Shown here in pieces: positions 1 through 64,000 of a DNA stretch of 64,000 nucleotides. Source of the stretch: Eucommia ulmoides. Taxonomy: Eukaryota > Streptophyta > Magnoliopsida > Garryales > Eucommiaceae. Under the pieces are notes generated by a model. It was not told the DNA's origin. It worked only from the letters and a program-made list of their open reading frames with translations, and searched no databases. Every line of letters begins with the position of its first letter. Position 1 is the stretch's first letter. Position numbers and translations under genes: made by a program. The stretch is from contig CM028329.1 in assembly GCA_016647705.1 (NCBI GenBank), positions 61,583,231 to 61,647,230 of the forward strand. The letters are read 5' to 3'.

Positions 1-1
1 C

Positions 2-577
2 GGTCGTTCAGGACACAAGAATCTGTACATAGTCGACGCCGTTAACGGAGAATTCGACGGCGGAATCCGTCAGCTAACAGAGGGACCGTGGATCGATACC
101 ATGCCGAGCTGGTCGCCGGACGGGAAGCTGATTGCGTTCTCGTCCAACAGACACAATCCTGATAACGTAGACGCCTTCAGCATATACGTAATCCGCCCCG
201 ACGGCACAGATCTCCGACGGATCCACGTAGCGGGACCAGAAGGCTCCGCTGAAATAAACAGGGAAAGGCTGAACCACGTGTGCTTCAGCGCGAACGGAGA
301 GTGGCTGCTGTTCGCGGGGAACCTCGGCGGAGTGACGGCGGAGCCGGTGGCACTGCCCAATCACTTCCAGCCGTACGGTGATCTCTACGTGGTGAGGTTG
401 GACGGAAGTGGGTTGAGGAGGCTGACGTGGAACGGGTACGAGAACGGAACGCCGGCGTGGCACCCGGGTGGTGAGCTGGACATAGGGCGGCGCCGGCTCG
501 GTTTTACGGGTAAAGAAGAAGGGGATAAATTGACGGGTCAGTTCGATGAACCGCTTTGGATCCATTGTGATTTTTAG
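2..577 (+). CDS. TolB-like / PD40 beta-propeller protein, C-terminal part
   Basis: An open frame runs in from the window edge and ends at TAG 575-577, giving about 191 residues. It reads as consecutive WD40-like (PD40/TolB) blades. Each has a P-x-W-SPDG-type strand (PSWSPDGKLIAFSSNR, then VCFSANGEWLLFAGN, then PAWHPGGEL) followed by a YVIRPDGTDLRRI or YVVRLDGSGLRRLTW strand. Plants have a small family with this DPP6/TolB-type propeller, of unknown biochemical role. The N-terminal part, with any signal peptide, lies outside the window, so exon number and localisation cannot be judged. The segment is clearly more GC-rich than the flanking DNA, as expected for a real exon. The 3' end shows no truncation. 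I am confident of the fold family and not of any function. Confidence 0.85.
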   Translation, partial: GRSGHKNLYIVDAVNGEFDGGIRQLTEGPWIDTMPSWSPDGKLIAFSSNRHNPDNVDAFSIYVIRPDGTDLRRIHVAGPEGSAEINRERLNHVCFSANGEWLLFAGNLGGVTAEPVALPNHFQPYGDLYVVRLDGSGLRRLTWNGYENGTPAWHPGGELDIGRRRLGFTGKEEGDKLTGQFDEPLWIHCDF

Positions 578-901
578 TTTAAATTTTAATAAGGCATTTA
601 ATTATTATTTGAAATTTGGAAATTTGCTTTTGAGCAAAATTACGGCGATTTTATGTTGTCGTTGTCATGAATCGTTTTCTGACATGGCGATACAAAATGA
701 GGGTAAAATCACTGCACAAACTGTCGGGAGCTAGGGACGCTTTCCTGATAAGCCCAAGACGGGGTAAAATCAGTTAGCATCGTCCTTAACCAGCATAGCG
801 GATGTGTTGAGACTGTCGCACGGGCAAATGTCACTGCGAAAATTTGACTCTTGACAAAGTGGATTGCATAGAAGAAAAAAAATAAGTCTGTAAACTGTAC
901 A
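578..901. other. 3' flank of the propeller gene, no feature
   Basis: AT-rich sequence following the stop codon. It probably contains the 3' UTR, but no clear polyadenylation hexamer or conserved frame is visible. Confidence 0.5.
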
Positions 902-909
902 CCAAGAAC

Positions 910-1533
910 TAGGGCTGGCAAAACAGGTAACAAATCGTGTAACAGGTTATTACACGATAACACGAAACACGATAAGACCCAAATACGAACACAACACGAT
1001 AAGCTTATCGTGTCAGACTACCCAAACACGAACACGACACGAAAATTATCGTGTCGACACGACACGATAATTTTTCGTGTCGCACGATGACACGAAACCT
1101 ATTAAGTAAACACGACACGATAAGACCTGATAAGTTTCTATTATACATTAATCTACCCATTACACGTTAACCCATTACACGTTAACGACCTGCTAACCTG
1201 TTAATTTAAAATCATCTTAACAAATTATTATATATATTAAGTACTAATTTGTAATATTTGATAATTTGGGGGTGTAAAAATAATTTATTAAATTAACGGG
1301 TAACCTATTGGGTCACAGGTTATCGTGTAACCTGAATACACGAAATTCTTATCGTGTCTTATTGTGTAACCTATTGGGTTATCAGGTCAACCTGATAACC
1401 TGCACTATTTTTTATCAGGTTATCGGGTCTGACACGATAACGACCCGATACCTGATAAGCAAAACCTAGACTTGTTAATTTCGTGTCAGTCTCGTGTCGT
1501 GTCATCGTGTAAATACCTGTTTTACCAGCTCTA
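910..1533. mobile_element. hAT-like non-autonomous transposon, 624 bp
   Basis: The left end TAGGGCTGGCAAAACAGGTA matches the reverse complement of the right end at 18 of 20 positions. The element is flanked by a perfect 8-bp direct repeat, CCAAGAAC, at 902-909 and 1534-1541, which is the diagnostic target duplication of hAT transposons. The interior has no coding capacity. It is built from many copies, in both orientations, of short motifs such as ACACGATAA, AACCTGATAA and TCGTGTC, so much of it could fold back. This is a non-autonomous hAT derivative. Confidence 0.9.
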
Positions 1534-1541
1534 CCAAGAAC

Positions 1542-2433
1542 TCCAAAAATTCAACAGTCTTATAAAATAAAAATATTCGTACTTTGTGCATTAATCGATG
1601 TTGGTTCGTTTTAGGTGGAGTCTCTCTCTTTTTCTCTTGTATGTTTCTAATTCGAACTGTCTAAACAATTGACGAACTTCAGTAGCTTGCAAATTGTGAA
1701 AATAGTTCGTACAGTTCTCTTAACGAGTCCTCCAGCTCTGACAACGGGTTCATCAGGCCGACCTTGTCAAATTTGAGCCCATAGGCTCTTAGACCGACCT
1801 CTCCATGCTTTGTTTCCAGTTATTTTTCATTTTAAGTTGATCCGTACTAAATTCGCCCATTTCAAACTTTACCTACTAAGCTTGAAGTTAAAATCAATTG
1901 ATGTTGTGATTATAGTTAAATTTATAAGAATACTAGTGTAACACCTCCACCCTGGCCCCCCAACGCCCGAGGTTGGGCGTAATGTCGACTTGATATTACC
2001 CGACGAACCAACAAAAATATATTTATATAAATATGTATTCTTGTAGATTTTTTTTTTTCCAAAAATATATTTACTAATCTCAAAATTTAGGCATACACGT
2101 GTTCCTAAATATCTATATAATGTAATCACCGTCTTTCTTTACTACTTTTATTTTTATTTTTTTGGGCTTGGACATGTGTCAATGTATGACACTTGTTTAA
2201 TTGTTGTCTTCCTTAATTAGGAAGGCAACATTTTTTTACCACAACTTTTTATTTTATTTATTTACGCTAATTATCCTCTTAAAATTAAAAAAAAATAAAT
2301 TAATTATATCTCAAAATTTTTAAAATTATAGCAGCATCTTAACTTTTTAAAGTAAAATTTAAATAACACAATGAACCTTATTACTTTTTATAAATATTAT
2401 AAAATGCAACTAGAAATATGCTTGAGCAGGAGC
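1542..2433. other. intergenic, possible LTR fragment
   Basis: No gene is seen. From about 1938 a GC-rich stretch beginning TGTAACACCTCCACCCTGG resembles the first bases of plant Ty3-type LTRs, but no partner LTR, primer site or coding remnant is present. The rest is AT-rich and featureless. Confidence 0.3.
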
Positions 2434-2436
2434 TAA

Positions 2437-4244
2437 GGGCCCGTTTGGTAACCATTTCCGTTCTCATCCCATGCAGTGGGATGGGATGGGATGAGAATTA
2501 TGTTTCCTTCTTGGGAGCAGAATAACGTTTGGTAACGACAATTTTTTTTTTCTGTTCTGGGAACAGAATTGTGTTTGGTAACGATTTTACCCTAAAAATC
2601 AAGAACGAACCCTAAACCACAAATTCAAGAACAAATCCTAAAACAAATTCAATAATAAATTCAAGAACACCAAGAACAAATTCAAGAACAACAATCACAA
2701 ATCCAAATCTTTATTCGAGAACACCAAGAACAATTTCGACTTCGAAATCCGAAACCCAAAATAGAACACCACAAATCAAAACGATTTCGAAATCCCAATC
2801 CAAACCTTCATGTTTCTGTTTCGATTATACAACGATTTCGAAATCCCAATCGAAACCCACAAATCGTTTATGTTTTGATTTCGATTTCGAAATCGAAATC
2901 AAAGGCGAAGCAGACGCGGAAGAACGAAGGCGAAGCAGCCACGAACGAACAAAGACGAAGAAGATTGATGGATGAAGACGAAGAAGCAAACATCCTTGAA
3001 CACGAAGCAAACGACAATGTGGAAGGTCCAAATTCGAACAAATTCGACATAGGATTTCGATTTCAAACGCGAAATCGATTTCGATTTCAAAAAATCAATC
3101 AGATTTCGACGAATGCGAAGACGATGGCGACGAAGGCGAAGACGATGAACTGATAGAAGGAATCGACGGCGAAGTGAGGTTGAAATCGACAATCGACAAA
3201 CTGAGAGGAGGTTGAAATCGACGATCAACAATCGACGAACAAGACGCAAGAACACAAAGAAAAGAAAAAGAAGAGAAAAAAAAAGACAGAAAGAAAAGAA
3301 CCTACCAAAGATCGAAGGGGGGTCTCACTAATAATTACAATAATTCCCTCCGTGTCCTTTTTGGCAAATGAGAAAGGGATGGGTACAAATGGAAAGGTTT
3401 TTTTTTTTGTTTCTCAACCCTTGAGGAAAAATGAGCATAATTCTCATTTTAGAATGTGATGGGAATGGAAACAAAAAAAATAAGAGTGGTTACCAAACAC
3501 TATTCCCAAACAGAAATCCAAAAAATTTGGGAATGGGATAAAAATTTCTGGAATGGGAACAGTTAGGCCCCGTTTGGTTAGTGTTCCCAACCAAACCCAA
3601 CCCAACCCAACCCAAAAATTTAGGGATTGATTGTTGGGAACGCGTTTGGCAACGCACAAAACCCAACCCAACCCAACCCAAAAAATAGGAATTGATTCTC
3701 AAAATCCTAAAGAAACCAGAAATAAAAAAAAATTGTTTCTTTTTGTGCCCAAAAAACTCAACCCAAAGTTTTCAACTTCTGACTTCATCTGCCGGCCGAC
3801 CACCACCACCCGCCGCCGCCGTCCGGCGACCATTCGGCGACCGACCGCCACCTCCGGCGACCTTCCGCTGCCGGCGGTTACCTCCGGCGACCATCGCCGG
3901 CCGGCGATCGTCCGCCGTCTCCGGCCACCTCCGGTGACCTTGCACTGCCGCCGGCTACCTCCGGCGACCGTCGCCGGCCACCTCCGGCGGCGGTGGCCGT
4001 CCGACCACCTGCCGCCGCCGCCGCCGCCATCTGGCCGCCACCCAAAAAAAAAAAAAATTTAGTTTTAGGATAAAATCGTTACCAAACAAATTCTGTTCTC
4101 AGCACAAAACAAAAATTGTCGTTACCAAACGTAATTCTATTCCCAAAATTCTCAATCCAACCCAATTCAACTCAACCCAACCCATTCCAGTTGGGTTCAA
4201 AAAAGTGGGAACACTAACCAAACGCCACCTTACCAAACGAGACC
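2437..4244. mobile_element. PIF/Harbinger-like element, interrupted by a second one
   Basis: The left end GGGCCCGTTTGGTAACC pairs with the right end GGTTACCAAACGAGACC-like sequence that resumes at 4230, after the nested insertion. The flanking triplets are TAA (2434-2436) and TAG (4245-4247), close to the TWA target preferred by PIF/Harbinger. Without the insert and its duplicated TTA the element is about 1.14 kb. Its interior holds many short repeats of the type GATTTCGAAATC, which are self-complementary. A short acidic/basic frame at 2875-3153 is low-complexity and I do not call it a gene. Confidence 0.7.
3566..4229. mobile_element. nested PIF/Harbinger-like MITE with GC-rich core
   Basis: The terminal repeats GGCCCCGTTTGGTTAGTG and CACTAACCAAACGCCACC are near-perfect inverted copies. 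The 3-bp direct repeat TTA at 3563-3565 and 4230-4232 marks the insertion. Removing the 664-bp element and one TTA rejoins the right end of the surrounding element, so the order of insertion is clear. Inside lies a striking CCG/CGCC-rich block (about 3795-4028) in otherwise AT-rich DNA, next to C-rich CCCAA arrays near both ends. No intact protein is encoded. Confidence 0.88.
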
Positions 4245-4246
4245 TA

Positions 4247-4415
4247 GGCCCATTTGGTAACCATTTCGTTCTCTTACCATGCAGCGGGATGAGAATAGAA
4301 TGAGAATTATGTTTCTTTCTTAGGAGCAAAATCGCGTTTGATAACGAAAAAATCTATTTTGTTCTGGGAATAGAATAGCGTTGGTAAAGACATGATTCAA
4401 TTGCTATTTTTGCCC
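4247..4415. mobile_element. truncated copy of the 2437 element
   Basis: About 170 bp aligns by eye with the left end of the outer element at 2440-2600. Shared blocks include ATTTGGTAACCATTTC, CATGCAG.GGGATG and GAGAATTATGTTTC. It directly abuts the right end of that element. No right terminus is found downstream, so it is a truncated or deleted second copy. Confidence 0.7.
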
Positions 4416-5876
4416 TTAAAATTACTAACACGTATTCCGTTATCTTTCTATTTTTAACAGTTTCAACCTTTCTTCTTTCTCCTACCACCTCTTTCTACTC
4501 CGGCAAGAACCATCGGTGGCCTTCGTTCATCGGCGTGTTTTTTTTTTCTCTCTTTACATCTTCCCTAGTGTCACTCCCTCTTCTTTTTCCAATCTCCCTC
4601 TCTCTCTCTCTTCGTATGTCTATCTCTGTTTGTCTCTCTCTTTCTTCTTCGTCTCCCTCTCTTTCTAACTCTCATCTCTCCCCCCTCTATATATATAGAG
4701 AGAGAGAGAGAAGAAGAAGAAGAAGAAGAGAGCTGGTGGCAAGAAGATGGGGGATGGGGACGGGGTGGGGGTGCCGAAAATGGGGTTGACGAGGTATGGG
4801 ATGGCGGTGATAGGGTGATTGGTGAGGGATGGAGGGTTTGTGAAAGAAAGATAAGAGTTATTTCATTTTAATACTGAAACCGAATCACAACTATTTTATT
4901 TTATAAATCTGAGAATTTTTACAATGCGACGGTGACAATTATAGTTTATCGATTTATCAAATCAATTTATACAATCGTAAATAATAGATACAATTTTTTT
5001 TTTATAAATTCAAAATACGAATATAATTAAAGTTATAATTGCGAATTCAATTATAATTTATTAAATAATTCCCAACAGTGGGTCCATTTTGAATAAACTG
5101 GATTTGAACATATTAATACTAAAACCGAAAATAATATCTTCAAATTGGGAACACAGGGTTGGAATTGATTCAATTGAAATAAGTTTGAATATCAATATCT
5201 CAAATTTAATAGAAATCTAGATATTTTATTATTATAAAAATCTTGAAAATTTTATAACTTATGACTACAATTATAATTATCGAATTCTTCGATTCAATTT
5301 TACAACGGTGAATAATAAGTACAATTATTATAGAAATTTAAATGAAATTCATGGCATCGTCTCATCATTACCGGTTCTGTAATCAAAATTGTGAAGTTGT
5401 GAACTAACATTCAATAGAATTTCAATCCTGTTAATACGCGTATTTAATTAAATTACACGATATTTTTAACGTATAATGCACTATTTTTTAAGGGGGAAAG
5501 CATTGTAGTTGACGCTTCGCACTGAAGAAAATGAGGTAGTGAAATGACTAATTCGCCCCTGACCGTCAAATCAATTTTTAAAGCAGTTTCGGAGAAAAAG
5601 AAGAATGAGGGCTGCGGATTCCAAATAAACACCAGATTGGGGGAAGCTTCCCGCATCCATCGCCGGATCAATTTTCCGATCATCCCTTTTCTCCATCTCA
5701 CGTTTCCGTTTCCCGATCGTTCATCTCCTTTTTCCGATTCCACTAACCCTACATAATCAATCCCTGATAATCGTTCTCTCTAAACCCTAGAACAGATCGA
5801 AGTTATACCGATCGTTAACCTTCTGCGATCTTCATTGATTTGTATATTTTTTTTGAGTTTTTGAAAGGGGACGACG
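4416..5876. other. intergenic region and leader of the RING/zinc-finger gene
   Basis: No gene is seen before 5877. A CT-rich tract (4545-4690) is followed by a TA/GA microsatellite and a GAA run (4690-4730). 4860-5340 is AT-rich with two diverged direct copies of a segment around GAATTTTTACAA / AAATTTTATAAC. The last 200 bases before the start codon contain C- and T-rich sequence and the AAACCCTA motif (5782) common in plant 5' leaders. Confidence 0.5.
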
Positions 5877-8800
5877 ATGGATGATAGTTGTGCTGTGTGT
5901 GCCGACACCCTCGAGTGGGTTGCCTACGGACCCTGCGGTCACAGAGAGGTATGTTCGACTTGCGTTGCTCGTCTTCGGTTCATCTGCGATGATCGCCGTT
6001 GCTGTATCTGCAAGACTGAGTCCAACGTCATCTTCGTCACCAAGGTTTGATCTATGGAGTTTTTTTGGGGGGGGTCGCTGATTAATTGTGTTTCTTTAAC
6101 TTGTTTGTTGTTCAGTACGATATGCTTCTCTTTTTGTTCGACACATCTTCTGTTATCTGTTATGTTATGGTCATATGGGAATCGGGAATTTGGGATACAG
6201 CTTTGTTAGGATTCACCGTTGGAGACTATTCATTGGTCTCGTCATTCAAATTCATAAAATTAGGGATGTTTTAGTTTGCCTTAATACGTATGAAGATGAC
6301 TTCTGCTTACAATATGATTTTAATTAATGTGGCATTGCTTGTTATTGAGCTGTAGATTTTGTTCAGTAGGAAGTGCAATGTAGATTTTGGTGCAAAAATA
6401 GGAAGTGCAATATATATACATATACACATATGTATCTAATAGATAATTAGGCCAAAAAAAGAACTTGTATTTCATTTCTTCATTTTTATCTCTATGTTTA
6501 CCTTTATCAAAAAACAATATTTAGGCCAAAGCCAAAGAAAGAACTTGTATTTCATTAGCCAAAGAGTTATATCCCTTCCCTGCCCCCATCGAGAAATATG
6601 ATCATTGAGAAATAGATGTCTTACCCCATTCTGTAACTTTGAGGGAACAATAGCCTGACAAGGGGTGAACCAATGGGCGACACATGGTTGCAATTTGTGT
6701 GTGTGTATATATATATATATGTATGTATGTATATGGAGAATTTTCTTTCCAATGTAGTTACTATCTGAATCACTTAATTTTTTATTGGTGGCACTGTCAT
6801 GGTGCATTTTATTTTTGGTGTTTCAGGCCCTTGGAGATTACACTAGGATGATAAATGACTTCTCGGTCTTGCCGACTGAAGTAAAGGAGGGTCGAGTTGG
6901 GTCATACTGGTTTCACGAGGACACCCAGGCATATTTTGATGATGTGGATCACTACAAGATGATCAAGGCAATGTGCAGGCTTTCTTGTAGTGTATGTGAC
7001 AAGATGGAGGAGCAGCCCAATGGTGGTTCCAGGAGAAGAGCCAAGTTTAGGAGCGTCGAGCAGCTGAAGGGTCATTTGTTCCACCAGCATAGGCAACTCA
7101 TGTGCAGCTTGTGCTTGGAAGGAAGAAAGGTGACATCTATATGAAATTTACTCACACGGACACACACACCCTTTTGTCCTTTTTATGTTCACGTCTTCCA
7201 CTTCACTTTATTACTGTTTTTTCATATCGTTGGGTTAAAAAATGAGAGCTCTAATTCTTGTGGCAGTAAGTTGACATCAGATATTTTCAGAAATAGTGTA
7301 AAATGAAAGTATGACTTGAAGCTTGTGATCAGTAGGCAGTACAAACCTCTGCCTCTTTATAAACTATTTAAATGCATGGTATAATTGACTTGAGCTATAG
7401 TATTACCTGTTAGTTGTTTGATTAGAAAGTCTAGCACCAAATAGTTATAGTGAGAAGTGGTAAAATAAAACAAATAAAACAGCGAAACACATTTAGTAAT
7501 GATCACGGAAATGTCACATGTCTTCACTAAGCTCGAGTATGACCAGTTGGTTTCTTGGTGAGGAGTTGTGGCACCAACTTTCTTATGAAGAGAAGTGAAT
7601 GACAGAAATATAAGACACACAGTCTCATTTAGTCTCTCACAACTGAAAAGAATTCGGGATGGGGGTGGGGTGGTGAGGAAGTCTAGCACCAATTTTAAAT
7701 GAATGACAGACACCGAGTCTCATCTCATTTAGTAATGAATGAGGAAATATAAGGCAATCACGTTAAGGCACGAATGAGGAAATATCATATACCTGAACTA
7801 ATGTTTAAGTGTATTTACAATGTATAAGCTTTGAGCTAGACAAAAATGAGTCGAGGTGAAGGAGTTAGAATCCCAGACTAAGCTGAAAAAGAATAAGAAA
7901 ATAGATGGTAAGGCGAACCAGTGGATTATTTTGTCACTAAAGCACTCAGTAATGAAACAACAAAGGCCAATGGTAATTAGTAATCACGATGTAATTTGAT
8001 AGGATTCTGTCAGTAAGATTAGGCGCATATATAGACCTGAATGACTAACTATGATATTGCAGTTCTCGAAGCCTGAGAAAAATCGGATATTCATTATCAG
8101 AAATTCTCATTAGGGGCTGTTGATGAAGACACTTAACACCTTAGGAGCTGAATGACAAAAATAAATGAGATTCGATCTTCTCGCTGAATATCTAGTATTT
8201 CAGCTATGCGCGCATCAGACCAAAGAGAACCTGGACAAAGCTATTCCAGCTAATTGGGATCAGTTTATATGGCAATATTCTTTGTTAAATTAGTGTCATT
8301 AGGCAGAATGGAATTGTCTAGATTCCCATGTAGTGGAGACTGTTTTGCCATAATGTACATATTTGTTTCTTTATGAATCTGGATGCTACTATTTAGTGAA
8401 GATATATTGTGAAAGCACATATTTAGCTTAGTTGTCCGTCTCTTAATTATAGTTCCATTTTTGTGAGTTGGTTGAGAGTTGAGACGTAAATCAACCAACT
8501 CAGTTTGGCAAATGTTATTTTGGAGACAGCTCTTATGAGTTGGGCCAGACTATATGTGGACTCTAGAAGTAATGAAGTACTTTTAGGCGTCACAGTATCC
8601 GCATATTTTATATTTATGCTGTTTAGTGGTCCATGTCGCAGCAAGCGTCATACACTGTCGTCAGGTGTAAATATCTTGTAGTAGTTGGAATAATAGATAC
8701 TAATCAGTGTCTTTGCCCCAAGTTAAACAATTGTCCTGCCAAATAATGCTGCGGGGATAGGGTATTCGTACTTATGGAAAACCATACGTTGGTTTTGAAA

Positions 8801-11676
8801 TCTCACTTAACCGCTAACTTTAGGTGGTATTTTTTATTTTTGTTGTTGTAATCACGTACTTGTTATTACCTGAGAACGTGGTTTCACTTGCTTCATTTGG
8901 AATTTATCAGGTATTTATATGTGAACAAAAGCTATATACCCGAACCCAACTGAATCAGCACGTTAACACTGGTGACTCTGAGGTGGATGGAACGGAAAGT
9001 GAAAGAGGTGGCTTCATGGGGCACCCCATGTGTGAATTCTGCAGAACTCCATTTTATGGGGATAATGAGTTGTACTCACATATGTCTACCGAACATTATA
9101 CCTGTCATATATGTCAGAGGTAGATTTTAAAATTTCAATTAAAAAGATGAGGTCTTTTAATTTCTTTTGAAAAATTTACTAGTAATCAGACGTTTTAAAT
9201 TAATTTTTTGCAGGCAAAATCCTGGACAGTTTGAGTACTATAAGAATTATGATGATTTGGAGGCATGATGATTTCCTTTTACCGTGTGATATGGAAATGT
9301 TAATTTAAATTAACTATTGCCTGTGATTCAAAATTTACATATTGACAAATATGGTCTTTCTGTGCAGATCCACTTCCGTAGAGACCACTTTTTATGTGAG
9401 GATGAGTCATGCCTTGCTAAAAAGTTCGTTGTCTTTCAATCTGAGGCTGAAATGAAGGTGATTTTTCCACAAATAATATACATATATATACTTACACTAG
9501 TAATTACCTGTGCTTGAATGCACTATTTAATATTATTCAATTGAAAATTAATTTTATTTAATTTCAAATTAAAAATGTAAGAATGCAGTTATTAATTACC
9601 TTAAATTATCTAAACTATATAATAAATGGCATGCATTGCACAGAGTTGTTAAAGAAATGAATACAAAGGTTCCAAATGTATAATCCAAGGGATAAAAATA
9701 TCTTTTTGATTAAATGGTTGATATTTACTTCACATACCTTCTAATAGATTTCAACCATTCTATTAACAAAAAATAGTGTGGAGCCCACATCGTCCAGATT
9801 TATAATTATTATATATATATATATATATATATTATTTGTTAAATTTGATTCTTGAACATCATTTGTCTAGCAAAATTTCGGATTTATTAATTCTTCGTTC
9901 TTTGTAAACTTTAATTTCAGAGGCACAATACTTTGGAGCATGGAGGGCGAATGCCTCGTTACAAGCGTAACGCTGCTCTTCAGGTATGTCTTATCAATGG
10001 ATAAATTTGGCTCCTCTGGATATATTTTAGTTCATTTTAACACTTGTATGCTGGTTTTCTTACCTTGTACATAGATACCTACCAGCTTTCGATATCACCG
10101 AAGCAGTGAACAGGAAAATCGTCGTGGAAGGGGACGGGGACGGACTTTCCATCGTGATTCTGCCGATGATACTCAACTCTCCCTGGCCATTGAAGCCAGC
10201 TTAGAGACAGCTAATACCAGACATTACAATGATCCTTCAATATCTGGACATGTTTCTGATCGTGCTGAAACAAGTGATATTGGTCCAATCATTCAACCGT
10301 TTGAATCATTAGATGTTACAGACTCTGAACTGCCATCAAGATACCGCGAAGCCTTGTCACTAAGCTCAAGGAACACACCCATTCAAGAATCTTTCTTCCC
10401 TCCCCTTTCCATGTCATCTGGTAGTAGCAGTAGTACTAGTCAACAAAAGGAGGGTTTACCTAAGAATACCATGGCAGAACGGCTTCGTCGTAAAAACCAG
10501 AAAAATGTGACTGTTCTCAATTCAGCTCAGGCATGGCCAGCAGCAGCTGGTGTTCAACGGCCTGTACAGCCACCAGCAATAAATCCAGCCCATTTCAGGC
10601 CCTTAACTAATAGTCCTGTTCAGATTAAGCAACCACTAACAGAAACTCGACCACCACCACCACCACCCAGTTATTCAAATTTCCTTCAGGTACGACCTGC
10701 TTCTGCTGCTGGTTCTTCTAGCTCGTCAAGGAGTGTAGGCAGCACCGGTAGGACCAGTCCTCAAAATGCATCTTTCGACCCTCCACTCTCTGATTTTCCT
10801 CCTGTATCAGCAAGTGGTCGAATTGTTCCAAAAGTGGAAGATGTTCAAACGGCAAACAAGTCATTAGTTGAAAGAATGCGCACAGCTCTGGAGTTTGACG
10901 AGATAAAATACAGCACCTTTAAGGATATATCTGGACAATACCGTCAGGGGCAAATAGATACAGAGACTTATTATGTGTGTGTGGAGGAGTTTGGGTTGTC
11001 TCATCTTGTTCCCGAGTTGGCTAGACTTTGTCCTGATGCCCAGAAACAGAAAGAACTTATTCAAACCCATAATGCCAGATCATTGAGCAATGGCCCAAAT
11101 GAAAATGGCGGTGGCAGCAGTATTAGTAGCCATAGCAGTGTTGTATGGAAAGTGGGAAATGGTTCGAAAAAGGGTAAAGGAAAGTCGTCTTTGAATGCTG
11201 AAAGTAGTATTCCAAAGGATAACTCAGCGGATAGTTTTTTGAGTACCATAAAGAAACTGCAGTCGTCTTTGAATGATGTTTCTGGTGAAGAGGTGGAGGT
11301 GTTGAGGAAGGATGGGTACCGATCCGCTAAAGGCAAATCAAAGGTGATGATTGATGATTCACCTGTAGAATTGAGTTCAAATGATCCATCTTTGAAGCTT
11401 AAGGGTCCTATCGAGTCCCAATCATCGGCCGATGGAGATGGAAGAGGCAAGCAGAAGAAGAAAACATCAAAGTTTCACAGGGTTCGTTTGGGTGATGGGT
11501 CGATTGCATCTGTTTTAGACCTTAAAAATTCTGATCGTGTCCCAGAACCAGACCCGGATTTAAGGGAGTCGGCGTTGGAGAAGAACCCTAATGAAGGGTT
11601 GCCTGCACGTGGCGTTTGGCGAAACAGTGGAGGTCAGAGGCTGCTGGGTAATGCTCCAAAAGAACCCAGAAAATGA
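5877..11676 (+). CDS. ZNF598: RING/C2H2 zinc-finger E3 ubiquitin ligase, ZNF598/Hel2 type
   Basis: Seven exons, 5877-6044, 6827-7129, 8911-9119, 9214-9262, 9368-9457, 9921-9983 and 10075-11676, keep one frame and give about 827 residues, typical for plant homologues. Residues 5-45 form a RING: C5-C8, C20-x-H22, C26-C29, C42/43-C45. A series of C2H2-like fingers follows (for example CEFCRTPFYGDNELYSHM and the H/C pairs of exons 3-6), then an arginine/glycine stretch, a long Ser/Pro-rich linker and a conserved helical C-terminal block (about 10880-11070). In yeast and animals Hel2/ZNF598 recognises collided ribosomes and ubiquitinates small-subunit proteins to start ribosome-associated quality control. 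A cytosolic role here is inferred from homology. The start is the first ATG and gives an immediate RING. The intron after exon 4 appears to use a GC donor. Intron 2 is 1.8 kb and has no recognisable insert. Confidence 0.93.
9263..9367 (+). other. probable GC-AG intron
   Basis: Exon 4 of the ZNF598-like gene must stop at 9262, because the next codons are GCA and TGA. No GT donor keeps the frame there. The junction GAG|GCATGA with the acceptor TGTGCAG|ATC at 9367/9368 restores the family sequence DDLE-IHFR. A GC donor is the rare but known variant. Retention of this 105-nt intron would end the protein after about 244 residues, leaving RING plus the first fingers. Confidence 0.75.
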
Positions 11677-12640
11677 GAGAGTCAGTAAGCCTTCTTTTGC
11701 AGAAAAATACCGGCAAATTTTAATTAAGCTGATAATAATCTGATTGAAAAGCTTCATGTTCCGACATCATTTCCTGGGTATGGTTCATGTTCATCTGATT
11801 GAGGTTTGTCCTAATTTTGACTGAAGAATATGTCCTGCCAATCCAGGTATGCTATGAACTGTTCATAGTTTTTTGTTTTTTTCTTCATTATATTTTTGGG
11901 AATTTCTTTTGCAGTATTTTGTCCGAACTTTTCTATTTCGAAATTTATAATGTGGGATGAGATTTCTAGTGATTGTTGGGAAAATCTTGTCTAGAATCAT
12001 CGGGCGGTCTAATTCATAATTTTTCTTATTTTAATTTTGAGTGTAAATCCTTTCATTAAATTTTAGCTCTTATCCTCTAGTTAAATGTTTTCAATTAAGG
12101 TTTGCATCACTGGTTCGGTTTACCAGTCTGCTGTCAAACTTAAGGTCTCCGCTCGCCCCAGTCCGGCCATCGGCCACATAATTTTTTAATTATTTTTTTT
12201 AGTTAGTTAATTTTTTGGTGATTGACAACCGGAAAAGGATTTGAATATAACTATAAAATATACTAAAAATATTTAAGCGACCGACGGCTGGTGACGATCG
12301 AAATTTGGGAGCCGAAGTCTGGTGACGGGCGGCAGTGAGATGAGAGCTAGTTGTCACAGCCCAAGTCCTTAGAGTCCTAACCAGTCCAATTTTGATTCAG
12401 TCCAAGTGTAAGGGAAGGCTCAACCCAAAGAGTATATTTATAGATGTGTATTGAGAATTCTTTAGAAGGATATTTTATAGGAAGGTTATAGGCCACGAAT
12501 CTTGACCGTCATGTTAGATCGACCTTAATTGTCCATCCTCAAAGCCAATGCCTATAAAAGAAGAAACTCATTTGTTCAAATTCATCCCTCAACTCGTAGA
12601 GCTTAACATCTTTGTATATTAGTTAATTCTAATTACACGG
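11677..12640. other. 3' flank and intergenic; possible LTR-like piece
   Basis: The first 300 bases are likely 3' UTR. From 12352 (TGTCACAGCCCAAG) to about 12660 there is an LTR-like layout: a TG start, a TATAAAAG box at 12554, then an AT-rich tail. No target duplication or second copy is visible, so this is only a candidate. No gene is seen. Confidence 0.35.
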
Positions 12641-12642
12641 AA

Positions 12643-13148
12643 TTAGGTTTTAATCATTCATCGGCCAAAAAATGCGACCAAATATTAATAAAATATTTAA
12701 ATCGGAATATAATTTAATTAAATTAACTATTATACCGTTTGAAATTTTAATTAAATTACTATTTTACCCTTTGATGTTATTTTAATACCACTTGTAATTT
12801 TTTTTTGTCGCTAAACATAGGAATGTTAATGACCATTTCATTCCATTATCATACTAATTCTAATTTTATTATCATTTCATTTCATTTTCTAATGATAAGG
12901 CCGCATTTAGTATACTAGAATGACAATAAAATTGAAATTAGTATCGTAATGGAATGGTTATTACCATTCCTATATTTGGTGACAAAAGAGATTACATGTG
13001 GTATTGGAATGACATCAAAGAGTAAAATAATAATTTGATTAAAATTTTCAAACGGCAGAATAGTTAATTTAACTAAATTGCATTCCAATTCAAATATTTG
13101 GTCGATATTTGGCTTCGTTTTTTTGACCAATTAATGATTAAAACTTGA
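12643..13148. repeat. long inverted repeat (hairpin), about 250-bp arms
   Basis: The left arm (about 12643-12893) reads as an imperfect reverse complement of the right arm (about 12906-13148). The matching blocks keep their order all the way through: GGTTTTAATCATT with AATGATTAAAACT, ACCAAATATT with AATATTTGGT, CCTTTGATGTTATT with AATGACATCAAAG, and ATTCCATTATCATAC with GTATCGTAATGGAAT. Only a short spacer separates the arms. No coding capacity is seen. It could be a foldback transposon, and a transcript would form a long hairpin. Confidence 0.8.
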
Positions 13149-13811
13149 TCCCATGTACTTGGGATTAACCAATACCAAATACCAAATTTATCTTGGCAAT
13201 GGGAATGACCATTTCTATGGTCATTCCAATCCCGCATACCAGGCGCCACATTAGTCCGTGAAATGATGGTACAAATCTAACGGGAAGCGTTTTCATAAAT
13301 TTAAAAAGATGGAAACACTACCAACTCTATTTAATATGGTATCAATGTGTTTGTTTAGTTGTAAATGCTTGATCTGGTCAGGTGTTTATTGTGGTTAAAC
13401 CCCAAATAAGGAAAAAAAACTGTTCCCAAAACACATACCATATTAAATAAGGAAAAAAACTGTTCCCAAAACACAAATAGTTGTCTTCTTAACATTGGAA
13501 ACTATTTTTGGAATATGATTGGAGTTGTAGTGTGTGATGTAGTAATTATGGTGGTGGACCAAAAGATGATGTGGAAAAATCTTAAATTTGGCCCTACTAA
13601 TTATGCCTTCATTGAATCATGACCCTCTTTACAATTTTTTATTTTAATTATTAATAATTATTATACAACAAAAAGACAACCTATTTTTTTTTTTTTATAA
13701 CATGTTTTTAAGCTCTTCTTTAATGATTAAAGCCTCAATTATTGACAAAATAATATGAGTGAAATACGTGTATTGTATCATGAATTTAAAAGTTGGAACT
13801 ATAGAAAATTT

Positions 13812-14275
13812 GGGGTGGGTGTTTTTATAGACTCTGAAATTTATGATATTGCACATTTAATCCGTAAATTTGGTACTTTTTTCTGGTATTGTGTATCTGA
13901 ACCAAGTTGAGCGCATCTCGACTAATCACCTCACGGAAGAATTTTTAAGAGAGTCGAATTCTGATTGATAAGAAAATTGAGTATCTTTCCTTGTCAACTG
14001 AACTAAAACCTCCTAAAGTATGGGGTGAGTGTTTTTATAGATTCTAAAATTTATGATATTGCACATTTAATCCGTAAATTTGGTACTTTTTTAACCAACT
14101 TGAGCGCATCTCAACTAATCACCTCACGGAAGGGTTTTTAAGCCACACTCCCTCAAACCGGCCTAATACATTGAGAATTAAATTCAAGATTTAATTTTTC
14201 CCTAAGAAAGTCGAACTCTGATTGATAAAGAAATTGAATATCTTTCCTTGTCAACTGAACTAACACCTACGAAGT
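13812..14275. repeat. direct duplication containing SINE-like sequence
   Basis: Two adjacent diverged copies (about 13812-14020 and 14021-14275) share GTGTTTTTATAGA, TTTATGATATTGCACATT, TAATCCGTAAATTTGG and AACTGAACTAA. Each includes, in minus orientation, parts of the tRNA-derived SINE seen complete near 28541 and 34400 (GCGCATCTC.ACTAATCACCTCA, CTGATTGATAAG, TTGTCAACTGAACTAA). The second copy is longer by an internal segment. Confidence 0.65.
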
Positions 14276-14279
14276 AGTA

Positions 14280-15723
14280 CACAGTCTTCTAATGGGTACT
14301 TTTGCTCATTTCATCTCTGCTAAATTTAGGACGTTTTTCCTTAAAAATTTAATATTCTCTTTCATTCATCGGATAAATTGAGGTCAGGAGAAACTAACTT
14401 CAGATGTTACGCATAACTTATTTTTCAGTGAATTTGACAAATCTCAAAGTCCATATTAACACTCACCTCGGACCAAAAATGTAATTTTTCCTAAAAATGT
14501 TTAAGAATTGCATGTGAGACCCATGTCTTAATTTTTTAATAATAAAAAAAAAATTATTATTATTATCATTATTATTATTGGTTGTCATCCTCTTGGGGCA
14601 TCATAAGATCCAGAAGATGATTATACAACCATTTTTCTCAAAATTAAAATTAAAAAAAAGGCAAAAAGCCTGGAGAACAAATTTCAGTATTTGAAAAAAA
14701 ACAATTTTTTCAACATAATTTACACTTGCAAGAAGGAAAAGGGAAGGAAAGGAGAAGCCCTACCAAGAAAAAATAAATAAAGTGAGATGAAGAAGGTGCT
14801 TGTCAGCTTTATTTCTTTTCTACTTTTTCTTTTCTGCTACCTTTTTTTCAAAAGAATTAAAAATTAAAAAATTAAAAATAAAAATAAATAAATTTTTTTA
14901 TCCATACTATGCATTAACCAAAGAGAAGAATAATGAGAGACAGAAAAACAGGAGATCATTGAGAATCTCCACCAACTTCAATGAAAAAGATGATCTCCCT
15001 CTCTCTCTCTCTAGATTCTCTCTCTAGATCTTTATCAATATTTCAAAAAACAGTAAAAAAAAAAATGGATCTTTGAACTGGGGGGTTGTTACTGTAAACT
15101 GGGATTCCCTTAAAAACAGTAAAAATTGAATCTTTGAGCCATATTTACACTTGGGGTGGGGGGGGGTTGTTACTGTAATTTGGAGGACAAGTATGATTTT
15201 CCCATTGCCAGAATTAACAAACATGTCAAAAACAGAGGAAAGGCATCAGTGCAGATTCACATGTAGGTGTATATGTGTGTATATAAGCATGTACATATAG
15301 AGAGAGTATGAATGGACTGAAAGTGAAAGCAGAGCTGTGGGTACACTCTGATAACCCATTCAAATTGGGTGTCAGCACCCATGTGAGTATGAAGCACTAG
15401 TATGGCCCTCCTCCACCTAAAAGAGAGAGACCACCACCCAATACAAGACAAAACAAACCCCACCCACCCCCCTAAAGTTTCCTTTTCTCCCTTAAATTAA
15501 ACATTAAACCCAAAAAAAAACACCCATCTATCCTTTTACAATTTACTCCCAAACCCATCTTTTTTTTTTACCCCTCCTGTGCCATGAAATCATTACAGAT
15601 GACAAAAGAAATGAAAAAAAGAACAAAAAATCCTCTTTTCTAACCCCCCCCATGGCCTCACTTTATAAAGTTCATAGCATTTTCTTATGACCTCATCAAA
15701 AGATGCTCTGTGCTTTCTTTAAA

Positions 15724-15783
<60 letters not shown>

Positions 15784-16381
15784 TTAACAATATTTTTATA
15801 TATCATATATGATAGAAGTCACTACAACTAGGGGTTTGTTTGTTAATAGGATACTGTTTTTTGTGTGGTCCAAACACACACAAAGCTACAGAGAGGGTAC
15901 AAAAAAATAAACAAAGAGAGACCCCACTCCATGTTTCACTTCATCTGTCTTCTCTCTCTTCCCCTTCTTTTTCTTTTTTTTTTTTTTTTTTTAAAAACCT
16001 ATGCATTATGTATTGTTGTAAGTAGTAGTAGTAGCAGTATGGTATTGATGGTGATGATGACAATAATCTTGGAGGGAGAATGGAGGAGGGGGAGGGGGAG
16101 ATTTTCCTTACAGATACCTTTTTTCTTTCTTCTTCCTTTTTTCTTTCCTTCTTGTGAGGTTATGTTTGGATATACAGATAGATGACTTTTTTTTCCACTT
16201 TCCCTTGTACATTTTTCTTCTACCCAACATGTCTGCATAAATCAGTATAAGCAGCCAAACATTAGAAAAAAGGGAGAGGGAAAGGGAAACTGTCCTCCTC
16301 CTGATGATGAAATTCAAAAACTTACCAAAAAAAAAACTAAGTTAAATCCCTCCTTGCTGTGGCCATCATCAGCTCTATCAC
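14280..16381. other. intergenic, 3' flank of the CCCH gene; microsatellites
   Basis: No gene is seen. The region is low-complexity: T- and A-rich tracts, a C-rich stretch at 15455-15475, and a (TA)n(GA)n compound microsatellite at 15728-15782. The part nearest 16381 should hold the 3' UTR of the minus-strand CCCH gene. Confidence 0.5.
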
Positions 16382-19300
16382 CTACATTTCAATGGCTTCT
16401 TGCCCAGAAGAAAACCTGGTAAATACCCAATATTTACATTGAACAACTTCTCTCCCATTCCCATTAAGAATTTACAGAAGAAAAAAGAGGAAGGGGGGGG
16501 GGGGTTGACACTTTGCAGCCCTGAAGTTTGACCATTATTTCACTTTGATCCTCATAGTTGCAATTTGAGCACCACCTTTTGAACCTTTTCATCCCACTTT
16601 AGTCCAAATGAAGAAATGTGTCCCAACCCATGGCAGGTTTCCTACCACACGGGGTAAGGAACTAATGTTATAAACACGAGTTTCTCCTGTCGCTCGGACA
16701 AGGAAAGTATATCATGATCGAGAATATTAGGATGTCAGACCTCTCAGGGGCAGGGAACTCCATTACAATTTTCTGATTTTATGGACATTTTCAACCTCTT
16801 TCTTTCCCGCTTACAAATTTTCTACAAAAACAATCTCCCTATATCTATATTATGTTATATCAGTATATCTATATTTCTAGATATAAAGAGTCAAGCGCAT
16901 GGCATGCAACTTATTTTCTGTAAAAAATTGTAACGGGAATAATGACATGGACTATAGTGAATGATTAATAAACTTTAAGGTGTTATATGTTCAAACTGAA
17001 ACCATGGGGACCAAAGTGAGATTTTCGTCAAACTTCTCAAGGCTATAACGTGTAGGGGGAAATCATCGAAATTGAAAAAATTACCTTGGCATTTGGAAGA
17101 AACATGATTTAAGAGAGGCCATATTGCGAGGAGAGGCGGCAGGCAGCATTGGGTTGTTGTTAGAAGAAGATGAACTAGTACTTGTTATTACAGAGGGGCT
17201 ATCATCGGTTTCAGCAAAGGCGGCGGTGTGTCTATCAGCAGCCGATTTTGTAGGAGAAGCAAATAGGTTATCAGGTAGAATGTGCTCCAAGCTGCTTCAT
17301 TTGACACAAAAAACAGTCAGAACAATCTATATATAACCGAAAAAGGCTAAACAAAACAAGGTTCTTATTCATTGTCTGTGTGTGTGTGTACACACACACA
17401 CACATATATATACACACACCTTTCGTGTAGGCGAGAGTCGTCCAGATTGGCGTTTTCGTTCTTGCCATTGCCACTATAATTTGCATTTTCTTCATTGAAA
17501 GCCTCAATCGATTCATGTGGAATCTCTTGATCAGTCTCTTTAGTTGGAGAATCTATTGTATCTTGGCTTTCCTTGCCTGCAACAACAATATAAAATGTAA
17601 AAAAAAAAAAAAATGGATCGAAAACAGCATTTGATGAAGATTTTTTTGTTTTTCAAGCCAACCTTCAAGTTCTTGGCCCGCAAAATCGGATGGAAGCATC
17701 ATATTTTGAGTGATTCGAACGTGAGGTTGAGTAGGAGAAGGAATGTGATGAACATTGGACAAGAGATTAGGCTGAAACTGATAGTTATGGTGATGATTTT
17801 TCTCCATGAGTTGTAAATTCATCAGCCTTCTTCCCTGGAATTCGATGTTTTGCTGCACTTCAGCTTGCTGCTCCTCCATTTTCCTCCTCAACATCATCTC
17901 CGGAGTGTTGTAAAACATTCTTGCTCCTATATGAAAACAACCCAAAAAATAATATTATTAGGGTGTGTTTGTTTCAGCGGAAAAAGGATGGAAAAACGAA
18001 GAAAAAAATATTCGGAGGGAAATTGGGAGGAAAATACACAATTTCCTAAGAACATCTTTTCCACACCAATTTGGGGATGGAAAATGAAAAAAAAAATACT
18101 TGTTTGGAACAGAGGGAACATGGGAGAAAAAGGAATACAGGAAGGAAAACGCACAATTTCCTAACCAAACATAAAATCTAATATTTTCCTTCTTTTACAT
18201 CCTTCTAACCAAGAGTTTTCTTTCCATTGTCCTATTTCATCCTTCCAACCAAACAAACCCTTAATATTATCCTCTCGTTTTTCTTTTCCTTTCATTTTCC
18301 CATCCTTCCAACCAAACATCTTTTTTTTTTTACTTTCACTAACCAAACAAACCCTTAATCTTCTACCATACAAGAAACCTCGAAAAAAAAACACTTTCTT
18401 TTTGCTCACCAAATGGTAGTTCATAAGGCTCTCTTTCGATCCCGGAAGGACTTAAACATGCCGGAAAATCCCCTCTTTCAATCTGTTGATGCTGGTGTTG
18501 ATGCTTCCTAAACAAAAGGAAAAACCCAACATTAATAATCCAAAAAAAAATTAAAAAAAAAACATCAGGGGATTAAAATTAAAAGAAAAATCATTTACTT
18601 TTCTGGGATTTTCCCCTTCTCCTTGTAGGGTTTAACAAGAACGCGAGAATCACACACAAAATGAGGATTTCCTTTTGCTAAAATGAGCTTTACTGTCTCT
18701 GGATGAACAAAAGTAACAAACCCAAACATCCTCTTTTGCTGATATGGAATCCTCACATCTTGAACTGGACCAAATGTGCTTCAAAAACACAAAAAACCCA
18801 ACTCAATTTCTTGATTCACATCGCAATTACATGAAAAATACACAGACAAAAAGGTCGATTTTTCCGGGGGAGGGGGGGGTGGGTTTACCTGAAATATCTT
18901 GAAACATCTTCTTCTCTGAAGGTACTATCAGCTGGAAAGGTTAAGTAAATCTGTCTAGAGCTCGAATTTGCGCTTCCTAAGAAACCCATTGCTGCAAATT
19001 CGTTTCTTTCTCCTCTTCCCCACCCAAGTCTCTGAAATTCTTCCCCCATCATTAATGAAGCAGCTGTAGATCTACAATGTAGCATGATTTCATCAAGAAC
19101 ATTGAGTTTTGAGGGTTTATTTGCTTAAATAAAGTTGAAGATTTTGAAAATGAACAAAGTCAAACTCAAGAAATCGTCTGTAACAATGGGATTTAGGAGC
19201 AGATCGAAGCCTGTAAATACCTCTGGTTATCGTTGAGGAAGTTCATGCATTTGTTGTAGGGAAAAGGGTGAGGTCCGGCCGCCATGAGCTGAGACGCGGC

Positions 19301-20275
19301 GGCGAATCGCTGCTGTTGCTGTTGTTGCTGCTGGAGAGCCTTCATTCTTAGGAGCTCGTCGAACCCATCGAGCTTATTTGGTGAGCCAGCAATGGCGGCG
19401 CCGGACCCGTCTGGGGAATCGGTAAATCCACCGTGGAGGAACTTGCAGCTGGTTCCGTTCTTGCAGAAGCCCCTCGCGAAGTACATACAGGGTCGCCAAC
19501 CAAATCCAGCGCCACCGTCGTCTGAACCACCGCCAAGAAACACATCGTTCACAGAACAACTCCGCCTGTGGAGGAGGTGGTGGTGGTTGTCGCCGCAATT
19601 AGCAGAATCAACCCAATTTCCACTGCTACTTCTATACGGAAACACCATCGAATCGCTCCGGCCACTTGGGCTGACTATGGGATCGATTAAATCTGGGTTC
19701 TTCAGAGAAGATGGCTCGTCCAGGAACGGGAACTGGTCTTTCACCTGAAAACCGTTGTGCTCCTCGTTACTCTCGCTACTATTACTACCATAAAAAACTA
19801 GCGGAAATGAAGGGCTCGAAGACGCAGAAGAGGTACTGGTGGTTCCGTTAACGACGGCAGCGTAGGAGAGAGAAGAGGGTGGTCTCGGACTCCTGTAGTG
19901 ATGGTCAGAGAAGGGCGAAGCAGACCACGGCGACGAGGGTGAAGAAGGGTTCATGTGAAACCCATTTTCGGGGATAATGATTCTTGGCGAAGATTGGGGA
20001 AATGAGTTGGGTCTGTTGGGGTTACAGATGGCGTTGAAAGGAGAAGGAGAAGACGGCGTAGAAGGTGCAGATGAGGTGTTCGACGAAAGCCCCAAGCAAC
20101 CTTTAGCTTGATTAATGACGGAAACCAGTAAACTCTCAGGGCCAAAGGCTAATCTTATCATCTCCTTCTCTCCTTGGTCTTGGATGAGTACATACCCCAT
20201 GATTCTTGAGGCGTTTTCAGGATCCAAACTCTGGATCCTTGAAAGAACCACTTTCGTGGCCTCATATGTGTCCAT
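16382..20275 (-). CDS. CCCH zinc-finger and RRM RNA-binding protein
   Basis: Eight exons in transcript order are 20275-19221, 19071-18889, 18778-18599, 18507-18410, 17926-17663, 17576-17420, 17294-17085 and 16415-16382. All junctions fit GT-AG and preserve frame, giving 2181 nt and 726 residues. The N-terminus (residues 1-60) is the conserved block of the plant CCCH/RRM family (C3H46/53/55 group). Residues 263-281 form a C-x7-C-x5-C-x3-H finger. A polyglutamine run lies at 315-322. An RRM spans about 391-470, with RNP2 IYLTFP at 393-398 and RNP1 RMFGFVTF at 429-436. Exon 5 encodes a charged glutamine-rich, probably coiled-coil, segment. The conserved end SCFFQMPR is completed by a 34-nt last exon. 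The family is expected to bind RNA; the specific role of this member is unknown. A CT-rich leader lies upstream of the start at 20275. Introns 4 and 7 carry MITEs. Confidence 0.93.
16495..17060. mobile_element. GACACTTTG-end repeat in the last CCCH intron
   Basis: It begins with a G run and TTGACACTTTGCAGCCC. It runs through the family blocks (CTGAAGTTTGACC, ATGGCAGG-like and TGACATGGACTATAGTGAA motifs, then GGGGACCAAAGTGAGATTTT) and ends near TGTAGGGGG. Copies of the same family occur near 30344, 32462, 52011 and 55537. It is non-coding and sits wholly inside intron 7. Confidence 0.65.
17961..18354. mobile_element. PIF/Harbinger-like MITE in a CCCH intron
   Basis: The left end GGGTGTGTTTGTTTC and the right end CTAACCAAACAAACCC are inverted copies, flanked by TTA at 17958-17960 and 18355-18357. 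A second, internal right-type end, CCAACCAAACAAACCC, finishes at 18260. The element may therefore be two overlapping insertions or have an alternative end. It lies in intron 4 of the CCCH/RRM gene. Confidence 0.8.
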
Positions 20276-20979
20276 GGAGTTCTAGAGAGAGAGAGAGTAA
20301 ACAAACACTACCCAGATTCTCTTTGGATTTCCCCTCCTCTCCAAGAAAACCCTCAGAGTTTTAGAGAGAGAAAATAGATAGAGATGTTGATGGTGGGGAG
20401 TAGGGTTTATATAGTGTGTAAAACCTCTGCTTGCAGAGGGTAGAGAGAGAAAGCGAGGTTGGAGGAGGAGGAGGAGATGGAGGGAGGAGATGGAGAGAAA
20501 TGGGTTAAGACTTGTGTGCTTATTCTGGGGAATTATTAGAGAGAGGTGGGTAAGATTTAACAAGTTAAAGAAAATAATGTTTATATCAAATTTATACCAC
20601 TTACACCCCCACTTATTTATTGAAATTGCAAATACATCCCCCCAAAGAAAAATGTAATTCAAAAAGACGGTACTACTCTCTCATGTAGGGACGGCAATTA
20701 AAACCAAACCGACGGGTAATCTAAAGAAATTGAATCAAAAGGACCGATTTTGAAACCGACTAAATAGTTTTGGTTGCAATTTTGATTTTAATTTTAGTTT
20801 TAGGATAACAACCGTGAAATTGAACAGCGTACCGTGTAATCGATATTTTAAATATATTTTTATGATATGTCCTCATTTTTTTATATATTAACAGTTTAAC
20901 CTTTAATATATATATTTTTTTTATTTATTTACAGTTTAATCCCTCCTATATGTATAAATGTTAGGGTTAGATTTTCTTA
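20276..20979. other. 5' leader and promoter side of the CCCH gene
   Basis: On the minus strand this precedes the start codon. It is GA/CT-rich (20281-20500), typical of a plant leader, and contains a possible TATA-like TATATAAACCC at about 20400 (minus strand). Beyond 20690 AT-rich repeat sequence begins (GGGACGGCAATT), perhaps the edge of an older hAT-like element surrounding the one at 20988. No second gene is seen. Confidence 0.45.
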
Positions 20980-20987
20980 TCTGTGTG

Positions 20988-21872
20988 TAGGGGTGTGCAC
21001 GGGTTGGGAGTGGAGAAAAAATGGTGCACTTGCCACCCGACCCAATATTGTTTGGGTGGAGATACTTGGGCCGGATTTCGATCGAGTTTGGGCTTCAAAC
21101 TGATCATATGCGGGTCTATCAGAACTCAGTCGGATTCCATCAGGTGGTCTATCTGTTTAGTAGCATGGAAATAGGAATTTTTCGATCATAATTTCAAATC
21201 ACTGAATCAAAAACCCTAATCGAAATAACGTTCAAAGTTCGAATCAATACAAAAATCAAAATTGAAGATCAAAAAACTAAATAATAAACTCAAAAAACAA
21301 ATACAAGTCGTCAAAAACTCATCGTCGGTCCGTTGATTGTCGCCGCGACGAACGAATGGGAGAGACTATGTTTCGAAGCGAAGACGAAGCAAGAGGGAAG
21401 AAAGAAGAAAAAGCGAAAACGGACTTTGGAGATGAAGGAGGGAAGAAGACAAAACAAAGAGGAAACGAGCCGCAACAGTAGTTTGGATTATGGCGAGGAA
21501 ATGAGGCGCTAACGACTAAACAACTAAAGAAACTAATCAGAAACCCTAGAGAATTGCTATTTATTTTGGGGTGATACGGTCAGGTCAGATGCATCAGATG
21601 GGTGAGGTGGGTAACCTTCATCCGATCCGAGAATGAAAAATTCCAATGGGTTTCACCCGAACCGACCGAACAGAAGCAACAAACCCTTCATTTGCGGGTG
21701 TAGGTAGGGTGGGTCGGATGAGGCGGGTAACCTTCATCCGATCCGAGAATGAAAAATTCCAATGGGTTTCACCCGAACCGACCGAACAGAAGCACAGACC
21801 CTTCATTTGCGGGTGTAAGTAGGGCAGATCTGGCGGGTGGGTCCGATGAGGCGGGTCTCTTGCACACCCCTA
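20988..21872. mobile_element. hAT-like non-autonomous transposon with tandem repeats
   Basis: The ends TAGGGGTGTGCAC and TTGCACACCCCTA are inverted copies. A perfect 8-bp direct repeat TCTGTGTG flanks them at 20980-20987 and 21873-21880. Near the right end a 116-bp unit (GTAACCTTCATCCGATCC...) is repeated in tandem, at about 21606-21721 and 21722-21837, with very few differences, so the duplication is young. No coding capacity is seen. Confidence 0.9.
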
Positions 21873-21880
21873 TCTGTGTG

Positions 21881-22620
21881 TGTTGTTTATATATAAAAAA
21901 ATTACGGTCCGCGGTTTAACGGTTTTAATTTTGGTTTTGCCGAACCGAAACCGGATCAGTGACATCCTTACGCTTATCTGATGACCATTTTACCCCTACT
22001 ACCATAGTTACAATATTATGTAGTATAAAAATGTCAATGGATGTTCTTCTTAATTTATCAAATAACATGGGGTCCACGTGCGATACTAAAAAATGATTAG
22101 GGGGTGTTTAATGGCAATAATCCAAAATTAGGGAGTGATAAGAGGGAGAGATAGAGAGAGAGCAAGAAATGGGACTTAACTTTCTCTCTCTAGGCTTTAG
22201 CCATAACCTTGAAAGGATTTAGCAGAGGGAGTCAAAGGGTCTATTCAATTCAAAACCGGCTCAGAAATGGAGGCTCGTGCAGAGGGGGAGAGGACGGTGA
22301 AAATATGGGTTTTATGAGTCTGGTTCAGTAGAGAGAGAAAGTAGAGCGAGAGAGGAGAGGGAGAGAGAAAAGAAGGTCTTTTTTTTTTCTCTCTGGTGGT
22401 GCTGCAACCACAGGCAATAAGCTGTACTGTAGCATTGGGTAAAGCAAAACTCTCTCTCTTTCTCTCTCTACTTTCTCTCTCTCTACTCTCTACTCTCTCT
22501 CTCTATTTTACACAGTGAGGTTGTCTTTACAGAATTGGACAAAACAAGGGTGAGTAGGAGAGTAGGAAGAGTGGATCCAGATCTGCTTCAAAAGGGCAAT
22601 ATAAAGGAATGAATTATTTT
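21881..22620. other. intergenic, CT/GA-rich low complexity
   Basis: No gene is seen. The stretch 22140-22510 is a dense alternation of GAGAGA and CTCTCT tracts. It could pair with itself locally, but no known RNA gene is recognisable. Confidence 0.45.
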
Positions 22621-22621
22621 G

Positions 22622-23695
22622 AAAAAATTACACTTTTGGTCCCCTAAAGAATGGAACGGATATCTATGTAGACTCTAAGATTTGTTAAATTGTACTTCAA
22701 GATTCATATTTGTTTGAATCTCGTGTTATTGATAACGCCCAGAAATAGATCACCGGACATGTCATGCTTGAGATATGGGAGTGGGTTAACGGGGCTTTTC
22801 TTATTGTCCATCGATCTGGGTTTCTAAAAGAATAATAGACCGCGAGTGGGTCTGTCAGCATTGTACTTCCGGTATGAGAATCAATCGAGGGTACAGAGAG
22901 AAAGTATGGTAAAAGCAATAAGCGTAAAAACTTGCTCGGTGTATAAAGTTGCATAAGATTGCGCGTATTTGCGTACCTCAGACCTTATCAAGTGCTCACC
23001 TTTATATAGGGAGACTCGTTTTACAAGTCTTCCCTGATTCTCTGGACACTATTATAATGATTGCGCAGATCTCGGTTTCATTACCATGGAGATGGTTGTG
23101 ATTGCGGGAGAAGATCGTGGGGTCGTTATCTTGAAAGAGTAACAGTATCTTCTTTTCTAGGGGAGACGGCTCAGACTGTCTTTGGAGTCAGAACATCGTG
23201 GCGTTCGTACCCAAGGGGACGTGACCTAGGTCGGGTTTGGAGATGGGACCTGATCTATCTGACCAATATTAGGATTATTCAGCCAATCGCGTGTTCGAGG
23301 ACACGTGATGCTCGTGATTTTAGATGAAAATTTGGTTTTACCCAGTACGTGATTTTTTAATAGATATATTTTTATCATTCTGCCACACCATAAAACCCTA
23401 CTGTTTTCTTTAATTTTTTTCTAACAACAAATTCTCCGAAGGATGAGACAAATAAGGTTGGATTATTGTTAGAAGAAAAAATCTTAAATTTACTAGACCG
23501 ATAAAATTTTATGATAAAAATATTCTCATTAAAAAACTACGAGTTAAGCACAATCAAATTTCCGTCCAAAATTATTAACAATATTTTCAATTTTGCGGAA
23601 TTAAAACAAATATAAAACTTAATACATCAAATGTGCAATTTAATAAATTTTAGGGTCTACATAGATATTTATTTTGTATTTTACGGGCCAAAATA
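22622..23695. repeat. long foldback repeat, copy 1, interrupted
   Basis: The left arm (22622-22720: CACTTTTGGTCCC, TCTATGTAGACTCTAAGATTTG, AAATTGTAC) is the inverse of the right arm (23440-23695: AAATGTGCAATTTAATAAATTT, AGGGTCTACATAGATA). About 650 bp between them (22722-23380) is unlike the family. It starts TGTTATTGATAACGCCC and includes a segment shared with 41080-41360, so it looks like a later insertion. The family recurs at 28395, 33846, 47428 and 48968. Confidence 0.65.
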
Positions 23696-23699
23696 ATTT

Positions 23700-24956
23700 T
23701 TTTTAAAATTAGTTTTATTAAATGATCGGCTCAGGTCGGACCAGGTTGGACTCCACCCGGTATCCACACCGTTTTTTAAAACTAAAAAATAAAAATGTAA
23801 ATTAATTTTTTTTAATTTAAAAAAAAATAAAAATTGGTGTAAAAGTAATTAATTATTTTGGGTATGTGTAATTTTCCCATGTGATCATTTAATACTTTGT
23901 TTTAACTATTTTTGTGAAATATATTTAATATTTAACGAAAAGTACTTGAGTGAATGAACCCACACCAATTGACTTAAAAGACTCATTTTCCTTTTATATA
24001 ATAATATTATATATATAATAATAATAATAATTTTTTTAAAATTTTATAAGCGGCAAACTTTATTAGCTATCCAATAATTTAAAATTTAAAAAAATAAAAA
24101 GATTGAATTATTTTTTGTAAATAATAATTTTTTAATATTATTTTGTTGAAAAGATGTAAAACAATTATAATATAAGATTTCGGTTAAGAAGGACGAAAAA
24201 TAATTCCGCTACCTAATTTTTGTTCTTTATCCTCGTATATTATATATATATATATATATAAATTTATGATAAAAATTATAATTGTAATTTTAGCGTCTTT
24301 CGTTCGTTTTGCGTCTCCATGCCAACTAAATTGATGAAGGATTTTTATCGGCGCATATTATATATATGTAGAGTATGTGTTATTTAGGGGGTAATCCATT
24401 GGTGCTAAGCATGCGAGCCTAAACTCATCTGATGAAAACTGAAAGTATTGGTCGGTACCCGAGGTAGCTATTAACGACATGAAGATATCGAGTAGTAAAC
24501 CTTAATCGTAGCTAGGGGTTTGACTTCACTATTAATCCATCCTCGGGATTATCGAGGATAGCTCTGTACTATTCCGATTTGTTCGCAATATATGGAATTG
24601 ACAGTTATAATTTAGATATAACAGTTCATTACTCCCATATCCCTCTAAACCCGGATTATTGAAGAGAATTAACCAAGATTTATGAAAAACTCACCAAATA
24701 GGCCTTTTATCTCCTATAATACTACCAACGGAGGTCTAGCCAGATATATTTGCTATTTTTCTAGTCGTCTGTTTGTCAAATTTTTTTGAGAAACACTCTA
24801 CTGATTCTTATCCCGGAAATACAACTCCAACAATGCCCACCTGTGTATGCATTATTTTGCAATAACTCAAAATCAAATAAAATCACGTTCCGAGTCTCAA
24901 GAACCATTTATAATGATTCAATTTTTTCATCGATCTTTATTTTCCACCAAAACTAA
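23700..24956. other. intergenic, no gene
   Basis: Very AT-rich, with a (TA)n microsatellite at 24239-24262. The segment 24380-24830 is less biased and may be an old insertion, but it has no frame or repeat ends I can recognise. Confidence 0.4.
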
Positions 24957-25294
24957 GGGTGCGTTTGGATGAGTGGAAAATGAATGGAAAAAAAAAAAAA
25001 AAAACTTTGTTTGGTTGGATGAAAAATAAGAAGGAAAAAACACAATTTTCGAGATAATTGTGATGTAAAATGAATAAAATTACAATTATATCCTTGATAC
25101 TATAATTATTAATTTATTTTTATAATATATGAGGGTAAAATAGTAAAAATTACATTAAAGTAAATTATTTTTTCTCCTTTCATTTTTTTTCCTAACCCAA
25201 ATACTATAAAAATGTATTTTTTTTTAAATAAATAAAAATATTATCCTCTTATTTTTTTTTATTTTTTTTTTCATCATTTCAACCAAACAGACCC
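24957..25294. mobile_element. PIF/Harbinger-like MITE, 338 bp
   Basis: The ends GGGTGCGTTTGGATGA and TTTCAACCAAACAGACCC are imperfect inverted copies. They are flanked by the direct repeat TAA at 24954-24956 and 25295-25297. The interior is AT-rich and non-coding. Confidence 0.8.
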
Positions 25295-25297
25295 TAA

Positions 25298-25952
25298 AGA
25301 AGGATCACCATGCAACCAGCAAAAATAGTGTGGACTATTATTAAAATAGTTAAAAATACGAGGGGTGTATCTGTAAATAAGTGAAGTACTTTATGTACTG
25401 TCCCTTTCATTATTATACGTGGCAAACAGATCATCGAGATGCTCTGACAAACCGGGTCAAACGGGTAACCCGTTAAGCCGCTCCGAAAATCATGGCATCG
25501 GTGGACTTAGTTCGTACGTGTGAAGCACGCTCTCGAGATGAGCGTGGGGGTTGAGGGTGGGGGCACTGAATAAATAACTGTGCACGTTCATTTATACTGA
25601 CAACCCTCCATAGTGACGCGATTTACGTTGGATTTTCGTATTTATTGTCCCGTTTTGACCGTCTTCGCACGGTACATATTATTAAGGCAATTTTTTATTT
25701 TTTTTTTAACGGTGCCAAAATTTCAAAAATAATTTTTTAAAAATTATTTCATGTGTAAAAAAATTAGGAAAAATTGGTGATTTTTTTTTTTTTTTTTTAA
25801 AGTTTAATTGGTGAAAAATCCTATTGTGTTATTAAATTTTGATTTGGTCCTTTAAGTTAGATTCCATTTGTGTTTTAATCCCGCATTACAAGAATTATAA
25901 GAATATTGCAGGAATTGTAGGGAGTCTTTTAGTGGTACATTCGATTTTTATA
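25298..25952. other. intergenic, no gene
   Basis: Nothing recognisable. The block 25430-25670 is less AT-rich but has no long frame. Confidence 0.4.
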
Positions 25953-26395
25953 GTAAATTCTGTTACATGTAACTAATGTTAGTTACAATTTCATAATTGT
26001 TGCTTTTCACACATATTTAAAATGTTAGTTACAATTTCATAATTGTTACTTTTCACACATATTTAACATTTTTAGTTACATGTGTTTATATAATATTAGT
26101 TACATGTTAAAATTATATATATATATGTATAATATTTTGTAACGTTATTGAAAAAATATTAAATTTTTTAATTACATATAAGAGACATGTAACTAAAAAG
26201 TTACATATTATTGAAATATGTAATTAAAAAATATCAAACTTTTTAGTTACATATCAGAGACATATGACTAAAAAATTACATATTATTGGAATATGTAACT
26301 GAAAAAAATAAAAAATAAAAAAAATTAGTTACCTGTAACTAATACAGTAATATTACACAGAAAGTAGTTACATGTAACTAACGCGTGGTTATCAC
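25953..26395. repeat. TAGTTACATGTAACTA palindromic repeat cluster
   Basis: The palindrome GTTACATGTAAC and its variants occur at both ends (25970 and 26370), with GTTACCTGTAAC at 26332 and many half-sites between. A 47-bp unit starting ATGTTAGTTACAATTTC is duplicated in tandem at about 25976-26069. It may be a foldback element, but no target duplication was identified. Confidence 0.5.
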
Positions 26396-26479
26396 GTGAG
26401 TAAGCTTTCCACCTTTTTAAAAGAGATGAGACTAAATCAAAAGTTTTTACCGCATGTATAACTTTTGACTAATTAGAGC

Positions 26480-26900
26480 TTAAATGTAGGACCTTCCATC
26501 CATTGTCCCAAAAAATTATTGTTACAGGACTCCATAAAATAGTGTTTTTATGGGATGAGACTTTTGGGTAAATTTTTCTATTATTATTAATGGTCATTTC
26601 TAAAGTACAACCTGTGAAAATTACAAATATGTAATAAAGAAGTTATAAGATTTTAAATGAACTTGTAACTTTTTGAAAAAAAACTTGACTTGCAATTTCT
26701 TTAGAACGAGTTTGTAACTTTCGTGGCTATATACATGTATGTATCAATACATTTTTTCCATTGTAAATTCTCTCTAGAAAAAATTACAAGTTCATTCCAT
26801 AGAAGTTGTAAGAATTGCAAGTTCTTAAATGAACTTACAATTTTTTGAGGGGGAACTTGTAACTGGAAAAATGTATCGATATATAGATGTATTGTAGTCT
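26480..26900. repeat. unclassified dispersed repeat (CTCCATAAA family)
   Basis: It contains ACAGGACTCCATAAAATAG...TTTTTATGGGATGAGA and, next to it, inverted pairs of TGAACTTGTAAC / GTTACAAGTTC type. Similar blocks recur at 29780-30040 and 50700-50810. No coding potential is seen. Confidence 0.5.
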
Positions 26901-28394
26901 ATTCCTAAATTTTATTTGTAGTTTAACGGTTATGTAGTGCGTCTTTTAAATTAATTTTTATTTGTATATTGATCTCTTATGTGTTTGTATAATATTAGCT
27001 AGTTACATATACATATATAATATTAATTATAAGTTACAAATTACATGTAATATAGTTACATGTACTTGTATAATATTTGTTATATCTAGTAAATATTTTA
27101 CATAGAAAATATATATATGTAACTGTAAAAATGCAGTGCGTGTATTTGATATTTCGTTTTTTTAATCCAAGGAGCTAAAATACAAGACTTGCCACAAAAA
27201 TACTAAAAAAATTATAATTATTATTTTAGTATTTTAAGTCAAAATTAAAATTTTAATAGACGTGTTATTTGCTATGTGAAAATAGTATCACAAGTGCAAA
27301 TCTAATGAAAAATTTTAAAAAAATACTGTTGGAGTTAGTTCTGATAGTTATCAAACAAAAAAAATATATATTTTTTTTAAAAATAGGTGTTTAATTTGAG
27401 TTGCCTTAGTTTATAATTTAATTTGAGTTAATTTATATTTAAGTTGGTCTAATTTATTTAATTAATTTAAACATATAAATTCATAATTTAATCATTAATT
27501 TGATACATGTATATATATATATATATATAAAATACTAATTCAAATTTAAACTAAATAAAAAAATGAAAAAATTAGATTTAAAAAATCGGGATTACGAGAG
27601 ACAATTGCTCGTCTCATCGAGATTGAAGCTCAATCACGTGACTACCAGTTGATTAGCTGAGAAAATAAGTTTAATCAAGCCTTGATCGACCTACAAAGTC
27701 AATGAGCAACCGAATTCTCCCTTAACGACTTGTAGACGTACAACCAAGCGATTCCTCCATTGCCAGAATAGCATGCGAACATACGAGGACAAGAGTAGGG
27801 GAAGCCCTCAGACACCAAACCCATCTCCCCGTCACCACGGAGCACTCCTACCAATATTACCTTGGACTGTCGTTGAACAATAATGACCTTCTCTTCTTCA
27901 ACTCGAGACATGGCTTCTCAGCACAGATCCACCCAGTCCTTTGTAAATATATAAAGACATATTTTAACATTTTACCGTATTTATTTTGTCTTTTCTTAAG
28001 ACTCATTATCCCGTTAAATTATCTTTTAAATAATCACACACATTTAGTGCATCAAAGTTGTTACTACGTATTTAATTAGGGTTTATAGTTGTTAGTATAT
28101 ATTTAATTAGGATCTCAATAAACGTTGGCCGTTGGATTGCTATATGTTGATGAACAAGAAAACCAAGGGTGTAGAATTAAGCGTTTTAGCATCACGAGTG
28201 TAGAGAATCAAAACCCCAACATTTCCCTTTATTTTTCGTTTTCCCCAACATATCCCGTGTCTAAAGTCTTGTCTTTTACGTCGAGGACATCAAATCCAGG
28301 GGTAAATTAGTAAAATCGTCGTGGGCCCCATGTGCTGTGGCGAACTCCAAGAAAGACTGGGCCTGGATTTGGGCTCAATCCTCGGGCCAATCCA
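26901..28394. other. intergenic, one degenerate coding-like patch
   Basis: It is AT-rich except for 27585-27930, which has balanced composition and short interrupted frames on both strands. That patch could be a decayed retroelement or gene fragment. I could not match it to any family. Confidence 0.35.
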
Positions 28395-29064
28395 AATTAT
28401 ATATACTTTTTCAAACTACGTGGATCCTGAAATTTGTCAAATTGTATATTTTATCGTTCAAATTTTATATTTATTTTAATTTTGTAAAATTAAAATTATT
28501 GACAACGATATTGGATGAAAAATGGTTATGCTCAACACGTTTTTTTTTTTTTTTTTTTTTTACACGGTAAGGTAAGGTGTGTCCGGGTCAGCTTAAGTAC
28601 ACCTTGACTAGTAATTTCACTGGGCGATCTTGAGGGTATACTTCCCTCATATCGGTCCGGTGCATTCATGATTAAATTTAAGATTTAATTCCTGAAGTAT
28701 TTTTCAGGAGAGTCGAACCCTGATTGACAAGGAAAGAGCACACATCCCCTTGCCAACTAGACTAACACCACTTAGGTAACACGTGGTCTTCTAATAGAGA
28801 CATTTTCGTCATTTTATTACTCCAATAAATTCCCTAATAATGGTTTAAACTTCTCTTTTTTATTCTTCAGATCAATTGTTATTACGGACACGTCAAGGAA
28901 AAAATATTTTAGATTCAGTGAATTGGTGAGGTGACAAAAATATCTCTATTAGAAGGTCATGTGGACGGACAACACAATATGTTTTTCGCCCAAAATCATT
29001 AAAAATATTTTTATTTTGTGGGATTTGTGCGGGATTGAAACAAATGTGAAATTTGAGAAAGTAA
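28395..29064. repeat. long foldback repeat, copy 2, carrying a SINE
   Basis: The left arm (28395-28540) and right portion (28785-29064) belong to the same hairpin family as 48968-49410. Shared blocks include GTGGTCTTCTAATAG, CAAAATCATTAAAAATATT and GGGATTGAAACAAATGTGAAATTTG. It is split by the SINE at 28541-28777, and a MITE replaces its right end at 29065. Confidence 0.65.
28541..28777 (-). mobile_element. tRNA-derived SINE, complete
   Basis: On the minus strand the element starts near GTGTTAGTCTAGTTGGCAAG, which resembles a tRNA A box. It then has a B-box-like GGGTTCGACTCTCC and ends in a poly-A tail (20 T on the plus strand from 28541). A 7-bp direct repeat AACACGT flanks it at 28534-28540 and 28778-28784. 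Related copies are at 34400, 48007 and within 13812-14275. Confidence 0.82.
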
Positions 29065-29581
29065 GGCCCTGTTTGGTAACCGTTTCTATTCCAGAAATTC
29101 TCATCCTATTCCCAGATTTTTGGGAATTCTGTTTGAGAATAGCGTTTGATAATTTTTGTTTCCGTTTCCATTTCATTCCCATTTGAGAATTGTGCCCACT
29201 TTTTTCTTAAGAAATGAGAAACAAAAAAAAGTTGTTTCTCATTATTCCCATTCCATTCCCAAAACACATTGTCACTGTTCACCCGTCGGCAGATCACCGT
29301 CCGTCGCCGTTTGCCGCCGTCTGCCGGCCACCGTTGCCGGCCGCCGCCGCCGCTGGCCGGCCGGTGACGGCACCACCGTTAGGCCAAAACAGAAGAAAAA
29401 AAAAATAAAAAATTTTAGGATAAAATCGTTACCAAACAAAATTCTCTTCTCAAAACAAAAAAAAAATTATCATTACCAAACGTGATTCTACTTCCAAGAA
29501 GAAAACAAAATTTCTATCCCATCCCATCCCATTTCTATCCCACTACTGGAATGAAAACAGAAACGGTTACCAAACGCCACC
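29065..29581. mobile_element. PIF/Harbinger-like MITE with GC-rich core
   Basis: The left end GGCCCTGTTTGGTAACCGTTTC and the right end GAAACGGTTACCAAACGCCACC are near-perfect inverted repeats. TAA precedes the left end, but CAT follows the right, so the duplication is not intact. A CCG/GCC-rich block (29285-29380) lies about 200 bp from the right end, as in the element at 3566. Confidence 0.82.
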
Positions 29582-30118
29582 CATACAACTAAGTGAGCCT
29601 TTTGCAAAAGATTTGGATGAAAACCTTTTGTAGCAATTTACATAAACCACCCCCACCTTTTGTCCCCTTTTTCAATTTCTCCCTCTCTCATTATAATAAA
29701 AAAGAATATCCCAATTTCTAAAGCATAATCCATGGGTGTAAAGTGAAAAGGACACAAACTTTGTATGTTTTTTTATAAAATTTATAAGTGCTTCTGCGAC
29801 GGTAGAGCTCGCGAAACTTACAAGATCGATCTAAAGAAATTACAAGATTTTAAACGAACTTATAATTTTTCGGAAAAAACTTGTAACCTGTAAAGTTACA
29901 AGTTCTCAGACGAACTTGTAACTTCAGTGGAATAACTTGTGACTTATTTAGATTATCTCATGTGTAAAAAAATCGCTGTTACAGGACTCCATAAAGTGAT
30001 ATTTTTATGGGATAAAATATTTGGGAGAATTTTTTTAATTTTTTTTATTCCTTTCAACAAAGTAATGAAACAAAATAAAAGAATTTAATCAAATTTCCAA
30101 TAATGATACACACACATA

Positions 30119-30154
<36 letters not shown>

Positions 30155-30343
30155 AGTTTTAGTTGATGGGAACCTCTGTATTTGGAGAGCAACTTTAATT
30201 GACTTTATCCATAGATTAGACAGGGGGGAGAGGGCAATTAAAAAATGCTTATATTCCTTTTCAATTATATGTTTTTAATAATTTTTTTATTATAAATTTA
30301 TAACAACTGAATAATCACTCTTATGATACTAAGAGAGCACTGA
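29582..30343. repeat. dispersed repeat copy and microsatellite, no gene
   Basis: 29780-30040 repeats the CTCCATAAA family seen at 26480 (ACAGGACTCCATAAAGTGAT, and GTTACAAGTTC / GAACTTGTAAC inverted pairs). A (GT)n(TA)n microsatellite is at 30114-30153. Nothing else is recognisable. Confidence 0.5.
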
Positions 30344-32197
30344 GGGGTTTTGACATTTTATACTCCTAAAATCTCATCATTATTGTACTTTGGTCCCTAT
30401 AAGGTTTAAGTTGAACACGACCGGCCTGAAGTTTCGTAATGATCCAACTTTTGTCTACGTCAATGGTTGCATTTAGGGGTGTAAATCGGTCGGTTTCCAT
30501 GGGTGGTAACTTCTGTTCAGGTTTTGACTGAAGATGGATCGAGTCATAGGTGCTTTTGTGCGTTGTTGAATGCACTATAAGATCAGTGTATGTGCCTTTC
30601 TTAATACTAATTGGTTTTAGGATGAGTAGTAGCGTTTGGGGTCTTATAATAACTAAACCCGTGTACCTTTCGTCGTTTAATTTTAGGTCGGTTCAAATTG
30701 AGTTGCATCTATTTTTTAAGGGAGCTAACCTGCACGTTTTCTTCTACTCTGGTTAGGCGGACGAGACAGTATGATGCTTTTCCCACACACGTAGATGCAT
30801 TGCAGTTTTGGATGGGAAATCGTTACCTACTGTGCATTCAACTATTTTTAAGATGACTTTATGAACATTTTTATTCTTTCGATGTGCATCCAACTATTTT
30901 TAAGATGACTTTATGCACATTTTTATTCTTTTCTCTTGGCCTTTATATCTATATTTTTGACTTCTAAGATTTTGTGTAAGAATGAGAATGAGAGGAGGAC
31001 CTCTGAATTTTTTTTGCACGTTTTTGTTTTGGGACTTTTGAGTTTTTATTTAAGGGAGATAACCTGTGCGTTTTCTTCTACTCTAGTCGGGCAGACGACT
31101 ATGGAATTGGAGTTTTTTCCACACCAGTAGTTGCATTACGATTTTGGATAGCAAATCGTCACCTGCCATACACCCAATTATTTTTAAGAGGATCTTAAGG
31201 ACATTTTCATTATATTCTCTTGGCCTTTATATCTATATTTTTTACTTTTGATTTCTGTGTTTTTGTGTAAGAAGCAGAATAGGAGGAGGGAAAAGAGGCG
31301 AATGAAAATACCCATAAAAACCCTTAAAAACAATCACATGCATGAAAAATGATTATTTTCTATTCAAAATTGTAACGGAAATAATGACTTGAACTGTAGT
31401 GGAATTATATTTTTTTTACTTATGAGTATTTGTGTGGGAAGGATAATGACAGGAAAGATAAAAGAGGCTGAAAAATGCCCATAAAGTTTTTTAAAAACAG
31501 TCAGATGCACAGAAAATGATTCTTTTCTGTCCAATATTATAACGGAAATAATGATTTAAATTGTAGTGGGATTATATTTTTGACTTCTGAGTATTTGTAT
31601 AGGAAGGAGAATAAGAAAAGGGAAAAGAGAAGACTGAAAATATCTATAAAGTTTCTTAAATATAGTCACATGCATGAAAAATGACTATTTCCTGTCCAAA
31701 ACTGTAACGAGAATAAAGACTTGAACTGTAGTGGGACGAACTATGTTTCGATTGAAACCATGGGGACGAAAGTGAGATTTTGTCCAAACTTCAAAGGTAC
31801 AAATTATCAAAAACCCCATGGAACACTAAAAAGTACATGGATCAATGAAAAGAGCAAGACTAGATTTTTTGTTAGGGTGGGGGGAAAGAATAATGAAAAC
31901 ACGCACCGAAAATAATCGCGAGATAAAGACTTGAACTGTAGTGATATTATATTTTTGACTTCTGAGTATCTGTGTAAGAAGGAGAATAAGAAGAAGGAGA
32001 AGAGGAGACTGAAAATATCCATAAAAATTCTTAAAAATAGTCACATGTATGAAAAATGACTATTTCCTGTTCAAAACTGTAACGGGAATAATGACTTGAA
32101 CTGTAATGGAATGATCTATATTCCGATCGATTGAAACCATGGGGACGTAAGTGAGATTTTGGTCAAACTTGAAAGGTAAAAATTATCAAAAACCCCC
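30344..32197. mobile_element. GACACTTTG-end element, internally amplified
   Basis: It begins GGGGTTTTGACATTTTATACTCC and has two successive right ends of the type TACAAATTATCAAAAACCCC, at 31817 and 32197. The interior is made of repeated modules: CTATTTTTAAGATGACTTTATG occurs twice near 30840-30920, and units of about 190 bp around GTAACG.GAATAA.GACTTGAACTGTAGTG recur from 31330 to 32110. It has no coding capacity; short frames are repeat artefacts. Confidence 0.6.
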
Positions 32198-32280
32198 ATA
32201 GAACACTAAAAAGTACATGGATCAATGAAAAGAGCAAGACTATATTTTTTTTGGGGGAAAAGAATAATGAAAACATGATC
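31560..32280. repeat. direct duplication, period about 379 bp
   Basis: The segment with TTGAAACCATGGGGACG, CCC.ATGGAACACTAAAAAGTA and GATCAATGAAAAGAGCAAG occurs at about 31750-31910 and again at about 32130-32280. It is very similar and in the same orientation, so one end of the element above has been duplicated along with its flank. Confidence 0.75.
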
Positions 32281-32559
32281 AGCTTTAGTTTCATTTTTCC
32301 AAGGCGTGTTAACCCACGACAAAAACTGAAGAGGGTTTTAATTAAATCCCACTTTCCAAAAATCCAAACACAAAACTTAAAATAAACAGTCAAAACATCC
32401 AAAACTAGAGAGAGAAAGAGAGAGTGGAGTTAAACGAGAAGGTGCTTTGTTCAAGGGTTTATAGGTTTTGACACTTTGTACCCCCTGAATTGTTATCAAA
32501 ATCTCACTTTTGATCTCCATGGTTTCAATTTGAACATATAACACCTTGAAGTTTGCTAA

Positions 32560-32980
32560 GTTAGTGTTTTTTCGTTTCTACTTCCAATAAACTGGGATGA
32601 GATGGGATGGGATGAAAATTCAATTTCCGTTCTGGCATATTCCAAAAGTAGAAACATGTTCCGTTTCTTTTAATTTATGAGAATAGAAACAGAAAACATA
32701 TTTGGTTGCAACATTTGTTCTTTTTGGCGATCGACAGAGTGGTTGTGGTCAGCAAGGTGATGGTGGTCGATAGGATAGTAAGAGGAATAGTTTGTAGGAG
32801 TAAATAAGAATTAATATTTTTTTTTTCTCGGACTTTTGGGGAATTAAAAAAATAGTCTCAAATTACTCCAAAAATTGTGGGAATATAAATATATTTACCA
32901 AACGTGTTTCTGTAAATTAATATAAAAATTTTGGGAGCGGGAACATGAATCAAGAAATAGAAACAATAACCAAACGGGCC
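32560..32980. mobile_element. nested Harbinger-like MITE
   Basis: The right end GAAACAATAACCAAACGGGCC matches the family terminus. The left end is more diverged (GTTAGTGTTTTTTCGTTTC). TAA occurs on both sides, at 32557-32559 and 32981-32983, and joining the flanks restores the host repeat, which supports a precise insertion. Confidence 0.75.
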
Positions 32981-33129
32981 TAATCATTCCACTACAATCC
33001 TAATCATTATTCCCATTACGATTTTGAACAAAAAAGTCACATGCCATATACATCTCACTATTATTAAGAAGTTTTATGGACAATTTCAACCTCCTTTCTA
33101 CCAAAATACTATAAAAATATACTTATAAC

Positions 33130-33136
33130 ATATTTA

Positions 33137-33169
<33 letters not shown>

Positions 33170-33238
33170 AGCGGTTCGACCCTTTCGCATAGCGAAAATT
33201 TTGTAGCACCGGACTGCCATTAATATATATATATATAC

Positions 33239-33263
<25 letters not shown>
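33130..33263. repeat. duplicated TA/GA compound microsatellite
   Basis: Two (TA)n followed by (GA)n tracts at about 33137-33170 and 33224-33263 are separated by a 50-bp unique spacer. They are probably a local duplication. Confidence 0.7.
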
Positions 33264-33269
<6 letters not shown>

Positions 33270-33845
33270 AAATTTATATGGTAAAAAGGAAGATATTAAA
33301 AATGCCCCTAAAATCTCTTTAAAAATAATTGTGTATACAACAGTTAACTATTTGTTCGTCCGAGAGTGTGAAGTGGTTATTGATTTTGATTAAAGTAGGA
33401 TGATTGCAAAACTTCAACGTGTTGTGTGATTGATTTGGATTGAAGTAGGATGATTACGGAACTTCAACGTGTTGTGTGTTCAAATTAAAAGTATAAGGAC
33501 CAAAGTGAAATAATGGTCAAATATCAGGGGTACAAAATATCAAAACCCCCAAGACTAATCTCTTTAATGGAGAAGAGGGCAATACCAAGAAAGCAAAACA
33601 TATTAATTTTTAACTCCCTCGTCATGGTACTTGAGGCAGCATTAAATCTCAGCTTTTCAATAATTAAAAAATATGTGGTTCCTTAAACCTATATACACAC
33701 ATATACATATATACACGCACATATATATATTAAACAATTGGAGACAAACAAACGAGACCTATCAAATCTAACTTTGATACCATGTTAGGAGGTTCCGATT
33801 TCTAATAGGGTTCAGCACGTGACCTTTTAATTTGACTTCACAAAA

Positions 33846-34118
33846 CCTAAAATATTTTTTCCCAACAACGCTTTAGACCTCTAATTTTGCAACAAATTGT
33901 AGTTTGGAAAAGGTTAAAACTGTCTTAGGGGTAATAGAATAATAAAACGATAAAAATATCCTCATTAAGAGACCAAACCAGGTGCTTAGTGCAACCTTTT
34001 TTCTATCCATAATCATTGATAACATTTGTACTTTTTGCGGGGAACGAATAAATGTGAAATTTGAAGAGACTAAATGTGTAATTTAACAAATCTTAGGGTC
34101 CACATAGATAACCACCAC
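33846..34118. repeat. foldback family, right arm only
   Basis: It carries the family blocks ATATCCTCATTAAGAGACCA, GTGAAATTTGAAGAGACTAAATG and TTAGGGTCCACATAGATAACC. No left arm is present nearby, so this is a half element. Upstream at 33770-33795, GATACCATGTTAGGAGG read in reverse resembles an LTR/primer-site junction, but nothing else supports it. Confidence 0.55.
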
Positions 34119-34399
34119 CCCATACTCGTACTTTAGGCACGAAAAACATAATATTCCCTTAATTTGGAGGGGGAAAAAAGCTTAATAGACAAAAGCACAA
34201 AGGGCAGCAAAAAATGTCATTTTCTTACCCAACAAAAAGCTTATTAGTGAAGACAAAGCACCAAAACACAGCAAAAATGTCATCTTCTTCAAAAGAGAAC
34301 TTTAAATAAAAAGACAGCTCAAACACACAGCTAAAATGGCATTATTCAAATTGTTGCAGGAAAAAAGAAGGTTTATAGTACTACTACTTCTTCCTCCTG

Positions 34400-34615
34400 T
34401 TTTTTTTTTTTTTTTTTTTTTTTTAATGTCTGGGCCAGTTTACGTGCACCTCGACTAATCATCTCATCGGGCTATTTTAAGAGCGCACTCCTCCACATTG
34501 GCCTAGTGCATTCAGGATTAAATTCTCGGAGTGTTCCATAGAAAATTTGAACCTTGGTTGACAAGGAAAGAATACATTTTCCCTTACCAACCGAACTAAT
34601 ACCTCTTGGGTATAA
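34400..34615 (-). mobile_element. tRNA-derived SINE
   Basis: A 25-base T run (poly-A tail on the minus strand) is followed by the same body as the SINE at 28541 (GTGCACCTCGACTAATCATC, GTGCATTCAGGATTAAATT, GGTTGACAAGGAAAG). It ends at the tRNA-like head near CCGAACTAATACCTCTTGG. No clear target duplication was found. Confidence 0.78.
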
Positions 34616-34919
34616 TTCTTCTTATATTACTGAATAAAATGACATGACAGGGTGCCGGTTTATAAATTTATAATAGAAGAGTAATTAACACAAAATACAA
34701 GCATTTATTTCAATAAACATCGAAATTTAAACAGAAAATTATCGTACTTCTCGCAATATTTATCGGAAAAACAGACACAGAAGCCCTAAATGATACAAAT
34801 GCTCAAAGTAGCCATGGATAGATGAGAAGACATCAGGCTAATTCAGCATGCTTTTTCATGACAAAACTCTTCAATAAATATGAAATCGGGTAAGGAAACA
34901 TAAGGTGCACGAAAAGCAA

Positions 34920-37900
34920 CTATGCCTGCAAAAAACTTGCGTACTTGGCACCGAGGAAGAGCCTTTGGATGCAGAGCAATGCGTTTTTGGTAACCTCGGC
35001 ATTCTCGTGGTTCATCAATTTCATTACCCTCTCCTTCGCCTTTAGGTCGGTCACTATGACCCTCCCGGCAGGGTGTTTCTGAATGAATTGCGAGAGATCA
35101 TAGCAAGCAACCGCTAGTGTTCTTGGATCATTCGATGTGTCCAAAATTGTTATGAGCACCCTTAGGATCTGTTGCACCATATTGTAGGTTAGTTTGATAC
35201 ACACACACCCCCAAAAAATGAAATAGAAAATAAAACAAAACCTGAGAATAGGGATGGCAACAGTTCGGTTTTGGACTGGTTTCACTAAAAGTAAAAATCA
35301 AAACCGTTAACCACATACCAAACCCAAAACTGAACAGTAAACCGTCGGTTTTTTAGAAAACGGTTTTAAAACCGAACTGTTGAATTTTATGCAAAACCGA
35401 AACCGAGAACCCGTTAAGGTTTTTTAATTTGATATACAACTAGAACTAAAACTGGAAACCGTTGCTTTTTTGTATAAACAAAAACATAACTAAAATATAA
35501 AACATAAATTCCAAACAACAAAACTAAACCAAAAAATTATTGCTACAATAAACGTCCCAACCATAATTAAATACAATACATAAAATTCACATGTACTAAA
35601 AAAATGAAACAATAAATAATCCTATAATATATATATATATATATATATGTTGTTGAGTGTGGAAGAAAGAATGAAAAAAATCCTATAATTAACCCTATAG
35701 ATCTGATATATAAGATAAAAAATAGATCTAAAATACCGAACACGCGATACAATTACGTGGTTATCATCCCCAAAACCAAAACCACTTCGGTTTTTAATTT
35801 TGAAACCTAAACCATAACCAAAACCATTTAATCGGTTTCAAAATCAAACCGTTCGATTCGGTTACCTACCGGTTTGGGTTCAATTGCCATCCCAACCTAA
35901 GAAGGACTGAGCTGCTATAAAATGTCAGCACAAGCAAATACCTGGAAATCGTTATCTTCAAAGTTTGTGATGTTATCACGCCAAAAGAGAGGATCTTTAT
36001 GCATAGGGGACCAATCAAGATGGCCGAGGAGGACTTCCTGCTTGTACTTGTCAAAAGAACTCAGTTTTTTGATGTTATCCTTCATCCCTTCTTCCAGTTG
36101 ATTTAGTGCTTCCAGCAGGTCCTGCCAGAGCACCACAAAGGTAAGCCACAAGAGCAGGTACCAAGGAACCATGTCATTAAGTTTGTGGCAACTAAGGAGA
36201 GAATTTGCATCTCTTCCCAGTTCAAGGGGGCAGACAACAGAACTTGTTCTAAATGAATAATGTTACGTTGTATGGGTGCAAATTAGCAAAGCTCTCTATA
36301 TATAAAGCCTAGGACAATACTCATCTTACAAGGCGTCTTTTGAGAGTGAGTTAGTCGCTTGGGCTCCTACATAGTATCAAAGTCAGGACTCTTGTCTGAT
36401 ACTGGGTGTGTTGACTCCTACATCGATATTGCGTCCTTCGATATCCATTCGGAGTGGTTTGTCAAAAAATCCACCCTATGTGTGAGGGGGCGTGTTGAAT
36501 CCCACATCGATATTGGGCCCTTCCCCCGATATCCGTTCGCAGTGGCTCCTAAAAGTCCACCCTATGCGTGAGGGGGCGGGTTGAATCCCACGTTGCTTGT
36601 GTTACCCAATCTTGAGCTATATATAAAGCCTAGGACAATCCTCATCATACAAGACGTCTTTTGAGAGTGAGCTAGACCCATTGGGCTCCTACATTACCAA
36701 TAGAAATTGAAAAAATACTACTCAGCAAATGCTAAGAGGTAAAATAGGATTCCTAGCGCTACTAGGTCACAAATGGTGAATTGCATAAAATCACGCATAG
36801 ATAGCTTTTAACGTACTTCAAGGAAAAAGTGAAACAGAGCCTCCCCTTTTAATTCGTTTTCTTTTTATTTGTTTGTTTGATTTTTGTGGGAGATATAGAA
36901 AAATAGGAGTGTTTCCCAGCAATCCTAGGTTAACAGGTGAAAGATAAGCATAACCGGTAGTACCTCCCACAACTAAATATGTAAAAATAAATTTTACTAA
37001 TTTTTAATAAATACATAAATTTATCACAAGAATTAGAAAGTGTGGAGCAACAGTTTTTTTCTCACCTCATCACTCCATGGATGTGATTTCAAACTTTGAA
37101 CCACTTGTGGTAGTCCAAGGCCCACCATCTGAGCACCGAAAGTCCCTTTAGCAAGCAAGTTTCTGAGGGTCAATACAATCACTCGGACAACCTAGCAGTC
37201 ATTGATGCACCGTGAGTCAAGATTAATATATACACAAAAATCGTTGAAAATTGGCAGAACAATTAGATATTTGAAAGAAATTGACCCTCCATTTTAAGGC
37301 ATTATATGTGTTCTTAGAGGCTGATAATACAGAACAACAAACAAGATGAAAGAAGCAAATCTAAAACTATAAGATGAGGTTCCAAAACAGGAAATCATGA
37401 TAACTATGAATATAAACTAAGAAGAGGCTGTCATCAGATTAAGGCATTTGAAGAATAGATTCAGCATAAAGAAAATGCTAGCAACTTACCTTTTCCTTTG
37501 TGCAACTCTTAACAACCTCTATAAGTCGAGGTAGTGTTCTAGAGGTGGCCAAGTACTGAATTGCAGGCTCATAGTACGACAGAAGCCAAACACAGAGACA
37601 CGTTTCATAAAGAAGCTGTTCCAAGAAGAAGTGAAGTTCAGATCATCAAGTTTTAATGGGCTGACACTAAAATATTGAAAAAAGTGCATGATATGTCAAA
37701 AGAAGTGATCATTTACCCACTCCAGCACACTTGTAAAATTAAATTTCTGAGTTCATCAGTCTTGAAAGACAATTACCTGAATGGACTGTTGAGTGGATGC
37801 TGGAGAAATGAGAGGAACAAGAAGCTTCACACCATCTGCTTGAACAAATGAAGATCTAACAATGGGTTCCTTCAGTAGAGTGGCCAGGCAATTGATGGCA

Positions 37901-40648
37901 GTAACAATAGCACGACTAGGGTGGGAAGGCTTCTTCAGCTGCAAAAGATAGGTCAAGTATTAAAACGTACTCGATATTAGAGCATAAAAATCACAAGGAG
38001 AAAAATGAAAGACACAAAAATAGAAAACCTACATAGATAATGAAATCATGGGGGTCAAAACACAAAGGATTCTCACTCACTCAAGTAAATATATATGAAA
38101 AATTACAGAACAAGAATAGCTGTCCCTTTTTTCCACGTAACAAACAAACAAATGCTATCTACTTTTATTTTTATTTATTTATTTATTATTTTTTTGTTGT
38201 GTGTGTGTGTTGGGGGGGGGGGGGGGGGGTGGTTGGGGTTTACATGCTTAGACATCAGTATGATATTTCTCATGAACATATGCTCTAGTTTTTCAATTTG
38301 AGTTGCAACCGAAGTATGTCAGTATGTCAATACTACACTACTCTCCCTCCACGATCAACCGCATTGAAAATAAATATTTCACGCTATGATTGTCTCTTTA
38401 CACAGAGTGGAGTACAATTTCACCAGGTTGTTCCTAAAAGAGAGTGGCCAAGGTCAAGTTAGGAACATCATAACAAATTATCTAATACATTATATACTAT
38501 TAAGGCATGGAACCAAAAACTTCTAGACCATTTTTAAAAGATCTTATGCAGGTATAATCTTCGGACAATCTAGCTTCATATAGCTGCAGAGTCATCTACA
38601 AACCTGAGAGCAAAGCCATTCCACCAGTCCTTTCAGGACATCATCAATGGTAGTGAATTTCATTTTTGAAATTGCGCCTTCTTCATCTGTAGTGACAGCA
38701 GTCTGGACTTTTGGCCTAGCACTGTAATCAAGGATACCAGCAGAGTTGTCCAAAAGTTAGTAAAACAAAAGAGCATAGCTCATTATGATAATATCACATG
38801 AACTAAACTATGAAAGATATTTCAGGATCAGATACCTCACAATCAAGGAAAGTATCTTACAGCTCTTTTCTTGTATAAACCAGTTACCTCTCCAAAGCAA
38901 CCTGAGAATGCAGGAAATTCTTGAAATAAGACGGACGGTAAAAGAGGGGGAAAAATTATCCAGGCTAAATGGCCAAAAGAGAAGACACGGCTTTTCATGT
39001 AATGGAAGAAATTAAATAATTCTGAACGAAATTAATTTTGAAGTAAAGCACATAGAGAAGTGGAGGAATACTATTGATTGGAAGAGCAAGAATTTAGTCA
39101 TGACAATGGACTCTAAATTTGCTACAAAGATAGTATGCCACCTTCTCAAGAGAAGGAATATCTTTCCATCTTTTATCAAACATTTGGTACTTGAAAGCCA
39201 TGATGGTAAGATATCATTATGCAGTAGTTGGACAGAATCAACAATTGAACTCTACACCATTAGTTAAGGCGACCGAGGTCGCCTCATTTCATAATACCAT
39301 GGGATACCATTAACACCGTTGTAGACAGTTAAGATTAATATAGAAAAGGATAGACCGATGTGTAATTAGGTTAGGATAGCGAATAATTAAGTCAACACTC
39401 GTACACATTGATGTGCACGAAGAGATTCGGAAGCAACGAGAGAACTATGATCGAGTGATACATGCTATAGTCAAGATACATGTACAATCTTCAAACTTCA
39501 AGAATCGTTACCTTAGGAAAGGTTCGTATGTATCTTCATTTGCAAGGGACGCGTCATGAAATAATCTGGCTCTTTTGGGGTTTGCTTCAAAAAGAAGAGA
39601 ATTTTTTAGTCATTTACTTCTTGAAACGTGACTAAAAGAGAAAATATTACCCGAATTACCTATTAGCATTTCATCAATCAATGCTAAAACATATTCTACT
39701 GTTTCTTCCTTGAATATGTCACGTAAAATGCTTACGAACACACGAACATAAGCTGGGCCATCCTGCAACAGGTTTTTCCAGTCGTAAACATCATTTAGAA
39801 CTCATTTTCTACGTGAAATTTTGATGGGAGTGAAGAAACTTCTGTCACTGGATAATGAACTAGTGATTACATGAGGGGAAAGAAACGAAAAATAACTATT
39901 TTTTTATTATTTACTTATCTTTACAAATAAATTTAAAAATTATTTACTTATCTTTACAAATAAATTTAAAAATCGAGATAGTACCGGGAATCCCTAGCAA
40001 CTAATATTTCCTATCTGTAAAGAAATTTTCAGCACAAAATCAAAGGCGCAAACCACAGGAATAAGCAAATAGAACATACATCATCAAGCAATTGCGCCCT
40101 ATAACTCTCGCCTTTTTTGTCATAACGCCTTAATAGCTGAAGCCCTGTTCCCGTGATCAGCTTAGTCGTCATGTACGTCTCCCATGGTATATCCCTCTTC
40201 AGAACCTTCAACATTGAAACCAAAGGAAGTCGAAATAGTATCAGTTCACATTCAGAAATAACCAAACCTCATCCATGGCAGCACGAAAATCAAGCACTAG
40301 AAACGCAATTAGAAAAAATTAACTCGATTTTCGAGCTAAACTCTCCTCATTTCAAATTCAAAAACAATCAATTTCACTTTGATTCATTCGTTCCTCATCC
40401 CATGCAAAGAAAGTCAATCAACGAACCAATTGCGCTAGGCTTAAAATTAGTCTGATTCGATTATTCAATACAAACACGAAATTAAATCAAAACCAAACTA
40501 AATCAGAAGGTAATAATTAGTTAGATCTGTAAGCAAATATCAAACTAAATGATCAAAAAAAATTCAGATTACGTAAACAGATTGAGATACGAAAAAGGCG
40601 TGCGGGAATTACATGTTCCGTACTGAGCTCGGCATGATCAGTCGGCAT
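34920..40648 (-). CDS. VHA-H: V-type proton ATPase subunit H
   Basis: Eleven exons in transcript order are 40648-40613, 40205-40080, 39762-39660, 39584-39512, 38901-38836, 38721-38604, 37938-37777, 37615-37490, 37191-37066, 36121-35942 and 35168-34920. They sum to 1365 nt and 454 residues, the expected size for plant subunit H. Diagnostic stretches are [20 protein letters not shown] near the N-terminus, [25 protein letters not shown], and the C-terminal arm-repeat block HPAGR...[17 protein letters not shown]. Subunit H is an armadillo-like, all-helical regulator bridging the V1 and Vo sectors. In the intact pump it supports ATP-driven proton transport into vacuole and trans-Golgi compartments, and it silences free V1. 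All junctions are GT-AG. Intron 10 carries a hAT MITE and intron 9 a TRIM-like repeat. A candidate poly-A signal AAATAAA on the minus strand lies near 34703. Confidence 0.96.
35249..35895. mobile_element. hAT-like non-autonomous transposon in VHA-H intron 10
   Basis: The ends TAGGGATGGCAA and TTGCCATCCCAA are inverted copies, flanked by CCTGAGAA (35241-35248) and CCTAAGAA (35896-35903), an 8-bp duplication with one difference. The interior is AT-rich and contains many CGGTTTT / AAAACCG half-sites in both orientations plus a (TA)n tract. Confidence 0.88.
36240..36693 (+). mobile_element. TRIM-like LTR element in VHA-H intron 9
   Basis: A partial left LTR ends GGGCTCCTACA at 36371. It is followed by TAGTATCAAAGTCAGG, resembling the initiator-methionine tRNA primer site. 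After about 20 more bases a second LTR begins TGTTGACTCC (36409) and ends GGGCTCCTACA at 36693. The two LTR ends share GCCTAGGACAAT.CTCATC and GTCTTTTGAGAGTGAG. Inside the right LTR a unit of about 84 bp starting TGTTGAATCCCACA is repeated 2-3 times. No proteins are encoded. Confidence 0.68.
38212..38229 (+). repeat. 18-base G run in a VHA-H intron
   Basis: An uninterrupted run of 18 G follows a GT repeat, in intron 6. It is C-rich in the sense of the minus-strand transcript. Length could be an assembly estimate. Confidence 0.8.
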
Positions 40649-43006
40649 TATTGAGGAGAACAAGGATTTCAAGATCAAAATACAGTGTGAGAGAGATCTG
40701 CTGGACGCCCGGAGCTTTCAGATCGTGATACAGCGCGAGTGATCGATAGATTGGGAGGTCCTGTGTTTGACAGAATGCCTGTTCATACAAAATGAATGAG
40801 AGAGAGAAGAATAGCAGAAACCCCCCTAAACTACGAACATATTTCACTTTAGTCCCATAATTATTTATTTTGGTATTACCCTCTATGTATGTTTATTGAC
40901 CGCGTTAAAAGAAATTACCAGAAACACGAAGAACAACTTATAACATAATAATTATAATTATAAATTAAATAAAAAATTGAATTATAATTAATACAATATC
41001 AAAATTATTTTTACTTAAAAGTGATGATGTTTTCTATCATACTTCTTGAAGTCAAAAACTGGATGGCCAAAAATAGTCATCAAGATTCGGAATCTGATCT
41101 CTTTTGGGTTGAGATTCCTACAAAATAACGCATCACGGGTGAGTCTGCCAATGTTGCACTTCCGGTGTGAGAATCAGTAGATAGTTCTGAAGAAATTTTG
41201 TCAAAGTATTATCAAGGAAAAAGTGTGGGTATCTTGATTAAAACTCCTTGTATTATTTATAGGAGATGAAAGACTTGTTTGGCAAGGTTTCCATAAATCA
41301 TAGTCAGTTCTCATTAATTTCTCAGATTCAATGGGATCATGAGACTAACGGACCATTTTGCTTTGAATGCAACTATTTTTTTCATATACATAGTGGGCAG
41401 TTATAATGATTCTTAAGTTTGATTTTCTCTCGAAACTGAAATACGCCTACTCATCCTCAAATTTTCAAGGATGAATTCATAAGAAGACCGAGCATGACTT
41501 ATCTTCGAGTCACAGTTTGTGCATTATAGTCTAACACTTTTTTGTTTCCTTGGTATTGGACATTATCCTCAGTTACCACATGAGGTGTAGGGTTCTCGTG
41601 CTTGGGACACGGTTTTCAAACTCATAACAGCTTTTTGGAGCTGGTTGAAAAACTTCCTCATCAATATTATGGAATTTTTATTTTAAATTTTAAATATTTA
41701 TCAAAAGGTCAATAATATAAGTAATGAGGAAAAATTCGACAGGGTTTGAAAGAGTGCCACGTGTCACAAACATGTGACAGGCACGGGTGGTGACTACAGA
41801 CACCAAATCGGCCAGTTCGATTAGGCCCCTTCTTCATACCCAACTAGGGTTACGCCACCCCAGGCGAGAGTGCTCCCATTGCTCTTGCTGAAAGCAGTCT
41901 GAACAGCCTCCGTTTGGTAAAGAAAGAGTCGTTACTCCCATTAGGTAATGACTCTACAATCTATAACTATAATAACCACCATCTTAATGGTAATGAGCCG
42001 AGATCGATGCCATTACCTTAATGGTGCATCGAGAATTAGGAAAGATTTTCCAAACAAGTCTTCACTTACCTATAAATATCATAACACGGGATTAACTAGG
42101 TATGCACACATTTTCCTAACTATTACCCTGTCAAAATTTTACTGAGAACTCTCGATTGATTCACACACCAGAGGTGCAACGCTAACATGTTTGTCCGTGA
42201 TGCATTCTTTTGGAACAACCCTAGCTGGGGGAGAGTGAGAGTTAAATAAAAAAATATTCTATTAATTCGAATTTCAGGGTGACGTGTCCAGTGATTCAAT
42301 TTTAGAAATCATCAATATGCTAGATTTTTTTTATTTTTTTAAATGGAGAAAATGTCTTCAAAAACAAATATAACATGCATTCCTAATTTAAAGCACAAAA
42401 AGAATTATTAATTTTTTCGGGTTTAAATAAGAATAATAAAAAGAATGTGTATTTATAACCCTAGATTTTTTTTTGGATTTAATTCTCCATTGGCAGCAAA
42501 TGTTTATCCACTAAGCGGAGAAAACCTTACTTAACAAGTAGATTTCTGCTATTGCAAAAACAGATTAACAGGGTCCACTACCTCAACTAACATTCATAAT
42601 TAAATACTGTTCAACTCACAGTAAAAAACGAGACGGAGTGACTTATAGTGAAATCCCCATCTAAATTCACAGAAATCCGATCTATTAAATAATATATTTC
42701 GTTCAGATATCAAATGAGACCGTGGGTTATACCAGACAAATAGTAAATTGAATTTAATCGTACTAAAATTCCTCAATCTATTTGGCAATTCAAGCAAGAA
42801 TAGGGGGTGCGTATGGCATTTTATAACATAATTGGGGGGTGAAAGTGCAATTAACCTTATCATCAATCTGGCCCAAAAGGTGGAAAACGAGAAAACCCGA
42901 CCCGCGACCCGAAATCATCCTTTACAGAAGCGCGAACCTGACATTAACCTACGCACACCCCCCTGCCTCCGAGAGAGTAGAGAGAGAGAGAGAGAGTGGA
43001 GTTTCA
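40649..43006. other. divergent intergenic region between VHA-H and Y14
   Basis: VHA-H is transcribed leftward and Y14 rightward from this 2.36-kb gap. The VHA-H leader is probably within 40649-40850. At 41080-41360 lies a segment (GCACTTCCGGTGTGAGAATC) shared with 22840-22900. 41860-42150 has several ACCATCTTAATGGT-like palindromes. GA-rich leader sequence (42970-43000) precedes the Y14 start. No additional gene is supported. Confidence 0.5.
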
Positions 43007-45527
43007 ATGGCGAATACGGAGGTTGAAGCGGTGGACTTCGAGCCAGAGGAAGACGATCTCATGGACGAGGACGGTCCTAACGACGGCGACGCGTCGCCTA
43101 GGGCTCCTATTCCTAAGCTTAAGTCCGCCATCACCGGTGGCTCCGGCCCCAAGAAATTGAAAGGCCGCGGGTTCCGTGAAGAGACTGCCGATGCTGATCG
43201 AAACGCTCGCATGTCCGGCCGCTTCGATTCTCTTGACTCCGACGGTGGCCCCGGTCCCGAACGATGTCAGTTCTCTCTCTCTCTCTCATTTCTTGTAATC
43301 AGTTTAAAATTCTCTACTGCTCTCTTAGTCAATTCAATTATTTTTAGGTAGTGATTATTTGATTAATGGTTGTGCTCTTGGATATTTTTGTTTTGTTTTT
43401 ACCTCTCATTTGTTCAACTATTTTTGTGCCCTAATTCTTTCGTCCATATCTGGCTCTGGCAAATGAATAAATCTAACATGCTTATACTTCAGGTTATTGA
43501 GTTCTACTTCTTGTTTGGTTCTTTTTTCTTAGGGTTTTGATGCAGGATCTGTTGTTTAGGGTTTCTTAGGGCATAGGTTTTATTTTTATTGTATAATTAC
43601 CTGTGAATAAGTATAAATAGACATGTTATGATCCATATAGGAGTTCTAATTTGTAACGAACTCGTGCAGCCATTGAGGGATGGATTATTCTGGCCACTGG
43701 AATACACGAAGAGGCGCAAGAGGATGATATTCAGAATGCATTCGGTGAATTTGGAGAGATTAAGAGTTTGCATTTGAATCTTGATCGTCGAACAGGATTT
43801 GTCAAGGTAAGAGATCTTTAACCTCCCTTTAACAAGGATGGTAATATAGTTTGATATCTTAGGACCTGTTTGGTAGTCTAAATCATCCCATTTTATGAAT
43901 TAGTAAATTTATCTGGTTGCCTATGATTTAATTAAGCTTACATGTTGTTTGCTTGAAGTTAAAACAAACAATTGTTTTAGTTTAATTAACGTTTGGCTAT
44001 ATTATACTCCAATTACACGAGAAAATAACAATCTAAACTAGAACTAAAATGGTTAGTCAGGTAATCTAGTTTGATATCTTAGGGCATTTTTGGTAGTCAA
44101 AATCGTCCAATCTTATGAATTTAATGAATTGATTTGTATTGTTGACTATTTAGCGATGATCTACTTAAATTTTCATGTTTGATTGAACATAAAAACATAC
44201 AATTGTTTTAGTTTAATTTTTTTAGCTGTATTGTACTCCACTTATTCGAGAAAATGTCTAAACTAGAACTAAAATGGTTAGTCATATAATTCATGTGTTT
44301 TTATTTTTTACATGCATACACTAGATTATAACAATTTTTAAACTGACTATAACAATAACAACAACGAAGTCTTTGTCCCACTTAATTAGGGTCGGCTACA
44401 TGAATCCGTATTTGTTTACACCATAAAGATTGATCAATGGTCATCCTCTCAATCAGGTTTAATGTCATCAAATCAATTCTAGTAGTATTGTTCCAAGTTT
44501 TCTTAGATTTACCTCTCCCTCCAGTAATACACCGCACTTGAAGTAAATCAGATTTTTTCATTAGTCTCATATGGGACTTCTATGCACATGTCCAAGCCAC
44601 CGTAACCGGTTTTCTCTCATCTTCTCTTCGATGGGTGGGGTGTTATTCCTAAATTCTCTCTAATAGTTTCATTCTTAATTTTATTCATTGTCGTCTTCTC
44701 ACCCATCCACCGTAGTATCCTCATTTCTGCCACACCAATTTTTTGGACATGTTTTGTTTTACCGCCCAACATTCTGAACCATTCAGAAGTGTTAAGTCTT
44801 ATTGCAGTTTTTTAGAATTTTCCTAAATTGACTAATGGAAAAATAATATAGTTTTCTAATTGAAGAACGACCGAAAGAGCCCTTATATAGTGTCATGCTA
44901 TTTTTGAGAATGCGAAAGGTAAAGCAACATGTCAATAAGCAATACGGGAAAATCTTCTAACTTTGAATCCGAAGTCCTCTTTGTTTTTCAGATTTTTAGA
45001 ACTATCGTAAAAAACAGGATCATACACAGATAATTCTGTTTTGTCCATCCCCGTTTACGATCTGTATATGTTTTTGTACAATTACGAAATAGTCGGATTG
45101 ATACCCGATCATTGTCATATTTGCCTGTATCTCTCCATTTGCCCCCTCTAATCTGAACATCTACCATGAACATCATCGCTTATATTTAAAAACCGTCACG
45201 GTTTATCATATAGATAGTAAAATTGTTGATGCAAAATATTGGTCTTTAGGGTTACGCGCTGATTGAATACGAGACATTCGAAGAGGCGGAGAGAGCAATA
45301 AAGGAGATGGATGGAACCGAACTGCTTACTCAAGCCATCAGTGTTGATTGGGCTTTCAGCAAAGGTCCCTTCAAAAGGAGGAACATGAGGAGGAGGTTTG
45401 TTTTAGTCAAGCCCTACCCTACCCAGTCAAGTAATGTGTGATTTATTTATTTTTAAATTTTTATTTTTTATTTTTTTGTAGATCGCCTCGAGGTCATCGT
45501 TCTAGAAGTCCAAGACGAAGATTCTAA
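43007..45527 (+). CDS. Y14: RNA-binding protein Y14 (exon junction complex core)
   Basis: Four exons, 43007-43265, 43670-43806, 45250-45395 and 45482-45527, are joined in frame and give 195 residues, the usual length for plant Y14/RBM8A. The N-terminus is acidic ([15 protein letters not shown]), followed by a basic [10 protein letters not shown] segment. One RRM occupies about residues 90-170, with RNP2-type IILATGI at 92-98 and RNP1 KGYALIEYE at 132-140. The tail is arginine/serine-rich, ending [16 protein letters not shown]14 pairs with MAGO as the heterodimer that locks the exon junction complex on spliced mRNA in the nucleus, acting in mRNA localisation and nonsense-mediated decay. This role is inferred from close homology. 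Intron 2 (1443 bp) is enlarged by a tandem duplication and a LINE fragment. AATAAA at 45833 is a likely poly-A signal. Confidence 0.97.
43841..44290. repeat. tandem duplication in Y14 intron 2, period 220 bp
   Basis: TTGATATCTTAGG at 43851 recurs at 44071. Both copies run through ACAATTGTTTTAGTTTAATT to CTAGAACTAAAATGGTTAGTCA. There are scattered differences and small indels. The left edge (CCTGTTTGGTAGTC) resembles MITE ends, so the unit may be transposon-derived. Confidence 0.75.
44363..44806 (-). mobile_element. RTE-type LINE 3' fragment in Y14 intron 2
   Basis: On the minus strand, broken frames give recognisable pieces of the C-terminal end of plant RTE/LINE reverse transcriptase polyproteins. 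In order: SECWAV-like sequence, [16 protein letters not shown] in another frame, GRGKSKKTW and IRIHVADPN with a stop, then a TTGTTGTTATTG tail. Frameshifts separate these pieces, and only the 3' end is present, as expected from 5' truncation. It is a dead copy. Confidence 0.78.
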
Positions 45528-46771
45528 AGCTGTTCACATCTGCCATAAGAGGTTTTTTTTATTGTGGGATGTTTTTGAATTTGGATTGTGGCTTCTGAGA
45601 TTGTGTTTGGTTGTGTAATATTCTTACAACAAAAATTGTTGCAGTTTTCTAATTGGGTGCACTTTTGATACTCTAAATTAATGGTTGAGATTTTATAAAC
45701 CAGTTTTTAGGACAAGATTTTTGTTAATTTGCTTGAATCCCAGTGGATTGGGGTCTCTTTAGTTCTAACTTCCTATCCTGTTTATGTTTTTTTTTGGTTT
45801 TTGTTTTCTTATCCTTCATATTTCTATGTCCAAATAAAAGTGTTTATATTTTAAGGAAGTAAAATTTATATAATAAGTTAGAATGGTTTTTTTCAAAACA
45901 TGTGTTTGCGAATGATTTGAGGGGATAGATGAATAAGATTGGATGTTATATTCTAATTTCGAGGGATAGATGAATAAGATTGGATGTTATATTCTAATTT
46001 CGTCGGTAAATTATATTTTATATTTTCTAGGAATTTTTTTCTTCCGTAATTTTACATTTTATGATTAACTATTTATCCAATTCACTCGGTATAATAATTT
46101 TATTAGAAATACAATAATTTTGTCAAAAAAGTGTCATGTCATTGTATGCCGTTAAAGCTATTGTAAATTTTGTAAGGAAAAATTAGTTATTTTTATGTCG
46201 CACAATAACTTTAGATTTCTTTAAAAACGGCTAAAAATTTTAAGTTATTGTTCACCCAATTTTTATTTTTTAATTATTTATTATCTTGTTATATTTATAA
46301 ATAAGAAAATCAATAGTACTTTTAGGCATAGAGGAATTTAGTCTATATGATAAATTAATATTTTTTTTAAATATGACTTTTCATTAAAAGTTAAGATTGA
46401 CTTGGAGAGAATTGACGAATAAGATTGTATAATTTTACATTTTATTTTCAAAATGGCCGAATTAAATTATAATTTGTATCCTTAAAGTTTTATATATATT
46501 AATAGTTAATTTTTATTATTTTTTTATAATTATAAATTTTAAAATTGATATATTATCTTTAGTCGTGGAGAATTCCTAATTAATTTTTTTTAAAAAAAAA
46601 TTATGAAAAATATTTAGGGTTTAAGATTTAGGGTTTAGGGTCTTAAACGAATAATATAAAAAAAGAGGGTCATAGTGAATTTCATATCACCTTATAAGGT
46701 GGTGCCATTAATGAGAATATGGATGTATAATGAAATGACTACAATTGTCCATCCATCCTAATCCTAAACAC
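45528..46771. other. 3' flank of Y14 and AT-rich intergenic DNA
   Basis: The first 320 bases are probably 3' UTR. A 46-bp unit (GGATAGATGAATAAGATTGG...) is repeated in tandem at 45925-46010. The remainder is very AT-rich with no features. Confidence 0.5.
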
Positions 46772-47342
46772 TAGGGATGGTTATGGTCGGGCCGGGCCGG
46801 GTTTGAACTGGACTTAGACTAGTGTATTACAAAAAAAAGTTAGGCCCTAACCCGGCCCGGACCGGTGATCGGGCCTTAATTTTATGCCCAAGTCCGGTCC
46901 TATAAAAAAATTTAAACCCAAAGCCCGGCCCACGGGCCCCAACCCTATTTTTTTTTTTAAAAATTTCAAAAATAAATATAAAAAATTCAACATCAAACCA
47001 ATAAGAAATATTAAAATTACAATTTTTAAAGGTAAACCAATATTCCAAACAAATTAAACCAATAAAAAATATTAAAATTACAATTTCTAAAAGAAACCAA
47101 TATTCCAAATATTAGAGTTGTATTGTAATGTATATATATATATATATATATTATTTTAAATATCCTTCGGGTCGGGCCGGCCTAAATTTTTGGGTCTTGC
47201 TCAAGTCCGGACCTAATTTTAATCGAGCCCTAATACCTAGGCCCAGACTCGGCCCGTGGGCTCAAACCCTAAATCTAAACCCTAAAAAATTAGGACCGGT
47301 CTGTTTGGGCTAGGCGGGCCCCCAGACCAATGACCATTCCTA
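46772..47342. mobile_element. hAT-like non-autonomous transposon, 571 bp
   Basis: The ends TAGGGATGGTTATGGTC and the inverse of GACCATTCCTA match. A perfect 8-bp direct repeat CTAAACAC flanks them at 46764-46771 and 47343-47350. GGGCC-rich ends enclose an AT-rich centre with a (TA)n tract. It belongs to the same family as 48274-48828, in opposite orientation. Confidence 0.9.
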
Positions 47343-47427
47343 CTAAACACAAATAAATATCACCTTACCTTTACGCAACGCCCCATGCTATAATAACAAG
47401 TGTCCACACCAATAACTCATAAATAAT

Positions 47428-47855
47428 TGGAAAAATTATACTTTTGGTCCTAAAAGTACAGGGATACATGTCAATATAGACTTTGAGATTTGTTAAATTG
47501 CATATTTAATTTTACAAAATAAAAAATATTGTTAATAATTTTAAATAAAAAATAGACTGTGCCTAATATGATAGTCTGCTAATAGAGGTGTTTTTATTAT
47601 TTAATTACTCCACTAAATATTTTTCAAGTAAAAATTCTCTTGAAAACTAAGGGAGAAACTTAAATGATTGTTAAGAAAAAACGTCCTACACTGAGTAGAT
47701 TAATAAAATGCCAAAAATTTTCCTTTAGAAGGCCACGTATTGAGCACAATCTATTTTTTCATTCAAAATCATTATTAACGTTTCTAATTTTGTGAGATTG
47801 AAGCAAATATAAATTTTGAAGGATTAAATGTATAATTAGATAGATACATCTTAAA
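47428..47855. repeat. long foldback repeat, copy 3
   Basis: The left blocks ACTTTTGGTCCTAAAAGTAC and AGACTTTGAGATTTGTTAAATTG have inverted partners at the right (GAGATTGAAGCAAATATAAA, GATTAAATGTATAATTAGA). The arms are diverged and the right end is degraded. Confidence 0.62.
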
Positions 47856-48006
47856 CCTCCACTCTAATGTCTCCTTCATACCCCCATCTTACTTCTCACA
47901 ATTCAAGAAACTTCCCCCCTCAAAAGATCCAAATTTTAATTTTATTTCAAAATATGTTCAAACATGTTTTTTTTTTTTTGGTATGTAAATACAATTTTAA
48001 GATCCA

Positions 48007-48200
48007 ATTGGTGTTAGTCCGGTTAACAATTGGAGGTGTCTTATTTTCTTATTAACCAGAGTTCGATTATCATGGAAAGTCCTTTGAGAATTAAATCTGA
48101 ATGCACTAAACTAATGTAGGAGAGTACGCTCTTAAAGGGATGATTAATCAAAGGTGCGAATAAATTTACCTCAGACACATCTTATCGCAAAAAAATTAAA
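48007..48200 (+). mobile_element. tRNA-derived SINE, plus orientation
   Basis: The head TGGTGTTAGTCCGGTTAAC resembles an A box, and AGAGTTCGATTATC is a degraded B box. The body contains GAATGCACTAAACTAATGT and GATGATTAATCAAAGGTGCG, and it ends in an A-rich tail near 48190-48210. It is the same family as 28541 and 34400. Confidence 0.72.
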
Positions 48201-48273
48201 AAAAAATTACGACCGTTAAAATAATATAATCTAGCAAAAAGATCTATTTTCTCAATGAAAAGGAGGAGAAGAT

Positions 48274-48828
48274 TAGGGATGGTCATGGGCTTGGGGGCCC
48301 GCCCAGCCCGACCCTATTTTTTTAGGACTTGGGCTTAGGTTTTGAGCCCACGGGCCGGGCCTGGGCCTGATCAAAATTAGGGCTGGGTTTGGGCAAGACC
48401 CAAAAATTTTAAGCCCGGCCTGGCCCTGCCTGAAGGATATTTAAAATATATATATATATATATATATACACACATTACAATACAACCCTAATATTTGAAA
48501 TATTAGTTTCATTTAAAAATTGTAATTTTAATATTTCTTGTTAGTTTGATTTGTTTGGAACATTGATTTACTTTTAGAAATTGTAATTTTAATATTTCTC
48601 GTTAGTTTGATGTTGAATTTTTTGTATTTATTTTTGAAATTTAAAAAAAAAAAAAATAAGGCCAGAGGCTCGTGGGCCGGGCTTTGGGATTAAATTTTTC
48701 TTATAAGGCCGGGCTTGGGCATAGAATTAAGGCCCGATTACCGGGCCGGGCCGGGCTAAGACCCAACTTTTTTTGTAATACACTAATCTAAGCTCGATCC
48801 GAACCAAGCCCGGCCCATGACCATCCCT
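48274..48828. mobile_element. hAT-like non-autonomous transposon, 555 bp
   Basis: The ends TAGGGATGGTCATGGGC and GCCCATGACCATCCCT are inverted copies. A perfect 8-bp repeat GAGAAGAT flanks them at 48266-48273 and 48829-48836. Its reverse complement aligns by eye along its length with 46772-47342 (for example GTGTATTACAAAAAAA, GGGCCTTAATT.TATGCCC). Confidence 0.9.
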
Positions 48829-48967
48829 GAGAAGATAAAGATGATTGTAATAGTCTGATAAAGTGACAATAAAAGCCTAACGGGACAGCCTCCTTTTAAT
48901 GCAACCATGTAGTTGGATGGTTAGGACCCCATCACATTTATTTCTCCTCCCTCCCTCTAAAAATGGA

Positions 48968-49410
48968 GGAAAATTACATTTTTGATCCCTAAAATATAGG
49001 GTGGATGTCTACGCGAACACTAAGATTTGACAAATTGCACATTTGATTTTTCAATTTCCATATTTGTTTTAATCCAGCAAAATTGAAAACGTTAATAATG
49101 ATTTTGGATCAAATATAGGTTGTTCTCAACGCATGGTCTTTTAATCGGGATTTTTTTTTTCTTTCTCAGTTTTCGAACGAATCGTTCTTCAGAAAAATGT
49201 TAAGAGAAATATCTCAAGTTTAGGAGAATGATGAAATGCTGAAAATGTCCTCATTAAAAGACCATGTGTTGAGAATAACCTATTTTTTATTTAAAATTAT
49301 TAATTTTACGGGATTGAAACAAATGTAAAATGTAAGAGACCAAATGTACAATTTGACAAATCTCGGGGTGAACACAGACATGGATAGATCCTCCCAAAAC
49401 TATAATTCTC
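48968..49410. repeat. long foldback repeat, copy 4, best preserved
   Basis: The left arm (about 48968-49155) and right arm (about 49215-49410) are imperfect inverse copies. GTTGTTCTCAACGCATGGTC pairs with GACCATGTGTTGAGAATAAC, TAATGATTTTGGAT with its partner in the right arm, and ACTAAGATTTGACAAATTGC with CAATTTGACAAATCTCGG. It has no coding capacity. Confidence 0.72.
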
Positions 49411-49710
49411 CCCCAAAAAATGGTTGCCCATAACTTTTGGGTCACAGGATTGAATTGCCACCTTCAAGTTCTCACTCCAACCCACCTCCCACCCTCCCTC
49501 TCCTCTCTCTTGTCTCTCTCTCTCTCTCTCTAGATCTAGAGAGAGAGAGCATTGAATGTGAGTTGTTCGGTGACGACAGTTAACCCCCCCATTGTTTAAT
49601 CAACAATACACACATACAACAATGGGTCTTCACATCATCATCATCATCATCTTCTTCTTCTTCTATTTAATCTAATTCTTCTTCATTTGGGTTTTATATC
49701 TCAAAACCAT

Positions 49711-49975
49711 ATGGAGATAGAGGTGGCCAACGGCGGTGCTAGTGCTAGTGGCGGCGGCGATTTGGAGAACGGGGTGGAGGAGTGGAGAGCTAGTAGACAT
49801 GAGGGTGCTGCTTATTTGGTCTGGGAAGACCTCACGGTGGTGCTTCCAAATTTCGGCCATGGACCCACCAAAAGGTTGCTTCATGGCCTCAACGGCTATG
49901 CCGAACCAGGTCGGATCATGGCCATCATGGGTCCTTCCGGCTCCGGCAAATCCACACTCCTTGATTCCTTAGCAG

Positions 49976-50031
<56 letters not shown>

Positions 50032-53000
50032 TATATATCTCTATCTTAATTTTAATTTAATACGTTAATTATACTAATTTAAATTCAATGCAGTAATTTT
50101 AAATATATCTAAATTTTATAGGATAGATATACAATTTATTTTTTTGGGTATCATATAAGATTGAAATTAAATTATTCTTTTTGGTACATACGGAAAAAGA
50201 AAAGTGTTAAACTCTTAGGCTTTTTACAAGGGAGATAAACTAGATATCTATTAGGTCACGGATAAAATGGATTAATAAATGAAAAGATGGATAAATTAGG
50301 ATATGATATAATAATAATTTAATGATCAATCAAATAAAAGTTAAAATAAATTTGAATGTTGGATCACTGTATGGGACTCAGTGATCTCATTTATGAGCGC
50401 AAAAGGGTAGTTAGAAGACAGTTGGCCCTATATGGCTTTTTAAACATAACTATTGAAAAGAAACTGTTCCGTAACTGTTAAAACTTAAAACTATTAAATT
50501 AATATATATTTTATTTATTTATTTTAATATTAATCAAATATGAAAAATAAAAATAAAATAAAAAATTGTATGTATTAACCTAAGAATAATATAAAAAAGT
50601 TTAAATGAAAATATTTTATATGTTCGAAATAAAACATTTAAAAAAAAATTAGATACATAATTTTTTTGGAAACTTTTTGAAAGGTCTTAAGATTCCAAAA
50701 ATAATTTTCTAAAGATCATTTCATGTGTAAAAAAATCACTCTTACATAACTCCATAAAGTGGTATTTTTATGAGATGAAACTTTTGGGCAAATCTTCCAT
50801 TTTTTTTCCGCTTGTATTCACCTGTGAATAATACAAAAATTTATGAATAAAAATATTTTATATGTTCGAAATAAAAAAATAATAATATTAAACTAATTAA
50901 TTTAAATATCTTAAATTTCGCAAATAAAAAATTAAAATATCATCTCATAATAATTAAATAAAAGTACAGACAATCATGAAATACAAAAGTTTCCTCAATT
51001 AAAAAAAACTATTTTTGTCTTTTAAAAGCACAATTTTCCTGACTTTTAAAACAAAAAATCACCCGTAATTTTTTTCAAAAAAATCAATTACCAGACAACC
51101 TAAAAAAGGTTAAATCACACTTTGTAGTACTAAAGTCCGAATGTGATTTCAATATGTCTCCTAAAATTTGAATTTCGTCTCTAATTAGTCCAACCAACAC
51201 ATTTCAACCATCATAATTGTCAAAGCAGTAATAGCGCACCACACATGTTAATTTTTTTCCATAAAATTTTCTTCAATTATGATGCACGAAGCTGGGTAAA
51301 TCGAGATTACGCTCGAACACGAGGGGTGCAAAGTGCAATTTAGCCCCAAATTATAAATCAATCTTGGGGGTAGGTGGAGAAATAAGGAGGACAATTATTG
51401 CATGTTTTATGAAGTTTAATGAGTTTGGCATTGATATTATTACAGCAGAATGTGCAGAAAGTTAAAAAATAAAAAAATAAATTAATGCTCCAGGCTTCTA
51501 GGCCTGCAAATTATGTTAAAGGAGTGTTCATGGGCCGGGTTGGTCTGGACCCAATCTAGACATCGGGCGCTATTCCCCGCCTATTGTAAAATGCATAAAA
51601 CCCAAGTTCGACCCTATATAATTTTTTTAAATAATTAATTTTTTTTTTTTGACTAAAATATAATCTATAAAATTATTCTAAAATAAGAGGGAAGTTTTGA
51701 ACGGTATACCTCAAACTTGGCGGGTGAGCACGCAGAGCGGGTCCCCGGGCCCATGAACACCGCCTCATTGTTCTTTCTACATGCAAATCTACAAAAAACA
51801 AACAAACAATTCAGCAGTAGTAATGATTAGTAAAAGAACCAAAGGATTATCATTAACCAAATGATTGCTTCCAACAGGTAGGTTGGCGAATAATGTTGTG
51901 ATGACAGGAAATGTTTTCATCAACGGCAAGAAGAAGAGGCTCGATTATGGCGTAGTTGTAAGTTACCTAAACCCTTTAACCTTATTACAAGTTTTTGCAA
52001 GAAAGCAAAAGGAGTTTTGACACTTTGTACCCTTGAAGTTTGACCAAAATCTCACTTTAATCACCAGGGTTTCACCTTAAAGTTTCTTAATCATCCCAGT
52101 ACAGTCCTGAGTCATTGTTGCCATTACTTGACGAAAAACGACGACACATCATGCATCTGAGTGTTTTTAAGATGTATTATGGGCAATTCACCCTCCTCCT
52201 TCCAACCCAAATACTCAAAAATATATATAAAACATAATATATATATATATGCACACACACACATACATGTGTGTGTAGAAAATTTCAAGGGCAGAAAGAA
52301 AGAGAATAGACATGACAATAAAGTCAACGGCGGAGCTATTTAATGCACAGGGAGACTCAAGTCCGCCTGAACATTTGACTATTTTCACTATTATCCCTAT
52401 ATTTTCAGAAATCTCGAAATTTTTTACAAGCCCCCCCTTCCCAGGAACTATAAAAATATTTAATAAAAATTTGCCATTGCTTAAAAATGGTTGGGGTGCA
52501 CGACAATTGACTATTTATTGTTCAAAATTGTGAAGGAGTAAAAGATTTGGACTGAAGTGGGATGATTACGGTACTTCATAGTGTTTATGTGTTCAAAATT
52601 GCAACTATGGGGACCATAGATGGTAAAACTTTAGGGGGTGCAAAGTGTCAAAACCCCAAAACGAAACAATGCAACAATCTTCAATCTAATTTTGGTTTTC
52701 AGGCATATGTGACACAAGAGGATGTAATGTTAGGAACACTCACTGTAAGAGAGACAATAGCCTACTCAGCCCATTTGAGGCTACCCACCAGTTTGTCCAA
52801 AGAGGAGGTAAAAGGGATCGTAGAGGGAACAATTATGGAGATGGGTCTTCAGGATTGTGCAGATCGGATCATCGGAAACTGGCATTTAAGAGGCGTGAGC
52901 GGCGGTGAGAGGAAGAGACTCAGCATTGCCCTTGAAATCCTTACAAGGCCGCGGCTGTTGTTTTTGGACGAGCCCACTAGTGGGCTCGACAGTGCCGCAG

Positions 53001-56000
53001 CCTTTTTCGTGATTCAGGCACTGAGGAATGTTGCCCGTGACGGAAGAACGGTTATTTCTTCCATTCATCAGCCTAGTAGCGAGGTTTTTGCGCTGTTCGA
53101 TGACCTGTTTTTACTGTCTGGAGGAGAAACGGTTTACTTTGGCGAAGCAAAGATGGCTACAGAGGTGAAAAATAATGAGAATTTTCATCAGTTCTCGTCC
53201 GTTTGGTTGTAAGAATCAAAAACACTTTTCCCCTACAGATATGAACTTATTCTGAGATATATCATATGTTTCTTCATGCAGTTCTTTGCAGAAGCAGGAT
53301 TTCCATGTCCGAGTAGAAGAAATCCTTCTGATCACTTCCTTCGTTGTATTAACTCGGATTTTGACATTGTTACAGCCACATTGAAAGGATCACAGAGGCT
53401 TCGGGTATAAATTTAGCTGTATTTTTTAAAAAATCTTAGGAAAAAAAAAAACTAAAAAATAAGCGTTATTTTTGTGTGTACCTATTTACAGGAAACAGAG
53501 AATGCATCAGATCCTTTAAGGAATTTGGCAACTGCAGAAATCAAAGCAGTGCTCGTAGAGAAATACAAACTCTCTAACTACGCAGCCAAAAACCGAGCTA
53601 AAATCAGACAAATCTTGACCATTGTAAGAATTTCAAAACTCGATCTTTCTACGATTTGTTATTTATTAATAAATCAGGACTGTTTTCTTTAATGTCTTTT
53701 CATTAAGGGTTTGGATTAATTTGAGAGGAATGAATGGTTGAGATGATGTGATGAAATATTCAAGAGCGAAAATTTCTACCAAAAAATATTACACTCCCAC
53801 TTCCAAAGCTGTTGAGTTAAATTATATATTGCCTTTAGACACAGGGAATCCCTAGTTTTATATAAATGCCCATGTATTGCAGGAAGGACTTGATATCAAG
53901 GCAAGACGAGGAAGCCAAGCAGGGTGGTGGAAGCAACTCTCGACCCTGACAAGGAGATCGTTCATCAACATGTCTAGAGACGTGGGCTACTATTGGTCGC
54001 GGATAGTAATCTATATGCTCGTATCTATCTGTGTAGGAACTTTATTTTTCGATGTCGGCACTAGCTATACTGCCATCTTAGCTAGGGGAGCTTGTGGAGG
54101 GTTCATTACAGGCTATATGACATTCATGTCGATCGGAGGCTTCCCGTCTTTTATCGAGGAAATGAAGGTAAAAAATACCAAACACAACCTTAATCTCAAC
54201 AAAATCGAGAATCAATCATTGGCTAGAGTGGCGGAGGCAGGAATTCCAACGGGGGCACAAGAAGAAAAATAGAAAAATGATAAATAAAATATAACTGCTA
54301 GGAAAATTAATAAAAGTTACTTATTCACCACCAATATATAATGAAAAATAAACAACTAGCATCATGATTTGCAGAACTAACATTATGTATTTAAATCCAA
54401 ATTTATTTATTAACTTATTTAGATATATCTATTTTTTTAACTAACAATAAAATTAGATAAATTAAGAGAAGAAAAAAAGGGGTAAAAAATAAATTAAACT
54501 AAGGTAAAAAGAGAATATTAGGGTACTTAACCTAAATAAAATACTTAAGTTTAGTATATGAAAGTTAAAATCGTCAAATGATATTGTACAAAAAAATCAT
54601 TGAATTTCTAGAGAAAGTAGTGTAATTCATCTTGGAAACAACCTAGAGGTCTATTGTGACCTGGAGGTCTCGGATTCAAATCTTGAAAACAACCTCTCTG
54701 TATGCATGGGTGATGTTTCGTACATCTAAAATGGCAACAACCTTCGTGCACTGGGTTGCCCTTTTAGTAATTTAATTCATCTAGATTGAGATGGTTCGTC
54801 GACTTAATTTCAAGGGTTCTCGTGTATTTTTTTAAAATTTGAGAGGGGGCGGGTGCCCACCCTGGACACATGCTAGCTCTGCCCCTGATTGGCTAATAAT
54901 TCCCGTTATTTGGCAGGTTTTCTATCGTGAGAGGCTGAACGGGTATTATGGAGTTGCGGTGTTCATACTGTCGAACTTCTTCTCTTCTTTCCCTTTCTTG
55001 GTGGCGGTTTCAGTGATTAGTGGGAGCATCACGTATTGGATGGTGAAATTCCGGCCTGAGTTTTCTCACTATGTCTATTTCTGTCTTAATCTTTTCGGGT
55101 GTATAGCTGTCGTGGAAAGCTGCATGATGATTGTGGCTTCATTAGTTCCCAACTTCTTGATGGGGATCATAACCGGCGCTGGAGTCCTTGTAAGAACATC
55201 TCTAAGAGAGTGTTTGGAAGCACAGAATGCACGCACGCAAAATTTTCAGATTTTTACAAGCGTTCATTTTTAATTCCAATTCTTGTACATCCAAACACAA
55301 CCTAACTTAATTATTACTTTTGGTTCTGAGATTTAACTTAAAAGGGAAGATCCTAATTGAAGCTGTTTATTCAGGGAATCATGATGATGACTGCCGGGTT
55401 CTTCAGGTTGCTGCCTGATCTTCCCAAGCCATTTTGGCGCTACCCAATTTCGTATATGGGTTATGGGGCATGGTCACTACAGGTATTTCCTAAAACCGAA
55501 ACACACACACACACATACGCACATATATCTATAGAGGTGTTGACACTTTGTATCCCTACAGTTTGACCAAAAAGTCACTTTGGTCCCCATGGTTTCAATT
55601 TGAACATATAGCACCTTAAATTTTTTTAATCATCCCAATCCAATTTTCAACAAAAAAACAACCATCTACCATGCACCTTAAATTTTTTTAATCATCCCAA
55701 TCCAATTTTCAACAAAAAACAACCATCTACCATGCACGACTATTTTTAAGAGACTTTATAGGCAATTCCAACATCATGATAATAATAATAATGTAAAATG
55801 CAGGGGTCATACAAGAACGACATGATAGGGCTAGTGTTTGATCCACTCGTACCTGGTGATCCAAAGCTGAAGGGTGAAGACGTCATAAAAAACATGTTTG
55901 GGTTGCCGTTGGATCACTCCAAGTGGTGGGACTTGTTTGCTCTGTACGCAATTCTCGTCTGTTATAGGCTCACCTTCTTCATTGTTCTCAAGGTGAAGGA

Positions 56001-56160
56001 GAGGATTTCACCGTATCTCAGGTCACTTTACACCAAGAGAACAATGTATCATCTCAAAAGGCAACCTTCGTTCAAGAAGAAACCATCTTTTCCTTCTAGA
56101 AGGCACTATAATCTCCGTCCTTTGGCTTCTCAAGAAGGTCTGAACTCTCCAATCCCCTAA
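49711..56160 (+). CDS. ABCG half-size transporter, ABCG12/13/15 type
   Basis: Nine exons, 49711-49975, 51878-51957, 52703-53164, 53282-53404, 53492-53623, 53883-54167, 54917-55189, 55375-55482 and 55804-56160, total 2085 nt and 694 residues, normal for the family. The nucleotide-binding domain comes first: Walker [10 protein letters not shown] at 74-82, signature VSGGE at 180-184, Walker B LLFLDEP at 200-206 and H-loop IHQP at 236-239. The G-type transmembrane domain follows, with conserved [40 protein letters not shown] and [16 protein letters not shown]. Relatives in Arabidopsis export wax, cutin or pollen-wall lipids across the plasma membrane as dimers. The substrate of this one is not determinable from sequence. 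The start is the ATG giving MEIE, matching the subfamily. Every catalytic motif is intact. Introns 1, 2, 6 and 8 contain repeats. Confidence 0.95.
49977..50036. repeat. (CT)n(TA)n microsatellite at an intron donor
   Basis: The 5' splice site of ABCG intron 1 (G|GTTCTCTCTCTC) runs directly into about 15 CT units followed by a TA tract. Repeat length changes here would start 3-5 bases from the splice junction. Confidence 0.85.
50700..50810. repeat. CTCCATAAA-family repeat in ABCG intron 1
   Basis: ACATAACTCCATAAAGTGGT and TTTTTATGAGATGAAACTTT match the repeats at 26530 and 29985, in the same orientation. No element ends are defined. Confidence 0.5.
52011..52657. mobile_element. GACACTTTG-end element in ABCG intron 2
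   Basis: The left end GGAGTTTTGACACTTTGTACCC and the right end GGGGGTGCAAAGTGTCAAAACCCC are inverted copies. This is the clearest terminal pair of the family. The element is 647 bp, non-coding, with a TA/CA microsatellite at 52226-52272. It fills most of intron 2. No certain target duplication is seen; the flanks are A-rich. Confidence 0.78.
54652..54772 (+). mobile_element. Au-like SINE fragment in ABCG intron 6
   Basis: GACCTGGAGGTCTCGGATTC carries the B-box region. AAACAACCTCTCTGTATGCA and TCGTGCACTGGGTTGCCCTTTT follow in the order known for plant Au SINEs. The A-box end is weak and no target duplication was found, so it is old or truncated. Confidence 0.68.
55537..55793. mobile_element. 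partial GACACTTTG-end element in ABCG intron 8
   Basis: It starts GTTGACACTTTGTATCCC and shares TTTGACCAAAAAGTCACTTT and CCATGGTTTCAATTTGAAC with the family. A unit of about 65 bp (ACCTTAAATTTTTTTAATCATCCC...CCATGC) is duplicated in tandem at 55611-55735. The right end is missing. It stops just before the exon 9 acceptor. Confidence 0.65.
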
Positions 56161-56555
56161 GAACAGACTCTTTTTTTTTTTATATATATATATACCACGA
56201 TCTTTTCATCATTACCTGAAATTGGTGAAGATTTTTGTGGAAAATTTAGAGATGAATGAGATGCAGCGATATATTCTATGGAAGGAAAAACAGAACACAA
56301 GAAAAAAAAACACAGATTTATGTTGTAATCTTATGTACAAGATTTGTTTGGTATTCTTTCTGATCAAAGATAATAAGCAACATGTTTGGTTTGTGGCCAA
56401 CTCATTAGCTATTTTGTTTATCAATTCTACATTATTATATAGATATTACATGCTACAAGGGATTGTCTTGACAAATGTAAACCTATTTTCACCACTTGTT
56501 CAACTCAATTGAAAAAAATAATTCTAGAATTTAGACAAAACAATTTTTATAGTGT
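56161..56555. other. 3' flank of the ABCG gene
   Basis: A T run and (TA)n tract (56171-56194) follow the stop codon closely. The rest is AT-rich and likely includes the 3' UTR. No other gene is seen. Confidence 0.5.
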
Positions 56556-56936
56556 CAACCCATATAAACCCACAACATCTCTCCAATAGTCATCATAAAT
56601 ATGACTAAAATTATGACCCTTGGGTCTCTCTCAACTTCAAAAGTTGGCTCATGAGATGAGACTTTCTCTCATATTTACAACTTGACCACTAACCCCTACC
56701 ACATCCGATGTGGGATAAACCTAACAATCTCTCCCTCACAAATCGGGTCTTAGGTCAGCTAACCCCTAACCAGTTTCTCCCTCTGTGGCTATTGGGTAAC
56801 CTGGGCTTTGATGCTAGTGTAGGGTGGTCTTGGGCCTCTCTCAAGCCAAAAAACTAGCTCATGAGATGAGGTTTTTCCTCACACTTATAACCTGATCACC
56901 AGCCCCTTCCACAACCGATGTGGGATAAACCCAACA
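56556..56936 (-). mobile_element. TRIM (terminal-repeat retrotransposon in miniature)
   Basis: Read on the minus strand, a 5' LTR (56936-56821) starts TGTTGGGTTTATCCCACATC and ends CCACCCTACA. It is followed by a primer-site-like CTAGCATCAAAGCCCAGG. About 70 bp of internal sequence then reaches a purine tract GTGAGGGAGAGAT. The second LTR (from 56732) starts TGTTAGGTTTATCCCACATC. The LTRs share CTCATCTCATGAGC and GAGAGA.GCCCAAG-like blocks. The outer end of the second LTR is degraded, near 56556. The whole is about 380 bp and non-coding. Confidence 0.75.
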
Positions 56937-57675
56937 ATACAATCTTCACGCTAATGGTAGACCAAAGACTGCGTTGGAAATTAATGAAAAGTAAAACCAT
57001 TTAAAAGTTGGAAAACAACATTTCAGTGAGTTATTATCATATCAATTTCAATGGGTTGATAACAGTGACTTCCTGTTGGATCCACAAGTAAAACCAATCG
57101 AAATGTGGGATTATTAAATGCAGTAGCACTAAATTAACAGTTAAATGCAGGGTTCTTCAGGCAGGTTTAGATGTTCAATAAAAGGCCAGACAAAAAATAC
57201 AGAGAGATCTATCCATGTGTGAAGTGTAAACCTCTGGCCTAACTATATATAAATAGAGAATACAGATGGAAAACAGAGATGGAGGCATGAAATTGCAAAA
57301 AAAAAGGAAATAATAAAAGATTTAGGTGGATGCAAAAAAGGTAATAATTCATTAAATGCTCAAACCACAGGTTTGGTGACTGAAGATTTTTAATTTCATC
57401 AGTCTGTTTCTCTCGACTATCTTGACAGTGTAAATCAATGTCAATTCAAATATAAAGATCATACAAGAACCTAGGCAAGAACAAAAATGTGAAGATGGAA
57501 GGCATGAACTTTTTGATTTCATCATGCAGCTAACAATGCTTGGAAATTGCGTTTTCTAAAAACAGCTTTCGAATTGCAAAAAAGAAAACAGCTTCTAAAT
57601 TAAAAAACAAAAACAAACAGATATATTCTTATATATATTAAGGTATTTGAATCTAGATGTCTAGTTAGTAGTTAC
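56937..57675. other. intergenic, no gene
   Basis: AT-rich, with no repeat ends or frames that I recognise. Confidence 0.45.
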
Positions 57676-58058
57676 TGTTGAACACCACATCAAACACAAA
57701 AGACGCCTTGAAAGAGGATTACCCACCCCTAGACTTATATGTAGCTCAGGATCAGATAACACAAGCGATGTGGAATTCAACACACCCCCTCACGCGCAAG
57801 ATGGACTTTGATAAACCATTGCGAACGGATATCGAGGGGCCGAACATCAATGTGGGATTCAATACACCCCCTCACGCACAAGATGGACTTTGACAAACCA
57901 TTGCGAACGGATATCGAGGGACTGAACATCAATGTGGGATTCAACACACCCAACATCAGGAAGAGCAAGTTCAGAGCACTCTCAAAAGATGAGGATTACC
58001 CTAGGCTTATATTTAGCTCAAGATCAGGTAACACAAGTAAGCGATGTTGGATTCAACA
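57676..58058. mobile_element. small LTR-type element with 82-bp internal repeats
   Basis: It begins TGTTGAACACC and ends GGATTCAACA (TG...CA). A perfect 5-bp direct repeat GTTAC flanks it at 57671-57675 and 58059-58063, the hallmark of LTR-element integration. Inside, an 82-bp unit (ACACCCCCTCACGCGCAAGA...GAACATCAATGTGGGATTC) occurs twice in tandem, at about 57781-57862 and 57863-57946. Read in reverse, the unit matches the 84-bp repeats at 36409-36590, so both elements are one family. No coding capacity is seen. Confidence 0.8.
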
Positions 58059-58063
58059 GTTAC

Positions 58064-58238
58064 TGAGCCCAAAAAAATAAAAATTCCAGACTGTGGAACT
58101 CAGGCAAACAGTAGAATGACAGATGCAGGTAAGAAGTTTAAAGAACACAATAGTACAGCTATGACTCAGATAAATTACCAGGCACTGTTGACCACAGCTT
58201 CTCAGAAGATAAGCGAAAGCTGTAGCAGCCATTTCATG

Positions 58239-58280
<42 letters not shown>

Positions 58281-58672
58281 AAATTACTACCTACAAAGAT
58301 GCTGCTAAGTCACAGCCTATAACTTTACAGTCTCTCTTTTATCCCCCCTAATGAGCCAATGACCTCGTTGGACATTGATGGTTATTTATGACTCTGATGC
58401 TCACCTTTTGCTTCAATGGATAGCAAACAGGACTTTATAATGCACCAAAGAGGGTTCAATTTAATATATACACCAAAATCTTCTATAGAAAAATGAACAG
58501 TGTTAGAAAGACAGAAAGTTTCACAAAAATTAATCTAATTTGACCAATGAATTCACTATATTAACTAATTATTAGTGTATATTTTCATGAATTTATCATC
58601 CATTTAGACTAATGCTACAAGCAAAGAGAAACACAAACGAAAGTTTTACACCTTGATGAGTGATGACAAGAT
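58064..58672. other. intergenic, GA microsatellite
   Basis: An (AG)n microsatellite is at 58244-58279. Nothing else is seen before the Harbinger element. Confidence 0.5.
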
Positions 58673-59012
58673 TTAGGGTTTGTTTAATAACGACTTAATT
58701 TTTAAGTGCTGAAAATTAAGTGCTTAAATTTTAAGTGCTGAAAAATTAAGAAAGTTGTTTGATAAATTGTGCTGAAAATTTAAGTGCTGAATTTTTTTTA
58801 TTTGTTTGATAAGTGCAAAATTTGAATTGCTGAAAATTGTTTAATTTACATAATTGCCCTTGAATCAAGATAATACAAAAAATAAAATAAAAATAAATAA
58901 ATAAAAATAGAGAATAAAACAATAAAATAAAAACACCAATAATATACTAAGAAGTTCAAATAAATAAATTATCACAAGTCAACAATAACATAGAATTCAA
59001 CAAAAACAAAAA

Positions 59013-60385
59013 TTAAATTCGGGAATTAAACAATTCAATTGCAATTCTCTCTCTCAAGCTAATCATATATGCTTGATCTGCTTGCTTGCTTCCCCTTCTA
59101 GTTTCAATTTCTGAAGTAATTATTTTATCATCAAATGATTCATTTACTTCATAACCTTCAGTAAATTGGTCAAAAAAATCATCAGTCACAATTGTTTTCC
59201 AAAGATAGTTATGAATAGCTACACAAGCAATAACAATATTTCTCTGCACTCCAAATGTATATGATGGCATCAACTTCAAGATTGGAAAACGCATTTTCAG
59301 AACCCCAAAAGCTCGTTCAATTACATTCCGTAATTTGGCATGAGCATGGTTGAAAAGTTCTTCTTTCGTTCTAGGACCGTTACTCCTAAAGTCATACAAC
59401 CAATATCGTACATTACGATAGGGCGCCATAAATTCCCTTGTATGAGTATATGCAGCATCGCATAAATAATAGTTATCTGTATAATTAATATATAGAAATA
59501 TTATTCAATCGCATAACTCATAAATATACTAAATTGTATTATACAATTAAATTAATATGAAAAATAATGTAAAAAGAATTTACTTGGCAAAGGAAATGAA
59601 AAATTGTTCGCTGGATCATTCATAGTTTCTGACAACACTCTTGCGTCATGTGCAACACTTTCCCAATCAGCCCATAAAAATGTAAAAATCATATCGAAGT
59701 CACATATCACAAGCACATTTTGATAACACTGTCCTCTCCCTCTTCCTCTAAATGGAACTTGCTTATCAGGAGAAATAACCGCATGAATAAGAGTTCCATC
59801 AAGTGCCCCTACAGCACCCTTTAAAAAGAATCGGTTAATTCAAACAAAACACCAAAATCAACTACTAAACAAACAATTTAGATATTTTACCTGAAATATT
59901 TGCCTAAGGCGTTGATGGTATTGATTTGAACTCTCATTGCTTGTTGTCGGGATGATCATTTCTTTAGAAAAATATATCATTGCATCCAATACTTCATGGA
60001 AAATTTTATGTATAGTTTGAGTTGAATGGTTGAATCTTCTCTTCACACAACGAATTCTTGAATTGTGACTTAAAATTAAGAGAAATATTGCCATTTTCTC
60101 TTTAACGGAAATGTAACGACTATCTTTTAACCATCTTTTGTTTTCGAAGTAGGTACACAACCTTATGAATGGGTCAATCTTCATCCTCAACATTTCGAGA
60201 CAATGAGAATCATTTCCGTTAACAATTTCTTCTACATATAATTTTCCACTAAGAGCGGAATCGGTATCGGGTCTTCTTCTATTTCTCCTTATTTTTTTCA
60301 TTAACAAAAGAACTGCAACTTTCTTTAAGACGATATTTGAATTCTTTACTTTCATTCTACAACAAAAATAAAATACTTTAATCAC
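59013..60385 (-). CDS. PIF/Harbinger DDE transposase (HARBI1-like)
   Basis: Three exons on the minus strand, 60355 (or 60385) to 59891, 59818-59584 and 59476-59013, splice in frame to 387 residues from the ATG at 60355, the usual size. The N-terminal part has the helix-turn-helix-like block of plant PIF proteins (KEKMAIFLLILSHNSRIRCV). The DDE_Tnp_4 domain is intact. The first Asp is in GALDGT (D162), the second in AHDARVL (D213), and the Glu is in RNVIERAFGVLK (E287), which fits the R-x3-E-x6-K pattern of IS5-like enzymes. It would cut and paste DNA at the element's terminal repeats, normally together with the Myb-like partner. Exon joins need no frameshift and no internal stop, so the gene looks recently functional. 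The neighbouring Myb-like gene ends 194 bp upstream of it. Confidence 0.9.
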
Positions 60386-60578
60386 CGGCTAAAAATATTT
60401 CATTGAAATAAAAAGTCAAATATCACATATATATAAAATCTTAAAAAAAACAAATACATAATGAGTCACATATTAAAACCACTAAGCGAATACTCAAATA
60501 CTTATACATCCAAATACTACATTAACATAAAAATTCATAATTGAAGTTCAACAAAAGATAATTCAAAATCCGTTACAT

Positions 60579-61495
60579 TCAAAGAAATCCTAATTTCTTC
60601 GCATTCATTTTTAGCCAATTGATTCTAACTTCTTCGGGTTTTCGAACTAATGTCATCCATTGCTCTCGATGTGATTGACTCTCACAAAAAATACTTAGCG
60701 CCGCAATATATAAAGGGTCATCCATTTGGAGCATTATCATATTATCCAAAGCTCCATTACACTCCTCCATGGTAGGTCCATCCGATTTCTCTAAGTTTTG
60801 CAAAACAGCTTATAGCTGTTTATCGATGTCATCACTTTTCATCTTCTTCTGACGCTTAGCTTTTGAAGATGAAGGTACAGAATCACCCTCTAGGTCAATT
60901 TGTACGCGTCCGATAGATTGAGACGTTGATGAGTACTGGACATCATCGGAAGGTAATCCTATCCTAGAAGGACCCCATGATGCTTCCCCTGTCGCTGTTA
61001 TACCATCAAACAACGCCTTCATTTCATCAGCATATTGCAGACCAACATATCGAAATTGTTTAGCTTCGGGATTGTCCTGTAAGGCATCATATTTTTCATT
61101 TATAAGTTATTATTTTATTATGTAATTTAAATATATATATTTGATAAATAATATCGTACTTCGTGTTACCTTTAAGTATGCGTTCCATTGCTCGGCACTC
61201 CAATTCTTCGTGTTTGTCAATGGATCATCTCCATGACTGGTATTTTTCATTAGTTTGGTACATGTTTGATATTTTTTCTTCATATAGTCCCATTGATTTT
61301 TCATTTGCTTTTGAGTTAAGACAATATTTTTTTTCTCGGCAATCTTCTCTACTATATTATTCCACGCTTCTTTCCTAAGAGTTCCACTAGATTTCTTGTT
61401 ATGATTCGCCTCTTCAAGACATAAATCCAGAAAAAGTTTATATTGATCTGGATCTTTCCAATTAGCTCTAGCATCATTAGTCGATATACTTATAC
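60579..61495 (-). pseudogene. Harbinger Myb/SANT-like second gene, with in-frame stop
   Basis: Exon A (about 61495-61170) encodes a Myb/SANT-like (Myb_DNA-bind_3) helix-rich domain: NWKDPDQYKLFLDLCLEEAN, LRKEAWNNIVEKI, QMKNQWDYMKKKY and NWSAEQWNAYLK. A GT-AG intron (61169-61077) leads to exon B (61076-60579), which continues NPEAKQFRYVGLQYADEM. After a basic KAKRQKKMK segment, TAA at 60812-60810 interrupts the frame. The same frame resumes at once (AVLQNLEKSDGPT) and reaches its natural end at 60579, so a single nonsense change separates the two parts. The start codon is not visible in exon A and may lie in an unrecognised upstream exon. In this superfamily the Myb-like protein helps import and target the transposase. 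The truncated form would keep its DNA-binding part. Confidence 0.78.
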
Positions 61496-62914
61496 CGGTT
61501 TGATTGAAAAAATATAATACAAGTGTAAATTAAAAAACAGAGTAGCTTATTCACACGCAATGATCAAACAAGTAGTATATATACGCTGACAATCTCATAG
61601 GAGAACTAGATTCTTGTAGAATGGAACATTAGAATGACCGTGTCTTCACCGAACCATAAAGATTCATGTGCTACAACTAACATGTATGCTTACATATAAA
61701 TGTTTTGCTTATTTCTCCTGATTAGGTAGAGTATGTGGGTTTGTGTGCGCATTTATACAGTATTGGAGTGTTTGTACTGGATTTTGAATGTTTCTGTGTG
61801 TTTTAGGTCTCTTCGAAATGTTTATACATGTTGAAGCATGATTATTGAAGCATTTCATCTCACTCTGATTCTAATCCTGTTTATGCTTTTAGAACATTAG
61901 CTATGATTGTTTAAGCATCACTTTCTCTCTCTCTGTGACTTGTTCATGTAAGTAAATTTTGAATCGTATGCCTGATCTATTGTTTGCTATAATCTCTTTG
62001 CATTTATTTAAGGAATTTAGAACAAGTGATTGCATGAATTTGCTCTTTAGGATGACAAGTAAAAGGAAAAGAGAAGCATCATAACAATTCTAAGGGTCAA
62101 GATGCATGGAAGCACGACTACACCTACCTAATAGAGTTCCACACTACCTAATAGAGTTCCACCCCAAATTGAATGATTTTTAAAAATAGTGTGTGTTTCA
62201 ATTCAAAAGAGGAGACCCAGAAAACAAAGGAAGTAGGTGAGGCAGGGGTCCTTTAAGATGGCACCTACAAGCCCTTTAACCCCAAAAAACAAGCATTGAT
62301 TACTCCAACAATCTAAAAACAAAATGAAATAGTCATTCCAGAAAACATAGAAGCCTTCCCAATTGGCTAGCAAAGCCTGTATCAACAACAACTAATTTCT
62401 AATCTCCCATCAAGCATCACGCATGCAGAAGTAAATGGAAAGTGATGTGCATCTGAAAAATTGAAACATGTGAACAGGAATTTCGAACTGATGCAAGAAG
62501 GATCTTTCAACGCATACCAATGATTCTATATTGAAACTAGAAACCATGAGAAAACAAACATTAAAACAGGGAAAACTAATAAAAACTAAACCACATCCAA
62601 ACAAGTTATGGAATCTCAGATTCATATCATAAAAGAATCAGGATGAAATAAAACATGCAAACCGGATCACAGTAAACCGTGTATGAAAAACAGAGAGATT
62701 ACCAACAGATAAAATTATGAATATGAACAAAGAAAAAAGAACAAGACTTCAACAGATAAATTGAAATTCAAAAAATAAAATATGAATCCATAACATAAAC
62801 AATCGTAGTTTCTTCTACTATTCCATTGAAAACAAGCAAAAATTTCAGATTTCGAAATAGAAAAACATATATATGAAGAAACTCTAAACCCTAAACTATA
62901 GATTCGAAGAACAT
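61496..62914 (-). other. presumed long first intron of the Harbinger transcript
   Basis: There is no conserved frame. The content is AT-rich with a duplicated ACACTACCTAATAGAGTTCC-like phrase at 62120-62160. The short frames here are not convincing. Confidence 0.4.
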
Positions 62915-62916
62915 AC

Positions 62917-63110
62917 CTCGTCGCTGCCGCTGTCGCTCCTCTTCTAAGCTCGTCGCCGCTGCTGCCGCTCCTTTTCTAAGCTCTCCGCCGCCGCTCCTCT
63001 TCAAAGCTCGCCGGCGTCGCCCCTCTTCTCAGATCGCGCCGCTTCTCTGCACAGCGACGAAACGAAATGGATCGATCGAATGAACGATGATCAGCAGAAG
63101 AGCCCTAGTT
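62917..63110 (-). promoter_or_regulatory. GC-rich leader exon and promoter side of the Harbinger element
   Basis: This is a GC-rich block (62930-63060) of GCCGCTGTCGCTCC-like repeats in AT-rich surroundings, about 290 bp inside the right terminus. On the minus strand it has no ATG. It ends in GACGAG|GTATGT, a strong 5' splice site at 62917/62916. It is best read as an untranslated first exon spliced over an intron of about 1.4 kb to the Myb-like exon near 61495. Confidence 0.55.
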
Positions 63111-63373
63111 CCCTAAGGGCAAAACGGTCAATTCCACTTTTTTTTTAATTTAAAAAATGCTGAGCGCAATCTGTAAAAAAAAATAAGCAAGGGGGATTTA
63201 CTGAATTTTTAACTTAATATTTCACTTAATTTTTAAGCAAACTTAATTAATTAAGTAATTTTTATTATACTTGTCAAACACACTTAATTCATTAAGCACT
63301 TAATTTAATCAGTTTTAAGTACTTAATTTTTTTATTAAACAAGCCCTAAATCAGTCAAATAGTTGATAAATAA

Positions 63374-63858
63374 GTTCCTGTTTGATAACGCAATTAAGCA
63401 CTTAAAACTGAATACATTAAGTACTTTTCAAATTAAGTTCGTTTGATAATAAAATTAAACAATCACTTAAAAAATAGGCCTCACTTAAGAAATTGTTCAA
63501 ATTTTAAGTGACGTGTGATTCACTTAATTTTTTAGAACTTATCACTTAATACCATAGAATATTTAATTATCACAACCGGCATTTTACACCAATACTATAA
63601 AATCTGACAAAAAAATAATACACAAAAAATTATAAATGGAGAAAATACTAAATTGAGAAAAAAATAGCGAGAGAAAGTTATAGAGAGAGAATATTTTAGA
63701 AAAACAAAATTGTAAAAATTATTTTAGGAACAAAAACTTGTACAAAGATAATTTTTTTGAAGTTAAAAGTATTAAAAAATTAAAAACTTAATATATTCAG
63801 CACTTAATAAATTCAGCACTTACAATTTTCAACACTTAAAAATTAACCGTTATTGCCC
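63374..63858. mobile_element. Harbinger MITE related to the adjacent full element
   Basis: The left end CCTGTTTGATAACGCAATTAAGCACTT-type sequence and the right end CTTAAAAATTAACCGTTATTGCCC are imperfect inverted copies. TAA flanks both sides (63371-63373 and 63859-63861). Subterminal TTCAGCACTTA and AAGTACTT motifs match those inside the ends of the 4.67-kb element 27 bp away. No coding capacity is seen. Confidence 0.72.
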
Positions 63859-63861
63859 TAA

Positions 63862-64000
63862 GACTTCATCTTGTAAATATATATCATGATTTATTGATAT
63901 AATTGATCCATTTGCAGCTGTAATCCACTGCTTTTTAAAAAGAAAAAGAAAACTCAAAGATCATGTAATATATGCCAACTACCAAGTGAAGCCATCCCTC
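63862..64000. other. window edge, no feature
   Basis: Nothing recognisable. Confidence 0.5.

Follow-up and report, generated by a model that had tools for sequence, protein, structure and literature searches.

PePIF1 of Phalaenopsis equestris is described, in the portion of its report available to us, as a 5053 bp element with 19-bp ends starting GGGYCYGTTTG, a TTA duplication, and two genes placed head-to-tail, a two-exon ORF1 of 272 aa and a three-exon transposase of 427 aa (PMC6327408). The family represented in the 64,000-nucleotide stretch of Eucommia ulmoides DNA analyzed here (the window) is similar in belonging to the class of about 5 kb, with an ORF1 of 271 aa in two exons in the copies where that frame is open and a transposase of 387 aa in three exons. 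It differs in its host and in the broken ORF1 of the window copy, and the likeness is one of described architecture. The Master / MtPH-M lineage of carrot and Medicago likewise has ORF1 before the transposase, a G(N)5GTT end motif and a TTA/TAA duplication, and lineages A5 and A6 have two transposase introns, according to the sections consulted of one report (PMC2213677); this comparison is one of features. Ping/Pong with mPing of rice resembles the present case in its two proteins and its Tourist-type MITEs with related ends, and transposition in both Ping/Pong and zebrafish Harbinger requires ORF1 as well as the transposase, as stated in excerpts of the source (PMC2836001). The rice comparison differs in that the MITE set described here has diverged further than the coding copies. 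Ping/Pong, furthermore, we take to represent the Pong subgroup, unlike the PIF-type element of the window. Among plant MITEs shown to transpose, a review table has, in the part accessible to us, three of the PIF/Harbinger type, all from rice (PMC12595863). For the family itself, titles and abstract openings of literature on Eucommia ulmoides and Harbinger yielded no report.

The segment 58676..63346 of the window (4.67 kb, coding strand minus) is a real PIF-type PIF/Harbinger transposon, delimited by inverted ends and by matching boundaries in sister copies. Its terminal inverted repeats, at 58676..58690 (+) for the 3' end in gene orientation and 63332..63346 (-) for the 5' end, read GGGTTTGTTTAATAA and, inverted, GGGCTTGTTTAATAA, and agree at 14 of 15 bases. 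For two fixed 15-mers, the composition-based chance of such agreement is about 1e-6, while 20 Markov-resampled 300x300 pairs, searched throughout, gave best matches of 12-13 bases. The ends fit the definition of 14-25 bp inverted ends with a G(N)5GTT motif, as worded in the excerpts of PMC2213677. Together with a D-D-E transposase of the DDE_Tnp_4 type and a second, Myb/SANT open reading frame, they are among the features of the PIF group, which also include a 3-bp TTA/TAA target-site duplication. ORF1 lies upstream of the three-exon transposase, and both genes occupy the minus strand.

We searched the window's own assembly (946.67 Mb in 391 contigs), where the window stands at C5:61583231-61647230 with a GC content of 35.4%, using 1401 bp of transposase DNA as query. 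The best 40 matches scored, from 280 first-look candidates, were 92-100% identical to the query, the window copy and one partial match included, with 38 of the 40 at 94% or better. The window accounts for the 100% match, 38 others are near full length at 92-99%, and the last is 98% identical over 1127 bases. Within the same best 40 of 280, 31 reach at least 96% identity, and the 20 best apart from the window show 97-99% over 1401 bp. Thirty of the 40 scored copies were examined, namely the window copy and 29 sisters (L010-L038). A 3' end matching at 12-14 of 15 bases occurs at the corresponding place in all 29 sisters, with TTA or TAA beside it in 25 (the exceptions being L026, L033, L035 and L037). 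The 5' end is at the matching place in all ten of the 29 sister copies that were read there, and eight of those ten have GGGCTTGTTTGATAA at the terminal repeat position. All ten, being read at both ends, carry exact target-site duplications in different flanks, TAA in eight (L010, L011, L012, L014, L015, L017, L019 and L023) and TTA in two (L013 and L022). The terminal inverted repeats recognized in the initial annotation are borne out. The window copy itself has TTA on the left (58673..58675) and TAA on the right (63347..63349), the only unmatched pair among the 11 copies with both ends read. Its flanks are therefore TWA-type to the letter, as had been claimed, but do not form a direct duplication; most simply, one base may have altered since the element inserted.

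The transposase gene of the window copy is an unbroken frame of 387 aa in three minus-strand exons: 59891..60355, with its ATG from 60355; 59584..59818, containing the codons of D162 (59800-59798) and D213 (59647-59645); and 59013..59476, containing those of D240 (59459-59457) and E287 (59318-59316) and a stop at 59015-59013. Both introns, 59819..59890 and 59477..59583 on the minus strand, are GT-AG, exactly at the positions originally predicted (59890-59819 and 59583-59477). The spliced product matches Pfam DDE_Tnp_4 at 6.4e-16, its homologues reach 63-64% identity, and the catalytic triad D162/D240/E287 is intact. The earlier reading of a cleanly spliced transposase with D162-D213-E287 holds for frame, introns, D162 and E287, while D213 gives way to D240. 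In the published pattern, as given in part of its source, the second catalytic D comes 75 positions after the first and an intron starts six residues before the second D (PMC4565680). Here D162 and D240 are 78 positions apart, the second intron falls six residues ahead of D240, and the P0002 structure model places a strand at 240-242 followed by D244, the equivalent of window D240. D213 was rejected as the second catalytic Asp because published spacing and structure model both point to D240. A Foldseek comparison with the PDB returned no match at E <= 0.001 (the best, to ISCth4 chains, had E 0.007), and a PDB sequence search gave a single chance-like match at E 0.14. Six relatives from Asteraceae and tobacco (P0006, P0007, P0041, P0079, P0098 and P0103) are annotated as single proteins with both Myb/SANT and DDE domains, which reflects either a true fusion of ORF1 with the transposase or a joining of the two by the gene models.

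The window transposase departs from 14 of 122 conserved columns. We considered reading all 14 as decay of this copy and dropped the idea, since ten are common to L010. The remaining four, G206D, G209S, G248E and R326W, are absent from all five other open copies (L010-L014), and position 209 is Gly in each of the 79 homologues having a residue there. At columns conserved in at least 95%, the window transposase has 6 private departures out of 83, where its nearest protein relatives have 3, 5 and 6 of 82; the median among homologues is 2, and the window ranks 83rd of 90. Because of the four altered residues not found in L010-L014, the window transposase may be weak or dead although its frame is open; the count of private departures, which does not exceed the highest among its nearest relatives, speaks against this.

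ORF1 is broken. Its first exon (61170..61487, minus strand) encodes the Myb/SANT domain, detected as Pfam Myb_DNA-bind_3 (PF12776) at 2e-13, and a GT-AG intron (61077..61169, minus) separates it from exon 2 (60579..61076, minus). In the window, ATA replaces the start codon, leaving the Myb exon frame with no ATG before the domain, and an in-frame TAA at 60812-60810 breaks exon 2, with 76 residues lying past the stop. The Myb-like partner reported earlier is thus present as a domain, in a frame that is broken. Among the 30 genome copies, 28 have ATG at the start site, L030 being the other exception, and 28 lack the stop, its only carriers being the window and L028. Fifteen ORF1 homologues were found; all eight that were aligned carry a residue where the window has its stop, and seven of the eight extend to the C-terminal end (P0130 is cut short). 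With two ORF1 lesions, and with related elements needing both proteins, the window copy is, on its sequence, not autonomous. An inverted repeat at 60803-60821, AAACAGCT-ATA-AGCTGTTT, has the stop in its loop. A palindrome-templated origin for the stop was entertained and dropped, as the same arms occur in many sister copies without the stop.

Farther upstream, a putative non-coding leader exon (62917..63100, minus strand, its 5' start inferred) ends at a GTATGT donor from 62916. The surrounding part, 62833-63347, is common to the ten sister copies read there, at 87.7-98% identity, and all ten retain the donor, making the leader exon first proposed from the window plausible, if putative. GC-rich tandem repeats with units of 26-32 bp occupy 62917-63042. 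Between 61568 and 62833, copies show two sequence forms. This 5' part was suspected to be a captured host segment, but L012 has portions of both forms, and alternative deletions within one long intron would be the simpler account.

Across the 30 copies, six have an open, spliceable transposase (the window and L010-L014) and the remaining 24 have lesions in it. ORF1 is open in seven (L010, L012, L013, L018, L020, L023 and L029), and both frames are open in three (L010, L012 and L013). The copy closest to that of the window is 1.33% different, and L010 differs from L013 by 0.61%. A FastTree tree is star-like, with internal branches that are mostly very short and at most 0.7%, the value for the L028-L030 pair. 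Terminal branches measure 0.38-3.8%, that of the window 1.07%. This shape is as expected for bursts out of few sources. At an assumed rate of 7e-9 substitutions per site and year, the window branch would represent about 1.5 million years, or less if methylated C mutates faster. Set against the majority state in its 12 closest relatives, the window copy shows 28 departures over 2881 sites, and C>T or G>A makes up 23 of these. Those 12 relatives depart at 13-29 sites, which puts the window among the more changed and within the range, as does its distance from the sister copies, 0.97% against the sisters' own 0.45-1.00%. Over all copies, private changes of the C>T/G>A type number 288 of 582. The excess of C>T changes suggests silencing. 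L028 and L030 (on C10 near 52.0 and 52.1 Mb) lie about 98 kb apart and share their 12 flanking bases; they probably stem from a single insertion copied along with its surroundings in a segmental duplication. The first has the ORF1 stop and the second the lost start. With at least 40 similar copies, a star-like tree and exact duplications in all ten copies checked, recent activity as first suggested is supported for the family, which probably has complete members.

One related MITE accompanies the element. It spans 63374..63858 (-), 485 bp, flanked by TAA at 63371-63373 and at 63859-63861, stands 27 bp from the element in opposite orientation, and has ends 77% and 85% identical to those of the element. 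When 63340-63870 was used as a genome query, the best 40 scored of 3133 first-look candidates comprised, besides the MITE itself, long matches 83-88% identical and three short pieces. By these identities, divergence is greater in the MITE set than among the coding copies. Nine relatives were fetched, and matching TTA/TTA or TAA/TAA flanks were found in three (L052, L053 and L054) and not in six; the automatic end search mis-set some ends, that of the window MITE included, which accounts for part of the six mismatches. A window scan for PIF-like end pairs gave three places in four rows (3566-4229; 17961-18354 or 18260; 24957-25294), where ten mononucleotide shuffles gave 0-3 rows with a mean of 0.7. 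Apart from an A-rich stretch near 25270, none of the three matches the element ends, and among window end pairs the sub-terminal sequence of the element was found in the MITE at 63374-63858 only. The many Harbinger-like MITEs ascribed to the window thus come down to three scanned places and one MITE, of which only the last is related to the element. That the window copy drives them is unsupported, the sole related MITE belonging to the 83-88% set, more diverged than the coding copies. Elsewhere in the window, 10075-11676 (+) is a ZNF598/HEL2-type E3 ubiquitin ligase exon, 52-54% identical to proteins of Davidia, Actinidia, Camellia and Sarracenia. By eye from translation, 52556-53212 (+) resembles an ABCG transporter exon and 19193-20281 (-) a CCCH zinc-finger protein.

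The window segment is very probably a recently inserted copy of a burst-amplified PIF-type family that has lost ORF1 function and could at most move with help from sister copies. Could the window copy nonetheless be active and autonomous, a truncated or alternatively started ORF1 being enough? Its transposase is open with the three catalytic residues present, the exon encoding the Myb domain has no other break, and a further coding exon upstream could supply a start. This is very unlikely, however, as the Myb exon has no in-frame ATG before the domain, the TAA stands ahead of a C-terminal part conserved in homologues, the transposase is altered at G209, an invariant Gly in the homologues, and the flanks are unmatched. 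The initial annotation's view of a near-autonomous element that could be active accordingly fails for the window copy as an autonomous unit, given its two ORF1 lesions and altered transposase residues.

The open transposase beside a broken ORF1 might instead recall a HARBI1/ALP1-type gene domesticated by the host. Transposon ends exist here, though, with dozens of near-identical dispersed copies and duplications in those checked, and an open transposase is common to six of 30 copies, with lesions in the other 24. ALP1, which is domesticated, has moreover lost triad residues, according to the part of its report at hand (PMC4671723), and domestication is scarcely credible at this locus. The TTA and TAA flanks, and the related MITE lying inverted 27 bp away, could also be explained if the left and right ends came from separate insertions of two related elements. 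Such a composite is highly improbable, since the window copy is collinear with duplication-matched sisters, both in the 5' part, where L010, L011 and L014 agree with it at 98%, and through the 3' part.

For the preferred reading, a recent insertion from an amplified family, we propose cut-and-paste movement in which ORF1 (Myb/SANT) would bind the element ends and recruit the DDE transposase, which would cut at GGGCTTGTTTGATAA-type ends and insert at TAA/TTA. The proposal builds on the ends, sister-copy duplications, gene structure, copy number and copy similarity observed here, and takes the two protein roles by analogy from Ping/Pong and zebrafish Harbinger work. The window copy would have lost ORF1 function through the lost start codon and the stop, its other changes being mostly of C-to-T type. 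Mobilising proteins could come from sister copies, three of 30 having both frames open.

Copies by the dozen that differ by a few percent, with exact duplications and several with both frames open in a single assembly, provide candidates in a tree for excision and insertion-polymorphism work, and the family offers an example in which a young burst of coding copies can be related to MITEs that have diverged further. It is possible, if somewhat doubtful, that a PIF family in the genome of Eucommia ulmoides, a long-lived rubber tree, is still mobile and includes several complete autonomous copies, alongside a large set of MITEs with related ends that it may still move.
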